From assembly GCA_903822545.1 (NCBI GenBank), contig CAIJPN010000121.1:62001-126000 (forward strand): 64,000 bases of DNA, written 5' to 3'. Source of the stretch: an uncultured Anaerolineae bacterium (GTDB taxonomy: Bacteria; Chloroflexota; Anaerolineae; Anaerolineales; Villigracilaceae). The notes below the pieces were generated by a model. The model had not been told where the DNA came from. It saw nothing but the letters and a program-made list of their open reading frames with translations, and did no database searches. The position numbers and the translations under genes are program-made. Shown piece after piece: positions 1 to 64,000 of the stretch (its first letter is position 1; each line of letters opens with the position of its first letter).

Positions 1-2244
1 ATCGGTCAATTCTACGACGATGCTGAATTCATTGAGCCGTCCCTGAACTTCTTTCATCTGCAAATCCACAATATGGCTCATTTCTTCAATGGAAAGCGGC
101 GAGAACATGATGATTTCGTCGATGCGGTTCAGGAATTCTGGGCGGAAGGTGCTCTTGAGGGCTTTTTCGACCTTGGTGTGGGCATCGCGGTCTTCGTCGT
201 TGCTGGTTTTCTGTACGAAACCAAGAGTGCCGCCCCGGCGCACAAATTCGGTGCCCAGGTTGGATGTCATGATCAGCACTGTGTTGCGGAAATCGACCTG
301 GTTGCCCTGCCCGTCAGTCATGCGGCCATCATCCAGGATTTGCAGGAGCGCATTCCAGACTTCGGGATGGGCTTTTTCGATTTCATCGAAGAGCAGCACC
401 CGGTAGGGGCGGCGGCGGACGGCTTCGGTGAGCTGGCCGCCTTCTTCGTAACCGACGTAGCCGGGAGGCGCACCAAACAGGCGGCTGACAGTGTGCTGTT
501 CGCGGTACTCAGACATGTCGATGCGCACCAGGGCATCTTCGTCATCGAACATGAACCAGGCCAGGGCTTTGGCCAGTTCGGTTTTGCCTACGCCGCTCGG
601 CCCAATAAAGATGAACGAGCCGATGGGGCGGCTGGGGTCTTTGAGACCGCTGCGGGCGCGGCGGATGGCGTCTGAGATAGCATGGATGGCTTCATCCTGG
701 CCGATGATGCGCTCGTGCAGGCGTTCTTCCATCTGCAAAAGTTTGGCCGATTCGCTTTCCATCATCTGGCTGAGGGGGATGCCGGTCCACTGGTGGACAA
801 CTTCGGCGATGTCGTTGACATCCACCACTTCATCAATATGGTTTTCTGATTCCCATTTATCCCGTTTGGCTTTGTATTCGCCTTCCATGCGCAGTCGTTC
901 GACCTTTTTCTGGGCGGCGCGCTCGTAATCGCGCGACAGGCCAGCCTGTTCTTCTTCCGCGGCCAGCTTATCAATCTCGTTTTTCAGGGTCTTTAATTCG
1001 GGCGGCATCGAATAGAGCGCTACGCGCAATTTTGCGGCGGCTTCATCCATCAGGTCGATGGCTTTGTCTGGCAGGTGACGGTCGGTAACGTAACGTTCCG
1101 AAAGATGCACTGCGGCTGCCAGGGCTTCATCGGAGTAGCGGACTTTATGATGAGCTTCATAGCGGTCTCGCAGGCCATGCAGCATTTTTATGGCGTCATC
1201 CTGGTTGGGTTCATCCACATAAATCGGGGCGAAGCGACGCTCCAGCGCGGCATCCTTCTCAATATGTTTGTGGAACTCATCCAGCGTGGTTGCGCCGATG
1301 CACTGCAATTCGCCGCGTGCCAGGGCTGGTTTGAGCATGTTGGAGGCATCCATGGCGCCCTGGGCTGCGCCCGCACCGACAACCGTGTGCAGTTCATCGA
1401 TCATCATGATGATATCGCCCTGCGAACGCTGGACTTCTTCCATGACAGCTTTCAGGCGTTCTTCAAACTCGCCGCGAAAGCGCGAACCGGCGATCATCGC
1501 GCCCAGGTCGAGCGCCACCACTTTTTTGCCGCTCAAAATCTCGGGGACATCGTTGTTGGCGATTTTCTGGGCCAGGCCTTCCACAATGGCGGTTTTGCCC
1601 ACCCCAGCCTCACCGATCAGCACCGGATTGTTCTTGGTGCGGCGCGAAAGGATCTGGATCAGGCGCAAAATCTCGTTGTCGCGGCCAATCACAGGGTCGA
1701 GTTTGCCTTCACGGGCCAGTTGGGTCAGGTCGCGGGAATATTTTTCGAGGGTGCGGTAGCGCGTCTCAGCCTGTGGGTCTGTCACTCGCTGGCCGCCGCG
1801 AAGCTGTTGGATGGATTCGTAAACCCGGTCGCGGGTGATCCCGGCGCTTTCCAGGATACGCGCCGCGGCAGTATTGCGCTCGCTTAAGATTGCCAGGAAA
1901 ATGTGTTCGGTGGAAATATATTCATCTTTCAGGCGGTTGGCTTCTTCGTTGGCAAGGTCAATAATCCGCTTAACACGCGGCGTGATAAAAATCTGCCCGG
2001 CCCCACCGCCAAAAATATTGGCCTTGGGGCTGGCGCGCAACGTCGCATCCAGCCGATCAGCCAGCGCCTGGGCATTAACGTTAAGCTGCTCAAGGAGTTG
2101 TGGAATTACCCCGCCAGGCTGTTCAATTAAGGCCAGCAAGATATGCTCGGTATCGATCTGGTTATGCCCATAGCGCTGGATAATCTCGGCAGCGCGCTGG
2201 GCAGCTTCCTGTGCTCGTTCGGTAAAACGGTCAAATCGCATCAT
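1..2244 (-). CDS. clpC: ClpC-type AAA+ unfoldase, ATP-binding subunit of Clp protease (3' end cut by window edge)
   Basis: An ATP-driven protein unfoldase that would feed substrates to ClpP in the cytosol. The 748 visible codons start with two Clp_N repeats (about residues 1-150). A first AAA+ module follows with Walker A GEAGVGKT, then a short UVR-like middle domain, then a second AAA+ module with Walker A GPSGVGKT. The short middle region and a ClpP-docking-like LGF tripeptide after the second Walker motifs favour ClpC over the disaggregase ClpB. The start is the first of two adjacent ATG codons, because AAAGGA lies 9 nt ahead of it. The gene runs off the left edge, so the C-terminal D2-small domain is not seen. 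ClpB would be the alternative name. It is divergent from the acetyltransferase gene at 2439. Confidence 0.9.
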
Positions 2245-2273
2245 AAGATAGTTTCCTTTCGGGTACTACGGCG

Positions 2274-2279
2274 ATTATA
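2274..2279 (-). promoter_or_regulatory. Candidate -10 box of clpC
   Basis: A perfect TATAAT on the minus strand about 30 nt upstream of the clpC start. It leaves room for a short leader with the AAAGGA ribosome site. No convincing -35 box was found at 16-18 bp, so this is a -10-only call. Confidence 0.4.
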
Positions 2280-2426
2280 GCAAATGCCCATTGGCAGATT
2301 GTCGTAAGCGCATTAGAAATATGTTAATCATGCCCATCCCAGAGGGTGTATCCCTGAATCAGAAAATGAGTGTGATATACCCTTATCATTTTACAACGAA
2401 CCAGGCATTGCATGTCGTCACTAGAC

Positions 2427-2432
2427 TATAAT
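2427..2432 (+). promoter_or_regulatory. Candidate -10 box directly before the acetyltransferase start (leaderless?)
   Basis: TATAAT ends 6 nt before the ATG at 2439, so transcription would begin at or within a base or two of the start codon. There is no Shine-Dalgarno sequence. This is one of several similar arrangements in the window. Confidence 0.45.
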
Positions 2433-2438
2433 TAAAGT

Positions 2439-3419
2439 ATGGCTTCGATTGCCCTGCCCGCTGCACCAACATCCGGCAAAATGCGCCCGCTCAACATCAT
2501 CCGCGACCTCCCCAACGTGGCTGACTTGATCGAATTGTGCTTTGCGAGCACCATGGATGCCGATGGACGTAATTACCTTGACCAGATGCGCGAACATGCA
2601 CGCGACAACCGCTTCCTGGCCTGGGCGCCGCGGATGATCGACTCAATTTCGCTGCCACTTTCGGGGTTTGTCTGGGAAGAAGCAGGGCAGATTATCGGCA
2701 ACGTCAGCCTGATCCCGTTTTTCAAGTGGGGAAAACGCATCTACCTGATCGCCAACGTTGCCACCCACCCTGAGCAGCGTCGCCGTGGAATCGCCCGCCA
2801 GCTCACCCAGGCAGCCATCACCCGCGCCCGTGAAAAACGCGCCGATGCCATCTGGCTGCACGTCCGTTCGGATAACCCCGGGGCCATTGCCCTTTACCAC
2901 GAGTTAGGCTTCATCGAACGCGCGCGCCGCACCCAGTGGTTTGCCCGCCCCAACCAGGATATCCCCGCGCTGATAAACCCGCCAGCCACCATCCGCACCC
3001 GCACCAGCCCAGACTGGAATTTACAGCGCGGCTGGCTCGACCACTGCTACCCACCCGAATTGGGCTGGTATTTCCAGCAAACCTGGGATTTCCTCCAGCC
3101 GGGCCTGCTGGGCGGATTGCTGCGGGTGCTTTCAGAAGACCAGATCAGCCAATGGTCGGTCTTGCGCGATGGAATGCTCAAGGGCGTGCTTTCGGTGCAA
3201 GAATCTTATCGCAGCACCGTCCAGGCCTGGCTGGCCTGCCCGCCACACGCCGAAAGCGCAACCCTGGCAACCCTGCTGTCGCACGGTCGCCACGCCTTCT
3301 CTGGCAAACGTTCCATTTCGCTGGATGTGCCCGCGTCTCTGGGAGAAGCTGCCTTTCACGCTGCCGGGTTTACCGCCCAGCGCACCCTCATCTGGATGGA
3401 GACCCCTGGCAAGGGTTAG
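2439..3419 (+). CDS. GNAT family N-acetyltransferase with C-terminal extension
   Basis: Probable acetyl-CoA-dependent N-acetyltransferase of unknown substrate, 326 aa. The acetyl-CoA loop is clear near residues 107-122 (VATHPEQRRRGIARQL), followed by the typical LHVRSDNPGAIALYHELGF segment that closes the GNAT fold by about residue 165. Residues 165-326 form a second half that could be a degenerate GNAT repeat, which is inference. The ATG is preceded by TATAAT at 6 nt and has no ribosome site, so the mRNA may be leaderless. It stands between divergent clpC and the small membrane protein at 3490. The substrate cannot be told from sequence or context. Confidence 0.85.
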   Translation: MASIALPAAPTSGKMRPLNIIRDLPNVADLIELCFASTMDADGRNYLDQMREHARDNRFLAWAPRMIDSISLPLSGFVWEEAGQIIGNVSLIPFFKWGKRIYLIANVATHPEQRRRGIARQLTQAAITRAREKRADAIWLHVRSDNPGAIALYHELGFIERARRTQWFARPNQDIPALINPPATIRTRTSPDWNLQRGWLDHCYPPELGWYFQQTWDFLQPGLLGGLLRVLSEDQISQWSVLRDGMLKGVLSVQESYRSTVQAWLACPPHAESATLATLLSHGRHAFSGKRSISLDVPASLGEAAFHAAGFTAQRTLIWMETPGKG

Positions 3420-3489
3420 TAACGGGGAATTGCAACTCCTTGGAAAACCCTGCGTATGTAAAGCAGAAAACAATGTCAAGGAGTATCTT

Positions 3490-3864
3490 ATGAACCGCTT
3501 TTTCCTGCGCTGGTTAATCAACGTTGCCGCCCTGTACGCCGCTGTGACGATTGTCCCCGGTATCCATACCCAGTCTGAAAACTGGGTCTCGCTCATCTGG
3601 TTGGCGCTGATTTTTGGCTTTCTCAACGCCCTGCTGCGCCCACTGCTTAAATTCCTTACCTGCCCGCTGATCATCCTGACCCTGGGCGTGTTCACGCTAG
3701 TCATCAACACGTTCATGTTCTGGCTGGCTGGCGCAGTTGGCACCAGTTTTGGTGTCGGCTTCACAATAGACGGTTTCTGGCCAGCCTTCTTTGGCGGGTT
3801 GGTAGTCAGCGTGGTCAGTATCGTTTTGACGGTGATCTTCAAAGAAGATAAAAAGCGCAATTAA
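3490..3864 (+). CDS. Phage-holin-like family (YvlD/DUF360) small membrane protein
   Basis: A 124-residue integral membrane protein with four hydrophobic segments, roughly residues 5-25, 33-50, 57-80 and 90-118, and a charged tail EDKKRN. The pattern NALLRPLLKFLTCPL between segments two and three is typical of the YvlD/phage holin family 4 proteins, whose function is poorly defined and possibly envelope-stress-related. The start is the ATG with AAGGAG 6 nt upstream. The reading frame stays open further 5', but that part overlaps the acetyltransferase gene and lacks a ribosome site. A strong terminator follows. Confidence 0.85.
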   Translation: MNRFFLRWLINVAALYAAVTIVPGIHTQSENWVSLIWLALIFGFLNALLRPLLKFLTCPLIILTLGVFTLVINTFMFWLAGAVGTSFGVGFTIDGFWPAFFGGLVVSVVSIVLTVIFKEDKKRN

Positions 3865-3878
3865 CCCACCACACCACC

Positions 3879-3909
3879 AAAGCCCCTCTCCCAGCCGGAG
3901 AGGGGCTTT
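3879..3909 (+). terminator. Rho-independent terminator after the holin-like gene
   Basis: AAAGCCCCTCTCC, a 5-nt loop, then GGAGAGGGGCTTT followed by TC. This is a 13-bp perfect stem ending in a short T run, and it also separates the convergent P1 peptidase gene. Confidence 0.85.
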
Positions 3910-3943
3910 TCGGTAACAGGCTCCAAAGTCTCCTGCCTTAGCA

Positions 3944-4930
3944 CTATTCTCCCAGCCCTGGCAAACCTCCCGCGCTTTTGGCTGCACGGACACCGCGCAG
4001 GCAGGCTTCAGCCAAAACTTCGGCAGCAAATGCCCCAACCGTGGTCACATCGGCCGATTTTTCGCCAGTGGCGAGGGCAAAAATGGTGTCACCATCCAGC
4101 ATGGTGTGCGCCGGACGGATGACACGCGCCAGCCCATCATGCGCCATGGCAGCGACTTTGTTGGTTTTGACTTTGGTCAGGCGGGCGTTGGTAGCAACCA
4201 CACCAATGACCGTATTGGCTTTGGAGGAAAACCCCAAAACGGTGCGCCCCAGCTGTGATTTGAGCAATTGAAGGGTATCGGCAAAGTAGTCATCGGAGCC
4301 GAGTTTGAGCGGCCCCAGGCTGGTGGAGCGCGCCCCGGCCAGGATGCTGCCAGTTTTCGGGTCTATCACATCGCCAAAGGCGTTGACTGCCACGATCGCG
4401 GCCACAATCACCCCGCCGCCGATTTCCATACTGGCAGTGCCGATTCCGCTCTTCATGGCGGTACGCGCCCCAAGGATTTTCCCAACGGTAGCGCCGCACC
4501 CGGCCCCAAAGTTGCCCTCCGCCGGGCGGTCTTTTCCAGCCGAGGCAGCAGCCCGGTAGCCCATGGCAGCATCAGGGCGGATATCACCGCGGCCAATTGC
4601 CAGGTCAAATAAAATCGCCGCCGGGACGATCGGCACCTTGCCAGCGCCAGTTTCAAAGCCCACGCCCTGTTCTTCCAGGTATTTCATCACCCCGCTGGCA
4701 GCATCCAAACCGTAAGCCGAGCCACCCGCCAACACAATGGCGTGGACTTTTTCCACCAGGTTGAGCGGGTTGAGCAGGTCGGTTTCGCGCGTACCTGGCG
4801 CGCTGCCGCGCACATCCACACCGGCCACTGCGCCTTTGCGGCACAGGATGACGGTTGCGCCGGTCAGGGCGCCAACATCTTCGGCCTGCCCGACTTCAAT
4901 GCCACGAATGTCTGTGATTGAGTTTTGCAT
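3944..4930 (-). CDS. P1 family peptidase (DmpA/BapA-type aminopeptidase/D-esterase)
   Basis: Member of the self-cleaving N-terminal-nucleophile DmpA family, which hydrolyses N-terminal residues of small peptides or beta-peptides. The protein opens with SITDIRGIEVGQAED, close to the family's usual start. It also has VLAGGSAYGLDAASGV, the conserved substrate-channel segment, and later NTVIGVVATNARLTK, where the autoprocessing site is expected. I chose the ATG at 4930 because it fits family starts. A GTG at 4957 would add nine residues that overlap the upstream terminator stem. No clear ribosome site precedes either. It lies 3' of a small acidic gene on the same strand, probably transcribed separately. 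Confidence 0.85.
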   Translation of the reverse strand: MQNSITDIRGIEVGQAEDVGALTGATVILCRKGAVAGVDVRGSAPGTRETDLLNPLNLVEKVHAIVLAGGSAYGLDAASGVMKYLEEQGVGFETGAGKVPIVPAAILFDLAIGRGDIRPDAAMGYRAAASAGKDRPAEGNFGAGCGATVGKILGARTAMKSGIGTASMEIGGGVIVAAIVAVNAFGDVIDPKTGSILAGARSTSLGPLKLGSDDYFADTLQLLKSQLGRTVLGFSSKANTVIGVVATNARLTKVKTNKVAAMAHDGLARVIRPAHTMLDGDTIFALATGEKSADVTTVGAFAAEVLAEACLRGVRAAKSAGGLPGLGE

Positions 4931-4940
4931 AAGAATCAAA

Positions 4941-4966
4941 CAGGGGCAGGCTTTCACCCGCCCCTG
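4941..4966 (-). terminator. Terminator hairpin behind the 60-aa gene
   Basis: On the minus strand CAGGGGC and GCCCCTG pair around a 12-nt loop, followed by TTTG. It falls between the small gene at 4975-5157 and the P1 peptidase start. Confidence 0.55.
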
Positions 4967-4974
4967 CCGGTTGA

Positions 4975-5157
4975 TTACTTCTCCAGGGCTGTAACCAGTT
5001 CCAAGAATTCGTCAAATTCTTCGCGGAAGAAATGCATGGTCACATTGCCGAGTTCAACGTGGTAAGTGGTCTCACCATCCGGCTCTTCAGCTTTCCAGAT
5101 GAGATAGTTTTCGGTTTCGGCCAGGGTTTCGGTCTGGGGTTCGGGGTTTTTGGGCAT
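4975..5157 (-). CDS. Small acidic hypothetical protein (60 aa)
   Basis: I do not recognise a family. The 60-residue product is acidic and soluble, with a Glu/Thr-rich first 15 residues and an alternating beta-type middle (YLIWKAEEPDGETTYHVELG). It ends in an amphipathic helix, REEFDEFLELVTALEK. AAGGAG lies 7 nt before the ATG and a hairpin follows the stop, so it looks like a genuine single-gene unit rather than a chance frame. A small adaptor or regulator is possible but unsupported. Confidence 0.7.
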   Translation of the reverse strand: MPKNPEPQTETLAETENYLIWKAEEPDGETTYHVELGNVTMHFFREEFDEFLELVTALEK

Positions 5158-5274
5158 GACTTGTTCTCCTTTTGGGTTTTGAATAATTATAGCACCCGCA
5201 GGATGGGCGCGGGCTATTTGGGTGTGCTGAAAATTCGCGGCACATTTACCGGGCCAGAGCCAGGAAGACCAGTC

Positions 5275-6468
5275 TCAGCCAAGTTTTAGCTTGATGCGCC
5301 AGGCAGCAAAGGCTTCAGCCAGTTGTTGGCGTAAGGGCGGCAGGGGAAGGCGCTCTTCCAGCCCTTCCCAGGGATCCAGATCGAACATCTTGCGCACCAC
5401 ATAGCGCCCTACCAACTGCGTTGTAGCCAGGATCGGCGCGGCAATGACCACCCCCAGCACCCCCAACAACTCCAGCGCGATGATAGCCGCCACCATGACA
5501 GCCGCGGGGTGAACTTTGAGTACATCAGCCATCACGCGCGGCAGCACATAATTATCCAGGAATCCATCCAGCAGAGAGGCGCAAAGTAAAATCACGCCCA
5601 TATAAATCAGCGGGGAAAGGCCCAGCGGGCGATCTGGCTGGAAATAGGCCACCAGCGCCAGCACCGTCCAGCTGATGAACGGCCCGGCGTAGGGAATAAA
5701 ACGCGCCGACCCGGCCATCAGCGCCAGGCCCAGGGCAAAACGCAGCCCCAGCAGGTTGAGCAGCACCAGGTAAATGAGCGTTGCCAGGGCGATTAGCACC
5801 AACTGCCCGCGCAAGAAAGCGTTCCAAATGCGTACCAATTCCATCCGCATCCGACCCAAATCACGCTGGTAGCCGGGCATCTCAACCTTGAGGATCTGGT
5901 TGCGCAGCCCACCACTATCTGTCAGGATGAAGTAGGAGATGAACAGCACAAACAGCGCCCAACCAAGCGTGTTGGCAGCGCCACCCACCAACGCACTCAA
6001 CAGCTCGCCGGTGCGGCCCAGCATTGGGCGCAGCGCATCGATCAACTGCGCGCTGAGAAAATCCAGTTGCAGCGCGCCCCAATCCACCGTAAACGGCCCA
6101 AAGCGCCAGGTGAGCGTTGAAATCTCGCGCACCAGCCAGGGCAATTCATCCAGGCTGGTGCTAACAGCAATGATGACACTCTCCATCTGCGAAATCATCT
6201 CCAGCCCCAACACCGTCAGCAAGCCGAGCAGCAGCACAAAAATCCCCACATAAATGATAAAAACCGCAAGGCCCCAGCGCAGGCGCAGTCGTGTCCGCAA
6301 AAAATTAGCAGCCGGGTACAATAAATACACCAACATGATCGAAACAATGATCGGAGTCACAATTGCCTGGAACTTAATCAGCAGCCCGGCCACAATTCCC
6401 ACCAAGGTCATCCCAATCACCACTTTTGTGGGCGAATCCCATTTTGGGGATTCGGGTGTTACATCCAT
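5275..6468 (-). CDS. AI-2E family transporter (TerC/PerM-like permease)
   Basis: Polytopic inner-membrane protein of about 397 aa in the AI-2 exporter/PerM family, whose members export signals or ions; the substrate here is unknown. It shows two N-terminal hydrophobic hairpins, a soluble stretch near residues 110-200 and a C-terminal bundle with the family signature GSARFIPYAGPFISW and the DGFLDNYVLPRVM segment. The ATG at 6468 is preferred over a GTG six nt upstream because GGTGAG sits 6 nt before it. The start codon faces the divergent lipoprotein gene, with only 36 bp between them. Confidence 0.85.
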   Translation of the reverse strand: MDVTPESPKWDSPTKVVIGMTLVGIVAGLLIKFQAIVTPIIVSIMLVYLLYPAANFLRTRLRLRWGLAVFIIYVGIFVLLLGLLTVLGLEMISQMESVIIAVSTSLDELPWLVREISTLTWRFGPFTVDWGALQLDFLSAQLIDALRPMLGRTGELLSALVGGAANTLGWALFVLFISYFILTDSGGLRNQILKVEMPGYQRDLGRMRMELVRIWNAFLRGQLVLIALATLIYLVLLNLLGLRFALGLALMAGSARFIPYAGPFISWTVLALVAYFQPDRPLGLSPLIYMGVILLCASLLDGFLDNYVLPRVMADVLKVHPAAVMVAAIIALELLGVLGVVIAAPILATTQLVGRYVVRKMFDLDPWEGLEERLPLPPLRQQLAEAFAAWRIKLKLG

Positions 6469-6484
6469 ATGCACCTCACCAGTT

Positions 6485-6491
6485 TTATAAG
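6485..6491. promoter_or_regulatory. Possible shared bidirectional -10 (TTATAA) between divergent genes
   Basis: The 36-bp gap between the divergent permease and lipoprotein starts contains the self-complementary TTATAA. It can be read as a -10 on either strand, at plausible distances from both starts. No -35 boxes are evident, so this is a weak inference. Confidence 0.3.
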
Positions 6492-6504
6492 ACTTTCTAT
6501 ATCA

Positions 6505-7872
6505 ATGATAACCCCTATGAGACGTTTTTTACTCATCCTTTTCCTGATTCTCAGCGCCTGCCAGGTCGCCCCCACCCCCGCTGGCCCACAATTCACCGTT
6601 CGCACCCACCCGGCAGGAGACCTGTACACAGGCGACCTGGTCAGCTTTGAAATCCTGGCTCCCGATGGCTACCAGGGCAGCGATCAGGTCATCAACATCA
6701 CCATCATGGAGCAAAACCTCGGCCAGGCCAATTTCCAACCCTTTGGCATCGGCAGGCGCCAGCAGGCCACATTTTATTGGGTTTGGGATACAAAACAACT
6801 CGAACCTGGCGATTACCATATCGAGTTTTCCATCACCCCAAGCAGAATCCGCTGGACAGAGACGCTGACGCTCCGCCCTGCCGCTGAAATCCCACCACCC
6901 GGGCCAGATTCCAGCTGGCAAATGACCCAATCCACCTGCTGCATCATCCACTATATCAGCGGCACTGACGCCGAACGTGACCTCGCCACACTGAAACAGC
7001 TCGCCGATACCCAGGCCGCCAACGTGGAAAAACGCATGAACGCCCGCTTTAACAGCAAAGCCACCATCACCTTCCTGCCGCGCACCCTGGGGCACGGAGG
7101 GTTCGCGAGCAGCGAAATCTTCATCTCCTACCATAACCGCAATTACGCGGGCGGTGACGTTGGCCAGGTTATCCACCACGAACTCGTCCACCTGCTAGAC
7201 ACGCGCACCAGCCCACGCTACAAACCCACCATCCTGGTCGAAGGGCTGGCCGTTTACCTCAGCGGCGGGCACTTCAAACGCGAACCCATCTTCCCGCGCG
7301 CCGCAGCCCTGCTGCAACTGGATTTATACATCCCGCTGGAAAAACTTAGCAATAATTTTTACCCATCCCAGCACGAGATCGGCTACATGGAAGCCGGGGC
7401 GCTGGTCGGCTACCTGGTCGAAACATACGGGTGGGAACCATTCCTGGCCTTCTACCGTGATATTGAATACATCGAAACTGGCAAACCCACCCAGGGGCTG
7501 GATACCGCCCTGCAAAAACACTTCCAGCGCAGCTTTAAGCAAACCGAACAGGATTTCCTGGCCTACCTGGGCTGGCAAACCGTCACCCAGGCCCACCTCG
7601 ACGATGTGCGCCTGACCATCGACTACTACAACACCATGCGTGAGTACCAGCTAGAATACGATCCTTCGGCCCACTACCTGACCGCCTGGCTGGTGGACAT
7701 CAACCAGATGCGCGAGCGCAACATCATCGCCGACTACACGCGCCACCCCAACGAATGGATCAACCAGCGGCTGGAAGAGCTGCTCATCTCAGCTAACGCC
7801 GACCTGATGGCCGGACACTATCCACAGGCAGAAACCAAGCTCAAGCTGGTAAAAACCATCCTGGGGCGGTAG
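6505..7872 (+). CDS. Lipoprotein with HEXXH gluzincin-like peptidase domain
   Basis: Predicted surface lipoprotein of 455 aa (451 if the second ATG at 6517 is used). A hydrophobic signal ends in the lipobox ILSAC, with Cys about residue 19. An N-terminal beta-domain of about 120 residues follows. The zinc-protease-like core has HHELVHLLD, an HEXXH motif at about residues 225-229, and downstream ILVEGLAVYLSGG, which supplies the gluzincin-type third ligand Glu. This pattern fits peptidase_MA-like domains. The C-terminal 150 residues are helical with no motif I recognise. It is divergently paired with the AI-2E transporter. Peptidase activity is inferred from the motif only. Confidence 0.8.
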   Translation: MITPMRRFLLILFLILSACQVAPTPAGPQFTVRTHPAGDLYTGDLVSFEILAPDGYQGSDQVINITIMEQNLGQANFQPFGIGRRQQATFYWVWDTKQLEPGDYHIEFSITPSRIRWTETLTLRPAAEIPPPGPDSSWQMTQSTCCIIHYISGTDAERDLATLKQLADTQAANVEKRMNARFNSKATITFLPRTLGHGGFASSEIFISYHNRNYAGGDVGQVIHHELVHLLDTRTSPRYKPTILVEGLAVYLSGGHFKREPIFPRAAALLQLDLYIPLEKLSNNFYPSQHEIGYMEAGALVGYLVETYGWEPFLAFYRDIEYIETGKPTQGLDTALQKHFQRSFKQTEQDFLAYLGWQTVTQAHLDDVRLTIDYYNTMREYQLEYDPSAHYLTAWLVDINQMRERNIIADYTRHPNEWINQRLEELLISANADLMAGHYPQAETKLKLVKTILGR

Positions 7873-7936
7873 TTTCTCAGTCAAGGGCGCGTTATCCCAG
7901 GCTTTTAAATAAAATCCCCGTTATGAAGCATCGCAC

Positions 7937-7968
7937 AAAAAAAACGGGCCTCCCAGTTGGGAGGCCCG
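7937..7968 (-). terminator. Rho-independent terminator of the FHA gene
   Basis: On the minus strand ACGGGCCTCCC AACT GGGAGGCCCGT is followed by TTTTTTT. It is a strong stem with a U tract, placed right behind the FHA gene. Confidence 0.9.
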
Positions 7969-7986
7969 TCCTGATTCACAAAAAAA

Positions 7987-8610
7987 CTACCCGCACGCCC
8001 CGCCAAACAGGAACGGGAAGTATGAACACCACAGCGAGTTGCTGTCAATGTACCAGATAAACCCGATGCAGGAGCAGGCCACGCACAGCAACAGCACCAG
8101 GATAACAATAAGCACAATATTCATACCACCCTTTTTCGGTGCAGCAGGCGCAGGCATATAACCCGGTTCAGGGCCGCTGGGAATCTGCCCGGCATAAGAA
8201 GCAACTGCCGGGGCCGGGGCAACAGGCTGCGGCTTGGGCGCAGACGGGATCGGATCAGCCGCGCCTCGCGCAGATGTAGAAATAACTGTCGCGTTGGGAT
8301 CAACCACCATAACAGCTTCGTAAAGCAGGTTGATCTGCTCACCCAGCGAGATAATCTCACCCGCCTGGAGCACATGCTGCCCGGTAACGCGTTGCCCATT
8401 AACAAACGTCCCGTTGGTGGAGCCAATATCAGTAATAATAAACTTACCACCCTGAAAAACAAGCTGGGTGTGTTTGCGCGAAACTTCGGCATCATTAATA
8501 ACGATCGTGTTGCCTGCCTCGCGGCCGATGGTAATAACATCCCCTTCGAGCGGGAATGTTTTTCCGGGTGTAGGGCCGGAGTGCATGACCAGTTGGAATT
8601 GCGCTGCCAT
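7987..8610 (-). CDS. FHA-domain protein with C-terminal membrane anchor
   Basis: Phosphothreonine-peptide-binding adaptor of 207 aa. The FHA domain occupies about residues 5-95 with the canonical signature: ITIGREAGN, then SRKHTQLVF and STNGTFVNGQRV. A Pro/Ala-rich linker (about 115-155) leads to one transmembrane helix near residues 161-183 and a short Cys-containing tail. The domain should face the cytosol with the helix as anchor. GGAGGAG lies 2 nt before the ATG. A Ser/Thr kinase partner is expected from family biology but none is in the window. Confidence 0.9.
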   Translation of the reverse strand: MAAQFQLVMHSGPTPGKTFPLEGDVITIGREAGNTIVINDAEVSRKHTQLVFQGGKFIITDIGSTNGTFVNGQRVTGQHVLQAGEIISLGEQINLLYEAVMVVDPNATVISTSARGAADPIPSAPKPQPVAPAPAVASYAGQIPSGPEPGYMPAPAAPKKGGMNIVLIVILVLLLCVACSCIGFIWYIDSNSLWCSYFPFLFGGACG

Positions 8611-8675
8611 TTCTCCTCCAAAAAACTGTATGGACCTATTAATTTGATTACGAAAATAGTGTAATGATTTTAGTC

Positions 8676-9458
8676 CTAAAAGTCAAATGCTTCCATACCT
8701 ATTTCGTAATGAAAAACATTCCCAAAAGCATCCAGCACCTGTTTTTTTACTTCACCCATCGCCAAGGCATGCCCCAAAAGCTCTTCCAGGCTGGTCACCG
8801 GGTATTCACGCAGGCCGCACGGGATGATGCCTTCAAAATACTCCATTTGCGGGTTGACGTTGAGCGCAAACCCGTGCCGGGTGATGCCATTGGCATCCAC
8901 CTTGACGCCGATGGCCGCAATTTTGGCCGGTTTTTGGCGATTTTCTGGCCGGCAGTGGACACAGCGCGAATAGACATCTGCCTGCACCCACACGCCGGTT
9001 TTACCGTTTAATTGGCCTGTCACCAGCCCCAGCTTTGCCAGCGCCAGGATGATCATTTTCTCCAGCTTACGCACATACCCGACATAATCCACCCCGGCAG
9101 CCGACTCAAAATTATCCTGATTTTGGGGCTTAAAAACGGAGTCCAACGTCTCTTGATGTTGAACAATGCGCGCCAGCGGCAAAAGCGGATATCCCACCAG
9201 CTGCCCCGGCCCGTGATAAGTAACATCCCCGCCGCGATCAACCCAATGAACAGCCACCCCCCGCTGCCGCAATTCAGATTCGTCCCAGAGCAGGTTGGCC
9301 ACATCACCGCGCCGCCCAAACGTGTAGGTGTGTGGATGCTCAAGCAGCAACAACGTTGGCAGACGCTGCCCACGCGCGATTTCACCCGCCAGCCTGGATT
9401 GCAAATCCCAGGCTTTTTGGTAATCGACCAGGCCAAGATCAATAACGCGGCAATCCAT
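8676..9458 (-). CDS. lipB: Octanoyl-[ACP]:protein N-octanoyltransferase
   Basis: Transfers octanoyl groups from acyl-carrier protein to lipoyl domains, the first step of lipoate synthesis in the cytosol. The 260-aa protein carries LEHPHTYTFGRRG, the WVDRGGDVTYHGPGQLVGYP block, AKIAAIGVKV with the catalytic Lys, and HGFALNVN. The catalytic Cys is in GIIPCGL. An insertion of about 20 residues sits between RGGDVTYHGPG and the Lys motif (PQNQDNFESAAGVDYVGYV). TACTCT lies 5 nt ahead of the ATG with no ribosome site, so a leaderless start is possible. No lipA is adjacent. Confidence 0.95.
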   Translation of the reverse strand: MDCRVIDLGLVDYQKAWDLQSRLAGEIARGQRLPTLLLLEHPHTYTFGRRGDVANLLWDESELRQRGVAVHWVDRGGDVTYHGPGQLVGYPLLPLARIVQHQETLDSVFKPQNQDNFESAAGVDYVGYVRKLEKMIILALAKLGLVTGQLNGKTGVWVQADVYSRCVHCRPENRQKPAKIAAIGVKVDANGITRHGFALNVNPQMEYFEGIIPCGLREYPVTSLEELLGHALAMGEVKKQVLDAFGNVFHYEIGMEAFDF

Positions 9459-9469
9459 AGTTTAGAGTA

Positions 9470-9492
9470 GGGGCGCAGCCATGCTGCGCCCC
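9470..9492 (-). terminator. GC-rich hairpin between the DprE1-like gene and lipB
   Basis: GGGGCGCAGC and GCTGCGCCCC form a 10-bp perfect stem with a 3-nt loop in the 42-bp gap. There is no long T run, so it may be an attenuating terminator or a processing hairpin. Confidence 0.5.
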
Positions 9493-9500
9493 GATGATGA

Positions 9501-10910
9501 TCAGCCGCCAAAAACGCGGCGGTACAGGTCAGATTCGAGCAGGTTGTTCGGGTCGGTGCGGCGTTTGAGCGCCTTGAAGCGTTCAACCGTCTCTGCGCCC
9601 AGGTAGGCAACTGCCGTTTCGGGCGTGGTTTCGCTATTTTTGGCAAAATAGAAGCGCCCGCCAGCCGCCAGGATGATCTTGTCGAACTCTTGCAGCATGG
9701 CAGCCATACGCGGACGATTGGAATTGGTCAGGCGGAAATCCAGCGCCAGCGAGAAGCCATCCACCGCGTGCGAGAGCAGGAATTTATCGGGGCGGTGGCG
9801 CTTGGTGACACCGAGATGGGAAGGCAACCCACGCTTCTGGCTAAGAACCAGCAATTCACTCCAGGCGTCGAGGGCAGTCTCTTTGGGCACAAAACTCTGA
9901 TATTGGATCAATCCGCCGCGTCCGTAGGCCAGTTCCCAGTTTGGGACGTAATCCAGCAGGAAGTGGAAAGCGGCGTGCGGTTGCAGGAAGTCATGTTTGC
10001 GCAACCCGGCGATATATTTGGCCGTGTTAACGATGGCCCACAATGGCGCAGGACTGAACGGTGCCATGAAATAATGGATCATGCTTTTTGGAAAACCCAA
10101 AATGGTGGGCGGCAGGGTCTGGAATTCCACCCGCATATTTTTCTGGGCGTTGGCGTCTTCGCCCTCCTTCAAATAGTCAGCCAGGTGGATCTGTCCACGC
10201 CCCAGGCCGCTGCCGCCAGCCATGGCATCCAGCCAACCAACAGCGTAATTGTGGTTCGGCGCACCATCCAGCAGGGCGGTTAACTGCTCAGACAGGGTCT
10301 TGACCGGGAAAGCATACACGCGCAGCAGGCCAGAGTGCATTTTCTTCATCTGGAGCGTAACCGATGTGAAAACGCCGAGCATGCCCATACCGCTGATCAT
10401 GCTGTAGAACAGGTCAGCGTTGTGACTGGGCGAACAGGTCAACTGGGCACCGGTAGGCAGTTGGGCGGTGAACTCAAGCACGTGCTCACCGATGGTGCCC
10501 ATGCGGAAGTTGTTCTTGCCGTGGATGTTGTGTCCCAGGCAGCCGCCCAGGGTTGTATACATCGTCCCAGAGACGACCGGCGGCCACCAGCCATCTGGCA
10601 AAACCGTTTGCCAGAGTTGTTGCAGGTTGACGCCAGGTTCAGCGGTGACGATACCAGTTTGGGGATTCCAGGCCAGGATCTTGTTCATCCCAGTCAGGTC
10701 CATGACGATGCCGCCGCCGTTCAGCGCGGCATCATTGTACGAGCGTCCCGCGCCACGCAAGGTAACGGTTTGTCCGTTCTTTTTGGCGAGACAAAAAACT
10801 TCGGCAATTTCCTCGCTGTTTGCGGGCTTATACACATAAGATGCCGCTTTGAGCGAATGGCCGAAGTTTTCAAGGGTTGTGAATGATGTGTTGGGAAAGG
10901 TGGTATCCAT
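9501..10910 (-). CDS. DprE1-like FAD-dependent oxidase
   Basis: VAO-type flavoenzyme, about 469 aa. Mycobacterial DprE1 oxidises decaprenyl-phosphoryl ribose during arabinofuranose-donor synthesis. The FAD_binding_4 domain covers about residues 20-180 (TLRGAGRSYNDAALNGGG, and HNIHGKNNFRMGTIGEHV, which aligns by eye with DprE1's HGKN segment). The C-terminus, FYFAKNSETTPETAVAYL and later DPNNLLESDLYRR, also matches the family. At the position of the benzothiazinone-reactive Cys (NICVDF) this protein reads SLALDF. The upstream SDR resembles DprE2, so the pair probably makes a 2'-epimerised sugar lipid. A GTG start at 10997 is possible; 10910 fits family length. A generic sugar oxidase is the alternative. 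Confidence 0.75.
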   Translation of the reverse strand: MDTTFPNTSFTTLENFGHSLKAASYVYKPANSEEIAEVFCLAKKNGQTVTLRGAGRSYNDAALNGGGIVMDLTGMNKILAWNPQTGIVTAEPGVNLQQLWQTVLPDGWWPPVVSGTMYTTLGGCLGHNIHGKNNFRMGTIGEHVLEFTAQLPTGAQLTCSPSHNADLFYSMISGMGMLGVFTSVTLQMKKMHSGLLRVYAFPVKTLSEQLTALLDGAPNHNYAVGWLDAMAGGSGLGRGQIHLADYLKEGEDANAQKNMRVEFQTLPPTILGFPKSMIHYFMAPFSPAPLWAIVNTAKYIAGLRKHDFLQPHAAFHFLLDYVPNWELAYGRGGLIQYQSFVPKETALDAWSELLVLSQKRGLPSHLGVTKRHRPDKFLLSHAVDGFSLALDFRLTNSNRPRMAAMLQEFDKIILAAGGRFYFAKNSETTPETAVAYLGAETVERFKALKRRTDPNNLLESDLYRRVFGG

Positions 10911-11006
10911 AAGTTTTGGCGCGCTGGATGAATGTTGGTTGCCTGCGCGCCTTATTCCATTTTTGAGTTTTGGAATGTGGAAATAGGAATTCCACACCCC
11001 AGGGTG

Positions 11007-11789
11007 TTAGAACGACAGCCGTCGGAATATAAACGAGGGGATGTGGCGAATGACCAGCATCAGCAGGCCCCATTGCCCCGGGGTGTAGATAACCTGTTTG
11101 CGGGTGCGAATGGCGCTGTAAATGTCAGCGGCGGCTTTTTCGGGGGAGATGACCCAGAAGGTGCGCGGCGAAGCTTTCAGCATGGCGGTATCCACAAAGC
11201 CAGGTTTCACCGTCAAAACGGCCACCCCGTGACGGGTAAGCCGGTTCCGCAGCGCTTCCAGATAGGTGTGGAGAGCAGCTTTGGAGGTGTTATAAGCCGG
11301 AGCCCCAACCCTGCCCCGATCGCCCGCAACCGAGCCGATGCCGACGATGGTGCCGCTTTTGGCGCCCTGGAGCATAACCGCCACAGGGTTGAGCCAGGCC
11401 AGCGCACCGAGGAAGTTGGCTTCGAGCATCTGGCGGTCTTTGTCAAAGTCAAATTCATCGGGTTTGACCGGCAGCAGGATGCCGCTGTTGTAGACAAAGA
11501 CATCCAGCCCGCCCAGTTCGCTGACGATCTGGCGCAGCAGGCCAGGGGCAGATTTTGTATCTGTGACATCATGGATGTAGTAGCGGGCACGGGTTTCGCC
11601 GCTGGCGCGGTTGATTTCGGCGCACAGGGCCCGGAGTTGTTCTTCGCGGCGGGCCAGAACGGCTACCAGGTAGCCCTCGTGGGCCAGTTTTTGGGCCAGT
11701 GCGGCGCCAATCCCGCTGGATGCGCCCACGATGATGGCGCGTTTGCGCGGCTGGAGGGGGGTGGCGGAAGGAAATTCAGGTTGTTTCAT
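11007..11789 (-). CDS. DprE2-like short-chain dehydrogenase/reductase
   Basis: NAD(P)H-dependent SDR of 260 aa. It has the Rossmann motif VGASSGIGAAL near residue 20, the catalytic Ser in GIGSVAGDRGR and the catalytic YNTSK. The tail VIRHIPSFIFRRLSF is strikingly like the end of mycobacterial DprE2, the keto-reductase that follows DprE1 in making decaprenyl-phosphoryl arabinose. GGAG lies 9 nt before the ATG, which fixes the start. It sits 96 bp upstream of the DprE1-like gene on the same strand, and the shared order supports a two-step epimerase. No UbiA prenyltransferase or arabinosyltransferase is visible nearby, so the sugar is unknown. Confidence 0.75.
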   Translation of the reverse strand: MKQPEFPSATPLQPRKRAIIVGASSGIGAALAQKLAHEGYLVAVLARREEQLRALCAEINRASGETRARYYIHDVTDTKSAPGLLRQIVSELGGLDVFVYNSGILLPVKPDEFDFDKDRQMLEANFLGALAWLNPVAVMLQGAKSGTIVGIGSVAGDRGRVGAPAYNTSKAALHTYLEALRNRLTRHGVAVLTVKPGFVDTAMLKASPRTFWVISPEKAAADIYSAIRTRKQVIYTPGQWGLLMLVIRHIPSFIFRRLSF

Positions 11790-11866
11790 GGCAGAAAGCT
11801 CCGTATTTAATTCTGTGACAAAAACCGCAATCATTTTAGCATACTTCACCCCCCTACCTGAGGCTG

Positions 11867-11872
11867 TATAAT
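11867..11872 (+). promoter_or_regulatory. Candidate -10 for the GAF-GGDEF gene
   Basis: TATAAT lies 114 nt before the diguanylate cyclase start. The leader holds a small hairpin, TGCGAA-TCAT-TTCGCA at 11891-11906. I looked for a GEMM c-di-GMP riboswitch core here and did not find one. Confidence 0.35.
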
Positions 11873-11986
11873 GTTGATTAAAGATCGCCCTGCGAATCAT
11901 TTCGCATCGCTGACGTGGAAAATCCCATGCGGGGCAAACAAGTCTCATTCTTCCCTTTTTTCTCATTGTTCATTGATTGAAAACCT

Positions 11987-13219
11987 ATGAAAACCAAAAG
12001 TGATATGGAGTTCCTGTCCCAGGCGCGAGATCACATCTTAATGAGCGATCTGCCTGAACCCGATCGCGCGCGTATGCTTGAACTGTTCAAAATCCTGAGC
12101 GAGTCTTTATCGCGCCAGGATGGTGACACAGTGCCCATCCTGGCCAATGAAACCCGTGGGGATGTGCTGCCCAAGCCTCAACTGCTGGCCGTGATTCGCC
12201 AGCAGGCCGCCGAGCTGGATGCGCTGAAACGCATTTCGTTCAACCTGACATCCAGCCTTAACCTGGTTTCGGTGCTGGGCAGCCTGGTGCGCGAGGGGCT
12301 GCGCCTGGTGAAGGATGCGCGCGATGTGCACATCTTCCTGTACGATAACGATGAACTGACTTTTGGCGCTTCACTCGACCGCAACGGGGTGGAAAACCGG
12401 GTGATCGTCCCCAACCCAGATGGCTTAATGTATACGGTGGCCCGCACCGGTGAAGTCATGATGGTTAAGGATTTGCAGCACTCGCCGCTCTACCAGGGGC
12501 AGACCGAACTGGATGGCTCGATTATCGGTATCCCGTTGATGATGACCGGGCGCGTGATTGGGGTGATGAATATGTCACGCCTGTCAATCGGCGGATTCAG
12601 CCCATCAGAGTTGCGGCTGCTGCAACTTTTGGCCGACCACGCCTCTGTGGCCATCATGAACGCGCGCTTACACCAATCTGTGGCCGAACTAGCCCGCCGA
12701 GATGCGCTGACCGGCCTGCCCAACCGTCGCGCGCTGGATGAGCGTCTTGATGAGGAACTGCGCCGCGCAGAGCGCCATCGCCACTCCTTTGCCATCTTCA
12801 TGATGGATTTGGATGGATTCAAAAAACTCAACGATACTTATGGTCATGCCTTTGGCGATGATGTGTTGCGCAGTGTGGCACATTTCATCGCGGATGGCAT
12901 CCGTGTCAGTGATTTCCTGGCACGCTACGGCGGCGACGAGTTGACCATGATCCTGCCAGAAACAGATCTCGAAGGGGCACAGCAGGCTGCCGAAAAACTG
13001 CGCCAGCGGCTGGCTGGCTTCATGATCGGCCTGCCAGATGGCAGCATGACCAGCATTCAGATTTCGGGCGGAATCGCCATCTATCCAACCCATGGCATAT
13101 CCACCAGTATGCTGCTGCGCGCCGCCGATGAAGCCCTGTATCATGCAAAAAAGCACAATCGCGGCAGGCTGGTCAACGCTCGAGCCGGAACGGGCGAATT
13201 GTACAACAGCAAAAATTGA
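11987..13219 (+). CDS. GAF-GGDEF diguanylate cyclase
   Basis: Soluble sensor that would make cyclic di-GMP from two GTP. The protein is 410 aa. A helical N-terminus (1-75) leads to a GAF domain (about 80-230) and a GGDEF domain (about 235-400) beginning RRDALTGLPNRRAL. The active loop reads GGDEL instead of GGDEF, and RVSD five residues ahead is an intact product-inhibition I-site (RxxD). Leu for Phe in the last position is uncommon, and activity is not certain. There is no signal peptide or membrane segment, and no ribosome site before the ATG. Confidence 0.9.
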   Translation: MKTKSDMEFLSQARDHILMSDLPEPDRARMLELFKILSESLSRQDGDTVPILANETRGDVLPKPQLLAVIRQQAAELDALKRISFNLTSSLNLVSVLGSLVREGLRLVKDARDVHIFLYDNDELTFGASLDRNGVENRVIVPNPDGLMYTVARTGEVMMVKDLQHSPLYQGQTELDGSIIGIPLMMTGRVIGVMNMSRLSIGGFSPSELRLLQLLADHASVAIMNARLHQSVAELARRDALTGLPNRRALDERLDEELRRAERHRHSFAIFMMDLDGFKKLNDTYGHAFGDDVLRSVAHFIADGIRVSDFLARYGGDELTMILPETDLEGAQQAAEKLRQRLAGFMIGLPDGSMTSIQISGGIAIYPTHGISTSMLLRAADEALYHAKKHNRGRLVNARAGTGELYNSKN

Positions 13220-13263
13220 CCCGGAGATAAGAAACTTCGCAAAAATGGAGGGGTTTTATATAT

Positions 13264-13319
13264 ACCCGTTACGGGTGAGAATTACGCTTTTTCTAAAAGC
13301 AAAAGCATAATTCTCACCC
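13264..13319. repeat. Compound inverted repeat between the diguanylate cyclase and lipid kinase genes
   Basis: GGGTGAGAATTA at 13273-13284 is repeated inverted at 13308-13319, with a nested GCTTTT/AAAAGC pair in the loop and a short ACCCG/CGGGT pair on the left side. It could act as a bidirectional transcription end, but the T runs are inside the loop rather than after the stem. Confidence 0.6.
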
Positions 13320-13356
13320 ATGGGCATTACACAAATCTGCTCCACTGGAGAATCTC

Positions 13357-14289
13357 ATGCCCCGAAAAGTCAAACTTATCCTCAACCCGATGGCCGATAT
13401 GGGCAATGCCTGGCGCATCGCCAACGACCTGCGACCGATATTGAAAGAATATAACGGCCATGCCGATTGGAGCGGGACAGTCTACCCTGGTCACGCTGTT
13501 GAGCTGGCCCGCCAGGCCGGGCTGGATGGCTACGATATGGTCATTGCGGTTGGCGGGGATGGCACGGCGCATGAAGTCGTCAACGGGCTGATGTCGCTGC
13601 CCGAAGATAAACGCCCCGTCATGGGCATTGTTCCGGTCGGCTCGGGCAATGACTTTGCCCACGCCATCGGCCTGCCAATGAAAGCTGACCGCGCCCTGGC
13701 GCATGCACTCAACGGCGAGCCTGGCACGGTGGATATTGGCCTGATGACCGATGAAAATGGCCGCACGGAATACTTCGACAACACCATCGGCATGGGCTTC
13801 GATGCCGTTGTCACCATCCGCTCACACAAACTACCGCTGCTGCGTGGCTTTGTGATGTACCTGGTGGCTGTCATCCAGACCATTATGCTCAACAACTGGC
13901 CGATCAAGATGGAATTTGACATCGATGGGGAAAAACTGGTGCGAGACAACCTGCTGGTGGCGCTTTGCAACGGCCCACGCGAAGGCGGTGGCTTCGTGGT
14001 GGCCCCCGATGCCAAAAACAACGATGGCATCTTCCACTACGTGATGATCTCCTATTGCAGCCGCCTGACCATGTTCCGCCTGGTGCCCGAAGTGATGAAA
14101 GGCACGCATGGAAAGTTCAAGGAAGTCACCCTCGGCTCGTGCCGCAGCATGTCGCTCAAATCCAGCCTGCCGCTCTACATCCACCTGGATGGCGAAGTCT
14201 ACACCAGCTTTGGCAGCAACCTGAGGGGTGTCAGCTTCGAAATGCTGCCCGGCGCGCTGAAAATAATCAAAGGCGAGGGACAGGCCTAG
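13357..14289 (+). CDS. Diacylglycerol/sphingosine kinase family lipid kinase (YegS/DgkB-like)
   Basis: Probable ATP-dependent lipid kinase of 310 aa acting at the inner face of the membrane. The N-terminal catalytic domain has KLILNPMAD, the nucleotide loop VGGDGTAHEVVNGL near residue 66, and VPVGSGNDFAHAIGL. The beta-sandwich C-terminal domain ends with HLDGEVY, as in DgkB/YegS proteins. GGAG precedes the ATG at 7 nt. The exact lipid substrate (diacylglycerol, phosphatidylglycerol or another) cannot be told. A strong terminator follows, so it is likely a single-gene unit. Confidence 0.9.
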   Translation: MPRKVKLILNPMADMGNAWRIANDLRPILKEYNGHADWSGTVYPGHAVELARQAGLDGYDMVIAVGGDGTAHEVVNGLMSLPEDKRPVMGIVPVGSGNDFAHAIGLPMKADRALAHALNGEPGTVDIGLMTDENGRTEYFDNTIGMGFDAVVTIRSHKLPLLRGFVMYLVAVIQTIMLNNWPIKMEFDIDGEKLVRDNLLVALCNGPREGGGFVVAPDAKNNDGIFHYVMISYCSRLTMFRLVPEVMKGTHGKFKEVTLGSCRSMSLKSSLPLYIHLDGEVYTSFGSNLRGVSFEMLPGALKIIKGEGQA

Positions 14290-14313
14290 CAGCGCAAAAA
14301 CAAGTTGTCGCAT

Positions 14314-14354
14314 ACGCGCCAGACGGTTACAATAAAACCATCTGGCGCGTTTTT
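14314..14354 (+). terminator. Rho-independent terminator after the lipid kinase gene
   Basis: ACGCGCCAGA ... TCTGGCGCGT forms a 10-bp stem, extended by GGTT/AACC, and is followed directly by TTTTC. Confidence 0.9.
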
Positions 14355-14466
14355 CATTGCATCAAAAGGTGTGATGCGTCACACTCCTACGCACAAAAAC
14401 CATGCGCCTCCGCTCAGGACTACACTTCCCGCTTACCACTTACCACTTTCCACTTACCACTCTTCC

Positions 14467-16383
14467 ATGCCCACCCTCGCCCAATCCCTCCCATCCAAAG
14501 ATATCGGCTTCCTGCGCATCATCGCCTCGTTATGGGGCCTCGAGCTGATGGCATCTGACCCGGCCGAAGCGACCATCGAACTGGCCGAAACGCTGTGTGA
14601 TGCCGAACTGCTCGAAGAGATCACCGCCGCCCTGCCCGCCGACGGGCGCGCCGCGCTGGAAGCGCTCTTTAGCGAAAGCGGACGCATGCCCTGGGTCAAC
14701 TTCACCCGGCGCTTTGGCGAAATCCGCGAGATGGGCCCGGCCAAACGCGACCGCGAACAACCCCACCAGCGCCCCACCAGCCCCGCCGAAATGCTCTACT
14801 ACCGCGCCCTGCTGGCACGCGCCTTCTTCGATACGCCCAAAGGCTCACAAGAATTTGCCTACATCCCCGATGACCTGTTCCAGGCGCTGGAATTTATCGG
14901 GTTTGAAGTTGCCCCCGCCCCGGTACAACCGTTCGAACCTGCCCCCAAACCGGCTCCCGTACAACCAGCGCCGGTTAAGCCTGCGCCCGCCAAACCAACC
15001 CCCGCGCCCAAGCCCGAACCCAAATACGAAACGCTCAGCGAGCCGGAATACGGCGATATCGAAGAATTCAGCGAAGAACCGCCCACGCCGCCCATCCGCG
15101 CAGTCAGCCAGACGCGCCCGCCTTTCAGCGCACCCGAGGCCAAACGCCCGCTGCCGCCCCCACCACCCATCGTCAAAGCCACCGCCACCAAACCCGCGCC
15201 AGCCGCCACCATCCAACCGCTGGGGCGGGCCGCAACCCCCGCCGAAAAAGCCCATAGCCTGCCGGCCTCTGACAGGATATTGGATGATGCCACCACCCTG
15301 CTGGCCTCGCTGCGCATGGGGCTGGATGCACCCGCCTTATCCCTGCCCACGCCGGTGCTGACCGCCCTGTTAGCTGAATCCCGTTTAATCACCGCCTCAC
15401 CCGCCGGGAGAGGGGCCGGGGGTGAGGGCGCAAACTGGCAGCTTGCCCCAGAAACCACCAAAACCTTCCTCGAAGCGCCGCGCGCCGCTGCGCTCCAGAC
15501 GCTCGTCGAAAGCTGGCAGGCCTCCACCAGCTTCGATGAGCTGCGCCAACTCCCCGGCCTGGCCTGCGAAGGCGGCTGGAGCAACCAACCACTCGTCACG
15601 CGCGAATTCCTGCTCAACCTGCTCGACCCGATCCCCGAAGGCACCTGGTGGAGCATCCCGGCTTTCCTGCGCGACATCAAGCAAAAATACCCCGATTTCC
15701 AGCGCCCCGCCGGGGATTACGACTCGTGGTTTATTAAACGTGAAGCAGATGGCGTTTTCTTGCGCGGTTTTGCCCACTGGGACGACGTGGATGGGGCGCT
15801 CATCCGCTATATTTTGCAGGTGCTGCACTGGCTGGGGCAGCTCGACCTGGCCTCAGCGGATGAAAGTGGCGTGCCAAGCGCCTTCCGGCTTGCCACATTC
15901 GAAGCCAAAGATGAAAAAGGCCGCATCACCATTGCATCCAACAACCGCATCAGCGTAGAACGATTAACCCCGCGCCCGGCGCGTTACCAGATCGCGCGTT
16001 TCTGTGAGTGGGACGATCTAAAAGATGACGAATATCGCTATCGCGTCACGCCGAAATCGCTCAAACGAGCGGCGGAGCAGGGGCTGAAGGTCAGCCAGCT
16101 GCTGGGGCTGCTGGCAAAACATTCGGGGGGGCAGGTGCCCCCGGCTTTTGCCCGAGCCCTCCAGCGTTGGGAAGTTAACGGCACCGAAGCCAGGGTGGAG
16201 ACGATGACCGTTTTAAAGGTCAGCCGGCCCGAAGTCCTGAATGAATTAAAAGCCTCCAAAGCGGGAAGATTCCTGGGCGAAATCATCGGCCCGGTAACGG
16301 TCACGATTCCCAGTGGGGCCATCCCCAAAGTAATGGCGGCACTGGCCGAATTGGGGCTGCTGGCCGATGCCGAGAGCGGGTAA
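14467..16383 (+). CDS. Large protein with Pro-rich linker and C-terminal helicase-C3-like domain
   Basis: A 638-aa soluble protein. An N-terminal helical part (1-155) is joined by a Pro/Ala/Lys linker (about 160-265) to a long C-terminal region. The last 110 residues, from YRVTPKSLKRAAEQG to PKVMAALAELGLLAD, resemble the Helicase_C_3 / XPB-N-type domain found without a motor in many Chloroflexota and actinobacterial proteins. I see no Walker motifs. A middle segment (LLDPIPEGTWWSIPAFLRDIK) looks like a winged-helix. I chose the ATG at 14467, since the open frame upstream overlaps the terminator region and has unusual composition. The function is not known; a DNA-repair or transcription-associated role is inference. 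Confidence 0.6.
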   Translation: MPTLAQSLPSKDIGFLRIIASLWGLELMASDPAEATIELAETLCDAELLEEITAALPADGRAALEALFSESGRMPWVNFTRRFGEIREMGPAKRDREQPHQRPTSPAEMLYYRALLARAFFDTPKGSQEFAYIPDDLFQALEFIGFEVAPAPVQPFEPAPKPAPVQPAPVKPAPAKPTPAPKPEPKYETLSEPEYGDIEEFSEEPPTPPIRAVSQTRPPFSAPEAKRPLPPPPPIVKATATKPAPAATIQPLGRAATPAEKAHSLPASDRILDDATTLLASLRMGLDAPALSLPTPVLTALLAESRLITASPAGRGAGGEGANWQLAPETTKTFLEAPRAAALQTLVESWQASTSFDELRQLPGLACEGGWSNQPLVTREFLLNLLDPIPEGTWWSIPAFLRDIKQKYPDFQRPAGDYDSWFIKREADGVFLRGFAHWDDVDGALIRYILQVLHWLGQLDLASADESGVPSAFRLATFEAKDEKGRITIASNNRISVERLTPRPARYQIARFCEWDDLKDDEYRYRVTPKSLKRAAEQGLKVSQLLGLLAKHSGGQVPPAFARALQRWEVNGTEARVETMTVLKVSRPEVLNELKASKAGRFLGEIIGPVTVTIPSGAIPKVMAALAELGLLADAESG

Positions 16384-16386
16384 AAT
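16381..16386 (+). promoter_or_regulatory. Possible -10 box (TAAAAT) overlapping the upstream stop codon
   Basis: TAAAAT lies 8 nt before the lipoprotein start and there is no ribosome site, so a leaderless start is possible. It overlaps the stop codon of the preceding gene. The box is less consensus than the others of this kind, and read-through from the upstream gene is an alternative. Confidence 0.25.
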
Positions 16387-16394
16387 CCTGAACT

Positions 16395-17585
16395 ATGAAA
16401 AATTCCAATATTTCAATATCTTTTGTAAAGCAAATCTGTAGATTTGCTTTACTGTTCGCTTTATTGGCCGGTTGTGCCCCGCAGCCGACGCAAACCCCGC
16501 TGGATGTGGATGCCGCCAGCACCCAGGCCGTTGCCACCATCATGGCCGGGATCACGCAGACGGCGCAATCTGTGCCCCCGACACCGACCCCCACGGAGAC
16601 GCCCGTTCCCACGCCGACAGCCATCCGCACGCCCCCGGCGCTGCCGGACGCCTTCAAAACCGATATCCTGAACAAGCTGGACAAGCCGGTAAGCTATCTC
16701 AACGATACCTGCCAGTATCTCAAGGCCAAATGGAGCCCGGAGAATGCCACACCCGGCACGCTGGTGATGGTGATTATGTTTCATTCCATCACCAAAGGTG
16801 AAGTGACCGCCGCGGACCAGCTCAGTATGGGCGAGTTCCGCAAGCTGATGGATGACCTGAAAGAGTTTAAATTCGAGGCCATCGACATGCAGCAGATGTC
16901 CGATTTTGTCTACAAAAACGCAAAAATCCCTGAGCGTTCGGTGCTGCTGATCGTGGATGACCGCAAATACCGCGAATATTTTGATGTGGCTTTTGCGCGC
17001 TATTACAAAAACTGGGGCTGGAAGGTGGTCAACGCCTGGATCAGCCACCCGGAAACAAATACGGTGCTGTGGGATGAAAACGCTGCGCTGGAAACCGAAG
17101 GCTGGGTGGATCACCAGGCCCACGGTGTGATCCACAATATCAACATGTCCAATGATTCGAGCGATGATTTCCTGAAAGGCGAACTGCAAGGCTCGATCGA
17201 TGCCTTCAATGCGCACTTTGGCAAGGCGCCCATCGCCATCATCTGGCCCGGCGGTGGATTCGGCAAACGCCCGGTGGATGCGGCCCGCCAGTATGGCTAC
17301 CAGCTCGGGTTCACCATCAACCCGCGCGGCCCGGTGATGTTCAACTGGGTGCCGCAATCGAGCGAAGGCGACCCCAACCGCCCCAGCTACATCCCCGAAG
17401 GCCCGGCAGGCGACCCGCTGATGACACTTCCGCGCTACTGGGATACCGACGCCCGCGCCCACCTGGACGATGTGCGCCGAATCAGCAAAGAAGCCATCGC
17501 CTACAACGAATCGGTGAAAGCGACCGAGTTGGAATACTACGATATCGTTTGCGCCCCAACATTTGGGGCGCTGGTGAACCCGTAA
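16395..17585 (+). CDS. Lipoprotein with NodB-like polysaccharide deacetylase fold
   Basis: Predicted membrane-anchored extracellular protein of 396 aa. The signal ends in the lipobox LLAGC (Cys27), followed by a Pro/Thr-rich spacer (about 55-80). The catalytic-type domain spans about 115-370: MVIMFHSI at its start, VLLIVDDRKYREYF with the metal Asp pair, AHGVIHN in the position of the NodB HxxxH motif, and IWPGGGFGKRPVDAARQYGY like the conserved proline-gly turn. The target could be peptidoglycan or an exopolysaccharide. The second motif departs from the usual H(S/T)xxH, so activity is uncertain. A 28-bp perfect palindrome lies within the signal-peptide codons. Confidence 0.75.
   Translation: MKNSNISISFVKQICRFALLFALLAGCAPQPTQTPLDVDAASTQAVATIMAGITQTAQSVPPTPTPTETPVPTPTAIRTPPALPDAFKTDILNKLDKPVSYLNDTCQYLKAKWSPENATPGTLVMVIMFHSITKGEVTAADQLSMGEFRKLMDDLKEFKFEAIDMQQMSDFVYKNAKIPERSVLLIVDDRKYREYFDVAFARYYKNWGWKVVNAWISHPETNTVLWDENAALETEGWVDHQAHGVIHNINMSNDSSDDFLKGELQGSIDAFNAHFGKAPIAIIWPGGGFGKRPVDAARQYGYQLGFTINPRGPVMFNWVPQSSEGDPNRPSYIPEGPAGDPLMTLPRYWDTDARAHLDDVRRISKEAIAYNESVKATELEYYDIVCAPTFGALVNP
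16425..16452. repeat. Palindromic element inside signal-peptide codons
   Basis: GTAAAGCAAATC TGTA GATTTGCTTTAC, a perfect 12-bp inverted repeat, in frame within the lipoprotein gene and encoding VKQICRFAL. A near-identical element sits in the intergenic region at 21583-21608, which points to a dispersed REP/MITE-like family. Confidence 0.7.
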
Positions 17586-17639
17586 AATCTTCCATCTGCT
17601 TTCATCTTTTTGGCTCTACCGTTTTTGGCGTGAAAATCT

Positions 17640-17754
17640 GTAGGGGCGACCCTTCAAAGCATAAACAGACGCATTTTTGCAGGGAATTCAAGCACAAAGC
17701 CACGATTTTTTGCACGGGGCGGGTCGCCCCTACCCGTTCCCCATTAGGAACGGG
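17640..17754. repeat. GTAGGGGCGACCC inverted-repeat element plus terminator hairpin
   Basis: GTAGGGGCGACCC at 17640-17652 is repeated inverted at 17721-17733 around 68 nt. It is followed at once by CCCGTTCC-ccatta-GGAACGGG (17733-17754) and a T run at 17764. The outer repeats look like a small dispersed element; the second hairpin can terminate the lipoprotein mRNA. Confidence 0.65.
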
Positions 17755-17804
17755 AGAGCTATCTTTTTTCAACCCATAAAAGATGAAAGAAACTGGAGCA
17801 TTCC

Positions 17805-18152
17805 ATGCCCCCCACCTGTATCTTCTGCAAAATCGCAGCCGGGGAAGCCCCGGCGACTGTGTTGTACCAGGATGAACTGGCAATCGCCTTCCGCGACATT
17901 CACCCTGTGGCGCAAACGCATGTGCTGGTCATTCCCAGGCGGCACATCGAGTCGGTCAACGCCGTCGAAGCCGGGGATGAGTCGCTGCTGGGGCACCTGA
18001 TCGTCGTGGCGCGCAAAATCGCCGAGATGGAAGGCATCGCCGCAGGTGGCTACCGTCTGCTGGTCAACACCGGGCCCAATGCCGGGCAGGTGGTATATCA
18101 CATCCACCTGCATGTGATTGGCGGGCAAAGACTCAGGCACATGCAGGGGTAG
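17805..18152 (+). CDS. HIT family nucleotide hydrolase (HinT-like)
   Basis: Small cytosolic histidine-triad protein, 115 aa, of the type that hydrolyses adenosine 5'-phosphoramidates. It begins CIFCKIAAGE, carries RHIESVNA in the middle and ends with the triad VYHIHLHVIGG (HxHxH), all in family positions. CIFC supplies the zinc-type N-terminal Cys pair seen in many bacterial members. GGAG lies 6 nt upstream of the ATG. Two hairpins follow the stop, so it is probably transcribed alone. Confidence 0.95.
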   Translation: MPPTCIFCKIAAGEAPATVLYQDELAIAFRDIHPVAQTHVLVIPRRHIESVNAVEAGDESLLGHLIVVARKIAEMEGIAAGGYRLLVNTGPNAGQVVYHIHLHVIGGQRLRHMQG

Positions 18153-18160
18153 ATGGCATT

Positions 18161-18196
18161 TTTTTATGCCGTGGCGCGGGATGGTATCCCGCGCTA
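18161..18196 (+). terminator. Tandem hairpins after the HIT gene
   Basis: GGCAT-TTTTTT-ATGCC is followed directly by GCGCGGGAT-GGT-ATCCCGCGC. The second stem is strong but without a T run. Together they likely end the HIT transcript ahead of the AfsR-like gene. Confidence 0.55.
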
Positions 18197-18236
18197 CCAA
18201 TTTCCAAGTATGGTGCATAAAATCCGCCCAAATCAG

Positions 18237-18242
18237 TATAAT
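18237..18242 (+). promoter_or_regulatory. Candidate -10 directly before the AfsR-like gene
   Basis: TATAAT lies 9 nt before the ATG at 18252, with no ribosome site between, which fits a leaderless or nearly leaderless transcript. Confidence 0.4.
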
Positions 18243-18251
18243 TAACTCACA

Positions 18252-21200
18252 ATGCGCGCCACCCTGTTCGAAACCTTCCGACTCTACGCGCCCAATGGGG
18301 ATATCATCGAACTTGGCTCGCCTACCACACGCTCCCTGCTGGCATACCTGCTGCTCAATCGCCACCGGCCCTCTGACCGGCGGCGATTGGCTTTTTTATT
18401 CTGGCCCAACGCCAGCGAAAGCGCCGCGCGCCGCAACCTGCGCCAGTACATCCACCACATCCGCCTGGCGCTTGAAAAAATTGACCCACAGGGCACCATC
18501 CTGCTCGCCACCGGCTCCACGCTCCAATTCAACCCGCAGACCTCGCTATGGGTGGATGTAGAAGCCTTCCGACACGGCACCCGCCCAGAGGCCTCCCCCG
18601 CCGAGACCCAGGCAGCACTCTCGCTGTACAGCGGCGACCTGCTGGAAGACATCTACGATGAGTGGTGCAGCACCGAGCGCGAGCACCTGCGCGAACAATA
18701 CATCAAAACACTCGACAGGCACAGCCTGGCGCTGCAAACCGCCGGACAGGTGGATGATGCCCTTAAATATGCCACGCAGTGGGCCGAATCTGAGCCGTTT
18801 GATGAGAACGCCCACCGCCGCCTGATGCAGCTTTATGCACAGCGCGGCGACCGCCCGCGCGCCATCCAGGTGTACCAGAACTTCGCACGCAAGCTGGAAG
18901 AAGAACTGGGCGCCGAACCACTCAAAGAGACACAGGGACTGCTGAGGAGCATTCAATCTGGGGAAACCGCTCCCGTGGCGTCCTCGGCGACTGAGACTCG
19001 TCGCCCATTAAAAGCACCGGCCACGCTGGCAGGAACAACCTCCGCCCTGCCGCTGGTTGGCCGCCAGGAACAATTATCAGCACTGGAAAACCTGCTCGAA
19101 ACGGCCAGGAAAGGCACAGGGCGGCTGGTTCTCATCACCGGCGAGGCCGGAATCGGTAAAACGCGCATCCTGCACGAGTACATGTCAAAACATCCCGGCG
19201 TGCCCATCCTGCAAAGCGCCTGCTACGAACTGGACAGCATGGTGCCGTTCGCGCCGCTGCGCCTGGCCTTTGAAACCAGCCCGGCGCTGCAAGCCGCGCT
19301 AAACATGCGCCAGATTCCGCGCCAGGCCGCGGGACAGATTGCCTGGCTGGCCCCGGGGCTGGCGCAGAACATCCCCAACCTGGGCGCGGCGGTCCCGCTC
19401 GAAGCGGGCGAACTGCGCGAAACCTGGATCAACCTGCTGGTGATGCTCAGCCGGGCCTTCCCTGGCGAACCGCTGCTGCTGGTGCTGGATGACCTGCACT
19501 GGGCCGACACCCCCACCTGGGATTTGCTGGCCGCGCTGGCGCGCCGCGCCACCACCACCCCGCTGCTGATCGTGGGCATGTGCCGATTGGAAGATTTGCC
19601 CGCCGAGCGGCGCGTCCTGCTGCGCGTGATCGAGCGCAGTGGAATGCTGACGCGCATCGACCTGCCGCGCCTGACCCCCGAACAAACCAGCGACCTGGCA
19701 CGCGCCCTGACCCCCGAACGCGCCAGCGACCCGATCTTCACCCAACGCCTGTTCCGCGACACCTACGGCAACCCGTTTTTCATCATCGAAACGGTGCATG
19801 CCATACAAGAATCGGGCAAACAGTTGCAGCCATCCGCCGCAACCGGGATGCTGCCAATTTCGGTGCAGCGCGTCATCGAGGCGCGGCTCGACCGTTTGGA
19901 CGATGCCAGCCGCGAGGCGCTGACCGCCGCCGCTGCGATCGGACGGGCTTTCTCGTTTGGGCTGCTGCAAGAGATCAGCCAGGGTTCCACGGCCGACTGC
20001 GTCAAATACATCGAAGACTGGCTGGCGCGCGGGTTGGTAGATGAATCAGGGCAGGGCTACGATTTCCGCCACGACCAGTTCCGGCAGGTGGCCTACGCCA
20101 ACCTGAGCACCGCGCGCCGCCAGGTGCTGCACGGGCGCATCGCCGCTGCGCTGGAGCAGACCATCCCGCCCGCCGACGCATCCACATTGGCGCATCATTT
20201 TGCGCGCAGCGAACAGCCGCTGCGGGCGCTGCCCTACCTGGCGCAGGCGGGCGAACAGGCCCTGCGCCTGCGCTCATACAACGAGGCCCGCCAGTTTGGG
20301 CTGCAAGCCGTCAGCCTGCTGGGGCAGCTTCCGGGCGCGCGCCAGCGCAGTGAGCGCATCGACATCAACCTGCAACTGGCCCAGGCCTACGCCTTCACCG
20401 GCGATTTGCAGCGCGCCATCCAGATGCTGGATGAAACCGGCCAACTCGCCCAATCCCTGGGTGATGAAACCCGCCTGGGGCAAATTTACCGCCGCTCGGC
20501 GCAGTTCTTCTGGCTGCGCGGACAGCCCGAACTGGCCGCCGACTACGCCCGCCGCACCCTGCGCGCTGCCGAAGAGTTGAACAGCACCGAACTGCTTTTC
20601 TCCTCGCTGCGAATGCTCGGGCGCGTCAGCATTGCCTTGGCGGCCTTCGATGACGCCATCGCCTACCTGCTGCGCTACGTCAACCTGATCGAAGAGATGA
20701 GCGCCAGCGGCAAAACCGCCGGTTTGCCCGATGACCTGCCGATCGTGCTCGGCTACCTTGGTGTGGCCTACACCCGCGTTGGCGCCTGGGAACGGGCATT
20801 GTCCTGTGCCCGGCGCGGACTGGCGCTTGCTGAACAGCGTTCGGTAGATGGCATGTTAACATCCACCGTCATTTTTGCGCGGATGCAGCTGGCCATGGTT
20901 CACACCGGCCTGTACGAGTGGGAAAACTGTCTCGCCATGATCGAGGCCGTTCCCAACCCGGCTGAACTGGCCGAAATCACCCCGGCCATCTACATGGTAC
21001 TCAGCCTGCGTGGATACGCCCTGTGCAATCATGGGCAGACCAGGGAAGGCATCGCCAGCCTGGAACGCGCCGTGGATTGGGCCACTCGCAACGGCTACCG
21101 GGTTTTCAACTACATTCCGCGCCTGTTCCTGGCGAAAGGCTTCTTACTCGATGGGCAGGTGGAGCGCGCCGAAAAGGAAGCTGCCCAGGCCCTGGAAGAT

Positions 21201-21575
21201 GCCCGCAAAGGCGGCAATCGCTGGGCCGAAGGGATCGGTGAACAGCTCATGGCCGAAATCGGCACGCACCAGACCTCCCCAAAATGGTCACAGGTTGAAG
21301 CACACCTGATCCAATCGATGCAAATGCTGCGCGCCGTGCGCGCCCGCCCCGACCTGGCCCGAACGTATCTCTCGCTGCGACGTTTATACGACCGCGCCGG
21401 GCAAATGGCCTGGGCCGTAGATTGTCACTTCCGCGCCACCACTATATTTGAAGAACTGGGCATGACCGACGAACTGCGCAAAGCCCAAGGCCAGGCCGGC
21501 AGCAGCAAACGCGGCACCGTCGTCATCCCAGATGTACCGCTCAAAGGGCCAAATGTGCCCATCGAGGCAGGATGA
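18252..21575 (+). CDS. AfsR/SARP-like regulator: BTAD domain, AAA ATPase and TPR-like repeats
   Basis: Large cytosolic regulator of 1107 aa. An N-terminal OmpR-like winged helix (about 1-95, with ARRNLRQYIHHIRLAL) is joined to a bacterial transcriptional activation domain (about 95-235). A STAND-type ATPase follows, with Walker A LITGEAGIGKTRIL near residue 292 and Walker B LLLVLDDLHWADT near residue 412. The C-terminal half is helical TPR-like repeats, a likely signal or partner-binding scaffold. Targets are unknown; the divergent or downstream cell-wall genes are possible but not shown. TATAAT is 9 nt from the ATG. Confidence 0.9.
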   Translation: MRATLFETFRLYAPNGDIIELGSPTTRSLLAYLLLNRHRPSDRRRLAFLFWPNASESAARRNLRQYIHHIRLALEKIDPQGTILLATGSTLQFNPQTSLWVDVEAFRHGTRPEASPAETQAALSLYSGDLLEDIYDEWCSTEREHLREQYIKTLDRHSLALQTAGQVDDALKYATQWAESEPFDENAHRRLMQLYAQRGDRPRAIQVYQNFARKLEEELGAEPLKETQGLLRSIQSGETAPVASSATETRRPLKAPATLAGTTSALPLVGRQEQLSALENLLETARKGTGRLVLITGEAGIGKTRILHEYMSKHPGVPILQSACYELDSMVPFAPLRLAFETSPALQAALNMRQIPRQAAGQIAWLAPGLAQNIPNLGAAVPLEAGELRETWINLLVMLSRAFPGEPLLLVLDDLHWADTPTWDLLAALARRATTTPLLIVGMCRLEDLPAERRVLLRVIERSGMLTRIDLPRLTPEQTSDLARALTPERASDPIFTQRLFRDTYGNPFFIIETVHAIQESGKQLQPSAATGMLPISVQRVIEARLDRLDDASREALTAAAAIGRAFSFGLLQEISQGSTADCVKYIEDWLARGLVDESGQGYDFRHDQFRQVAYANLSTARRQVLHGRIAAALEQTIPPADASTLAHHFARSEQPLRALPYLAQAGEQALRLRSYNEARQFGLQAVSLLGQLPGARQRSERIDINLQLAQAYAFTGDLQRAIQMLDETGQLAQSLGDETRLGQIYRRSAQFFWLRGQPELAADYARRTLRAAEELNSTELLFSSLRMLGRVSIALAAFDDAIAYLLRYVNLIEEMSASGKTAGLPDDLPIVLGYLGVAYTRVGAWERALSCARRGLALAEQRSVDGMLTSTVIFARMQLAMVHTGLYEWENCLAMIEAVPNPAELAEITPAIYMVLSLRGYALCNHGQTREGIASLERAVDWATRNGYRVFNYIPRLFLAKGFLLDGQVERAEKEAAQALEDARKGGNRWAEGIGEQLMAEIGTHQTSPKWSQVEAHLIQSMQMLRAVRARPDLARTYLSLRRLYDRAGQMAWAVDCHFRATTIFEELGMTDELRKAQGQAGSSKRGTVVIPDVPLKGPNVPIEAG

Positions 21576-21582
21576 CGTGCTG

Positions 21583-21608
21583 TAAAACAAATCCATAGAT
21601 TGGTTTTA
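21583..21608. repeat. Second copy of the dispersed palindromic element
   Basis: TAAAACAAATC CATA GATTGGTTTTA, an inverted repeat with one mismatch, closely matching the element at 16425-16452. It directly follows the AfsR-like gene and may also act as a weak terminator. Confidence 0.6.
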
Positions 21609-21641
21609 GAGGCAACCACCAACCCCTGGCTAAGATTAGAA

Positions 21642-21647
21642 TATAAT
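21642..21647 (+). promoter_or_regulatory. Candidate -10 directly before the amidase gene
   Basis: TATAAT ends 7 nt before the ATG at 21655. No ribosome site is present, so transcription would start close to or at the start codon. Confidence 0.45.
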
Positions 21648-21654
21648 ACTCCCT

Positions 21655-22434
21655 ATGATCGAAGAATCATCCGAACCACTTCCGCAACCCCAACCTGTCG
21701 AGCGCAAACGCAGCGCCGCCCAGCCGCGCATCCTCCAGAACACCCTGGCCGTAGCCATCCTCGTCGCCACCCTGTTCACCGCATGGACACCCGCCGGGAT
21801 CTTCTCCAACGGCTTCGGCGATCAACTGGCCGTTTTGCTCACCGCCCAGCCCGATACAGTCATCATCGCCGGGACGCCGCGCCCCAACATCCGCATAGGC
21901 ATCGTTTCGGGGCATTGGGGCAACGATTCAGGCGCAGTCTGTCCCAACGGCACCACCGAAGCCGATGTAAATCTCAAAATCGCCACCCTCACCCAACAAA
22001 AACTCACCGCCCTGGGTTTTGAAACCGACCTGTTGGAAGAATTCGACACCCGCCTCAAAGGCTACCAGGCCACCGCGCTCGTTTCCATCCACAACGACTC
22101 ATGCGACTACGTCAACGACCAGGCCACCGGCTTCAAAGTCGCGGCCGCCATGAGCACCCGCGACGCCAACCTTGCCAGCCGCCTGGCCTCCTGCCTGCGC
22201 GACCGCTACCAGCGCATGACCGGCCTGCCCATGCACAACAGCGTCACCAATGACATGACCCTCTACCACGCCTTCGATGAAATCAGCTCCGACACCACCG
22301 CCGCCATCATCGAAACCGGCTTCCTCAACCTCGATTACCAGATTCTCACTGAAAAACCGGATGAAATCTCCACCGGCATCGTTAATGGTATCCTTTGCTA
22401 CATCAACAATGAAAATATAGCCCCCGCCCCATGA
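21655..22434 (+). CDS. Membrane-anchored N-acetylmuramoyl-L-alanine amidase (Amidase_3)
   Basis: Peptidoglycan amidase that cleaves the bond between muramic acid and the stem peptide. The 259-aa protein has an uncleaved N-terminal helix (about 28-47) and an extracellular Amidase_3 domain (about 78-255). Zinc ligands fit IVSGHWG (His), TEADVNL (Glu) and SIHND (His), and the catalytic Glu is in AIIETGFLN. The gene overlaps the L,D-transpeptidase gene by 4 nt (ATGA), so the two are translationally coupled. The pair points to cell-wall remodelling. The ATG is only 7 nt from a TATAAT box. Confidence 0.9.
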   Translation: MIEESSEPLPQPQPVERKRSAAQPRILQNTLAVAILVATLFTAWTPAGIFSNGFGDQLAVLLTAQPDTVIIAGTPRPNIRIGIVSGHWGNDSGAVCPNGTTEADVNLKIATLTQQKLTALGFETDLLEEFDTRLKGYQATALVSIHNDSCDYVNDQATGFKVAAAMSTRDANLASRLASCLRDRYQRMTGLPMHNSVTNDMTLYHAFDEISSDTTAAIIETGFLNLDYQILTEKPDEISTGIVNGILCYINNENIAPAP

Positions 22435-23612
22435 ACCCCAACCACATATCCGCATATCGCGCCCTCGAAATCGCCCAAAAAGCCCTGCGCACAGGCGATC
22501 GATCCACGGCCCGCCACTACGCTGTCCAGGCTGCCCATCTGGCCCCAGACATGGAAGAAACCTGGCTGATGATGGCCGCCCTGGCCGCCCCGCGCGCCAG
22601 CGTTGCCTACCTGCAAAAAGCCCTGGAAATCAACCCCAACAGCGAACGCGCCCGCAAAGGCATGATCTGGGCCGTCAAACGCCTGCGCGAACAACAAGCC
22701 CGCCCCGCCCCCGCCAAACCGACCGCCAGCCCGCAAAGCGCCCCAGAAACACAACCCACCGCCGCAAAATCACCGGCCCGCCAGCGCCTTCCCATCCTCC
22801 CCATCCTGCTTATCATCCTCTGCATCGTCGGAGCCATGGCCACCTGGGCCAGCGTCGCCCCCGCCAGCGCCCTGCTCACCAGCCTCTTCAACAACCCCAA
22901 ACCTACCGCCCCGGTCAACGTCATCGTCATCGTCCCCAACCCCACCGAAACACCCCTCCCCACCCATACCGCCAACCCCACCGTCACCGATACAACCCAA
23001 CCCCCCAGCCCGGTTCCAACCCAAACATTGGCGCCAACCGAAACCGCGCTCCCCACCGAAACAGCCACATTCCAGCCATTACCCACCTTCACACCACTCC
23101 CCACCAGCACCCCATTCCCCACCGAGACACCCCCATTCACAGCAACCCCCGCTGAACTGCCCACCCTGGCCATCTCCTTCCCGCCCACCGAAGAAGCCAC
23201 CCCCACCGCCGCCCCCTACGCCCCCGGCTCCGCCATTCGCCCCAGCGGCGTCGCCGCCGATGAAAACTGGATCGATGTCGATCTCAGCCACCAATCCGTC
23301 TACGCCTACACTGGCGACACCCTGATCAACTCCTTCACCGTATCCACCGGCACCTCCCAATACCCCACCGTCACCGGCCAATACCGCGTATACTGGAAGC
23401 TACGCTACAAAGACATGTCTGGCCCTGGCTACTACCTGCCCGATGTACCCTTCACCATGTTCTTCTACCAAGGCTACGCCATCCACGGCACCTACTGGCA
23501 CAACAACTTCGGCACCCCCATGAGCCACGGCTGCGTCAACATGTCCATCCCCGACTCAGAGTGGATCTACAACTTCTCCCAGGTGGGCACACTCATCAAC
23601 GTGCATTATTAA
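22431..23612 (+). CDS. L,D-transpeptidase (YkuD) with cytosolic TPR and Pro/Thr linker
   Basis: Cell-wall cross-linking or lipid-modifying enzyme of 393 aa. A short TPR-like N-terminus (about 8-100) would be cytosolic, followed by one membrane helix (about 121-145). A Pro/Thr/Ala-rich extracellular linker (about 150-255) precedes the YkuD domain (about 262-393). The catalytic motif is HGTYWHNNFGTPMSHGCVN, with the active Cys at about residue 368. The linker is low-complexity and typical of Chloroflexota surface proteins. It is coupled to the amidase by the ATGA overlap, suggesting joint action on peptidoglycan. Confidence 0.9.
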   Translation: MNPNHISAYRALEIAQKALRTGDRSTARHYAVQAAHLAPDMEETWLMMAALAAPRASVAYLQKALEINPNSERARKGMIWAVKRLREQQARPAPAKPTASPQSAPETQPTAAKSPARQRLPILPILLIILCIVGAMATWASVAPASALLTSLFNNPKPTAPVNVIVIVPNPTETPLPTHTANPTVTDTTQPPSPVPTQTLAPTETALPTETATFQPLPTFTPLPTSTPFPTETPPFTATPAELPTLAISFPPTEEATPTAAPYAPGSAIRPSGVAADENWIDVDLSHQSVYAYTGDTLINSFTVSTGTSQYPTVTGQYRVYWKLRYKDMSGPGYYLPDVPFTMFFYQGYAIHGTYWHNNFGTPMSHGCVNMSIPDSEWIYNFSQVGTLINVHY

Positions 23613-23750
23613 GCGGATGCCCACACCCGCACAACACCCGCCAAACTGGCAAAATCCACCCCCGGCATTTCCGGCCACCAAGCCGATTTTTACCGCCCTG
23701 ACAACCTTATCCCGTTACCCCAACCGACCATAATCTTCTGGAGCCCCAAA

Positions 23751-24329
23751 ATGAACCCCATCTTCCAATCAGATCAATACCTGCTCAAGCGCCAAGCCAT
23801 CGCCCTCACCGGCAAACTGCGCTTCTACAGCCCCAGCGGCGACTTACTGCTCTTCTGCGAACAAAAAATGTTCAAACTACGCGAAGACATCCGCCTGTAT
23901 GCCGACGAACAAAAAACCCGCGAAGTTCTCGCCATCAAAGCCCGCCAAATCGTTGATTTCTCTGCCGCCTACGATGTAGTCGATAGCGCCACCGGCCAAA
24001 AAATCGGCACACTACGTCGCAAAGGCCTCAAATCCATCCTGCGCGATGAATGGGACGTGCTTGACGCCAGCGACAACATCATCGGCTCACTCTTCGAAGA
24101 CAACATGGGCCTGGCCATGCTGCGCCGCCTCATCGTTGGCGCACTCCTGCCCCAAAACTACGACATGACCATCAACAACGAGCGCGTAGCAGACCTGAAA
24201 CAACGCTTCAACCTGTTCCGTTACGAAATGGACATCGACTTCAGCTACGACACCACCCGCAAACTTGATCATCGACTTGGCCTGGCCGCCGCCACCCTGC
24301 TTGCCATCGTTGAGGGACGGCAGGATTAA
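23751..24329 (+). CDS. LURP-one-related / YxjI family protein
   Basis: A 192-aa soluble beta-rich protein of the Tubby-like LURP-one/YxjI group, which also includes phospholipid-scramblase-like folds. Visible features are the beta-repeat lead FYSPSGDLLLFCEQKMFKLRED, the IVDFSAAYDVVDSATGQKIGTLRRK core and a last helix DHRLGLAAATLLAI that fits the barrel plug. The bacterial members have no assigned reaction; membrane or lipid binding is guessed from the fold. GGAG lies 7 nt before the ATG. It is abutted by the next gene without a gap and is probably cotranscribed with it. Confidence 0.8.
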   Translation: MNPIFQSDQYLLKRQAIALTGKLRFYSPSGDLLLFCEQKMFKLREDIRLYADEQKTREVLAIKARQIVDFSAAYDVVDSATGQKIGTLRRKGLKSILRDEWDVLDASDNIIGSLFEDNMGLAMLRRLIVGALLPQNYDMTINNERVADLKQRFNLFRYEMDIDFSYDTTRKLDHRLGLAAATLLAIVEGRQD

Positions 24330-24761
24330 ATGGCCCGCAACGCCCTCTTCGCTGGTTTAGTGATTGACGAATTCGACCGCCCGGCAGAAGTCGGCTTCGT
24401 AGGGCAGGATGCCTGCTACGTCATTAATGATTCCGGATTCCGGGTACACATCCCCGCCGAGCAAATCGACCGGCAAGTACTGCAAGAAATCAAAAGCCTG
24501 ATCGCCGGACATGAAAACATCCTGAGCGAACAAGCCGCCAAAATGCTTGGCTCCACCGACCCTTTCAGCAAAGCCATCATCGAAAACCAGCTTAAAAACA
24601 TCGACAAACAGTTTGAAATGCTCTTCCAGCTTGGCATCCCCGAAGAAATGCGCGCCTACCTGGGCATGACCGGCTTCAAAGTCGTTATCAACCTGCATGG
24701 CGAAGTGTTGGAAGTCCGCCAGGCCAGCGCAGCGGCAGATGATGACGGAGAGGATGAGTAG
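24330..24761 (+). CDS. Hypothetical protein (143 aa)
   Basis: I do not recognise a family. The product is a soluble alpha/beta protein with a beta N-terminus (LFAGLVIDEFDRPAEVGFVG), an amphipathic helical centre (about 45-110, rich in Glu/Lys/Gln) and an acidic tail. Its ATG follows the LURP-one stop codon with no gap and the next gene starts 1 nt after its stop, so it belongs to a three-gene operon. A partner of the LURP-one-like protein is a reasonable guess from position only. Confidence 0.75.
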   Translation: MARNALFAGLVIDEFDRPAEVGFVGQDACYVINDSGFRVHIPAEQIDRQVLQEIKSLIAGHENILSEQAAKMLGSTDPFSKAIIENQLKNIDKQFEMLFQLGIPEEMRAYLGMTGFKVVINLHGEVLEVRQASAAADDDGEDE

Positions 24762-24762
24762 C

Positions 24763-25050
24763 ATGGACCCAGATACTCCCAAACCCACAGTCATCTACAA
24801 TCCGGATGATTCCCGCTTCGAAATCCACATCGACAACTACACCGCCGTGCTGGATTACAGCCTGCACGGAAGCACCATGCTGATGACTCACACCGTCGTT
24901 CCATCCGAACTGGGCGGGCGTGGCCTGGGCGGCCTGCTGGCCCAAGCTGGCCTCGACTATGCGCGCGAAAAAGGTTACAAAGTGGAACCATTGTGCTCAT
25001 TTGTGGCGGCTTACATTCGCAAAAACCCCCAGTACCAGGATCTGCTCTAA
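24763..25050 (+). CDS. Small GNAT-like N-acetyltransferase (YjdJ/GtnA type)
   Basis: A 95-aa protein of the compact acetyltransferase family related to YjdJ (PF14542-like). The pattern MLMTHTVVPSELGGRGLGGLLAQAGLDYAREKGYKVEPLCSF is typical, with RGLGGLL as the acetyl-CoA loop and CSF close to the conserved end. The family role is unknown. The start at 24763 is chosen because GAGG sits 9 nt upstream. An in-frame ATG at 24754 also exists but has poor spacing. It is the last gene of the LURP-one operon and is followed by a bidirectional hairpin. Confidence 0.8.
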   Translation: MDPDTPKPTVIYNPDDSRFEIHIDNYTAVLDYSLHGSTMLMTHTVVPSELGGRGLGGLLAQAGLDYAREKGYKVEPLCSFVAAYIRKNPQYQDLL

Positions 25051-25068
25051 TTTTGCGTTAAAGCTTTT

Positions 25069-25096
25069 GAGCCCAACGTCACGAGACGTTGGGCTC
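25069..25096. terminator. Bidirectional hairpin between convergent genes
   Basis: GAGCCCAACGTC ACGA GACGTTGGGCTC is a perfect 12-bp stem in a 52-bp convergent gap. Short T-rich runs flank it weakly on the plus side. Confidence 0.7.
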
Positions 25097-25102
25097 TGTC
25101 GT

Positions 25103-25735
25103 TTAATACTTCAACTCGATAATATCTGAATCGGCCAGCATCAGATCAATGAACTTATTGTGGCGGGCCAGCCCGCCGCGCAATTCCCACTCGCCTTGCA
25201 ACAATTTCTCGTCGATCTTCAATCGCCGCTTGCGGATGATGGACAACCCACTCAGGCGGATCATATTTTCAATTTTTTCGTATTTTTTTTCGGTGGGCGG
25301 GTAAATAATCTCATAAGTGCGAATATCACGCCCCATAATGTCAATTAACCTGTCGAGGCGGGCGAACAGCCACAGGACGGTAAAAACGATCGCCGCGGCA
25401 ACCCCTGCCAGCTCAAATTCCCCCAGCCCAACGGCCATACCCAACGCCGCCGCCACCCAGATCGACGAGGCGGTGGTCAGCCCTTTGATTTTCCCTTCCG
25501 AAAGCAGGATGGCCCCCGCGCCCAGGAAGCCAATGCCGGTGACGATGTTGGCCGCCACCCGGTCTGATGCGCCAAATTTGAGCGATACCATGGTGAACAA
25601 AGTCGAGCCAACTGTGATGAGGGTGATGGTACGCAAGCCGGCGGCCTTGGCGTGCATCTCACGTTCAAAACCAATCACGCCACCAATCAACACGGCAAAC
25701 AGCAATTTAATGATTTCGGTTTCTGGGATCGACAT
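25103..25735 (-). CDS. MgtC/SapB family membrane protein
   Basis: Inner-membrane protein of 210 aa. Five hydrophobic segments in the first 140 residues carry the family pattern GGVIGFEREMHAKAAGLRTITLI and GIGFLGAGAIL. A cytosolic ACT-like C-terminal part (about 140-210) follows. MgtC proteins act in magnesium adaptation or regulate ATP synthase; the specific role here is open. AGGA lies 8 nt upstream of the ATG. It runs convergent with the LURP-one operon and in the same direction as the decayed kinase locus behind it. Confidence 0.9.
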   Translation of the reverse strand: MSIPETEIIKLLFAVLIGGVIGFEREMHAKAAGLRTITLITVGSTLFTMVSLKFGASDRVAANIVTGIGFLGAGAILLSEGKIKGLTTASSIWVAAALGMAVGLGEFELAGVAAAIVFTVLWLFARLDRLIDIMGRDIRTYEIIYPPTEKKYEKIENMIRLSGLSIIRKRRLKIDEKLLQGEWELRGGLARHNKFIDLMLADSDIIELKY

Positions 25736-25783
25736 GGGTCACTTCCTGTGAATGCACTGTGGCAGGTTGGCAAGCAGCCTGCC

Positions 25784-26112
25784 TGGTTATGATTTGAGCG
25801 TGAAATAGAAGGTAGCGCCCTGGACAGGTGTGGACTCGGCCCAAATGCGGCCAGCGTGGCGGCTGATGATGCGCCGGACATTGCATCGGCGCAGGCAAAG
25901 GTTTCCAGGTTTTGCCCGCCTGGTCGAGATCATCGCTAAAAAAAGCTGGTTACCGTGTCCTGGAAAATGAAATTATGGTCGAAACCGCCAAAAACCAAAA
26001 TCGCCGTCCCGAGGCTGATATGCAATGCATTCAGGATGCGCGCGCGACGGTTTTTCTCTTCTTCGCCAGGGAAAATGGGCGGGGCAAGCCATTTTCTGAC
26101 AAGTTCGAACAT
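25784..26112 (-). pseudogene. Remnant of a sensor histidine kinase (N- and C-terminal ends only)
   Basis: A 606-bp stretch between two genes holds two kinase-like ends on the minus strand. The first reads MFELVRKWLAPPIF from an ATG at 26112 with GGGAG upstream, followed by a membrane-helix-like start (RARILNALHISLGTAILVFG), as in Chloroflexota membrane sensor kinases. That frame runs into unrelated codons and stops at 25936. Then at 25784-25895 another frame reads VRRIISRHAGRIWAESTP and GATFYFTLKS before a stop, the usual tail of a HATPase_c domain. Everything between has been lost, so the locus is a deletion relic and not functional. Confidence 0.65.
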
Positions 26113-26282
26113 AAGCTCCCTGAAAAGGGTAATTTGGGATGGATTTGTTTCATGTAACAATAGATTTGCAGGTTAACAGGGATTATATGCCAAAGTCGGG
26201 TGGATGGCGCAATCGCAGCATCCCCCATAAAGTCTAAGAACACCTTTTTCAAGTAGACTGGCAGGGCTGTCAGCCCAAAATA

Positions 26283-26316
26283 AACGCTGGCGCACCAGTT
26301 GAGATGCGCCAGCGTT
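26283..26316 (-). terminator. Terminator of the alpha-oxoamine synthase gene
   Basis: On the minus strand AACGCTGGCGCA and TGCGCCAGCGTT pair around a 10-nt loop and are followed by TATTTTG. The arms are a perfect 12 bp. Confidence 0.8.
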
Positions 26317-26341
26317 ATGATTTTCGAGAAACGCGCGGGGT

Positions 26342-27520
26342 TTAAATTACGCCAAGCTTTTTGCCAACGGTTTGGAAGGCTTCCAGGCCCTTATCCAGGT
26401 CGTCGATGGCGTGGGCCGCCGAAATCATCACACGAATGCGGGCTTTGCCCTGAGGGACGGTGGGGAAGCCCAACGCCATGGCAAAAACGCCCACATCGAA
26501 CAATTCGCGGCTGAACTGCTGAGCCAGCGGGGCTTCGCCGAGCATGACCGGGGTAATGGGGGTTTCACTGACACCGGTGTTGAATCCCAGGGTTTTCATC
26601 TCAGCTTTGAAGTATTTGGCATTGCTCCAAAGTTTATCCACCAGTTGGGTGGAATCTTCGAGCAGATCAATCGCCGCGAGGCAGGCCGCGGCATCTGGCA
26701 CGGTGACAGCCGATGAGAACAGGAAAGGCCGTCCGCGCTGGCGCAGCCACTCGATAATGGTGGCGTTGCCAGCCACGACTCCGCCCACCACGCCAAAAGC
26801 CTTCGACATGGTGCCCACTTCCACATCCACTTTGCCATGCAGGCCAAAATGATCAACGATGCCGCGACCACCATTGCCAAGTACGCCTTCGCCGTGCGCA
26901 TCATCCACCATCAAAAGGATGTCATACTTTTTCGCCACTTCGTAAATGTCGGGCAGCGGGGCGATATCGCCATCCATGCTGAAGACGCCATCCGTCACGA
27001 TCAACGCCCGGCGGAACTGCGACAGGTTGGCCTTGATCTGCTCATCCAGCGATTTGGGGTCGTTGTGTTCGTAAGCAATGATTTTCGCGCCCGAAAGGCG
27101 GCAGCCATCGATGATGCTGGCGTGGTTGAGCCGGTCTGAGAAAATGACATCTTCCTTGCCGACCAACACGGGGATGGTCGCCAAATTGGCAGTGAAGCCG
27201 CTCTGGAAGGTGATGGCCGCTTCGACGCCTTTGAACGCCGCCAGGCGCTTTTCCAGCTCGATATGCAGGTTCATCGTCCCGGCAATGGAGCGCACAGCCG
27301 CCGGGCCAACACCCATAGCCTGGGTGGCTTTTTGGGCAGCAGCAACAATGTCGGGATGGTTGGCCAGGCCAAGGTAGTTGTTGGAGCAAAAGTTGAGAAC
27401 TTTCTTGCCATCTACCGTCAGCCAGGCCCCCTGCGGCGACTCGATGGTGCGTATGCGGTTATACAGCCCGGCCTGTTTCAGACCGTCGATTTCTTGCTGG
27501 ATCCAATCGATTTTTGACAT
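26342..27520 (-). CDS. kbl: PLP-dependent alpha-oxoamine synthase, glycine C-acetyltransferase type
   Basis: Condenses an amino acid with an acyl-CoA. The closest type is 2-amino-3-ketobutyrate CoA ligase, acting with threonine dehydrogenase. The 392-aa protein shows [12 protein letters not shown], the [10 protein letters not shown] cofactor-binding motif and [14 protein letters not shown] containing the PLP lysine. The tail [15 protein letters not shown] is like Kbl proteins. GGAG lies 6 nt before the ATG at 27520. No tdh gene is adjacent, so 8-amino-7-oxononanoate synthase or a dual enzyme is a possible alternative. Confidence 0.8.
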
Positions 27521-27566
27521 GGTAAACTCCGGAAAAATAGTGAATGGTGAATTACCGTACAAATTT

Positions 27567-27572
27567 ATTATA
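27567..27572 (-). promoter_or_regulatory. Candidate -10 for the kbl-like gene
   Basis: TATAAT on the minus strand 46 nt before the start, with the ribosome site in between. No good -35 was seen. Confidence 0.35.
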
Positions 27573-27628
27573 GCGAGGGAAACAAAAAATGGCTGTCACA
27601 ATTTATAGGTGACAACCGGTCAGTTTGC

Positions 27629-27667
27629 ACAAAAAACCGGGGCAGGCCGCTGGGTCTGCCCCGGTTG
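27629..27667 (-). terminator. Rho-independent terminator of the inositol-phosphate synthase gene
   Basis: On the minus strand AACCGGGGCAG and CTGCCCCGGTT pair around a 10-nt loop and end in TTTTTT. It is a very strong hairpin. Confidence 0.95.
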
Positions 27668-27678
27668 AGGGTACTGGG

Positions 27679-28764
27679 TTACTCGTTGCTCTTACCAGAG
27701 ATGAAATCTTCGGTCTTCTGACGGCAAATATCGTCGCGGAATTGCTTGGGAGGGGTCTTGAAGAAGTAGGATGATGGGCCAATGATCGGGCCGCTGAGTT
27801 TGCGGTCGAGCGCGATCTTGGCGCAGCGAACCGCGTCGATGATGACACCAGCACTATTGGGGCTGTCCCATACTTCCAGCTTGGCTTCCAGGTTGAGCGG
27901 CACATTGCCAAAGGTGGTGCCTTCCATGCGGATGTAGCACCACTTGCGATCGGTCAACCACGGCACATAGTCTGATGGGCCGACGTGGATGTTATCTGGA
28001 TCAAGCTGGTAGGGAATCATGCTGGTGACAGCGCCAGTCTTGGAGATTTTCTTGCTTTCCAGGCGTTCGCGCTCGAGCATGTTCATAAAATCGGTGTTGC
28101 CGCCAAAGTTGAGCTGGTAGGTGCGATCGATCTGCACACCGCGATCCACAAACAGGCTGGTGATGACACGATGCAGGATCGTCGCGCCAACCTGGCTTTT
28201 GATGTCGTCGCCCAAAATCGGCAGCCCGGCATCTTTGAAGCGCTTGCCCCAGTATTCTGACGAGGCGATGAAGACCGGGATGGCATTAACAAAGGCGCAG
28301 CCGGCCTCAATGACCTGTTCGGCGTACCATTTGGTAGCCATCTCAGAACCGACCGGCAGATAGCTGACAACCACATCGGTTTTAGAGTCTTTGAGCAGCT
28401 TGACAATATCGGCAGTTGGGCCAGGGGCCTTGGTAATCACCTGCGAAAGGTACTTGCCGAGGCCATCGTGGGTCATCCCGCGCACAACCGGCGCATTCAG
28501 GTTGGGGACATCGGTGAACTTGTAGGTATTGTTAGGTTCAGCAAAAATCGCCTCACTCAGATCCTTGCCAACCTTGGTCACGTTAATATCGATACCGAGG
28601 GTGAATTCGATATCGCTGATGTGGTATCCGCCCAGGTTGACGTGCATCAAACCGGGGACAGTATCCGTATCGGCAGCATTTTTATAGAACTCAATGCCCT
28701 GAACAAGCGATGAAGCGCAGTTGCCTACACCAATAATCGCTACTCGTACTTTTTTCTTAGTCAT
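27679..28764 (-). CDS. ino1: Inositol-3-phosphate synthase
   Basis: NAD-dependent cyclisation of glucose 6-phosphate to 1L-myo-inositol 1-phosphate in the cytosol, first step towards inositol, phosphatidylinositol or mycothiol-like compounds. The 361-aa protein opens with [16 protein letters not shown], the NAD-binding loop. It then has [34 protein letters not shown], and [13 protein letters not shown] with GGNTDF, which is family-typical. The catalytic-type lysines lie in the next stretch. The length matches the short actinobacterial/archaeal-type enzyme. AAGGAGA lies 8 nt before the ATG. It is divergent from the histidine kinase gene, and no inositol-phosphatase gene is adjacent. Confidence 0.95.
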
Positions 28765-28837
28765 GCAGTTGGTCTCCTTGCGAAAATTTGGTTTTTTTAC
28801 AGCCTGTCTGTATCAGCAGGCCGGAGAAAATTGCCTG

Positions 28838-28846
28838 TGCTATAAT
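28838..28846 (+). promoter_or_regulatory. Candidate extended -10 for the GAF kinase operon
   Basis: TGC followed by TATAAT makes an extended -10 box in the region between divergent ino1 and the kinase gene. It gives a leader of about 80 nt. No -35 was found, as is usual for extended -10 promoters. Confidence 0.45.
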
Positions 28847-28936
28847 AAATTCAGCCTGTGGCAGCGGTTCCAACCGCTGGAACACTCCTCATTCGGGATA
28901 GTTTCACCAATCTGAGTTTACCACTTCACCAATGAT

Positions 28937-30205
28937 ATGAAAACGCGTGATGACCGCTTCAAACGATTGATCGATGCCAATCGCCAATTAAGTCTTGCCC
29001 GTGATACCTCAGAGTACCTGGATATTGTTATCATGGCTGCAGCTGAACTCACCAACTCAGAGGCGGCCTCTATCTTCGAGTTGGATGAAAACGCCGGGGT
29101 ACTGCATTTTCTGGCTATGGCAGGGCTGGATCACAAAGCCCTTGAGGCGCTTGAACCCATCGCAGTACCAATAGAAGGCAGCGTGGCCGGTGAGGCCATT
29201 AGACGCAACCAGGCCATCAACCTGCGCGATGTGCGTGACATCCCCTACCACTTCAAACAAGCTGACCAGATCAGCGGATACCAGACCCGCTCCATTCTGG
29301 CCATGCCCATCATCTTCCAGGGGCAAATACTGGGCGTCATCGAAGTGCTGAACAAGCCCGCGGGAACTGATTATAACGAAGATGACATCACAATTCTAGA
29401 GACACTTTCCGTCCAGGCAGCAGTTGCCATTCAAAATGTACACCTGCAAAAAGCCCTCGACCAGACCCGCGAAGACGCCGAGCGCCTGACGCGCATGAAA
29501 ACCGAATTCATCGCCATCACCTCCCACGAACTGCGCACCCCCCTTGGGCTAATTCTCGGCCATTCCACCTTCCTGCGCGAACTGATCGACCCAGAACAAC
29601 GGGAATTCATCGATACCATCATCCGCAACGCCATGAAACTCAAAGGGATCATCGAAAGCATGACCAACGCCGACAACTTCCAGAGCGGCATGGCGGTCGT
29701 GCGGCGGCGAACAGTCTCAGCCAAACGCATCATCAAAGATGTCATCGCCCAAAACCAGCAGGAAGCGCAGGAAAAAAACATCCAGCTTGTGCCAACCCTG
29801 CCGCAGCGCGATGACCTGGAGCTGGAAGGGGATGCCGAAAAAATCGGCATAGCCATCTCACAACTGGTCAAAAACGCCATCACCTTCACCAACCCCGGTG
29901 GGCACGTTTTCATCAACGCCGAAAAACTGCCTGGCTACATCAAAATCACCGTCATCGACAACGGCATCGGCATCCCGCCCAAAGACCTGCCACACATCTT
30001 CGAGCGCTTCTTCCAGGTAGAATCGCATCTCACCCGCAAACATGGCGGCATGGGGCTGGGGCTTTCTGTGGCCCAAATGATGGTTGAAATGCACGGCGGC
30101 CGCATCAGCGCCGAAAGTGTGATGGGCAAAGGCAGCAGCTTCACCATCATGCTCCCACTCGATTCAACCCAGGCCGAAGCCGCCGGGAAAGTTTTCACAT
30201 CCTAA
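28937..30205 (+). CDS. GAF-domain sensor histidine kinase
   Basis: Cytosolic kinase of 422 aa. A GAF domain (about 15-165) is joined by a coiled coil to HisKA (FIAITSHELRTPLGLI, His about residue 196) and HATPase_c (N-box QLVKNAITFTN, then DNGIGIPPKD and GMGLGLSVAQMMVE). It has no transmembrane segment and no receiver, so it needs a separate response regulator, none of which is adjacent. The PfkB-like gene starts 3 nt after its stop, suggesting cotranscription. No ribosome site precedes its ATG. Confidence 0.9.
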   Translation: MKTRDDRFKRLIDANRQLSLARDTSEYLDIVIMAAAELTNSEAASIFELDENAGVLHFLAMAGLDHKALEALEPIAVPIEGSVAGEAIRRNQAINLRDVRDIPYHFKQADQISGYQTRSILAMPIIFQGQILGVIEVLNKPAGTDYNEDDITILETLSVQAAVAIQNVHLQKALDQTREDAERLTRMKTEFIAITSHELRTPLGLILGHSTFLRELIDPEQREFIDTIIRNAMKLKGIIESMTNADNFQSGMAVVRRRTVSAKRIIKDVIAQNQQEAQEKNIQLVPTLPQRDDLELEGDAEKIGIAISQLVKNAITFTNPGGHVFINAEKLPGYIKITVIDNGIGIPPKDLPHIFERFFQVESHLTRKHGGMGLGLSVAQMMVEMHGGRISAESVMGKGSSFTIMLPLDSTQAEAAGKVFTS

Positions 30206-30208
30206 ACC

Positions 30209-31219
30209 ATGCCCCCAACCCCACAGCTTGTCATCGCCGGGCAACTTCGCCGCCAATACCTCCTGCCGCCCGGCGGGCGTCCACTCATCGACGCTCCCGG
30301 CGGCAATTTGCTTTATGCCGCATCCGGCGCGCGCGTCTGGGCCGATAGCGTCAGCCTGCTGGCCCGCGTTGGCGAAGATTACCCCCACGGCTGGCTGCGA
30401 CAATTCCAACAGGCCGGGCTGGATACCAGCGGCATCAAAATCCTGCCAGAAGCCCTCGACCTGCGCTCCTTCACCGCCTACACCGATCTCCAGACCGCCC
30501 AACGCACCAACCCCGTCTCACATTTTGCGCGGCTGGGGCTGCCCTTCCCCAAACTCCTGCTGGGCTACCACCCCCCCGAAGACAAACCCGCCAGCCGCAA
30601 CCGCACCAACCCCGATTCCCCACGCCTGTCCGAAATCCCAGCATCCTATCGCGAAGTCAAAGCCGCCCACCTGTGCCCGCTCGACCTGGTAACGCACACC
30701 CAACTCGCCCCCGAATTCCGCCAGGGCGGCATGGGATTCGTCACCATCGACCCGCACCCATCATACATGAACAACATCTACATTAACAACCTGCGCTCCC
30801 TGCTACAAGGCGTTACCGCCTTCTGCCCATCCGAAGAAGAACTCCGCACCCTTTTCTGGGGCCGCACAGATGATATCTGGCAAATGGCCGACATACTGGC
30901 CTCCTTCGGATGCGACATCATTGTCATCAAACGCGGCGCGCGCGGCCAATACATGTTCGACAACCACACCGGCACACGCTGGGAAGTTCCCGCCTACCCC
31001 GCCAGCGTCACCGACCTCACCGGGGCTGGTGACGCCTTTTGCGGCGGCTTCCTGGCCGGCTACCTCACCAGCCGCGATCCCCTCCAGGCCACCCTGCAAG
31101 GCAACATCGCCGCATCCTTCGCCATCGAAGGCAGCGGCGCATTTTACGCCCTCGAAGCCATGCCCGGCCTGGCCCAGGCACGCCTGCACTCCCTCGCCAA
31201 CATCGTGAGACGAATCTAA
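30209..31219 (+). CDS. PfkB family carbohydrate kinase
   Basis: Ribokinase-fold kinase of 336 aa, acting on a sugar or nucleoside of unknown identity. Near the end it carries TDLTGAGDAFCGGFLAGYL, the anion-hole and catalytic Asp signature. The mid-protein has VKRGARGQYMF. An inserted arginine/proline loop (PEDKPASRNRTNPDSPR) sits near residue 125. The N-terminal glycine signature is degenerate. It lies 3 nt behind the kinase gene and its stop overlaps the next ATG by 1 nt (TAATG), so the three form an operon. The substrate cannot be inferred. Confidence 0.85.
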   Translation: MPPTPQLVIAGQLRRQYLLPPGGRPLIDAPGGNLLYAASGARVWADSVSLLARVGEDYPHGWLRQFQQAGLDTSGIKILPEALDLRSFTAYTDLQTAQRTNPVSHFARLGLPFPKLLLGYHPPEDKPASRNRTNPDSPRLSEIPASYREVKAAHLCPLDLVTHTQLAPEFRQGGMGFVTIDPHPSYMNNIYINNLRSLLQGVTAFCPSEEELRTLFWGRTDDIWQMADILASFGCDIIVIKRGARGQYMFDNHTGTRWEVPAYPASVTDLTGAGDAFCGGFLAGYLTSRDPLQATLQGNIAASFAIEGSGAFYALEAMPGLAQARLHSLANIVRRI

Positions 31220-32310
31220 TGCCAATCCAATCCGTTATCGAACTCGCCATCAGCATCCAACAAATCCCCGCGCCCACCTTCGAAGAAGCAGCCCGCGCCC
31301 AATTCATTTTGGAGATGTTCCAACAGGAAGCTTTACTCGACCCCCAGGTGGATTCTGCCGGGAATGTACTGGCGCGCCTGCCGGGGCAGGGAAAAGCCCC
31401 GCCCCTGATCGTCTCCGCCCATCTCGACACAGTTTTCCCCGCTGAAACCGATCTCACCATCCGGCGCGAACCGGGCCGCATCTACGGCCCCGGCCTGGGA
31501 GACAACTCCCTGGGCGTCGCCGGGCTGTTTGGCCTGCTGTGGAACCTGCGCGAGCAACAAATCCGACTCCCCGGCGATCTCTGGCTGGTTGCCAACACCG
31601 GCGAAGAAGGGCTGGGCGACCTGAAAGGCATGAAAGCAATCTGCGAACGTTTTGGGCCAAACGTGCTGGCCTACCTGGTACTCGAAGGCATGGCCTACGG
31701 ACACATCTACCACAAAGCCATCGGCGTACGCCGCTACAAGATCACAGCCCACACCGGCGGCGGCCACTCGTGGACAGATTATGGCCGCCCATCCGCCATT
31801 CACGAACTCTCACAACTCATCACCCAACTCTCACACCTGAAACTACCGGGCACACCGCGTACCACCATCAACGTTGGGCGCATGTCGGGCGGCACATCCA
31901 TCAACACCATCGCCGCCCTGGCCTGGATGGAACTGGACCTGCGCTCTGAAAGCACCGAAATCCTGACGCACCTGGCACAAGATGTGGAAAAAATTATCGA
32001 GGCAGCCGCCCGGCCCGGCATCAGCTTCCAGGTAGAAATCATCGGCCAGCGCCCTGCCGGGGAAATCGCCATCAGCCACCCCATCCTCCAGGCTGCCCAA
32101 AAAACCCTTTATACCCAGGGAATAGAACCGGGTTTGACATCTGGCTCCACCGATGCAAACATCCCCTTCAGCCTGAGCTACCCCGCCTTGGTGCTTGGCC
32201 TGACCCACGGCGGCGGAGCACACACCATCCGCGAATATATCCAGACAGAACCAGTCGAAAATGGCATCCAGCAGCTGGTCGATTTCGCCAGAATTGCCTT
32301 TCTCACATAG
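31219..32310 (+). CDS. M20 family metallopeptidase (ArgE/DapE/carboxypeptidase type)
   Basis: Di-zinc amidohydrolase of 363 aa, acting on peptides or acylated amino acids. It has VSAHLDTVFP (metal His and Asp), GPGLGDNSLGVAG (bridging Asp), NTGEEGLGDLKG (catalytic and ligand Glu) and the dimerisation domain near residues 170-290. The last metal His is in LTHGGGAHTIREY. The ATG overlaps the PfkB stop codon by one base. The specific substrate is not evident. It is the third and last gene of the kinase-PfkB-M20 operon. Confidence 0.85.
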   Translation: MPIQSVIELAISIQQIPAPTFEEAARAQFILEMFQQEALLDPQVDSAGNVLARLPGQGKAPPLIVSAHLDTVFPAETDLTIRREPGRIYGPGLGDNSLGVAGLFGLLWNLREQQIRLPGDLWLVANTGEEGLGDLKGMKAICERFGPNVLAYLVLEGMAYGHIYHKAIGVRRYKITAHTGGGHSWTDYGRPSAIHELSQLITQLSHLKLPGTPRTTINVGRMSGGTSINTIAALAWMELDLRSESTEILTHLAQDVEKIIEAAARPGISFQVEIIGQRPAGEIAISHPILQAAQKTLYTQGIEPGLTSGSTDANIPFSLSYPALVLGLTHGGGAHTIREYIQTEPVENGIQQLVDFARIAFLT

Positions 32311-32421
32311 CATTTGGCTAAAAAATTGCACATTCACCATTGAGACTGGGCTACACTGACAGGGCAAAAACAACCGCAAAATGCTGGAAAATCGCCATAT
32401 TTACCAGTATAAGATAGAACT

Positions 32422-32446
32422 ATGACAACAGTATTACATTTGTCAT
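32422..32446. promoter_or_regulatory. Inverted repeat ATGACAA-N11-TTGTCAT upstream of the multiheme gene
   Basis: Perfect 7-bp arms with an 11-bp spacer, in the 299-bp gap before the cytochrome gene. It could be the binding site of a dimeric regulator. It is not a clear match to FNR (TTGAT-N4-ATCAA) or CRP. Confidence 0.4.
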
Positions 32447-32484
32447 GATTGTTATGTGTATATTGGCATGCCAAGTTGCCTTAA

Positions 32485-32509
32485 ATTAATGTATCATTAA
32501 TCTTATAAT
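32485..32509 (+). promoter_or_regulatory. Candidate promoter -10 with overlapping perfect dyad ATTAATG-TAT-CATTAAT
   Basis: TATAAT at 32504-32509 is preceded by a perfect 17-bp dyad at 32485-32501, just in the spacer. A repressor bound there would cover the promoter. A poor -35 candidate (TTAAAT, 32481-32486) has 17-bp spacing. The leader to the ATG at 32610 is about 95 nt. Confidence 0.45.
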
Positions 32510-32609
32510 ATACATCGAGAAAGGAGATAGCCGAGAAGACCAGTCACCTTATCCGCTCATCTTTGTTCTTCACTACATCCAAGTTATATTGAAAAAGGAG
32601 AATGTAAAA

Positions 32610-33692
32610 ATGCGTAAGAAAATGTTGACACTTGCTGGGATTTTGCTGCTCCTGGCCGTTGTATTGACCGCTTGTGGTGCAGGACCTGCTGGCCCGGCAG
32701 GCCCTGCTGGCCCTGCCGGCCCTGCTGGCCCTGCTGGCCCTGCCGGCCCTGCTGGCGCCGATGGCAAGTCCGCTGAAACAGCCCAACTGAGCTGCTCCGA
32801 ATGCCATAATGACACCCACTTGATTGCCAGTAAACAGGCTGCCTGGGAACTGGAAAAGCATGGTAACGGTGGCGCTATGGTTGAAGAATACAGCAACAAA
32901 AGCTGCGCTTTCTGCCATTCCGGCAACAGCTTCAGCGAAGGCATGGCCGCTGGCAAGAACTTCAGCCAGCTCGAAGCCGGCGCTACTGAACCTGCCCGCC
33001 AGGACTGCCGCGTCTGCCACCAGATCCACAAGACCTACACCGGCGCTGACTGGGCTCTCGTCAGCACTGCCCCGGTTGCCATGGTTGTCAATAAGACCAC
33101 CTATGATGGCGGCACCGGCAACCTGTGCGTCAACTGCCACCAGGCCCGCCGCTACATGGCCAATTTCGCCGCCAAAGATTCTGCCGGCGCTGTTATCCCT
33201 GACAAGTACGCCCCCACCATCCGCTTCAATACCCACCTCAGCGACCAGGCCGACATCATGCTCGCCACGCTCGATGTGAATGCCGTCCTCGGTGTTGAAG
33301 GCAAACCGGGCGCGCACTACACCATGGTGGAAAACACCTGCGCGGGCTGCCACCTCGGCGAACACAACAACCACCTCTTTGAAGCTGAACTGGCTACTTG
33401 CCAAAAGTGCCATGCTGATGCCAAAAACCTTAACGTCAATGACTACAACTTCGAAGAACAGTTCAAGGCTCTGGAAGAAGCTCTGGTCGCCAAGGGCCTG
33501 CTGACTGCAAACGAAGATGGAACCTTCTCGATCGTTACCAAGAACGCCGATGGTTCCCCGGTCATTCTCGACCCGAAACCCGCTGCGGCGCTCTTTGTCC
33601 ACGGCGCGATCGAAGAAGATGCCAGCGATGGCGCTCACAACCCGGCCTATGTGAAGGCCCTGATTGCAGCTGCTCTCGAAGCGCTGAAGTAA
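32610..33692 (+). CDS. Six-heme c-type cytochrome lipoprotein on a collagen-like tether
   Basis: Predicted extracytoplasmic electron-transfer lipoprotein of 360 aa. The signal ends in VVLTAC (lipidated Cys22). Residues 25-48 are eight GPA triplets, then GAD. The globular part has six CxxCH heme sites starting at about residues 62, 99, 133, 173, 244 and 264, and also free His residues that could be distal ligands. No peroxidase or nitrite reductase signature was seen, so the catalytic role, if any, is unknown. It may carry electrons at the cell surface; this is inference. AAGGAG stands close before the ATG. The gene is monocistronic, with a terminator behind. Confidence 0.9.
   Translation: MRKKMLTLAGILLLLAVVLTACGAGPAGPAGPAGPAGPAGPAGPAGPAGADGKSAETAQLSCSECHNDTHLIASKQAAWELEKHGNGGAMVEEYSNKSCAFCHSGNSFSEGMAAGKNFSQLEAGATEPARQDCRVCHQIHKTYTGADWALVSTAPVAMVVNKTTYDGGTGNLCVNCHQARRYMANFAAKDSAGAVIPDKYAPTIRFNTHLSDQADIMLATLDVNAVLGVEGKPGAHYTMVENTCAGCHLGEHNNHLFEAELATCQKCHADAKNLNVNDYNFEEQFKALEEALVAKGLLTANEDGTFSIVTKNADGSPVILDPKPAAALFVHGAIEEDASDGAHNPAYVKALIAAALEALK
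32682..32753 (+). repeat. 9-bp tandem repeat encoding Gly-Pro-Ala
   Basis: Eight copies of a unit close to GGCCCTGCT, mostly identical apart from the third-codon T/C change. It encodes the collagen-like tether of the multiheme lipoprotein and could change length by strand slippage. Confidence 0.9.
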
Positions 33693-33720
33693 CCTTCGCT
33701 AGCGAAACGTAATACCATTT

Positions 33721-33757
33721 GGGGCTGTCCACTGGTGGACAGCCCCATTTCTTTTTC
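33721..33757 (+). terminator. Rho-independent terminator of the multiheme gene
   Basis: GGGGCTGTCCAC TG GTGGACAGCCCC followed by ATTTCTTTTT. It is a 12-bp perfect stem with a T run. Confidence 0.9.
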
Positions 33758-34015
33758 CATGAAATCCCGCGATCACTGTAAAGCTGGAGCTCGCGCCGGA
33801 CAGCGCAGACAGGGCGGAAAAGCACCTTATCCATGTACATCGCCTATGGTGGCGGCAGATTGGCAAGCCACCCAACGCTCATCGCGAGATGCACCAGATA
33901 ATCGCGAAGATTCCCGGAAAACCAATCGTATTGAACTTCAAAAACCAACAACTTGGGTTAAACTAAAAAGTATCGCTCCACCATATCGAAAAACCTGTAA
34001 TTTTTGAAGGTGTGT
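33758..34015. other. Intergenic region without recognisable genes
   Basis: About 260 bp between the cytochrome terminator and the membrane/winged-helix pair. I found no ribosome-site-supported frame or stable hairpin. The pair's promoter must lie here but no clear box is visible. Confidence 0.4.
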
Positions 34016-34930
34016 ATGTTTTGGAAACGCCTGCTCTCGTTTTTTGCGCCATCTCCTGGGGCATTGACACTGCTCTGGGCAGCGCTGGTTATCTCATTGA
34101 TTTTGAGCGCCACCGCTGTTGCCATCGCAGTGGATCAAGCCCAGCTGATGAACAGCAGCCTGGCCATCCTCAGTTTTTGCGCACTCCCCGCTGGGGGTGG
34201 GTTGCTTGCCATCGCCACATTCATCGAGCGCAAACCGGGCGCGCGGGTTTTCTTGTGGAGCGGCGTCAGCCTGATGATGGCTACTGCGATTGGGATATTT
34301 GCTTTGTTTGAAACCACAACCAGCGACGTTGAGGCCTCCCCACTTCCAGTTTTACTGTGCGCTTGCGGGCCGATCCTGCTCATCCCGGCTGGAATTCTGC
34401 TCTTTCTGGCGATCAGAGCATACCCGGCGTTCCGCCAAACCCTGCGCGCCGCCCGCGCACAGCGGATTTTTGAGATGATCCAGGCGCGTAGTGAAGTCAG
34501 GCTGGCAGCCTTATGCGCCGAATTGTCGCTGGACGTGCCGCAAACTCAAAAACTCATCCGCGCGCTGATTGCCGATGGGGAGTTGATGGCTTACCTGGAT
34601 GAAGAAAACCAGCTGATTTACAGCGCCGCCGCGCTTGGAGAAAAGCAACGCCGCCTGCTGGCCATGGTCAAAGCCAAAGGCCGCGCACAGATCGATGAAC
34701 TAGCGGCAGAACTCAAAGTTCGACGTGAACTGGTGCGCCAGTGGACGTATGCGCTGGCAGGCCGGCGACAACTGCACGGGTTTGTCGATTGGGCCGGAGG
34801 CAGCATCTATTCACAGGATGTTGAAAAACTCATCGCCCAGAACCAATGTCCGCATTGCGGCGGGCGGCTGGAAGTGGCCGGGAAAGGCCTGATCCAGTGC
34901 CAGCACTGCGGGGTGGAGGTTTTCCAATGA
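34016..34930 (+). CDS. Membrane protein with tandem winged-helix and C-terminal zinc ribbon (first copy)
   Basis: Of unknown function, 304 aa. Three to four hydrophobic segments occupy about residues 10-145. They are followed by a helical winged-helix-like region (AQRIFEMIQARSEVRLAALCAEL, about 155-205) and a second one (RRLLAMVKAKGRAQIDELAAELKVRRELVRQW, about 215-265). A zinc ribbon ends the protein with CPHCGG and CQHCG. The start is ATG 34016 with AAGG 5 nt before. A membrane-bound transcription factor is plausible from the layout. Its 3' end overlaps the paralogue by 4 nt (ATGA). Family name not recognised. Confidence 0.75.
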   Translation: MFWKRLLSFFAPSPGALTLLWAALVISLILSATAVAIAVDQAQLMNSSLAILSFCALPAGGGLLAIATFIERKPGARVFLWSGVSLMMATAIGIFALFETTTSDVEASPLPVLLCACGPILLIPAGILLFLAIRAYPAFRQTLRAARAQRIFEMIQARSEVRLAALCAELSLDVPQTQKLIRALIADGELMAYLDEENQLIYSAAALGEKQRRLLAMVKAKGRAQIDELAAELKVRRELVRQWTYALAGRRQLHGFVDWAGGSIYSQDVEKLIAQNQCPHCGGRLEVAGKGLIQCQHCGVEVFQ

Positions 34931-35883
34931 ACCAGCCAGCCTCCAATTGGACGCGCCTCCTGCGCCTGTTCCAGCCCGCCACCCACACCACGAAATTCCT
35001 GGGCCTGGCCTTGCTCCTGCCCGCGATGATGACAGCCTGCCTGCTGGTTGTCATCCTATCTGCCGGGCCAAGCAAAAGCGGGACAAGCAACCTTGAAGCC
35101 TTGCTGCTGGCAATAGGATTTTTCATACTTCCATTGATTGCCCTGCTGCTGGGAATTGCCGCCCTGCGTGAGCCGCGTTACCCGCCCCGGGCAGTGCTCT
35201 GGCTGGCAGCGACCCTGCTCGTTTTCACTGGCGGCAGCCTGGTCTCCTTCCTGATGTTCATCGACCCCCAAATGGAGCCGCTCACCGCCATCGTTTTCAT
35301 GCTGATCGTCATCTTACCGGCGGCATTGTTGGTTTCCCTGCCCGCAATTTACAGCGGCGCCAAAACACTGCCAGAACTGCGAGCGACCCTGATCGCGGCT
35401 GCCGGGGAGCGGGCGCTGGCCTACATCGCTGCGCGCGGTATGATCAGCCTGGCCGAACTATCGATGCTGGTAGATGTATCCCAGAATGAAATCGACAACC
35501 TGGTGGATGAGCTGCTGCGCTCCGGCCAGCTGGCCGGGATGCTGGATACCACCAGCGGGCAGGTTTTCACCGCCGCTTACCTGGCCGAGCAACAGCGCCA
35601 GCTGCTTGAATGGGTCAACCTGCGCGGGAATATTCGCATCGAAGAACTGGCGCGGCTGCTCAAAACCACCCCGCCCACTGTTTCAGATTGGATCTACCAG
35701 CTTGTCCAGCGCGGACAGTTCAACGGCTACATCAACTGGGGCAAGGGCCTGGTATACGCCGCCAGCGCCCGCAAAATCGGCGCAAACAGCCAATGCCCAG
35801 AATGCGGCGGCGCGCTGGCCCCCGCGGGCGGACAAAAAATCATCTGCCTGCACTGCGGCACCGAGATGTGGGAGAAAGCCTGA
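34927..35883 (+). CDS. Membrane protein with tandem winged-helix and C-terminal zinc ribbon (second copy)
   Basis: Paralogue of the previous gene, 318 aa, with the same order. Hydrophobic segments (about 30-160) come first, then GERALAYIAARGMISLAELSMLVDVSQNE, a second helical HTH (WVNLRGNIRIEELARLL), and the zinc ribbon CPECGGALAPAGGQKIICLHCG. The two copies align best in the last 70 residues, with divergence in the membrane part, so the duplication is old. Translation is coupled through the ATGA overlap, which favours a heteromeric complex. The function is unknown. Confidence 0.75.
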   Translation: MNQPASNWTRLLRLFQPATHTTKFLGLALLLPAMMTACLLVVILSAGPSKSGTSNLEALLLAIGFFILPLIALLLGIAALREPRYPPRAVLWLAATLLVFTGGSLVSFLMFIDPQMEPLTAIVFMLIVILPAALLVSLPAIYSGAKTLPELRATLIAAAGERALAYIAARGMISLAELSMLVDVSQNEIDNLVDELLRSGQLAGMLDTTSGQVFTAAYLAEQQRQLLEWVNLRGNIRIEELARLLKTTPPTVSDWIYQLVQRGQFNGYINWGKGLVYAASARKIGANSQCPECGGALAPAGGQKIICLHCGTEMWEKA

Positions 35884-35953
35884 ACCTGGGGATTGGGGAA
35901 AACCCCGCCCAACGATATCACCGTGAGCATGATCACCCCCCACCAACGCGAGA

Positions 35954-38900
35954 CTACTTTCCCTGCATTTTCCGGTAGGCCAGCGGCGTCATGCCGGTTT
36001 CCTGGTGGAAAACCCGGCTGAAGTAATTGACATCCGAAAAACCGCAGGCCAGCGCAATTGCCGTAACGCTTTGCTGAGAACCTGCCAGCCGCGCCTGGGC
36101 CTGGTGCACCCGATAGCGGTTCAGGTAAGCCATCGGCGAAAGGCCAGTTTCCTGGCGAAAGCAGCGCGCCAGGTGACCATCACTGGCATTGACGTGGCGA
36201 GCCAATCCCTCGCGCGTGATTTGGGCGGCATAATGCTGGTGAATGTAAGCCATAGCCTTGCGCGCCAGCCGCTGCGAGTCACTGCCCAAACGCGGGTTGC
36301 GCCCCAGCACGGCCTCGATGTGTGCCAGCATCTCCGAAGCAGCGTACAGCCCCTTGCCCATCACCATCGCCACACCCTGATTCAGGCGCGCCATATCGGC
36401 CTCGGTCAGGCTCTTGGATGTCAGCACAATCACAGCCGTATCGCGCGTCTTATCCCACTCGCGCATCTGGGCCAGCACGCCAAAACCGTCCACTTCTGGC
36501 ATCATCAGATCGAGCAGTACCAGTTGGACGGGCGTTTTTGCCAGGATCTCCAGCGCAGCGCGCCCATCGGAGGCTTTTAGCACACGGTGACGGGGGAATT
36601 GATCCTGGATCAACTGCGAATTCATCTCAAGCATCCCAGGATCATCATCCACAATGAGAATTGTGCGCTCTCCGCCCTGCAGCTTGCCCACCCAGCCCTG
36701 GCGTTTCAGCGCCTGGATCAAATCCCCGGCCCCGACGGGCTTCATCAGGTAATCAAGCGCCAGCATCGAACCGCTTTCACCCTCCAGCGAGTAGAACAGC
36801 ACCGGGATGTTGGCCGTGTGTGGGTTACCCTTGAGCACCTTGAGCAATTCCCAGCCATACTGGGCTGCCAAAGTCTCATCCAACACTACCGCGCCGGGCG
36901 GCGAGACCAGCACAGACGAAAGCCAGTCGGGATTTTCATCCACAGATTGTTGTAGCGCTGCAAAACCAGCCCGTTCCAGCCGGGCGCGGATGGGATCATC
37001 GGAACCTGGCCTGGATGTGAGAATCAGCACCGAGCCGGAACGTGGATTGGGGGCGGAGGCTTCAGCGGAATCCAGCACCGGCAGCCGGAAAAAGAACATC
37101 GACCCCGAACCTTCCTCACCGCTCGACGAGACTCCCACTTCCCCATTATGCAGTTCCACCAAACGTTTACAGATGGCCAACCCCAACCCCAGGCCACCGT
37201 AGCCCCGGGCAGCGGTGCGCTCCGACTGGCGGAATTCATCAAAAATCCAGGGCTGCTCCTCAGGGGCAATGCCCAGGCCGGTATCCTGCACCGAAACCGA
37301 AAGCCAGGGGCCATCGCTGGCAATCCGCAGGGCCACATGACCTTTGGAGGTGAATTTGATAGCGTTGCTGACCAGGTTGAGCGTGATCTGTTGCAGCCGG
37401 GTACGATCGCCCCAGATGCGCGGCAACCCGGCAGGAAGCTCGGCCTGCCAGGCCAGCCCTTTTTCGGCGGCCATCTGGCGGCCGGTTTCGGCCACCATTT
37501 GCAGGGCTTCAGGAAGATCGAGCGGTTCACAGGTCAGGCGCAATTGCCCGGCATCGCTGGAGGCCAGGTCGAGCACATCGCGGATTAGCCGCCCGAGGTG
37601 CTGGGCGCTGGTGTGGATGTGCCCGGCAAAACGCGCCGCATCCGCGCCGGGGTTGTTGAGCAGCATTTCGCTCCAGCCGACGATTAGATTGAGCGGTGTG
37701 CGCAGTTCGTGGCTGACGGTGGAGAGGAAACGGCTTTTCAGGCGGTTGGCTTCCTCGGCCAGCTGGCGGCCCTCGGCGGCCTCGCGGTACAGGCGGATAC
37801 TTTCCAGCGTGGAGGCTACCTGCCGGGCCACCGCCAGGCACGGGTACAGGTCGGCAGCGTCGAAGGCGATGAAACCAGCCGGTTGTTTTTGCACCACAAG
37901 CGGCAGCAGGGCCAGTTGCCAGGGCGGGGTATCATCATATAGATTGGCGGGCGGGAAGCTGCGGGTGGGGAAACGTCGCGTGGCAGCTTCCGATCCAGGG
38001 AAAACGCTCCAGGCCACCGGGTCATCCGAAGCCGGTTCAAACAGAACCAGTTTGGCGTGGCGAATCCCTAAATTCTGCACAAAACGGTCGAGGATGCTTT
38101 GCAACGGGGCCAATTCCACCGCTTCGCTCAGGTCGGCAGACATCAGGCTGAGCTGCTGGGTGGCTACATTCTGGCGGGCAAAATAACGCAAAAGCTGGCG
38201 CTGGGCGCACTCGCTGATGGCCATGCGCGCCTGGTCGAGCCATTCCAACACCTGTTCACGCGCGGGGCTGGTTGCATCCAGCATCAACCAGCGGTGGCGC
38301 AGCAGGTGAATGGCAGCCTGCCAGGCGTGGGCATCTTCATCGAGCGTTTCGAGATGATCAAGGATGGCTTTTAGCGCCACCTGGAAGGGAGCCCCGTCTG
38401 ATTGGGCGATGCTGGCGCTGAAACCATCTACCAACCTGGCAACAAGCGCGCGAATCGCTTCCAGGTGCAACTGCCCCACCTGGGCAAAAACCGCCGCGCT
38501 GATGCTATCTACCGTATCTGCGATTTTCTCCCCATCTGGAAGTGCCCCCGGCGCAAGCAAATTGGGCTGGCAGCCACAAGAGCCGCGGATAACCAGTTGC
38601 GATGGCACTCGCAGGATTGTCTGCTCGCTGGCCTGGCCCGCTAAACGTTCCAGCATCAATTCCAGCGATTGCCAGCCAATCTCATAAGCCGGTTGGTTGA
38701 CAGTGGTCAGCGGCGGCGACTGGTTGCGCGCCTCGAAGCGGTTATCAAAGCCGATCACGGCCACATCCTGCGGGATGCGCTTCCCGGCTTCGCGCAGGGC
38801 TTGCATCGCGCCCACCGCCGATTCATCATTGCAGGCCAGCACGGCGCTAAAATCTGCGCCGCTGTCCAGGATCTGGCGCATGGCAGCGTACCCGCCAGGG

Positions 38901-39472
38901 GTGGTGAAATGCCCGTAGGCCAGCAGGCGCAGATCGGCAGGCAGGTTGTGGGCCTGGTTGAACGCGAGGAAAGCCTGCAAACGCTCCAGCCCATCCCCGG
39001 CTCGTTCTTCTTCCGCGCCGATGAAGGCGATGCGTTCGTGCCCGTGGGTTTTCAGGTGCTCCAGCGCAGCGCGAATGCCCCCGGCATTATCCACACAGAC
39101 GGCTGGGCCCACATCCGCAGTGGATGCGAAAACCAGCGGATGCCCGCCCCGCTGCATTTCTCCGATGCAATCGGCCTGGATTGCATCGGAGAAATTGGGA
39201 GCAATGACAATCAACCCATCAGTGTTCCACGCCCCGACCGGCAGGAAATCCACATCTGGGGCGGCCACCGGCCAGGCAGCGCGGATTCCGCTAGAGAAAT
39301 CGGAAACCACCCCGCAGGCCATTAAGATGTTGACTTCCCGCGCCCGGGCAGCATCGTAAATCCCATGCAAGATCGGGCTGAGCAGGGTGTTCAACGTCCC
39401 GGCATAAACCTGCCAGCTGGCCAGCACACCCACAATCGGGCGGCGATTGGTGATAGTGGGGAGAAAGGTCAC
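35954..39472 (-). CDS. One-polypeptide LacI-type sensor / histidine kinase / receiver / AraC regulator
   Basis: A 1172-aa cytosolic regulator. Residues 12-300 are a LacI/GalR-like sugar-binding domain without the LacI DNA-binding helix. A weak GAF-like region follows (about 450-560), then HisKA with the phosphorylated His588 (STVSHELRTPLN) and HATPase_c (about 690-797). A receiver-like domain lacking the acidic pocket comes next (813-925), then an intact receiver (936-1055, VDDDPG, Asp988). An AraC/XylS double helix-turn-helix ends the protein (1070-1168). No signal peptide or transmembrane segment was found, so it should detect an internal sugar. The start codon is GTG, 6 nt downstream of TATAAT. 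The nearby carbohydrate enzymes are candidate targets. Confidence 0.9.
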   Translation of the reverse strand: MTFLPTITNRRPIVGVLASWQVYAGTLNTLLSPILHGIYDAARAREVNILMACGVVSDFSSGIRAAWPVAAPDVDFLPVGAWNTDGLIVIAPNFSDAIQADCIGEMQRGGHPLVFASTADVGPAVCVDNAGGIRAALEHLKTHGHERIAFIGAEEERAGDGLERLQAFLAFNQAHNLPADLRLLAYGHFTTPGGYAAMRQILDSGADFSAVLACNDESAVGAMQALREAGKRIPQDVAVIGFDNRFEARNQSPPLTTVNQPAYEIGWQSLELMLERLAGQASEQTILRVPSQLVIRGSCGCQPNLLAPGALPDGEKIADTVDSISAAVFAQVGQLHLEAIRALVARLVDGFSASIAQSDGAPFQVALKAILDHLETLDEDAHAWQAAIHLLRHRWLMLDATSPAREQVLEWLDQARMAISECAQRQLLRYFARQNVATQQLSLMSADLSEAVELAPLQSILDRFVQNLGIRHAKLVLFEPASDDPVAWSVFPGSEAATRRFPTRSFPPANLYDDTPPWQLALLPLVVQKQPAGFIAFDAADLYPCLAVARQVASTLESIRLYREAAEGRQLAEEANRLKSRFLSTVSHELRTPLNLIVGWSEMLLNNPGADAARFAGHIHTSAQHLGRLIRDVLDLASSDAGQLRLTCEPLDLPEALQMVAETGRQMAAEKGLAWQAELPAGLPRIWGDRTRLQQITLNLVSNAIKFTSKGHVALRIASDGPWLSVSVQDTGLGIAPEEQPWIFDEFRQSERTAARGYGGLGLGLAICKRLVELHNGEVGVSSSGEEGSGSMFFFRLPVLDSAEASAPNPRSGSVLILTSRPGSDDPIRARLERAGFAALQQSVDENPDWLSSVLVSPPGAVVLDETLAAQYGWELLKVLKGNPHTANIPVLFYSLEGESGSMLALDYLMKPVGAGDLIQALKRQGWVGKLQGGERTILIVDDDPGMLEMNSQLIQDQFPRHRVLKASDGRAALEILAKTPVQLVLLDLMMPEVDGFGVLAQMREWDKTRDTAVIVLTSKSLTEADMARLNQGVAMVMGKGLYAASEMLAHIEAVLGRNPRLGSDSQRLARKAMAYIHQHYAAQITREGLARHVNASDGHLARCFRQETGLSPMAYLNRYRVHQAQARLAGSQQSVTAIALACGFSDVNYFSRVFHQETGMTPLAYRKMQGK

Positions 39473-39478
39473 ATTTAA

Positions 39479-39484
39479 ATTATA
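39479..39484 (-). promoter_or_regulatory. Candidate -10 directly before the LacI-kinase-AraC gene (leaderless?)
   Basis: On the minus strand TATAAT is followed by TTAAAT and the GTG start, a 6-nt gap. TGAACA lies 18 bp upstream as a possible -35. There is no ribosome site. Confidence 0.5.
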
Positions 39485-39522
39485 CTTCCCGGGCTGATTA
39501 AATGTTCATTTTGTGCTAAAAC

Positions 39523-39710
39523 CTTGAAGGCCATTGCGGTTCGTTTCTAAAATTTGTCCGATTCGCAAAAGGGGTACCAAAGAAGATACGATCTTGAGCT
39601 GGATGCGCGAAGCCGCTGAACATACCGATATGGTAAGCGCTGCATTGCTGAAAGATTTTCGTATCAAGCGCGGTCAACTGGAGTCTCAGTGGTTTCCAGT
39701 TTGGGATATT
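39523..39710 (+). pseudogene. Internal fragment of an IS1-like zinc-ribbon transposase
   Basis: A short stretch reads LKAIAVRF then a stop. After a frame change it continues KICPIRKRG, TKEDTILSWMREAAEH and KDFRIKRGQLESQW before drifting into unrelated codons. This order matches the helix-turn-helix centre of long single-frame IS1-type transposases (KEDTILxWLREAA...RGQLDALW), as I recall them. The N-terminal zinc ribbon and C-terminal core are missing, so the copy is dead. Similar sequence occurs at 47329-47720, which carries the pieces absent here. Confidence 0.55.
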
Positions 39711-39791
39711 TCCTCGTTTACTGGCAACGCTGTGTATATGAGTTCAGGATTGGCAAGGGTTGGCTGTTTTGTGCGGATTCATGAGAAATAC

Positions 39792-39827
39792 AACGCCGCC
39801 CTGGTGAATTTCCACCAGGGCGGCGTT
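39792..39827 (-). terminator. Terminator hairpin behind the KstD-like gene
   Basis: A perfect 15-bp stem (AACGCCGCCCTGGTG and its inverse) with a 6-nt loop, immediately 3' of the KstD-like gene. The following bases are only modestly T-rich. Confidence 0.7.
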
Positions 39828-39845
39828 GAAACCTGAGGGTGTTGG

Positions 39846-41510
39846 CTAAGCCTGCGCAGCGTGTTGGGCCGCCAGGTAGCCAAAGGTCATTGCCGGGCCG
39901 ATGGTGGCTCCCGCGCCCGGATAGCTGTTTCCCATCACCGAGGCCATGCTGTTGCCGACGGCATACAATCCTGGGATCGTTGAACCATCTGGCCGTAGCA
40001 CACAGGCCCATTCATCGGTAACCAGCCCGCCTTTGGTATCAAGATCGCCCGGCCACATTTTGATTGCATAAAATGGCGGGTTTTGGATGGCTGCCAGGTT
40101 GGGGTTGGGCTTTACTGTCGGGTCGCCGTAATAATTATCGTAGGCGCTTTCTCCGCGGTTAAAGTCGAGATCTTTGCCAGTTTGGGCAAACTGGTTAAAC
40201 CGTTCCACTGTTTTTGCCAGGGTGGATTCATCTACCCCGATTTGGCGGGCCAGCGATGGAAGTGTGGCCGCCCGCTGGATATATCCATTTTGAAAATAGC
40301 GTTCCGGGATGGGCATTCCGGGGAAGAACAGCCCAAACAGGTATTTGTTTCGGTAGCGCTGGTCAAAGATAAAGTAGGCTGGAATGTGGGGCGCTGCTGG
40401 GGTGTGATTCTTATACACACGATGAATCACATCCACATACGGCGCAGATTCGTTTACAAAGCGCTGTCCTAGCCCGTTGACGATGATCCCGCCTGGGTAG
40501 CCGCGTTCGCCCACATGGAAAAAAGGTGCTTCATTGGGTGGGCGAGAAGATGGCCCCCACCAGGCATCATCCATCAGGTCTGTTGCTGCGCCCAGTTGGA
40601 GGCCTGCCCGGATGGCATCGCCTGTATTGCCTGTGCTGGCCACGGTCCATTCGGTGGAAGTCGGCGCTGGCAGGTATTGCTGTCGCATCTCAAGGTTGTG
40701 TGAAAACCCGCCCGCTGCCAGGACAACCCCTTTGCGAGCCAGGATACGCATGGGCTGGCCTTCCCGCTCGATCGCCGCGCCTACAACCCGACCGCCATTC
40801 ACCACCAATTCCTGCAACGGTGACTTTAACCACAAAGGGATGTTGGCCTGTTGCATGGCGTAACGCAACCGTCCGCTCAGGGCCTGTCCCATTGTCAGGC
40901 AGCGCACCCCGGTCAGTGTATCCCTGATCCAGCGCGCGACAGCCTTGATGGAAGCTGATTTACCCTCCCAGGTGGATGTAAACATGCCGATTTTTTGATA
41001 ATCGGAACCGGTGAAAGCCAGCCCGCCGGGGGCCTCTGCCATCGGTTTGCGCAAAAGGGCCAGATCAGGCCCCAGCTTTTTCCCGTCAAAAGGTAGCGGT
41101 TCCAGGCTGCGGCTGGCTGCAATCCCGCCGGGGCGTTCGGGGTAATAATCGGCATAACCGGGCATGCGCTGGAATTGGACACAGGTGTTATCTCGCAGCC
41201 ATGCCACCATGCGCGGAGCGTGGGTCAGGTAGGTATCCTGCAATTTTTGGGGTACGCGATCCCCGACCGTGTTTTGCATGTAAAGCCGGGCGTTTTCAAA
41301 GGAATCTTCGACCCCATCCTGCGCCAGCAGGTGATGGGCAGGAATCCACAATGCGCCCCCAGAACGGGCGGTTGAGCCGCCAAAAAAACCTGTTTTTTCA
41401 ATGACCAGCACCTCCAGCCCCAGTTTTTTGGCTACCAGCGCGGCAGTCATCCCGCCGCCGCCAGAACCTACTACGAGCAGATCCACTTCCTGATCCCATT
41501 GCGTATTCAT
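39846..41510 (-). CDS. FAD-dependent 3-ketosteroid-delta1-dehydrogenase-like flavoprotein
   Basis: A fumarate-reductase/KstD superfamily flavoenzyme of 554 aa. The first 35 residues hold the FAD-binding VVGSGGGGMTAALVAKK. The steroid-dehydrogenase-type C-terminal motif is clear: YAVGNSMASVMGNSYPGAGATIGPAMTFGY. The aromatic pair in GYADYYPERPGG also fits KstD. This supports 1,2-dehydrogenation of a 3-keto-steroid or similar ring, but substrate is not provable here. It sits 15 bp downstream of a Ddn-like gene on the same strand, so the two are probably an operon. A urocanate or fumarate reductase is less likely. Confidence 0.8.
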   Translation of the reverse strand: MNTQWDQEVDLLVVGSGGGGMTAALVAKKLGLEVLVIEKTGFFGGSTARSGGALWIPAHHLLAQDGVEDSFENARLYMQNTVGDRVPQKLQDTYLTHAPRMVAWLRDNTCVQFQRMPGYADYYPERPGGIAASRSLEPLPFDGKKLGPDLALLRKPMAEAPGGLAFTGSDYQKIGMFTSTWEGKSASIKAVARWIRDTLTGVRCLTMGQALSGRLRYAMQQANIPLWLKSPLQELVVNGGRVVGAAIEREGQPMRILARKGVVLAAGGFSHNLEMRQQYLPAPTSTEWTVASTGNTGDAIRAGLQLGAATDLMDDAWWGPSSRPPNEAPFFHVGERGYPGGIIVNGLGQRFVNESAPYVDVIHRVYKNHTPAAPHIPAYFIFDQRYRNKYLFGLFFPGMPIPERYFQNGYIQRAATLPSLARQIGVDESTLAKTVERFNQFAQTGKDLDFNRGESAYDNYYGDPTVKPNPNLAAIQNPPFYAIKMWPGDLDTKGGLVTDEWACVLRPDGSTIPGLYAVGNSMASVMGNSYPGAGATIGPAMTFGYLAAQHAAQA

Positions 41511-41525
41511 TTGTGTCCCCTGCTT

Positions 41526-41993
41526 TTAATTTGACGGATCCAAAATGGCGATTTTGAAATAGCGCTGGCTGCGGTCTTCCATCATCTGCCATTTGGGGAA
41601 AAGTGTGGTCAACTGCGGCCAGTATTCAGCTTTTTCTTCGGCCGAAGCGATATGGGCCAGCATTGTTTTGATCTGTCCACGCGCATTTACCGTTACCCTG
41701 GGGTTGGACTGGATATTGAGCAGCCAGGCCGGGTCTCCGGCAGTTCCGGCGTTGGAGGCTACCAGCACGATCCGATCACCTGTCTGCAAATAATACAGCG
41801 GCTGTGTGCGTTCCTGCCCAGATTTTCGCCCAACCGTGGTCAGCAGGAGAACCGGCACACCCAGGAAGCTGTTGCCTATACGGCCTTTGCTGACCTTTAG
41901 CAGCCAGATATTGGTGGATGTGATTAATCCGCGCAGGAATTTTAGCAGTGCGATATGGTAAGGCGTGAACTGCCTGGCAGGGTCTTTACTCAT
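41526..41993 (-). CDS. Deazaflavin (F420)-dependent nitroreductase family protein (Ddn-like)
   Basis: Split-barrel flavin/deazaflavin-dependent reductase, 155 aa. The Ddn-family block VLLLTTVGRKSGQERTQPLYY, with the phosphate-contacting GRKSG, is followed by SNAGTAGDPAWLLNIQSNPRVTV. Both are typical of F420H2-dependent quinone or nitro reductases. The long N-terminal helical lead is also usual and helps membrane contact in family members. It is cotranscribed with the KstD-like gene. The natural substrate is unknown; a cofactor other than F420 (for example FMN) is possible. Confidence 0.85.
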   Translation of the reverse strand: MSKDPARQFTPYHIALLKFLRGLITSTNIWLLKVSKGRIGNSFLGVPVLLLTTVGRKSGQERTQPLYYLQTGDRIVLVASNAGTAGDPAWLLNIQSNPRVTVNARGQIKTMLAHIASAEEKAEYWPQLTTLFPKWQMMEDRSQRYFKIAILDPSN

Positions 41994-42299
41994 GCTATTC
42001 CTTTTCGATTAGTTTAATTGTTGTGTGGAAAATGGATGTGTTTGCACACAGAGGGCTTACTCCAGTTGCCCGGATATTATAGTTCAGTGTCTCGGCCTCT
42101 CGGCAGTTCGATCTTCCCGATTGCCTGGGGCAACTATCCAGTCATCCGCTCCGCCCTCCCCTCGGGGGTTGAAAATGCCCTCCGAAAACGCTGCATGTGA
42201 TTTGTGCGGCGGTTTCGGAGGGCAGGAGTTACAGATCTTTTGGTGGCTGGTGGGTAATAACGTTTTTTGCAGTTAGCTCAATACGGAATTCGGAGACAA
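41994..42299. other. Intergenic region with an 11-bp inverted repeat (42177-42223)
   Basis: No gene was recognised. GCCCTCCGAAA at 42177-42187 is repeated inverted at 42213-42223 with a 25-nt loop. It may end the transcript of the gene at 42300-42827 or be a relic of a mobile element. Several short frames are present but lack ribosome sites or family features. Confidence 0.4.
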
Positions 42300-42827
42300 T
42301 CAGGGGTTGGATTCGCCGTAGAAACCTGGCCCAGCCGGGCCATTGTCGTTGTAGAAGGCAATGCTGCCATCATCCAACAAAATCCAATCGCCGTTGACCG
42401 GTTTGAATGTCGAGCACAGGTTTTCCCCGGCCACCCAACTATTTCCAGATGCCTGCCAGATTGTCGGGCAATAATTACGCACCGATGATAAGTCGATAAT
42501 CAGCCCGGAAAATGGGAAACCGGCTACGCTGCCAACGGCAGTCATGCCAATATAACCGTACAAGCTTTGATTCGCAATACATTTCACTTCGTCGCGGTCG
42601 TTCAATCGGCAGGAAAGTGTGAATTTCTGGCCGTGAACCCAGACATAGCCGTTAAGTTCAGATGCCTTGAATTCGCCGCGCGGGATAAAAGTAAAAACCA
42701 CTTCTTTGCCCTTGAGATTGGCGATGGTTGACAAACTCAACGAACGGTCAGCCGCCGCAAAAACCGGGGAAGCTGTGATCAGCAGGACGACAAGGATCAG
42801 CAAAGCTCGATATAAACCTTTTTTCAT
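42300..42827 (-). CDS. Secreted hypothetical protein with signal peptide (175 aa)
   Basis: I do not recognise a family. An N-terminal signal (KKGLYRALLILVVLLITASPVFAAA) directs export; cleavage is likely after the Ala run near residue 25. The mature part, about 150 residues, is beta-rich and has four Cys that could pair (CRLNDRDEVKC, YCPTIW, NLCSTF). There is no lipobox or membrane anchor. It lies upstream of no clear partner, with an intergenic inverted repeat on one side and the GH16 terminator on the other, so it seems to be an independent gene. Confidence 0.65.
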   Translation of the reverse strand: MKKGLYRALLILVVLLITASPVFAAADRSLSLSTIANLKGKEVVFTFIPRGEFKASELNGYVWVHGQKFTLSCRLNDRDEVKCIANQSLYGYIGMTAVGSVAGFPFSGLIIDLSSVRNYCPTIWQASGNSWVAGENLCSTFKPVNGDWILLDDGSIAFYNDNGPAGPGFYGESNP

Positions 42828-42861
42828 GAGAAACCCTTTCTGGATGTTTTGCTTTTGGCTT

Positions 42862-42893
42862 AGCCATGCCGGGGTTTGTTTCCCGGCATGGCT
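42862..42893 (-). terminator. Terminator of the GH16 gene
   Basis: On the minus strand AGCCATGCCGGG and CCCGGCATGGCT form a perfect 12-bp stem with an 8-nt loop, just after the GH16 gene's stop. Confidence 0.75.
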
Positions 42894-42908
42894 GGGAAAA
42901 GAGGATGT

Positions 42909-45900
42909 TTATGGAAGGTCGCGGGTCAGGCTGAAACCGTCGAACCAGGCTGTCCCACCCCACTTCTTGTAGATGATCAGATAACGGATGGAAGTATAGG
43001 CTGCCGGGGCGACGAAAGATTTGCTAACTTTCTGCCAGGTGTGCGTGCCAGTGTTGAAGTTGGCCGTTACGGTGCCAACGGTGGTGCTGCCATTCATGAA
43101 GATGACGCGCAGCGCATAGATGCCCGCAGTTGGAACGCGATCGGCTTTGCTCCAGGCGGTGAGCGTGAAGGCATCACCGGCTTTGCCGCTCTTTGAAACC
43201 ACCTGCATAAGGGCTTTGTTCATGCCATTGCCGGTGAATTTCATCGAGTATTTGCCACCCTGGAAGGTGGATGCTACCAATCTGTCTGCGCCGCGGGTGA
43301 TGTAGCTGGCACTCCAGTAGGCAGGCAGGTAGTATGAGCTGAGCATCTCAAAGTTGCCATTCCGGAGATATGACAGGTAGGATAGGTTCGCGCCACGCAC
43401 ATTGTCCAGTTTGAAGCTGCCAGCGCTGGTGGGGAATACGAAGCCGTAACCGCGCACCCGATTCAGCAGCGGGGCGATATTGCTGGCGGCTCCAGCAGGT
43501 TGGGTCGCGCTGGATTTGAAGCTGTCGAAGGGTAGCGTGACCAGTTTCCAACTGCTGGAGTCATCTACAAAGCTGGATTCAAAGCGTTGGGCATTGTCGG
43601 GGGCCTGATAGACGCGGACATAGTCCACAGTCATGCTTTGGGGGAAGGTGGTGCTGACATCGGGGTAGCCAGGCCATTTACCGCCGACTGCCACGTTCAT
43701 GAGGATGAAGAAGGGTTTGTTGAAGACCCATTTGTCTGCCGGAACATCCGATTCGTTGGCAGTGAAGTAGTTGTAACCATCAAAGTACCAGCGGATTTGG
43801 GTGGGTTCCCATTCGATGGCGTAGGTATGGAAGTCATCGTGCAGGGTTTGGCTGGTTTCGTAGGGGCCGCTGCCAATGCCGGATACGCCGGAGTAGTCAG
43901 GGCCGTGGATGGTGCCGTATATCGTGCTCTGTTCACTGGCCTTGCCAATGTTTTCCATGATGTCGATTTCACCGGAGCCAGGCCATGGATTGGTTTCGAT
44001 ATCGCTGCCAAGCATCCAGAAGGCGGGCCAAACTCCCTGTCCATACGGGATTTTGATGCGGGCTTCGACGCGGCCATAGGTGAAGTCGATTTTGTCCTTG
44101 GTGATCAGGCGGGCCGATGTGTAAGCGCAGGGCTGGGTGCCGCTGCCGTTGGGGCCATAGGCGCATTCGAGGTCGGTGGTGCTGGTATCTTCGGGTTTGG
44201 CGGTGATGACCAGGTTGCCGCTGCCATCCAGCGCAGAGTTATCGGTGCTGGCGGTGTAATACTCATATTCATTGTTGCCCCAACCCTGGCCACCGATATC
44301 GTGATTCCAGTAAGTGGCATCGGGAGCCGTGCCAGCTGTGCCAGTGAATTCATCGCTCCAGGCTAGTGTCCAGCCGGTGGGGCCGGGATCGGCCTGCCCG
44401 TCAAGCAGTTTCACTTTAACGAGTTTGCCGCTGCTGCTACCTTTGTACCAGAAGCGCAGGGCGTTGTAGCCGGTCAAATCGCGGCTGGTGGAGAGCAAAC
44501 GGGTGAAGCTGGCGCTGGCCGGGTAGCTGCCCGAGAGTACGTAGTTGGCCGGGTACTGACCGGGGATGGCGTTGGCTGAACCTGCCACGATCTCTTCCCA
44601 GGTGAGGTCAATGCTGCCAAACGGGTTGCTGACCAGGCGTGCTGCCGCCGGGAGGCCGTTTTCGAAATCATCGATGATGCTGGCGTCAATGGTATCAATG
44701 TTCTTGATGCCGAGGAATGCCCAGGTTTTGTAGCCAAGCACCGCGTTCGATGGGGCAGATAAGGTGACCTTGAAGTTCAGGGTTGCTTTAACTTTGCCAT
44801 CATCAATGGTCTGGATGACAAGTGTCTTGGCAGTTTGGCCGGGAGCGAAGGTCAGCGTGCCGGTGGCATTGCTGGCGTTGTAGTTGATACCTGCCAGGGC
44901 AGTGTTGGGCGTGACCGCATAATCCACCGTCACGGTGGAGGCGGAAGCACCGTTGAGCATCACTTTAACGGTGATGGGCTGGCCTTCGTTTGCGCCGTAA
45001 GCATAAGCGGAGGATTCCACCCGTACTGTCAGTGGGTTGGCAGAAAGGTTGCCGTACAGGCTGTAATCGGCCAGGTAGGCGGTTTTTGCGCCCGTGCTGC
45101 CGGGCATGCCGAAGGCGTAGCCGGAAACCTGCGTCAGGTTCAGGCCATCATTCGGGGCGCCGTCCGGCTGGAAATCGGAATCTTTACGACGCTGGAAGGC
45201 TGAGAAGGGGATGCGGAAGAATTGCCAGCCGGTGTAATTATCCACAAAGCGGTAGTAATAGCGTTCCGCGGAATCGCCGGTGGAACCCAGGGCCTGGTTG
45301 TCAAAAATTTCGGTCTGGATGGTGCCGCCGGTGTTGTTGCCATACATCCAGAAGCTGATACCGTCATAGCGGCTCCAATCCTGGCTGACCCAGTCGTTGC
45401 CGCTTTCGAGGGCGTGGGTGAATCCGCCCCAACTGCCGATGTTGTAATCAATTTTCAGTACCGATTTGGCACCAACCTGTCCGGGTAGGGCCAGGTCCGC
45501 GCTGGCAAGCACGCTTTTGGTGGAAAGCTGGACATTGCCGTTTTCACTGCCCCATGGCGCAAAACCGATGGCTGTGTTGAACGGATTGTAGATGGGTGAG
45601 ACGCTGCCGCTGTAATCGTCGATAACTTTGGTGTTGGGCGGGGTGTCATCATCTGCGATAGATAATACGGCAGTGCTGGTGGTGCCGAGCGTGGCAGCAG
45701 AGGGGTTCGAAAGCGTCAGGTTGATGGTTTTGGGAAGGTTGTAAACCGCATTATCGGCAACCGTGACCGTGAAGGTTTTGCTGGTGTCACCAGCGGCGAA
45801 GTTGAGAGTGCCAGATGCGGCGGTGTAATGGGTGCCATCCACAGCGGTGCCATCCGAGGTGGCATAATCCACGCTGGTAGCCACAGTGGTGGCTGTACTC

Positions 45901-47129
45901 AAGTTGACTGTGATGGTGGCGGTGCCTGCGGATTCATTTACCGAGTAGGTAGCTGCGCTAAAGTTGACACGTGGAACAATGATGTCGACTCCGCCGCCGT
46001 AAGGAGCGATGTTATCCATCCAAAATGCTCCTGAACCGGCCGGGACAAGCATGGAGTAACCCCAGATCGTGCTGAGATCAATGCTATCGCCCAGGGCGGC
46101 GCCGGGGTTGTGGTCAGTGCGTTTGGTGAAGGCGCTCCACGGGATGTTGAAGAATCGCCAGTTACTGAAGTTGTCGGTAAATTCATACTGGAACAGGTTG
46201 GAAGCGCCTGCATTTGCGCCAGCCGTCTTTAGCTCGACGCGCATTGCCAGGCCAGTGTTGCCGCCTTTGTACCAGAAGCTCAATCCCTGGTATTTGCTCC
46301 AATCTTCGGATGTGGAAAATGGATAGGTCAGGCCACCGTAGTCTGTGACGGTGTAGGTGAGTTTTGTCACTGTGGTGCTATTCTGTAGCGGCACAGTGGG
46401 CAGGTTGCTGGTTTCTGTGGTTAGTGTGGCTGATGACCCACCCCCGGCAAAGGTGCCAAAACCACTGGGAATGGTGGGGGAACCCTGGAAATCGACCAAG
46501 CTGCCGTAGCCGGTAACAGAAACTTCATCGAGAGAGAAGCTGCCAGATGCTCCAGCGGGCAGTTGGAGGGAGTAGCCCCAAATCTCGGTCAGGTCAATGG
46601 TGCTGCCGAAGGCTGAACCTGGATTCCATCCGGTGCTTTGGGCAAAGCTGGAGAAGGGGATGGAGAAGTAGCGCCATTCGGTGGAATTGTCAGTGAAGGG
46701 GTAGAGGAAGAGATTGGCTCCCCCAGGGGCAGCGCCATTGGACTTAAGTTCGACATTGATGACTGCACCGGAGTTGCTGCCTTTGTACCAGAAGCGCAGG
46801 GCCTGGTAGCCGCTCAGGTCGAGCGGGCTGGTAAAATCGCGGGTGACACCGCCCCAGGTAACGATATTGAAGCTGAGGGTTGCAACCGTGGTGCCGTTGT
46901 TGGTGGGGATGGTCGGCAGGTCAGCGGTGGCTGTGCCCAGGGAAGTTGTTCCAGGCGGGTCGACAAACGTGACAAAGCCGCTTGGGATGCCACTCTGGAA
47001 ATCATCCAGGAAAGGCAGTGGGGTATCGGGCGCTGCTTTGACTGTAGCAGCCTGCCCAATTGTTGAAAAAGCCAGGGCAAGCAACAATACGATTGAAAGT
47101 ATCCGATGTTGTAGCAACGAACGGTGCAT
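42909..47129 (-). CDS. Secreted multidomain GH16 beta-glucanase (laminarinase-like) with nested CBM
   Basis: A 1406-aa extracellular enzyme. Residues 1-32 are a signal peptide. Three CBM11/CIA30-like domains (about 38-208, 212-378, 500-693) are separated by two Calx-beta domains (385-495, 699-808). A fourth CBM begins near 817. The GH16 catalytic domain (about 918-1176) has the active motif GEIDIMENIG (nucleophile Glu1054, acid/base Glu1059). After it the second half of the fourth CBM resumes (about 1180-1247), so GH16 is inserted in the CBM. A final sugar-binding-like domain ends at 1404. AGGAGG precedes the chosen ATG by 7 nt. Substrate is probably laminarin or another beta-1,3-glucan, from the family motif. 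Confidence 0.9.
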   Translation of the reverse strand: MHRSLLQHRILSIVLLLALAFSTIGQAATVKAAPDTPLPFLDDFQSGIPSGFVTFVDPPGTTSLGTATADLPTIPTNNGTTVATLSFNIVTWGGVTRDFTSPLDLSGYQALRFWYKGSNSGAVINVELKSNGAAPGGANLFLYPFTDNSTEWRYFSIPFSSFAQSTGWNPGSAFGSTIDLTEIWGYSLQLPAGASGSFSLDEVSVTGYGSLVDFQGSPTIPSGFGTFAGGGSSATLTTETSNLPTVPLQNSTTVTKLTYTVTDYGGLTYPFSTSEDWSKYQGLSFWYKGGNTGLAMRVELKTAGANAGASNLFQYEFTDNFSNWRFFNIPWSAFTKRTDHNPGAALGDSIDLSTIWGYSMLVPAGSGAFWMDNIAPYGGGVDIIVPRVNFSAATYSVNESAGTATITVNLSTATTVATSVDYATSDGTAVDGTHYTAASGTLNFAAGDTSKTFTVTVADNAVYNLPKTINLTLSNPSAATLGTTSTAVLSIADDDTPPNTKVIDDYSGSVSPIYNPFNTAIGFAPWGSENGNVQLSTKSVLASADLALPGQVGAKSVLKIDYNIGSWGGFTHALESGNDWVSQDWSRYDGISFWMYGNNTGGTIQTEIFDNQALGSTGDSAERYYYRFVDNYTGWQFFRIPFSAFQRRKDSDFQPDGAPNDGLNLTQVSGYAFGMPGSTGAKTAYLADYSLYGNLSANPLTVRVESSAYAYGANEGQPITVKVMLNGASASTVTVDYAVTPNTALAGINYNASNATGTLTFAPGQTAKTLVIQTIDDGKVKATLNFKVTLSAPSNAVLGYKTWAFLGIKNIDTIDASIIDDFENGLPAAARLVSNPFGSIDLTWEEIVAGSANAIPGQYPANYVLSGSYPASASFTRLLSTSRDLTGYNALRFWYKGSSSGKLVKVKLLDGQADPGPTGWTLAWSDEFTGTAGTAPDATYWNHDIGGQGWGNNEYEYYTASTDNSALDGSGNLVITAKPEDTSTTDLECAYGPNGSGTQPCAYTSARLITKDKIDFTYGRVEARIKIPYGQGVWPAFWMLGSDIETNPWPGSGEIDIMENIGKASEQSTIYGTIHGPDYSGVSGIGSGPYETSQTLHDDFHTYAIEWEPTQIRWYFDGYNYFTANESDVPADKWVFNKPFFILMNVAVGGKWPGYPDVSTTFPQSMTVDYVRVYQAPDNAQRFESSFVDDSSSWKLVTLPFDSFKSSATQPAGAASNIAPLLNRVRGYGFVFPTSAGSFKLDNVRGANLSYLSYLRNGNFEMLSSYYLPAYWSASYITRGADRLVASTFQGGKYSMKFTGNGMNKALMQVVSKSGKAGDAFTLTAWSKADRVPTAGIYALRVIFMNGSTTVGTVTANFNTGTHTWQKVSKSFVAPAAYTSIRYLIIYKKWGGTAWFDGFSLTRDLP

Positions 47130-47328
47130 AGAGGGACCTCCTGAGCATAAACGGAATGGCACCTCCTACAATGGAGGATTGTGACAAGGATAAATCCTCC
47201 CACTGGATAAATTTCGCACATGCTGAACCGGTTTTAGCACAAAACGGAGATTCGTCAGCCGGTAGTCATCCATTCAGATCTGGTTGAGAAGTGGTAAAAG
47301 ATGGGCAAAAACGAAAGATGGAGTCGGA

Positions 47329-47720
47329 ATGACAAATTTTGCCAAACCTGGAGATTTTTGCCCGAATGAAACATGTTCGAAGTATCAAAAAATAGAAGAG
47401 AACCCAACCAAGCCGAAGATTATCAAGGCTGGTAAAACAAAAGCGGGCATACAGCGTTATGAGTGCAAAACTTGCCACCAGACATTCACAGAAACCAAAG
47501 GTGCGCTGTTTTACCGGAAACAAACCCCAGCAAGTGAAATTCTGGAGACATTGGCTCTGTTGGTGGCGAAAGCAATGAACGCTTCCCAGCAGATATAACC
47601 GGCGAGTTTATGCGCGCCACCATGCTTGATATAAACAGTCGCTTGCGAGTAGCAATGGAGGTCGAACAGAATGAGATTTTAGCCAGCCAAAGCATCTTCG
47701 AAATACCCAGAATTTGCTGA
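47329..47720 (+). pseudogene. IS1-like zinc-ribbon transposase remnant
   Basis: The N-terminus, starting at ATG 47329, is a transposase zinc ribbon: two Cys pairs (CPNETC and YECKTCHQTF) and TPASEILETLALLVAKAMNA. That frame stops at 47598. From 47601 another frame reads GEFMRATMLDINSRLRVAMEV and ends at 47720, matching the catalytic core start that lies some 65 codons further on in intact proteins. The intervening helix-turn-helix stretch is missing, and the C-terminal core is lost as well, so it is broken. No flanking inverted repeats or target duplications were seen. Confidence 0.65.
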
Positions 47721-48278
47721 AAAAAGCAAAAAATAATTGAAACCCGGCCATTTTTTGAGTAGAATTTTGTTAAATGAACAGGTGAGTGCATCCGAAGGGA
47801 AACGCCAAACCCCATAACGCCAGGGGCAAATTCAACACTGCGCATTTTTATCATTGCGATTCATTTTCTGGGTTCCCGGATTAGCAAGTCACTCCCTGCC
47901 TTTATGAGTCTTCTCACAAAAACGGGTGAATTTTTGCCCTACAGTGAGTGACTTCACTGCAAAAAGGTTATTCTCACCACGGAGATACGGAGTTTTTGAG
48001 TTTTTCCTGGCAGGAAATTCACGTTTTTGACAACAAACTGGCGTTTTTCTCTCCGTGCACTCTGTGGCATTGTGGTTTTATGCTTTTTGCAGTAGGCTCA
48101 TGAGTGTTTCACCACGGAGAAAAACCTTAAAAATCCGTGTCACGGTGGTTTCTTGGGTTTTCCAGACCGGTTTTCTGACCAGTAAATCTTTGCGGCTCAG
48201 CGACTTGGCGTTCAGCCTTGCCCCGAGATTTTGAGAAGCTGCGCCTTTTTATTCAAAATATTGGTACAAGAGGCTTCC
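47721..48278. repeat. Intergenic region with CACCACGGAG-type inverted repeats (47975-48076 and 48110-48150)
   Basis: About 550 bp without a gene. Two stretches share CACCACGGAGA. The first (47975-47992) has an imperfect inverse at 48051-48076, ending in the complementary TGTGGT. The second (48110-48120) pairs with TCCGTGTCACGGTGG at 48134-48148. Such CACCACGGAGAC-like palindromes recur in many bacterial genomes as dispersed elements. No ribosome-site-supported frame was found here. Confidence 0.6.
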
Positions 48279-50207
48279 ATGAAACGAAAACACCAGGATT
48301 TGTTTACCGACCTGCGCAAACACGCCAAAAATTTACTACTTGAGCGAAAAACCCCATCCATTGATGTCACATCACTGGAAGATGCAAAGCGTCTCATCGC
48401 CGAGCTACAGATTCACCAGATTGAGCTGGAAATGCAGACCGATGAACTGCGCCAGGCCCAGGCACAACTGGCCTTGGAGCGGGAAAAATACGCAGACCTG
48501 TATAATTTTGCGCCGGTGGCATATTTTATTTTTGATGAGCGGGATATCATCATCGACCTGAACCTGACCGCCACACAATTGCTTGGGAATTCACGCCGTT
48601 TCCTGCTGAACCGTCCCATCGCGCCCTATATCACAGCAGCGTCACTGCAAATCTTTGTGGAGCATCGCCAGCAGGCTCTTGAAACGCGCTCACCGCAAAC
48701 CTGCGAGCTGATCTTGCGCCCGCGTAACGGCACGCAAATCTGCATCCAGGCGCAAACAATCGCCTTGTATCCACTCACAGACGGTATCCAGCTCTGGCGG
48801 TCGGTGATGGTGGATATTACTGAGCGGAAAAAAGCAGAAGAACAATTGAAAGAAAGCCAGGCGCTGTATGAGTCACTGGTCAACATATTGCCCCAAAGTA
48901 TTTACCGGATAGACCTGGATGAAAGACTGACATTTATCAATGAAACCCTGCGCGAAAGTCTCGGCCTCCCCCTTGAACAGGTGATCGGGAAAACTGCCCA
49001 TGATTTTTACCCGCCAGACCTGGCACAAAAATATCACATAGACAACCTGAAAGTGATTGAAACCGGGAAAACACTGAACATTATCGAGGAAAACAATTCG
49101 CCCCTGACCGGCGAAAAATCAATTGTGGAAGTGATTAAAATCCCGATCCTGGATTCGGATGGGAAAATCTTTGGGATACAGGGCATTTTCTGGGATATCA
49201 CCGAGCGCAAACTGGCCGAGATGAAACTGCGCGAGAGCGAAGAAAAATTCCACGCGATCATCGAAAATTCCCGGGAGGGGATTATGCTGATCGACGAGCA
49301 GGGAATCATCATCGAGTGGAATTCTGCCCAGGAACAGCTGATGGGAATCCCACGCAGCGAAGCAGTCGGCCAGCCCGCCTGGGAGATTCAGAATCAGCAA
49401 ATGCCGCCAGAGCACTTCGAGAACCTGACACAAACATTTCTTAAGGAAAGTTTGCTAAAAATCCTGGAAACGGGGCATGCCGAACACTTTAACCAGCCAT
49501 CTGAAAGGGTCATCAAAACCCCGGATGGTGAAACAAAGTTCGCATTGCAGCACACCTTTGTAATCAAAACAGCCAGGGGCTACCGCCTGTGCAACTTTGC
49601 GCATGATATCACCCAGCGAAAACAGGCTGAACAAGAATTGCAAAAGGCCAATGAACAACTGCGTATTCAACTGGATGAAATCCAATCGCTCCAGGCCAGC
49701 CTGCGTGAACAAGCCATTCGCGACGGTCTGACCGGATTGTATAACCGCCGCTACTTGAATGAAACCAGCGAACGCGAACTGTCACACGCCGAGCGTGACA
49801 ATTACCCCATCAGTATCATGATGATCGACATTGACTACTTCAAACGTTTGAATGATACCCACGGACACCAGGCGGGCGACGATGTATTAAAGGCGCTCAG
49901 CAGTTTATTGCACAATGGGATCCGCCAAAGCGATATTGCCTGTCGGTATGGCGGCGAGGAATTCATCATCTTGATGCCAGAAGTGGGCAGAGCAGATGCG
50001 ATTCGCCGGGCCGATGCGCTCCGCAAGGAGTTTAGCAGCCAGCAGGTTTACTACCAGAAGGAAGCATTATCCGCAACCATCTCGATTGGGATCGCCACTT
50101 ACCCTGAAAACGGCACCACGATGGATGAAGTTATCAAAGCGGCAGATTCAGCCCTGTATGCAGCCAAACAGGCCGGGCGCAACTGTGTGCGCGCCTGGGA
50201 AACTTGA
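48279..50207 (+). CDS. Multi-PAS diguanylate cyclase (PAS-PAS-PAS-GGDEF)
   Basis: Cytosolic cyclic-di-GMP synthase of 642 aa. A coiled-coil lead (about 1-75) is followed by three PAS domains near residues 80-200, 205-325 and 335-460. The GGDEF domain (about 490-640) has an intact GGEEF loop (RYGGEEFIILMPEV) and an RQSD I-site five residues before. GGDEF begins AIRDGLTGLYNRRYL. The start at 48279 has GAGG close upstream. Its N-terminal 190 residues resemble those of the giant kinase at 55026-60875, so the two may read related cues. No EAL domain is present. Confidence 0.9.
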   Translation: MKRKHQDLFTDLRKHAKNLLLERKTPSIDVTSLEDAKRLIAELQIHQIELEMQTDELRQAQAQLALEREKYADLYNFAPVAYFIFDERDIIIDLNLTATQLLGNSRRFLLNRPIAPYITAASLQIFVEHRQQALETRSPQTCELILRPRNGTQICIQAQTIALYPLTDGIQLWRSVMVDITERKKAEEQLKESQALYESLVNILPQSIYRIDLDERLTFINETLRESLGLPLEQVIGKTAHDFYPPDLAQKYHIDNLKVIETGKTLNIIEENNSPLTGEKSIVEVIKIPILDSDGKIFGIQGIFWDITERKLAEMKLRESEEKFHAIIENSREGIMLIDEQGIIIEWNSAQEQLMGIPRSEAVGQPAWEIQNQQMPPEHFENLTQTFLKESLLKILETGHAEHFNQPSERVIKTPDGETKFALQHTFVIKTARGYRLCNFAHDITQRKQAEQELQKANEQLRIQLDEIQSLQASLREQAIRDGLTGLYNRRYLNETSERELSHAERDNYPISIMMIDIDYFKRLNDTHGHQAGDDVLKALSSLLHNGIRQSDIACRYGGEEFIILMPEVGRADAIRRADALRKEFSSQQVYYQKEALSATISIGIATYPENGTTMDEVIKAADSALYAAKQAGRNCVRAWET

Positions 50208-50209
50208 AC

Positions 50210-51205
50210 CTACTCCCCCAGCAGTTTGTGCAGGCGTTTTTCGATGCGGTTGACAAACTCGGCGGCCTGGTTGTGCAAGCTGGGATTGGAACTGTTGAAA
50301 ACAAAATTTACCATCCCCAGGCCGCGCGCGGCGATGAATGCGCTGATCTCACCAGGCTGGCGCTCAGGCCACGGGCTGTGGCGGGAATATCCAGCCTGGA
50401 ATGCCGCCCGCAGCGCCGGATAATCTTCCCGGTCAATGAAATAATACAGGCTGGTGGCAATATCCTGCACCGGCCAGCCCCACATCAGGTCTTCAAAATC
50501 GATGGGCGAAAGCACCCCGCGTGAATAACGCACATTCCACTGGTGCAGGTCGCCGTGCAAGATGCGCATCGGTTCGCCGCCAGCTTTCAGCTGGTCGATG
50601 GCTGTTTGGGCCCAGTGGAGGGCCTGCTGGTAAATGGCACGCTGCCCAGGGCTGAAAAGGGTGGCGAAACGCGCATCAAACAAGATAAAAGGCTCCGGGA
50701 AAGGGAAAACCCGGTCAAAGCGCAGCAGGTCAAGTTCTGGCGCGGGGCGATAGGTCAGGGCCTGGGTGTGGAGCCTGGCCATCAATTCCCCCAATTTTTC
50801 CATATTTTGGAGGGAGATATGTTCGGCCAGGTTGGTGCCCGGCACCCAGGAGAAGATTGCGCACAGGCGCGGCTCTGGCACACCGGGAACGGCGGCTTCG
50901 ACCACCAGGCTGCCATCGCGGGCCGGGAGCGGGCGCGGCGCACCCAGGGCGGTATCGCGCGCCAGGGCTGCCAGCCAATCCATCTCGGCGGTGATGTGCT
51001 GACGGTTGTGCCCGGTTTCGGGCAGGCTGACGCGCAAAATCCACTTTTCCCCGGCGCGCGTATCCAGCCGGAAAATACCGTTCAGGTTGTTGGTGACCAG
51101 GCGCAGCCGGGCAATATCCAGGTCATAGTGTTCGAGCGCCTTCAGTGCCAGCGGGCGCAGGCGGCGCGCCTGTCCGCGCTCGCTCAAAGATTGGTAGGGT
51201 TTCAT
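50210..51205 (-). CDS. Phosphotransferase (APH / homoserine-kinase-like fold)
   Basis: Small-molecule kinase of the aminoglycoside phosphotransferase superfamily, 331 aa. The catalytic loop MRILHGDLHQWNVRYS and the DFG-like PIDFEDLMWGWPVQDIA are intact. The nucleotide-binding N-lobe (LVTNNLNGIFRLDT and KWILRVSL) is less conserved. It may phosphorylate a sugar, choline or amino alcohol; nothing indicates antibiotic resistance. Its ATG overlaps the stop codon of a short upstream frame (51202-51303) in ATGA form. The neighbouring genes run convergent or divergent, so it is probably part of a one- or two-gene unit. Confidence 0.85.
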   Translation of the reverse strand: MKPYQSLSERGQARRLRPLALKALEHYDLDIARLRLVTNNLNGIFRLDTRAGEKWILRVSLPETGHNRQHITAEMDWLAALARDTALGAPRPLPARDGSLVVEAAVPGVPEPRLCAIFSWVPGTNLAEHISLQNMEKLGELMARLHTQALTYRPAPELDLLRFDRVFPFPEPFILFDARFATLFSPGQRAIYQQALHWAQTAIDQLKAGGEPMRILHGDLHQWNVRYSRGVLSPIDFEDLMWGWPVQDIATSLYYFIDREDYPALRAAFQAGYSRHSPWPERQPGEISAFIAARGLGMVNFVFNSSNPSLHNQAAEFVNRIEKRLHKLLGE

Positions 51206-51303
51206 GCTGGTCTCCTGCCCAGCGCAACCAGCGTGGCGGCGGTGGCGAGATCGAGCACACGCCCGCCGGGGAGATGGCCGAGGATGTTTTTGGGGTCTGG
51301 CAT
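51202..51303 (-). pseudogene. Truncated N-terminus of a class I methyltransferase
   Basis: A 33-codon frame with its own ribosome site (AAGGA, 7 nt before the ATG) reads NILGHLPGGRVLDLATAATL then stops, overlapping the phosphotransferase start by ATGA. PGGRVLDLAT is the usual motif I lead of SAM-dependent methyltransferases, but the glycines after it are replaced. It looks like a decayed gene head whose translation may still couple to the next gene. A genuine leader peptide is the alternative. Confidence 0.5.
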
Positions 51304-51513
51304 GAACGTTTCCTTAATGGTTGATTTGACATCAAGCTGACAAACTGGGTTTGACACGGTAATTTTACTGCCGATGCTGCGAAGCTGCCTGGGCGGTTTG
51401 CGGTCATTCTCGAGCTGGCCTGCCCCGTGACAACCGACGGATTGGAGTCTTTCTGATTATTGCCGAAAGTGCGATAATGGAGCCAGACGAGATGCATTTC
51501 CAGAGGAGCGAAG

Positions 51514-53451
51514 ATGACAATGCAAGCCGAGCAAGTTGTAGCAGAGCAGCAGCGGTTGGAATGGTATCAACAAGCCAGGTTTGGGATGTTCATACACTGG
51601 GGGGTATATAGCGTAGCCGGGGTCGAGGCTTCATGGCCGATCATGGCGCCTGACCTGGCGGAGGTGCTGTTTGGAACGAAAACCCGCATCAGCGAGGCCG
51701 GGTATGTGAAGCTGCCCGAGCGCTTTAACCCACTGGATTTTGACCCCGATGCCTGGGTGCGCATCGCCAAACAGGCCGGGATGCGTTACATGGTCATCAC
51801 TGCCAAACATCACGATGGTTTTTGCATGTTCGATGCCCCCGGCACAGACTATAAGATTACCAACACACCTTTTGGCAGGGATGTTTGCCTCGAATTGGCG
51901 CAAGCTTGCGCCCGTGCCGGGATGCCGCTGGGCTTTTACTATTCGCCGCCCGATATGCGCCATCCCGGCTACCGCGATACCAGCAAACCGGCCACAAAAA
52001 ACTGGACCGGTGAACCGCAGCGTAAGCAATGGGGCGAATATCTCGATTACATGGAGAGTCACCTGCGCAAGCTGTTAACCGATTATGGCGAGGTGAGCAT
52101 CATCTGGTTCGACGGGCTGGCAAATCATGGCAAGTATGACCCGCAGCGTTTTCACGACCTGATCCACGAACTCAGCCCCGGAACATTGATTAACGACCGG
52201 CTGGGCGATGATGCCGATTTTGTCACCCCGGAACAATTTATCCCCCAAAAAGGCATCCCGGCGCGCACGGGCAAGCCGGTGGCGGGGCTGGCCCCTGGCG
52301 GCGATGGGTTTTTCCGGCTGGTGTGCGCATTGTTCGAGCTGCCGGGCATTCGCGGTTGGATGCGTAAACAGTTGCAGAAATATGCCGATGGCACGTTGGA
52401 GTTGACCCCGGTTCACCAGGAGCTTTATCCGGCGCCGGAGCGCTTCCAGCCCTGGGAAACCTGCATGACCATGGGCCAAACCTGGGCTTTTAACCCGATG
52501 GAATCGAACTGGAAAGCGCCTGGCACGCTGCTACGCAACCTGGTGGAAGTGACCAGCCGGGGCGGCAATTACCTGCTGAATGTGGGCCCGACCGCGCGCG
52601 GCGCTTTCCCGCCTGAAGCGGTGGAACGGCTGGAATATGTGGGCAGGTGGATGGATCAATATAGCGAATCGATTTATGGGACGACGTATACGCCCTTAAA
52701 CGGTTCCAGTTGGGGGCGCGCCACCCGCAAAGGGGCGCAGCTTTTCCTGCACGTTTTTGAGTGGCCCGCCAGTGGCAGGCTGGAGGTGGAACCATTCCCG
52801 GGCGCGGCGCATCAAGTCAGCCAGGTGGGTGGTGGGAAGTTGGAATTCTCCCAGAGTGGGGAAAAGCTGGAGATCACGCTGCCACAGTCAGGGCAGGATG
52901 CGGATGTGTCGGTGCTGGTAGTGGAGATCGATCCCACTGAAAAAGGCTGGAGCGCTTATTCCGCACCCAGTATCCTGACCATTCCGCCGCAAAAATACCT
53001 GAAAGACCAGGCTGTTTCCAGCGGCGTCGTCAACGCTGTGCTCAACGGATTGATTGCGCTGGCTTCTTATGCCGGGCAGGCGGGTGTCTCCTTCGCGGCT
53101 GCGGCAGTGGATGTGCTGGTTACGGTCTTTATCATCAGCTTCCTGACGGGCTGGATCCTGGTGGGTTCGGCGCGCAGTGAGTATGCCAAAGGCAACCTGG
53201 CGCGGCTGGCAGCGAAGACTCGCGGGCTGGAACTGCCGCGAGGCGCGGCCCTGCGCGGGCTGGTGATCGGCCTGGCATGTACAGTGCTGTTTGGCGGCCT
53301 TTTCCTGAATGGCCTGACCTACCTGTTCAGCCCGGCAGGTTTTAGCAACTGGGCTTATATCGTGTTCAAAACGCTCTATACCTCCGCGAGCGGCATCCTG
53401 GGTGCATCGCTCGCCATCCAGAGTGTAATTGATGATGAAAATAGGAGCTAA
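51514..53451 (+). CDS. GH29 alpha-L-fucosidase fused to a C-terminal membrane domain
   Basis: A fucosidase-family protein of 645 aa. The GH29 part (about 15-375) is clear from RFGMFIHWGVYSV, ITAKHHDGFCMF and GFYYSPPDM. The nucleophile region is VSIIWFDG, the Asp being catalytic, and the fold ends near NYLLNVGPTARGAFP. A beta-sandwich follows (about 385-480). The last 150 residues are 3-4 hydrophobic helices from about residue 505 on, around a polar loop (GSARSEYAKGNLARLAAKTRG). I see no N-terminal signal peptide. This puts the catalytic part in the cytosol, at the membrane. GAGGAG lies 5 nt before the ATG. It heads a three-gene operon with the mutarotase and UroD-like genes. Confidence 0.85.
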   Translation: MTMQAEQVVAEQQRLEWYQQARFGMFIHWGVYSVAGVEASWPIMAPDLAEVLFGTKTRISEAGYVKLPERFNPLDFDPDAWVRIAKQAGMRYMVITAKHHDGFCMFDAPGTDYKITNTPFGRDVCLELAQACARAGMPLGFYYSPPDMRHPGYRDTSKPATKNWTGEPQRKQWGEYLDYMESHLRKLLTDYGEVSIIWFDGLANHGKYDPQRFHDLIHELSPGTLINDRLGDDADFVTPEQFIPQKGIPARTGKPVAGLAPGGDGFFRLVCALFELPGIRGWMRKQLQKYADGTLELTPVHQELYPAPERFQPWETCMTMGQTWAFNPMESNWKAPGTLLRNLVEVTSRGGNYLLNVGPTARGAFPPEAVERLEYVGRWMDQYSESIYGTTYTPLNGSSWGRATRKGAQLFLHVFEWPASGRLEVEPFPGAAHQVSQVGGGKLEFSQSGEKLEITLPQSGQDADVSVLVVEIDPTEKGWSAYSAPSILTIPPQKYLKDQAVSSGVVNAVLNGLIALASYAGQAGVSFAAAAVDVLVTVFIISFLTGWILVGSARSEYAKGNLARLAAKTRGLELPRGAALRGLVIGLACTVLFGGLFLNGLTYLFSPAGFSNWAYIVFKTLYTSASGILGASLAIQSVIDDENRS

Positions 53452-53453
53452 CC

Positions 53454-53777
53454 ATGCAACGATTCGGCAGTGTCATCAAACTTCGTCCTGAAAAGCTGGA
53501 AGAATATAAGGAGTTGCACGCCAATGCCTGGCCGGATGTGCTCAAGATGATCCGCGACTGCAACATCCGCAATTACTCGATCTATTACAAAGACGGCTTC
53601 TTATTCAGCTATTTTGAATATCACGGCGCCGATTTTGCCGCCGATATGCAGAAAATGGCCGCCGATGCCACCACCCAGGCCTGGTGGAAGTTGACCGACC
53701 CGTGCCAGGAACCGCTCGAAACGCGCAAACCCGGCGAGTGGTGGGCCAGTATGGAAGAATTTTTCCACGCTGATTAG
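53454..53777 (+). CDS. L-rhamnose mutarotase family protein (RhaM/fucose-mutarotase-like)
   Basis: Small alpha/beta-barrel aldose mutarotase of 107 aa. It should speed anomer exchange of a 6-deoxyhexose in the cytosol. The RhaM pattern is visible: a first-strand RFGSVIKLRPEKLEEYKELHANAWPDVLK with the catalytic His, then NYSIYYKDGFLFSYFEY and the C-terminal WWKLTDPCQEPL. GGAGC lies within a few nt of its ATG, 2 bp behind the fucosidase stop. Downstream of a GH29 gene, L-fucose rather than L-rhamnose is the likelier substrate, as inferred from context only. Confidence 0.85.
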   Translation: MQRFGSVIKLRPEKLEEYKELHANAWPDVLKMIRDCNIRNYSIYYKDGFLFSYFEYHGADFAADMQKMAADATTQAWWKLTDPCQEPLETRKPGEWWASMEEFFHAD

Positions 53778-53785
53778 GAGCGCCG

Positions 53786-55024
53786 ATGAATTCACGCCAA
53801 CGCGTACTATCTGCCATTCGTCACATCGAGCCAGAGGGTCTGCCAGTGGATTTGGGCGCCACGCCCAGCTCGGGCATTTCTGCCATTGCGTACGACAACC
53901 TGCTGCATCACCTGCCGCTGAAAGATAAACGCAACTGGGTCTATGACGTTGTCCAGCAGGTGGCCCAGCCATCTGACGAAGCGCTGGACTACTTCCGCAT
54001 CGACACGGTTGACCTGGGACGCACCTTCGACACACAAGATAGCGACTGGTGCGATTACACCCTTCCCAACGGCAGCATTGCCCAACAGCCGACCTGGTTC
54101 AGGCCGGTGAAACAGCCCAATGGTTCTTTCCTGGCCTATAAAAACGGGGAGGCCATCGCCACCATGCCCGCCAGCGCGATTTCGTATGACCAGATCGTTT
54201 TCCCCTTCCTGGATGGTTACCCCGAACGCTACGAGTCGAACCTGGATGAGGCCATGGGGCGCATCCACTGGGCGGCGCTGGCCCACAGCCCCTGGGATCA
54301 CGCCAGCGACCCGGATTTTTGGGAGCAACTGCGCGCTCACGCGCTGGCATTGCGCGCCAGCAGTGACCGGGCCATCGTGCTTTCGGCCGGCTGCAACCTG
54401 TTCGAGTGGGGCACGTTCATGCGCCGCCTGGATTACTTCATCATGGATCTGAAGCGCGCCCCTGCCGAAGTGGAGCGCTTCCTGGATGCGCTGATGCTGC
54501 GGCACCTGGCTTCGCTGGAGAAAATCTGCCAGTCGGTGGGGGATGTGGTCGATATTATCCGTCTGGGTGACGACCTGGGAATGAATACCGGCCCGCTGAT
54601 GGGGCCGGAGATGTATCGCAAGCTGTTTAAGCCGCGCCATACGATTTTGTGCAACTACATTAAGAGCCACAGCAGCATGCACACCTTCCTGCACTCGTGC
54701 GGCTCGATTTACAAGCTCATCCCTGATTTGATCGAGGCTGGTTTTGAGATTCTCAACCCGGTGCAAACCAACGCCCGCGATATGCAGCCCGAGCGGCTGA
54801 AAAAAGAGTTCGGGGCCAGTATCACCTTTTGGGGCGCGGGAGCAGATACCCGCTCGATCCTGAACCAGGGCACGCCGCAACAGGTCAGGGATCATGTGCG
54901 CGCCAACATTGAAATCCTGGCTCCTGGGGGCGGCTTTATCTTCAACACCATCCACAACATGCTGCCAGATGTGCCGCCGCAGAACATCGTGGCAATGTTC
55001 GAGGCAATTGACGAGTACCGGTAG
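53786..55024 (+). CDS. UroD/MtaA-like methyltransferase family protein
   Basis: A 412-aa TIM-barrel protein of the uroporphyrinogen-decarboxylase/corrinoid methyltransferase superfamily. Its best motifs are LSAGCNLFEWG, LGDDLGMNTGPLMGPEMYRKLFKPRH and FLHSCGSIYKLIPDLIEAGFEILNPVQ. The HSC is where MtaA/CmuA-type proteins bind zinc. True UroD is unlikely: no haem-gene context, and this signature belongs to methyl-cobamide-type members. It is 8 nt behind the mutarotase gene. A link with O-methylated deoxysugars or methyl transfer is possible but no corrinoid protein is adjacent. The reaction is not established. Confidence 0.75.
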   Translation: MNSRQRVLSAIRHIEPEGLPVDLGATPSSGISAIAYDNLLHHLPLKDKRNWVYDVVQQVAQPSDEALDYFRIDTVDLGRTFDTQDSDWCDYTLPNGSIAQQPTWFRPVKQPNGSFLAYKNGEAIATMPASAISYDQIVFPFLDGYPERYESNLDEAMGRIHWAALAHSPWDHASDPDFWEQLRAHALALRASSDRAIVLSAGCNLFEWGTFMRRLDYFIMDLKRAPAEVERFLDALMLRHLASLEKICQSVGDVVDIIRLGDDLGMNTGPLMGPEMYRKLFKPRHTILCNYIKSHSSMHTFLHSCGSIYKLIPDLIEAGFEILNPVQTNARDMQPERLKKEFGASITFWGAGADTRSILNQGTPQQVRDHVRANIEILAPGGGFIFNTIHNMLPDVPPQNIVAMFEAIDEYR

Positions 55025-55025
55025 T

Positions 55026-58000
55026 TTAGCGAGGGTGCAGTAGACGCTGCACCATTTCCATGAGCTGCGCAAAGCGAACCGGTTTGCTCAGGTATTCGTT
55101 GGCCCCGGCTTTCAGGCAGCGCTCGCGGTCGCCAGGCATGGCCAGCGCGGTCACGGCGATGATGGGAATCTGGGCCATCAGCGGGTTGGTATAAGCTCGC
55201 AGGCGGCGCGTGGTTTCCAGCCCATCCATGCCCGGCATCTGGATGTCCATAAGGATGAGATTGGGCTGGATTTCAGACACCTGGCTTAAGAATTCCATGC
55301 CGCTGTGTGCCACTTTGACTTTGAAACGATGCGCCTGCAAAACATCTGCGATGGTTTGTAAGGCAACTTCGTTGTCATCAACCACCATGATTACCGGGAT
55401 GGAATAATCCGAAGAAATCGTCAGCATGAGTTTGAGCGATTCGGGGCTCGCAACCACCCGGTTGATCTCGGTGCGCAGGTTGAGCAGGCTCCAGGGTTTG
55501 GGCAGGTATCCGGCGGCGCCTAATTCCAGCGCCCGGGCGCGGCAATCATCCCTGGAACAGACCACCACCGGGGTTTTGGCGGTGCGCTCATCCGCTTTGA
55601 GGCTGGTCAGTAATTCCAGCCCAGATGCATCGGACAGGTCGAGCAGGATCACACCGGGCCGGGTGAATGAGGCGGCTTCCACAGCTTCCAACCCGCCTGA
55701 GTGAACGATATTTTCGATGCCCAGGTTGTGCAGGAAGCGGGTGAGCTGTTCGAGGTCGATTTGATCATCTTCCATCACCGGTGTTTTTGGGGGGGCAGGG
55801 AGTTTTGGGATTTCGGGTTTACTCACCTGGCTATTCTGGAATTGCCAGGGCAGGGTGACAGTGAATCGGCTGCCTTTTCCCAGGGTACTTTCCAGGTGGA
55901 TGCTGCCGCCGTGCATATCCACCAGGCGATGTACCAGCGACAGGCCCAGGCCGGTGCCGGTTTGTTCACGCGCCAGGCTGCTATCCAGCTGGACAAAGGG
56001 TTTGAACAAGCGCTGGATATTTTCGGGGGCGATCCCAATACCGTTATCCCATACGGTGATGTTCACAATGCCCTCGGCCTCGTTGGCAGCTACCTGCAAA
56101 CCTATTGAACCACCATCCGGCGTAAATTTGATGGCATTACTGAGCAGGTTGACCAGCACCTGTTTCATGCGGCGCACATCGACATGGATGAAAACCTGGG
56201 CCGGTTCGATGGTATAGCTGACCCGCTGCTGTTTTTTATTGGCCATGCCCTTGGTCAGTTGCAGGCTGGCCTGGCAGATGTCAGCCAGGGCGCACATTTC
56301 GATTTGCAGTTCAAACATGCCAGCTTCAATTTTAGAAAGATCAAGCACATCGTTGATCAGGTCTAGCAGGTGTCGTCCGCTGCTTTCTATGTGGTTGATG
56401 GCTTTGGCCTGCTTTTCGGTCATATCGCCATAGATTTTCATTTGCAAAGCTTCTGACAGCCCCAGGATGCCCGTGAGTGGGGTGCGTAATTCATGGCTCA
56501 TGCCCGCCAGGAATTCATCTTTCAGGCGCGCAGCTTTTTCGAGGGTGGCGTTGGCGGCGCTGAGCTGGTCGCGGCTCAAGCGCAGTTGGGCCTCACTCTC
56601 GCGGATGGCCTGTTCGGCATGTTTGCGCTGGGTAATATCACGCACTACACTCTGGATGAATTTGGGCTGGCCATACTCATCGCGAATAAGGGACAGGTTG
56701 ATCTCGGTGTCCACGAACGTGCCGTTCCTGCGGCGAAATGTCCGTTCGTAAGGCGCCAGGCGCTCTCCCAAAAGCAGGGATTGCATTTGGGTATCAGCAT
56801 CACGATGGTGGGATGTCACAATGAACTCGTTGGCTGTTCTGCCGATTAATTCTTCGGCAGTGGCAACACCCAACAGTTCGGGGCAGCGCGGGTTGACCCG
56901 CAGGTAGGCCCGCGATTTAATATCGAGCAGGAAGATGGCATCGTTGGCGGTTTCGAACAAGGCCCGGTAGGTTTCTTCGCTGGCGCGCAGGGCATTTTCT
57001 ACCTGTTTACGCTCAGAGATGTCAAAAACGCTGGAACGACTCATAACATAATTGCCCGCAGCATCATAAACGGCGGTAGCGTTCAGCAGGCCAGGGTAGC
57101 GAGAGCCATCTTTGCGGACAAACTCAATTTCAAGATCCCGCACCACACCTGTGCGTTTAAACTCGGGGAAAACTCGTTGGAAGATTTCAGATGTCGGCGG
57201 GGAAACAAAGCCGAGGATGGAACGACCCAGCACTTCCTGGCGGGTATAGCCCAGCCGGTTTAACTCGGTCTGATTAATCAGCACAATATTACCGTTGGCA
57301 TCCAGTGAATGGTAGCCGGTGGGGGCTTTATCGTACAAATCCTGAATCTCGGCAGTGCGCTCTTTCACCCGTTCTTCCAGTTCGGCAGACAGGCGGCGAT
57401 ATTTTTCCTCGCTCTGGCGCAAAAACGCCTCGGTGCGTTTGCGCAAGATCAGGTCAAAGGTTTCTTCGGTCAGGCGATGCAATAATCCCAGATCGTAGGC
57501 ATCATAGTCGCGAGGTTTGTTCCCCATACCCACCACGGCAACTATCTGATTGCCGCGCCTAATCGGCAGGGTCACCAGGCGTGTGATTGGCGCATGACCG
57601 TTGGGCAGTCCTTTGCGATTAGGCAGGGCTAAGTAATCATTATAAACAACGGTGGTATCGGTGCGAATGCTATCGGCCCAGACACCGGCCTCATCCAATG
57701 GATAATGCATTCCATCTTTCCCGCCAACTGCACACATGCCTGCGAGCGTATTGGTGGACCAGGTCTGTAAAGAGATGACATTTTGCCCGTCTTCGATAAA
57801 GTGAAAAAAACCTATTTTGCTATCGGTCAGTGCTTCGGCTTCATCGAGCATGGCGCGAATCAGTGGATCCAGTTCTGGTTCGGTGCTGGAGATGTTTGCC
57901 AGCCGCAAGCGCGCCTGGAGATAGTTTTCTTCCAGCTTGGCATCGGTAATATCCTGGGCGCTGCCGGTCACGCGCAGGGGTTGACCCTGGGGGGCAAAAG

Positions 58001-60875
58001 TCACCTCGGCCAGCTCGTGGATCCAGCGCACCTGGCCATTTTCCAGAATAATGCGATGATCCACATCAAAAACACCATTTTTGAGGGCAGTTTTCCAGGC
58101 GATGGCAGTTCTCTCAAAATCATCGGGATGGACACAGGCGAAAAAAACATCGATACTGATCTTTTTGCCCTGGGGCAGGCCAAAAATGCGGTACAGTTCT
58201 GCCGAACATTCCACATTTTCAGAGGGAAGGTGCGCCGTCCAACTACCAACATGCGCAATAGCCTGTGCGCGGCTGAGGGTGGCTTCGCTGCGCCGCACAG
58301 ACAGTTCAGACCGCATATAAACCACGAAGTTGCCAATCTCGATGGCAATCGTTTCAAGCGCATGCCGGACAAAATCGGGCACATAGCTATGGGTATGGGA
58401 GGCAATATTCAGGAAGCCAATGACTTTGTTCTGATAAATGATGGGCACAACACTGACGATTTTCAGCCCTTCATCACGATATTGTTCAATCTGACTGACC
58501 TGGTCAGCGCTGAAGTGAAGCGAGCTTCCACCGAGCAACTGTTCTATTTCGGGTGATTTCTCCTGGTACAGCAAAACTGCCTGGCTGAAAGCTGGACTCA
58601 AACCCTGGTGATAGGCCAGTTCAAACACGCCGCGTTCTTCATCGTACAAATAAATCCCGCCACAATCCAGGCCAGAAACACGCTGCGCAGCTGCAAAACA
58701 CCCTTGCAGCCCGGCCTGGAGCGAATCGACTTTACCAATAACACGCGCCAGGTCGCGCTGGGCATAAACCAGTTCATCGGTCTGTTTACGCCCGGTAACT
58801 TCGGTGAGAAAACCATGCCAGAGTATGCTGCCATCGGTTTCGCATCCCGGCACCGATTTCCCCTCCAGCCAGATCAACCCCTTGCCAGGATGCTGGTAAC
58901 GGAATTCGTGATGCCAGACTGTCATTTCTTGGGCAGACTGGGTAATGCTTGCCATAAAGCCCGCCCAATCGTCAGGATGTATCCGCTCGAAGAACGGACT
59001 CATATCTTTGGACATCTGTTCGGATGCCAGGCCGATGAACTCCCAGCTGGCTGGACTGACATAAGGCGCGCTGGTCACACCATTGGGGGCCAGGCGAAAA
59101 GAGTAGATAACCCCCGGCACGGCAAACGCGATCTGGGAGAGTTTTTCCTGCTCCAGTTGTAATTGTGCCTCAACCTTGCGCCGGTCGGTAATGTCATAGA
59201 TCATCGAAAACAACAAAACCTGTCCGCGTGTTTTTATGGGATAAGAATGCACTTCCACTGTGCGCAGGCTGCCATTCGCCAGCCGGTGTGGGAAAACAAA
59301 ATAGTTACGCTCTTCCCGTTGGGCCTTCAGGCGTTCGGCGCGCACTTCATCCGGCGGCATCTGGTTGATGTGGCTGATGTTCATGCGCTTAAACTCTTCG
59401 AGCGAATACCCATAAAAGGCGCTGGCTGCCGGGTTGGCATCCATGATCTGCCCTGTGACTGGTTCAATGGTCAGCATAACAGCCGCGTTGGTCTCAAAAA
59501 ACGAGCGGAAACGAGATTCCGAATCCAACAAGGCTTCTTCTGCTTTTTTGCGGGTGGTGACATCACGCAGGATGGCAGTAACCAGTTGCTGGCCCTTGCT
59601 TTCGCTGTATGAAATGCTGGCTTCCATGGGGAATTCATCACCGTTGGTGCGCAGCCCCATTGCCGAAAAAACCCTGGTATGCTGTACCGCGCTGACTGTT
59701 GCTTCCGCTTCCAACCTGTTTGCCAGCGGATGCTGGACAGCCTGGAAGCCATTCGGCACAAAGCGCCGGAGCATCTGCCCGAGTGCCTGGCTGGATGTGA
59801 TCCCAAACATCTTTTCGGCCGCATCATTGAACAGGATAATCTCATCTGCCTGGTTGGTGGTGATGATGGCATCCATGGCCGAATCGATCATGTTATACAA
59901 ACGCTGTTCGCTCTCATACAGAGCAGCCTGCGATTGTTTGCTGGGGGTAATATCATAATTGACCCCCACCATACGCAGGGGCAGCCCGTTGGCATCACGA
60001 AAAACCTGCCCGGTGGCTTTTAACCAATGAATCGACCCATCCGGCCACAAAACGCGAAACTCTGTATCATATTCCCGCTCGCCGCGCACAGCCTGCGCCG
60101 AAATCTGATCGCTGGCCTGGCGATCATCAGGATGCACGCAGCGCATCCAAGCATCATAAGCCCCGCCAAACTGGCCCGGAACCAGGCCATAAAGAACATA
60201 CATCTGGTTATCCCACACCAGTTCGTTTTTCTGGATATCCCAATCCCAGATTCCCAGCATGGCTGAACGCGTTGCCAGCGCCAGGCGTTCGCTGGTTTGC
60301 ATCAATTGCTTCTCAGCATGTTTGCGTAAGGTAATGTCGGTCATCACCGTGCGCCACAAGCGCTCCTGGCCGTGTGATGGGGCCAGCGCCACCGTGCGGG
60401 CTTCAACAATCACCTGCACCCGGTTGCGCAGGCGAATGGTCAGTTCGCAAACCTGGGGCTGGTTGGTTTCCAGCGCAAACATGCGGTGCTGGAAGTAGGT
60501 TTGCAGCGATTCAGGAGTCAGGTAAGGGGTGATCGGCCGGCCGAGCAGGTATTTGCTTTTTTGCCTGAGCAACTCAGACGCAGCCGGGTTCAGTTCGACA
60601 ATAACATCATTGCTATTCAGGGTGAAATACGCTACCGGGGCAAACTTATACAGGTCGGCGAACTTTTCCCGCTCTATCGCCAATTGCGCCTGGGCATGAC
60701 GCAGTTCTTCGTTTTGGATCTCCAGTTCAACCTGGTGGGTTTGCAATTCATTGATCAGACGCTCAACATCTTGTAACAGTTCCGGAGCGATATCCAGGCC
60801 TGCAACACTCGACAAAGCCATTTCGGCACGTTTTCGCAATCTGGAAAGGTGGCGTTGTTTTTCTTCGTTTTTCAT
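55026..60875 (-). CDS. Giant multi-PAS/GAF hybrid histidine kinase (1949 aa)
   Basis: Cytosolic sensor kinase. A short coiled coil (1-75) is followed by about eight PAS domains and at least two GAF domains. HisKA (DEFLAGMSHELRTPLTGILG) and HATPase_c then come, with NLLSNAIKFTPDGG and GTGLGLSLVHRLVD, near residues 1470-1700. The first receiver is degraded at its acidic end (VMEDDQIDLEQL), though VILLDLS is kept. The second is canonical (VVDDNEVA, LILMDIQMPGMDG, YLSKPVRF). No output domain and no transmembrane segment were found. It is convergent with the fucosidase operon. Its N-terminal 190 residues match the PAS-GGDEF protein at 48279, likely a duplicated sensor block. Confidence 0.9.
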   Translation of the reverse strand: MKNEEKQRHLSRLRKRAEMALSSVAGLDIAPELLQDVERLINELQTHQVELEIQNEELRHAQAQLAIEREKFADLYKFAPVAYFTLNSNDVIVELNPAASELLRQKSKYLLGRPITPYLTPESLQTYFQHRMFALETNQPQVCELTIRLRNRVQVIVEARTVALAPSHGQERLWRTVMTDITLRKHAEKQLMQTSERLALATRSAMLGIWDWDIQKNELVWDNQMYVLYGLVPGQFGGAYDAWMRCVHPDDRQASDQISAQAVRGEREYDTEFRVLWPDGSIHWLKATGQVFRDANGLPLRMVGVNYDITPSKQSQAALYESEQRLYNMIDSAMDAIITTNQADEIILFNDAAEKMFGITSSQALGQMLRRFVPNGFQAVQHPLANRLEAEATVSAVQHTRVFSAMGLRTNGDEFPMEASISYSESKGQQLVTAILRDVTTRKKAEEALLDSESRFRSFFETNAAVMLTIEPVTGQIMDANPAASAFYGYSLEEFKRMNISHINQMPPDEVRAERLKAQREERNYFVFPHRLANGSLRTVEVHSYPIKTRGQVLLFSMIYDITDRRKVEAQLQLEQEKLSQIAFAVPGVIYSFRLAPNGVTSAPYVSPASWEFIGLASEQMSKDMSPFFERIHPDDWAGFMASITQSAQEMTVWHHEFRYQHPGKGLIWLEGKSVPGCETDGSILWHGFLTEVTGRKQTDELVYAQRDLARVIGKVDSLQAGLQGCFAAAQRVSGLDCGGIYLYDEERGVFELAYHQGLSPAFSQAVLLYQEKSPEIEQLLGGSSLHFSADQVSQIEQYRDEGLKIVSVVPIIYQNKVIGFLNIASHTHSYVPDFVRHALETIAIEIGNFVVYMRSELSVRRSEATLSRAQAIAHVGSWTAHLPSENVECSAELYRIFGLPQGKKISIDVFFACVHPDDFERTAIAWKTALKNGVFDVDHRIILENGQVRWIHELAEVTFAPQGQPLRVTGSAQDITDAKLEENYLQARLRLANISSTEPELDPLIRAMLDEAEALTDSKIGFFHFIEDGQNVISLQTWSTNTLAGMCAVGGKDGMHYPLDEAGVWADSIRTDTTVVYNDYLALPNRKGLPNGHAPITRLVTLPIRRGNQIVAVVGMGNKPRDYDAYDLGLLHRLTEETFDLILRKRTEAFLRQSEEKYRRLSAELEERVKERTAEIQDLYDKAPTGYHSLDANGNIVLINQTELNRLGYTRQEVLGRSILGFVSPPTSEIFQRVFPEFKRTGVVRDLEIEFVRKDGSRYPGLLNATAVYDAAGNYVMSRSSVFDISERKQVENALRASEETYRALFETANDAIFLLDIKSRAYLRVNPRCPELLGVATAEELIGRTANEFIVTSHHRDADTQMQSLLLGERLAPYERTFRRRNGTFVDTEINLSLIRDEYGQPKFIQSVVRDITQRKHAEQAIRESEAQLRLSRDQLSAANATLEKAARLKDEFLAGMSHELRTPLTGILGLSEALQMKIYGDMTEKQAKAINHIESSGRHLLDLINDVLDLSKIEAGMFELQIEMCALADICQASLQLTKGMANKKQQRVSYTIEPAQVFIHVDVRRMKQVLVNLLSNAIKFTPDGGSIGLQVAANEAEGIVNITVWDNGIGIAPENIQRLFKPFVQLDSSLAREQTGTGLGLSLVHRLVDMHGGSIHLESTLGKGSRFTVTLPWQFQNSQVSKPEIPKLPAPPKTPVMEDDQIDLEQLTRFLHNLGIENIVHSGGLEAVEAASFTRPGVILLDLSDASGLELLTSLKADERTAKTPVVVCSRDDCRARALELGAAGYLPKPWSLLNLRTEINRVVASPESLKLMLTISSDYSIPVIMVVDDNEVALQTIADVLQAHRFKVKVAHSGMEFLSQVSEIQPNLILMDIQMPGMDGLETTRRLRAYTNPLMAQIPIIAVTALAMPGDRERCLKAGANEYLSKPVRFAQLMEMVQRLLHPR

Positions 60876-61038
60876 ATTGGCCTTGCCAAGTATAAAGATT
60901 CACCCTGCAGGCTCATGGTAAGTCCTGGCGGCGATGTTGAAAGGGTCTATTGTAAGCCAGATGTTTCAAATATGTAAAAGAGGGGAATAAATGACCACGA
61001 AACTCCAAATTTGTGACAAACTATACCCGTTAACATCT

Positions 61039-61067
61039 ATTATAACCAAGTCTGACTCGGCTTCCAA
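61039..61067 (-). promoter_or_regulatory. Candidate promoter for the giant hybrid kinase
   Basis: On the minus strand TTGGAA, a 17-bp spacer and TATAAT, the best -35/-10 pair seen in the window. It would give a leader of about 160 nt before the ATG at 60875. Confidence 0.5.
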
Positions 61068-61104
61068 AAACTTTAAAACTGTTTGGTTTGTAGGCTGTTT
61101 CTTC

Positions 61105-63279
61105 TCAAAGCCCTGATTGACTCAGGTATAACAACCGCAGGATTTTCAATTCGTCGTAATCGATTTTCTCACCCAGCTTGTCAAAGACCGGCTTGAGAAA
61201 GGCGGTACCCAGTTCGTCAAACGCGGCAAACGCGGCTTTTTGCTCATCTGGGCTGGCAGAGGAGAGCGCCAGCAGATCATCGCCGCGCCGCAAGGAATTC
61301 CCGGTGCTGGCATAACGCGCCAGGTGGTCGAGAATGGTTCCAGCGGTGACGGAATAGCGCTTCATCAATGCCATGACACTATCCCCGCCATTGTAAGCTT
61401 CGGCCACAATCATATAGCGCCGCCCGGCATCGCTTTTCTCACGTTTTTCGGCTTTTTCCTGCAACTTGGCTTTGGCAGCCAGCTTGTGAGATTGGCAATA
61501 CGGGCGGATCACCTTCAAAAAGTCATCGCCGTACTGGTTCAGCTTGACCTGGCCCACGCCGCTCATCTCCAGCAGGCTTTCGGGTGACTGGGGATAATAC
61601 GTCGCCATTTCCACCAGCGTCCGGTCAGAAAAGATGACGTAAGGCGGCACACCGGCAGCATCTGCCAGTTCTTTGCGCTTCTGGCGCAGCAACGCGAACA
61701 GGGCTTTGTTATATTCCAACTCAGTCTGGCGCACTTCTTTGTTTCGCGGGCGTTCTTCCACTTCCTGCAACTGGCCCAGGATCACGCTGCGTTTGCGCAG
61801 GGCGTTCATCCCCATTTCACTGATGCTCAGGGTGCGAAATTCGCCATCCTGTTTGATGTAACCCATCTGGATGAGCTGTTTGGCAAGGTGCATCCATTGT
61901 TTTTCGGTCAAATCGGCGCCGATGCCGTAGGTGGATAGTTTTTCGTGCTCGTATTTGAGCACTTTTTCGCCCTTTGAGCCGCGCAGCACATCGATGACGT
62001 GCCCGGCCCCGAATTTTTCGCCGGTGCGCTTGACGCATGACATGAATTTCTGCGCCTGGATGGTGACATCCACCAAAACCGGCGGCGCGGCTGTGCAGTT
62101 GTCACAATTCTGGCATTTGGGGGTGGAGTAGTTCTCGCCAAAATAGGTCAGGAGCGGTTTGCGACGGCAGTGGGTCTGCTCTTCGGCGTAGCGCACAATG
62201 GCGTCCAGGTGCTGGATGGCAACTTTGCGCTCTTCGCCTTCCTTCTGGTCGATGAAATATTTCAGCTTGGCGACATCCCCATAGCTGTAGAGCAGCAGGC
62301 AGTGGGCGGGCAGCCCGTCACGCCCGGCCCGGCCAATTTCCTGGTAATAACCTTCGATGCTTTTGGGCAGGTCGTAGTGGATGACAAAGCGCACATTCGG
62401 CTTGTTGATGCCCATCCCAAAGGCGATGGTGGCAACCATGATCTGCACATCATCACGGATGAAGGCTTCCTGGTTGCGGCGGCGCGCGTCGTCTTCCAGC
62501 CCGGCGTGGTAGGGGCGCACAGAATAGCCTTTTTGGGCCAGGGTGGCGGCCAGTTCGTCCACTTGTTTGCGCGAGAAGCAGTAGATGATGCCCGATTGCT
62601 CTTTAAAACGCTCCAGCAGCCGCACGGTTTGTTTAACGGGATCACTCTTCGGGGCGACTTCGATGTAGAGATTGTCGCGGTTGAAGCTGGCGACAAATTC
62701 ATTTGATTGGGAAAATCCCAGGCTGCGGGTGATATCCGCCCGGACGCGTGGGGTGGCGGTGGCAGTCAGCGCCAGGCAGACAGCTTTGGGGTAGCGGCGA
62801 CGCACATCCACAAGCTGGCGGTATTCAGGGCGGAAGTCGTGGCCCCACTCTGAGATGCAGTGGGCTTCATCGATGGTGATTAAATCCACCTTGAGCGCAT
62901 CTAACAGGCTGAAGATGCGCGGGGTTAGCAGGGTTTCGGGGGCCACGTAAAGCAGTTTGACCTCGCCGCGCCGGATGTGTTCCATGTTGGCCGCGTAGGT
63001 TTCGGGCGCGAGCGTGCTGTTGAGGAACAGCGCCGGGACACCTGCCGCGCGCAGCTGTTCCACCTGGTCTTTCATCAGCGCGATGAGTGGCGAGACGACT
63101 ACGGTTAAGCCCTCAAAAAGCAGCGCCGGGATCTGGTAGCACAGCGATTTGCCGCCGCCGGTGGGCATGATGGCCAGCGTATCGCGCCGCGCCAGGATGT
63201 TTTCGATGACTTCGCGTTGGTGTGGGCGAAAGGTGTCGTAGCCGAAGGTATTTTTCAGGATGGTCTGGGGCGTGGTCAT
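61105..63279 (-). CDS. recQ: ATP-dependent DNA helicase RecQ with HRDC and C-terminal helix-turn-helix
   Basis: 3'-to-5' DNA helicase of 724 aa for recombination and repair. Walker A MPTGGGKSLCYQIPALL and DEAH (LITIDEAHCISEWGHDFRPEY) mark the motor. The RQC zinc module has the Cys cluster HCRRKPLLTYFGE and CQNCDNC. The HRDC domain spans about 525-600 (FALLRQKRKELADAAG), followed by a C-terminal HTH-type tail. It is about 115 residues longer than E. coli RecQ, as usual for HTH_40-tailed forms. TATAAT stands 6 nt before the ATG without a ribosome site, so the mRNA may be leaderless. Confidence 0.95.
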   Translation of the reverse strand: MTTPQTILKNTFGYDTFRPHQREVIENILARRDTLAIMPTGGGKSLCYQIPALLFEGLTVVVSPLIALMKDQVEQLRAAGVPALFLNSTLAPETYAANMEHIRRGEVKLLYVAPETLLTPRIFSLLDALKVDLITIDEAHCISEWGHDFRPEYRQLVDVRRRYPKAVCLALTATATPRVRADITRSLGFSQSNEFVASFNRDNLYIEVAPKSDPVKQTVRLLERFKEQSGIIYCFSRKQVDELAATLAQKGYSVRPYHAGLEDDARRRNQEAFIRDDVQIMVATIAFGMGINKPNVRFVIHYDLPKSIEGYYQEIGRAGRDGLPAHCLLLYSYGDVAKLKYFIDQKEGEERKVAIQHLDAIVRYAEEQTHCRRKPLLTYFGENYSTPKCQNCDNCTAAPPVLVDVTIQAQKFMSCVKRTGEKFGAGHVIDVLRGSKGEKVLKYEHEKLSTYGIGADLTEKQWMHLAKQLIQMGYIKQDGEFRTLSISEMGMNALRKRSVILGQLQEVEERPRNKEVRQTELEYNKALFALLRQKRKELADAAGVPPYVIFSDRTLVEMATYYPQSPESLLEMSGVGQVKLNQYGDDFLKVIRPYCQSHKLAAKAKLQEKAEKREKSDAGRRYMIVAEAYNGGDSVMALMKRYSVTAGTILDHLARYASTGNSLRRGDDLLALSSASPDEQKAAFAAFDELGTAFLKPVFDKLGEKIDYDELKILRLLYLSQSGL

Positions 63280-63285
63280 GGCGCG

Positions 63286-63291
63286 ATTATA
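63286..63291 (-). promoter_or_regulatory. Candidate -10 directly before recQ (leaderless?)
   Basis: On the minus strand TATAAT, then CGCGCC, then ATG. There is no ribosome site and the spacing is 6 nt, identical to that of two other genes in the window. Confidence 0.5.
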
Positions 63292-63663
63292 AACTCTTCC
63301 CGGATGGGGACGATACGGGTTTGCCAGGATTTTTCTCAGGGAAAGTTTTCACCAGGAACAATGCAGAAAGATACCAAACTGTGCCATTTTGGGGCGGGCT
63401 TGATTTCCCCGTTATAATTCCATCCAGGTCGGCTCAAACCATCCTGCCCGCCGAACCTGGCAGGAAACAGCCAGTCTGGGCAGTTACGATTCCGCCGGCA
63501 AAAAACGGATTCTTTGCGGCTTTTGCCCTTTTCAGCCCTGCGCGCTTTTGTTCTCAGTGGCGGATGGTTTTTGCAACCAGCTCATAGGTGCATCGCTCAA
63601 ACTGCACAAATATGGCTAATGCGCTCGCCAAAAAAGCCTGTTTTGTTTGCCAGGAATTTTCTC
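63292..63663. other. Intergenic region between recQ and the glycosyltransferase
   Basis: About 370 bp without a gene that I can support. It must hold the glycosyltransferase promoter, but no clear -35/-10 pair was seen. A TATAAT at 63413 has no -35 and is far from the start at 63664. No stable hairpin or repeat is obvious. Confidence 0.35.
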
Positions 63664-64000
63664 ATGGAATTCAGTATTATCATCCCGACCCTTAACGAGC
63701 AGGTTTTACTGCCCACCCTGCTGCAAGACCTGCAAGACCAAACCTTCCAGGATTTCGAAACCATCATTGCTGATGCTGGCTCCAAAGATGGGACGGTGGA
63801 AATTGCCCACAGCTTTGGCGCCAAGGTTGTGCCAGGCGGCATGCCAGCCGTGGGCCGCAACAATGGCGCACAGGTTGCCAGTGGAGAATTCCTGGTTTTC
63901 CTGGATGCCGACACGCGCATCTCGCCAGATTTCCTCGCCGAAGTCCACACCGAACTGGAAACCCGCTTTCTCGACCTGGCCACCTGCGAAATCATCCCAC
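63664..64000 (+). CDS. Family 2 glycosyltransferase, N-terminal part (runs off the right edge)
   Basis: Begins EFSIIIPTLNEQVLLPTLLQDL with the GT-A fold's nucleotide-sugar strand. DAGSKDGTVEIA follows, then GRNNGAQVASGEFLVFLDADT with the DxD-type motif (DAD). This fits a GT2 transferase that adds a sugar to a lipid or polysaccharide. Only 112 codons are seen, so the acceptor region and any membrane helices are out of view. AGGA lies 8-9 nt before the ATG. Confidence 0.85.
   Translation, partial: MEFSIIIPTLNEQVLLPTLLQDLQDQTFQDFETIIADAGSKDGTVEIAHSFGAKVVPGGMPAVGRNNGAQVASGEFLVFLDADTRISPDFLAEVHTELETRFLDLATCEIIP

Follow-up and report, generated by a model that had tools for sequence, protein, structure and literature searches.

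Collagen-armed hexaheme lipoprotein of an Anaerolineales bacterium as a candidate quinol-linked electron carrier

A gene located at 32610..33692 on the forward strand of the 64-kb stretch of Anaerolineales DNA analyzed here (hereafter, the window) encodes a lipoprotein of 360 aa, in which a collagen-like run stands between the lipid anchor and six CxxCH heme motifs. The locus raises the question of what such a protein would do in the cell envelope, and with which partners. According to passages of one published study, Anaerolineales genomes are rich in multiheme proteins, porin-cytochrome complexes were not identified in them, and Anaerolineae are found on anodes (PMC7399161); passages of another describe bidirectional extracellular electron transfer in Ardenticatena maritima, a presumably single-membrane member of the Chloroflexota (PMC5808234). 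In the passages of these two papers retrieved by term search, collagen-like arms on the multihemes are not mentioned. Likewise, the open-access papers searched yielded no description of lipoproteins with a collagen-like arm, or of such arms combined with multiheme domains in Anaerolineae.

Layout of the gene and its product

The open reading frame, supported by orthologs, starts with ATG at 32610, and its stop codon ends at 33692. A ribosome-binding site, AAGGAG, was found 9 nt upstream of the ATG (32595..32600, forward strand), and a strong intrinsic terminator with a 12-bp stem and a T tract follows the gene at 33720..33747 on the same strand, so that the gene appears to be monocistronic. 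Among the ORFs of the window, this one alone contains more than one CxxCH, and its shuffled protein sequence never yielded more than two in 20,000 shuffles. On its upstream side lie genes for a PfkB kinase and an M20 peptidase. The downstream side carries two adjacent, similar PCI/winged-helix proteins belonging to one BLAST cluster (34004-35883), followed by a 1172-aa hybrid sensor with a periplasmic-binding-like domain, a histidine kinase, a receiver and an AraC-type output (35954-39472). Further on, a FAD_binding_2 protein (39846-41510) adjoins a gene of the F420H2-dependent quinone reductase family (41526-41993), which is located approximately 7-8 kb downstream of the hexaheme gene. Rfam and tRNA scans of the window gave no matches, and no match indicating plasmid carriage was obtained in the plasmid collection.

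The protein is arranged in the order MRKKMLTLAGILLLLAVVLTAC-GA-(GPA)8-GADGKSAETAQLS, followed by the six CxxCH motifs, all features being encoded on the forward strand. The lipoprotein signal peptide, as read from the sequence, occupies residues 1-21 (32610..32672) with the lipobox LTA/C, and Cys22 (32673..32675), the residue expected to be lipid-modified, is kept in 33 of 35 aligned rows. The (GPA)8 arm covers residues 24-47 (32679..32750), was resolved by Tandem Repeats Finder into eight 9-bp units with mixed codons, and continues, on reading the sequence, into GADGKS. The whole spacer, collagen-like over about ten triplets, extends to residue 61 and comprises 39 residues, which would measure ~11-12 nm when fully extended. 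Its Pfam Collagen score (18.6 bits against a gathering score of 27.2) was below the cut-off, as expected of such a short Gly-X-Y run. The heme motifs, assigned by sequence and alignment, are CSECH (residues 62-66, 32793..32807), CAFCH (residues 99-103, 32904..32918), CRVCH (residues 133-137, 33006..33020), CVNCH (residues 173-177, 33126..33140), CAGCH (residues 244-248, 33339..33353) and CQKCH (residues 264-268, 33399..33413). The 13 Cys residues of the protein are the lipobox Cys and the twelve heme-binding Cys, with none to spare. The lipidated Cys, eight Gly-Pro-Ala triplets and six CxxCH sites described in a sequence-only reading of this DNA were exact, as were the coordinates given there. 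An AlphaFold2 model of the protein built with six sequences had a pLDDT of 44, too low to be usable.

The repeat was not explained by slippage or by an assembly artefact; this possibility was ruled out, as its codons are mixed and orthologs at 38-81% identity keep arms with other triplets and other codons. In these orthologs, the spacer from the anchor to the first heme varies from 28 to 47 residues, mostly in steps of three, and the Gly-X-Y register is unbroken. Both lipobox and arm are missing from one ortholog (L022:1420-2388), although its closest company on the tree is armed; the arm is thus dispensable in at least this case. A relative from the Bacteroidota (L011:7971-9092) was seen to have a different collagen-like run (GKDGKDGIDGTNGTDGANG), and downstream of it lie a beta-barrel DUF5777 gene, a heptaheme gene and a b561 gene.

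Heme domain, conserved putative ligands and known relatives

Full-length relatives were detected across the Anaerolineales in a search of 301 genomes from this order, their heme domains aligning at 38-81% identity. Two more were found in another Chloroflexota family (35-37% identity; phylum sample) and two in the Bacteroidota (27-30% identity; genome-contig scan). An alignment of 35 rows, including two that nearly duplicate other rows, showed no variation in the twelve Cys and six His residues of the heme motifs. Beyond the motifs, exactly six His residues were conserved at 97-100% (H84, H140, H209, H236, H255 and H343, spanning 32859..33638), and these are the likely distal ligands. As one such additional His is available for every heme, bis-His ligation is suggested, and with it a role as an electron carrier. 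In the nonaheme OcwA, a Gram-positive cell-surface reductase, there are His residues enough for nine bis-His hemes, and yet two of the hemes are five-coordinate and one has His-Met ligation (PMC6703420), so that counting His residues is no proof of ligation.

A profile built from 31 family members found OcwA (6i5b) as the best relative in the PDB (E 1.9e-11), with NrfA chains next (E 6e-6 to 2e-4). The matched region (33234..33689, limits approximate) includes hemes 5 and 6, the His255 region, the C-terminal helices and a GxHN-type motif with His343, and the N-terminal half matched MtrC weakly (E 4e-4). By these sequence comparisons, the domain forms a six-heme branch close to OcwA/NrfA. In the Pfam search, the protein matched generic multiheme models and PF22113 (41.9 bits, above the cut-off), and TIGR03507 was absent from its matches at E values up to 1. 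PF22113 (MtrC/MtrF) was rejected as a family assignment for being too loose: it also matches the neighboring octahemes and rings in E. coli.

OcwA of Thermincola potens resembles the hexaheme protein in being an extracytoplasmic multiheme of a single-membrane bacterium and in its last two hemes, distal His, C-terminal helices and GxHN motif. It differs in having nine hemes; the hexaheme protein counts six, with an additional conserved His for each, and also bears the lipid anchor and collagen-like arm. The pentaheme NrfA nitrite reductases (e.g., 8bcx and 2j7a) share the C-terminal hemes, helices and GxHN motif but have different N-terminal halves and, in most cases, a CxxCK catalytic heme without counterpart here, where all six motifs are CxxCH and no CxxCK was found. 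The OmcA/MtrC decaheme family (TIGR03507, PF22113) is approached in the PF22113 score and the weak N-terminal likeness to MtrC; its members, however, have ten hemes, not six, and the host of the hexaheme has no outer membrane found. That family is more nearly approached by a collagen-armed decaheme encoded elsewhere in this genome (TIGR03507, 140 bits, below the 209 cut-off). The initial impression that the domain lacks a known catalytic motif was borne out in part: the missing CxxCK and the one conserved non-motif His per heme fit a carrier, but the domain can be assigned, its C-terminal half being OcwA/NrfA-like.

Gene neighborhoods and candidate partners

No obvious electron-transfer partner was identified among the neighbors of the hexaheme gene in the 64-kb window, in agreement with the sequence-only reading, but this solitary position proved to be atypical. 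When 20 ortholog loci, covering up to 9 kb on either side of the gene, were compared with twenty 18-kb control stretches, drawn for the most part from the same genomes, other multiheme, quinol-linked genes were present in 17 of the former and in none of the latter, the ortholog loci being interrelated and hence not 20 independent events. The exceptions, without multiheme neighbors, were L042, L049 and L050. The neighbors identified by Pfam/NCBIfam profiles comprised a NapC/NirT-type heptaheme, the octaheme and NrfD proteins of an octaheme/FeS/NrfD module, a nonaheme, b561 proteins and a decaheme lipoprotein, together with a tetrathionate-reductase-family octaheme at L007 (OTR-type; TIGR04315, 528 bits) and a cbb3-type c subunit at L058. 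BLAST grouping was used for related genes of the remaining loci. Apart from that cbb3-type subunit, gene order and sequence, rather than profiles, were the basis for recognizing ACIII-like genes (L057, L058) and bc-type genes (L051, L056, L059).

The genome that contains the window also has partner genes, located on other contigs and apart from the hexaheme gene. A NapC-like heptaheme gene lies on contig C25 (63% identity), and an octaheme/FeS/NrfD/nonaheme cluster on C86 (L080:7231-19999) is 70-77% identical to the corresponding cluster of genome G256. Inside the G256 cluster lie a hexaheme gene and two regulator genes, all of which are missing from that on C86. A CcsA-type maturation match (PF01578, 134 bits; C86:41113-41820) is close to the octaheme module. 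In addition, contig C13 encodes an OmcA/MtrC-like collagen-armed decaheme lipoprotein (L061:7801-10200) that shares 63% identity with the decaheme adjacent to the hexahemes of genome G156, and contig C11 encodes a collagen-armed octaheme lipoprotein of ~424 aa (L062:4821-6143). The latter showed weak UshA-like and GSU2203-family similarity, below every family cut-off. As the hexaheme gene is solitary here, as it is at L042, L049 and L050, we infer its partnership in this genome from its relatives.

Omp85 was not found in this genome by a search that rings in 7 of 14 control genomes, and the host Anaerolineales bacterium probably has a single membrane. The proposal that a hexaheme domain is tethered by a lipid anchor and a collagen-like spacer, in an envelope lacking Omp85, was supported. 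Together, we consider it fairly probable that the protein serves in a quinol-linked relay, in which the lipid-anchored hexaheme carries electrons outward from menaquinol-oxidizing complexes. Menaquinol is suggested as the donor because of the NapC- and NrfD-type neighbors.

The collagen-like arm and the proposed relay

Collagen-like arms were surveyed in genome samples by means of a DNA pattern for Gly-Pro-X runs. In the genome of the hexaheme, the pattern occurred at three places, all of them multiheme lipoproteins (6, 8 and 10 CxxCH). In a 61-genome sample of the order, the pattern was found in frame and behind a signal peptide in 18 genes, all of them multiheme, and the same was true of 11 of 11 among the places given as loci in a class sample; the two in-frame runs seen there without a lipoprotein start (L138, L199) were accompanied by no CxxCH. 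A second armed set, biased in that it was picked by similarity to the hexaheme N-terminus, consisted of multihemes with 8 or 10 motifs in all but two cases, namely L152 with three CxxCH and L157 with a Gly-rich run lacking proline and no CxxCH. The ~424-aa size class with eight CxxCH made up the majority of the sampled collagen-armed set. The hexaheme belongs to a widespread set of collagen-armed multihemes, whose role is probably to carry respiratory electrons outward from the cell membrane.

The arm itself is best read as a spacer, since other decaheme lipoproteins of these genomes have TEAPT-type (Pro/Thr-rich) or other linkers in its place and its length changes mostly by whole triplets, as expected of a spacer. 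The bacterial collagen-like proteins Scl and Lcl likewise bear a Gly-X-Y run in a surface protein, and matches to SclA, SclB and Lcl were weak and confined to the arm. Unlike theirs, the run of the hexaheme is short, N-terminal, lipid-anchored and heme-bearing, without a recognized trimerization domain. If the arms of three molecules wound into a genuine collagen triple helix, so that one stalk carried three heme domains, this would account for the unbroken register and the whole-triplet length shifts among orthologs, but we regard it as improbable given that there are only about ten Gly-Pro-Ala triplets, no hydroxyproline and no such trimerization domain, and that other decaheme lipoproteins do with non-collagen linkers. 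Short GPA runs are weak triple-helix formers. It appears more improbable still that the arm is a neutral repeat expansion, merely a loose link between two parts; repeats do grow easily, and the L022 ortholog lost its arm along with the lipobox, but nearly all orthologs, however weakly conserved in other regions, retain an arm of 28-47 residues, and arms occur on three multiheme lipoproteins of unrelated size in this genome.

In the main rival to the relay, the protein would feed electrons to, or belong to, an anaerobic reductase at the outer membrane surface that acts on a soluble N or S compound, such as an oxyanion, and would take no part in reaching insoluble acceptors. In its favor, three close relatives (L007/L041, L043, L047) lie near a tetrathionate-reductase-family octaheme and a multiheme b561 protein, a Sulf_transp gene adjoins these genes at L007, and the C-terminal half of the hexaheme is NrfA-like. 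Most other loci, however, lack the octaheme reductase and contain decaheme lipoproteins or quinol-oxidizing modules instead, and no reductase gene was found in the 64-kb window, so that we judge this reading unlikely. A somewhat smaller chance is given to the hexaheme being itself a terminal reductase, with at least one five-coordinate substrate-binding heme as in OcwA. The catalytic hemes of OcwA, its nearest PDB relative, also bear ordinary CxxCH motifs, but a conserved non-motif His is available for each of the six hemes, and the CxxCK of most NrfA proteins is missing.

In the favored quinol-linked relay, the lipoprotein would be anchored on the outer face of the cytoplasmic membrane, and its six hemes, presumably mostly bis-His and low-spin, would conduct electrons rather than perform chemistry. 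Electrons would be supplied by menaquinol-oxidizing complexes, either the NapC-like heptaheme or the octaheme/FeS/NrfD module, and in some relatives by ACIII-like or bc-type complexes. The extended arm, acting as a spacer and not as an adhesin, would keep the heme domain ~10 nm off the membrane for docking with these complexes. As a Gram-positive wall is 20-80 nm thick (PMC7911101), an arm of ~11-12 nm alone would not cross it; the next carrier would be another multiheme, for instance the collagen-armed decaheme encoded on C13, and from there electrons may reach an acceptor at or beyond the wall. This last step, delivery to an external acceptor, is put forward tentatively, at somewhat less than an even chance, and extracellular respiration in this lineage is plausible (PMC7399161, PMC5808234). 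A comparable chain has been proposed for the Gram-positive envelope of Thermincola, from a quinol oxidizer via multiheme relays to a surface cytochrome (ImdcA, PdcA, CwcA and OcwA), in which CwcA is a hexaheme too; an OmcS-like polymer is proposed across the wall there (PMC7911101), in contrast to the lipoproteins on collagen-like arms found here.

It is possible, though on the doubtful side, that multiheme lipoproteins with 6, 8 or 10 hemes form a class of their own in Anaerolineae, in which a collagen-like stalk between the lipid anchor and the heme domain would provide a modular relay across the wall, where other electroactive bacteria use porin-cytochrome conduits or cytochrome polymers. 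Collagen-armed heme lipoproteins, present in many genomes beside quinol-linked genes, would offer concrete candidate parts for an outward electron route without an outer membrane, and short bacterial collagen-like repeats would gain a testable role besides adhesion.
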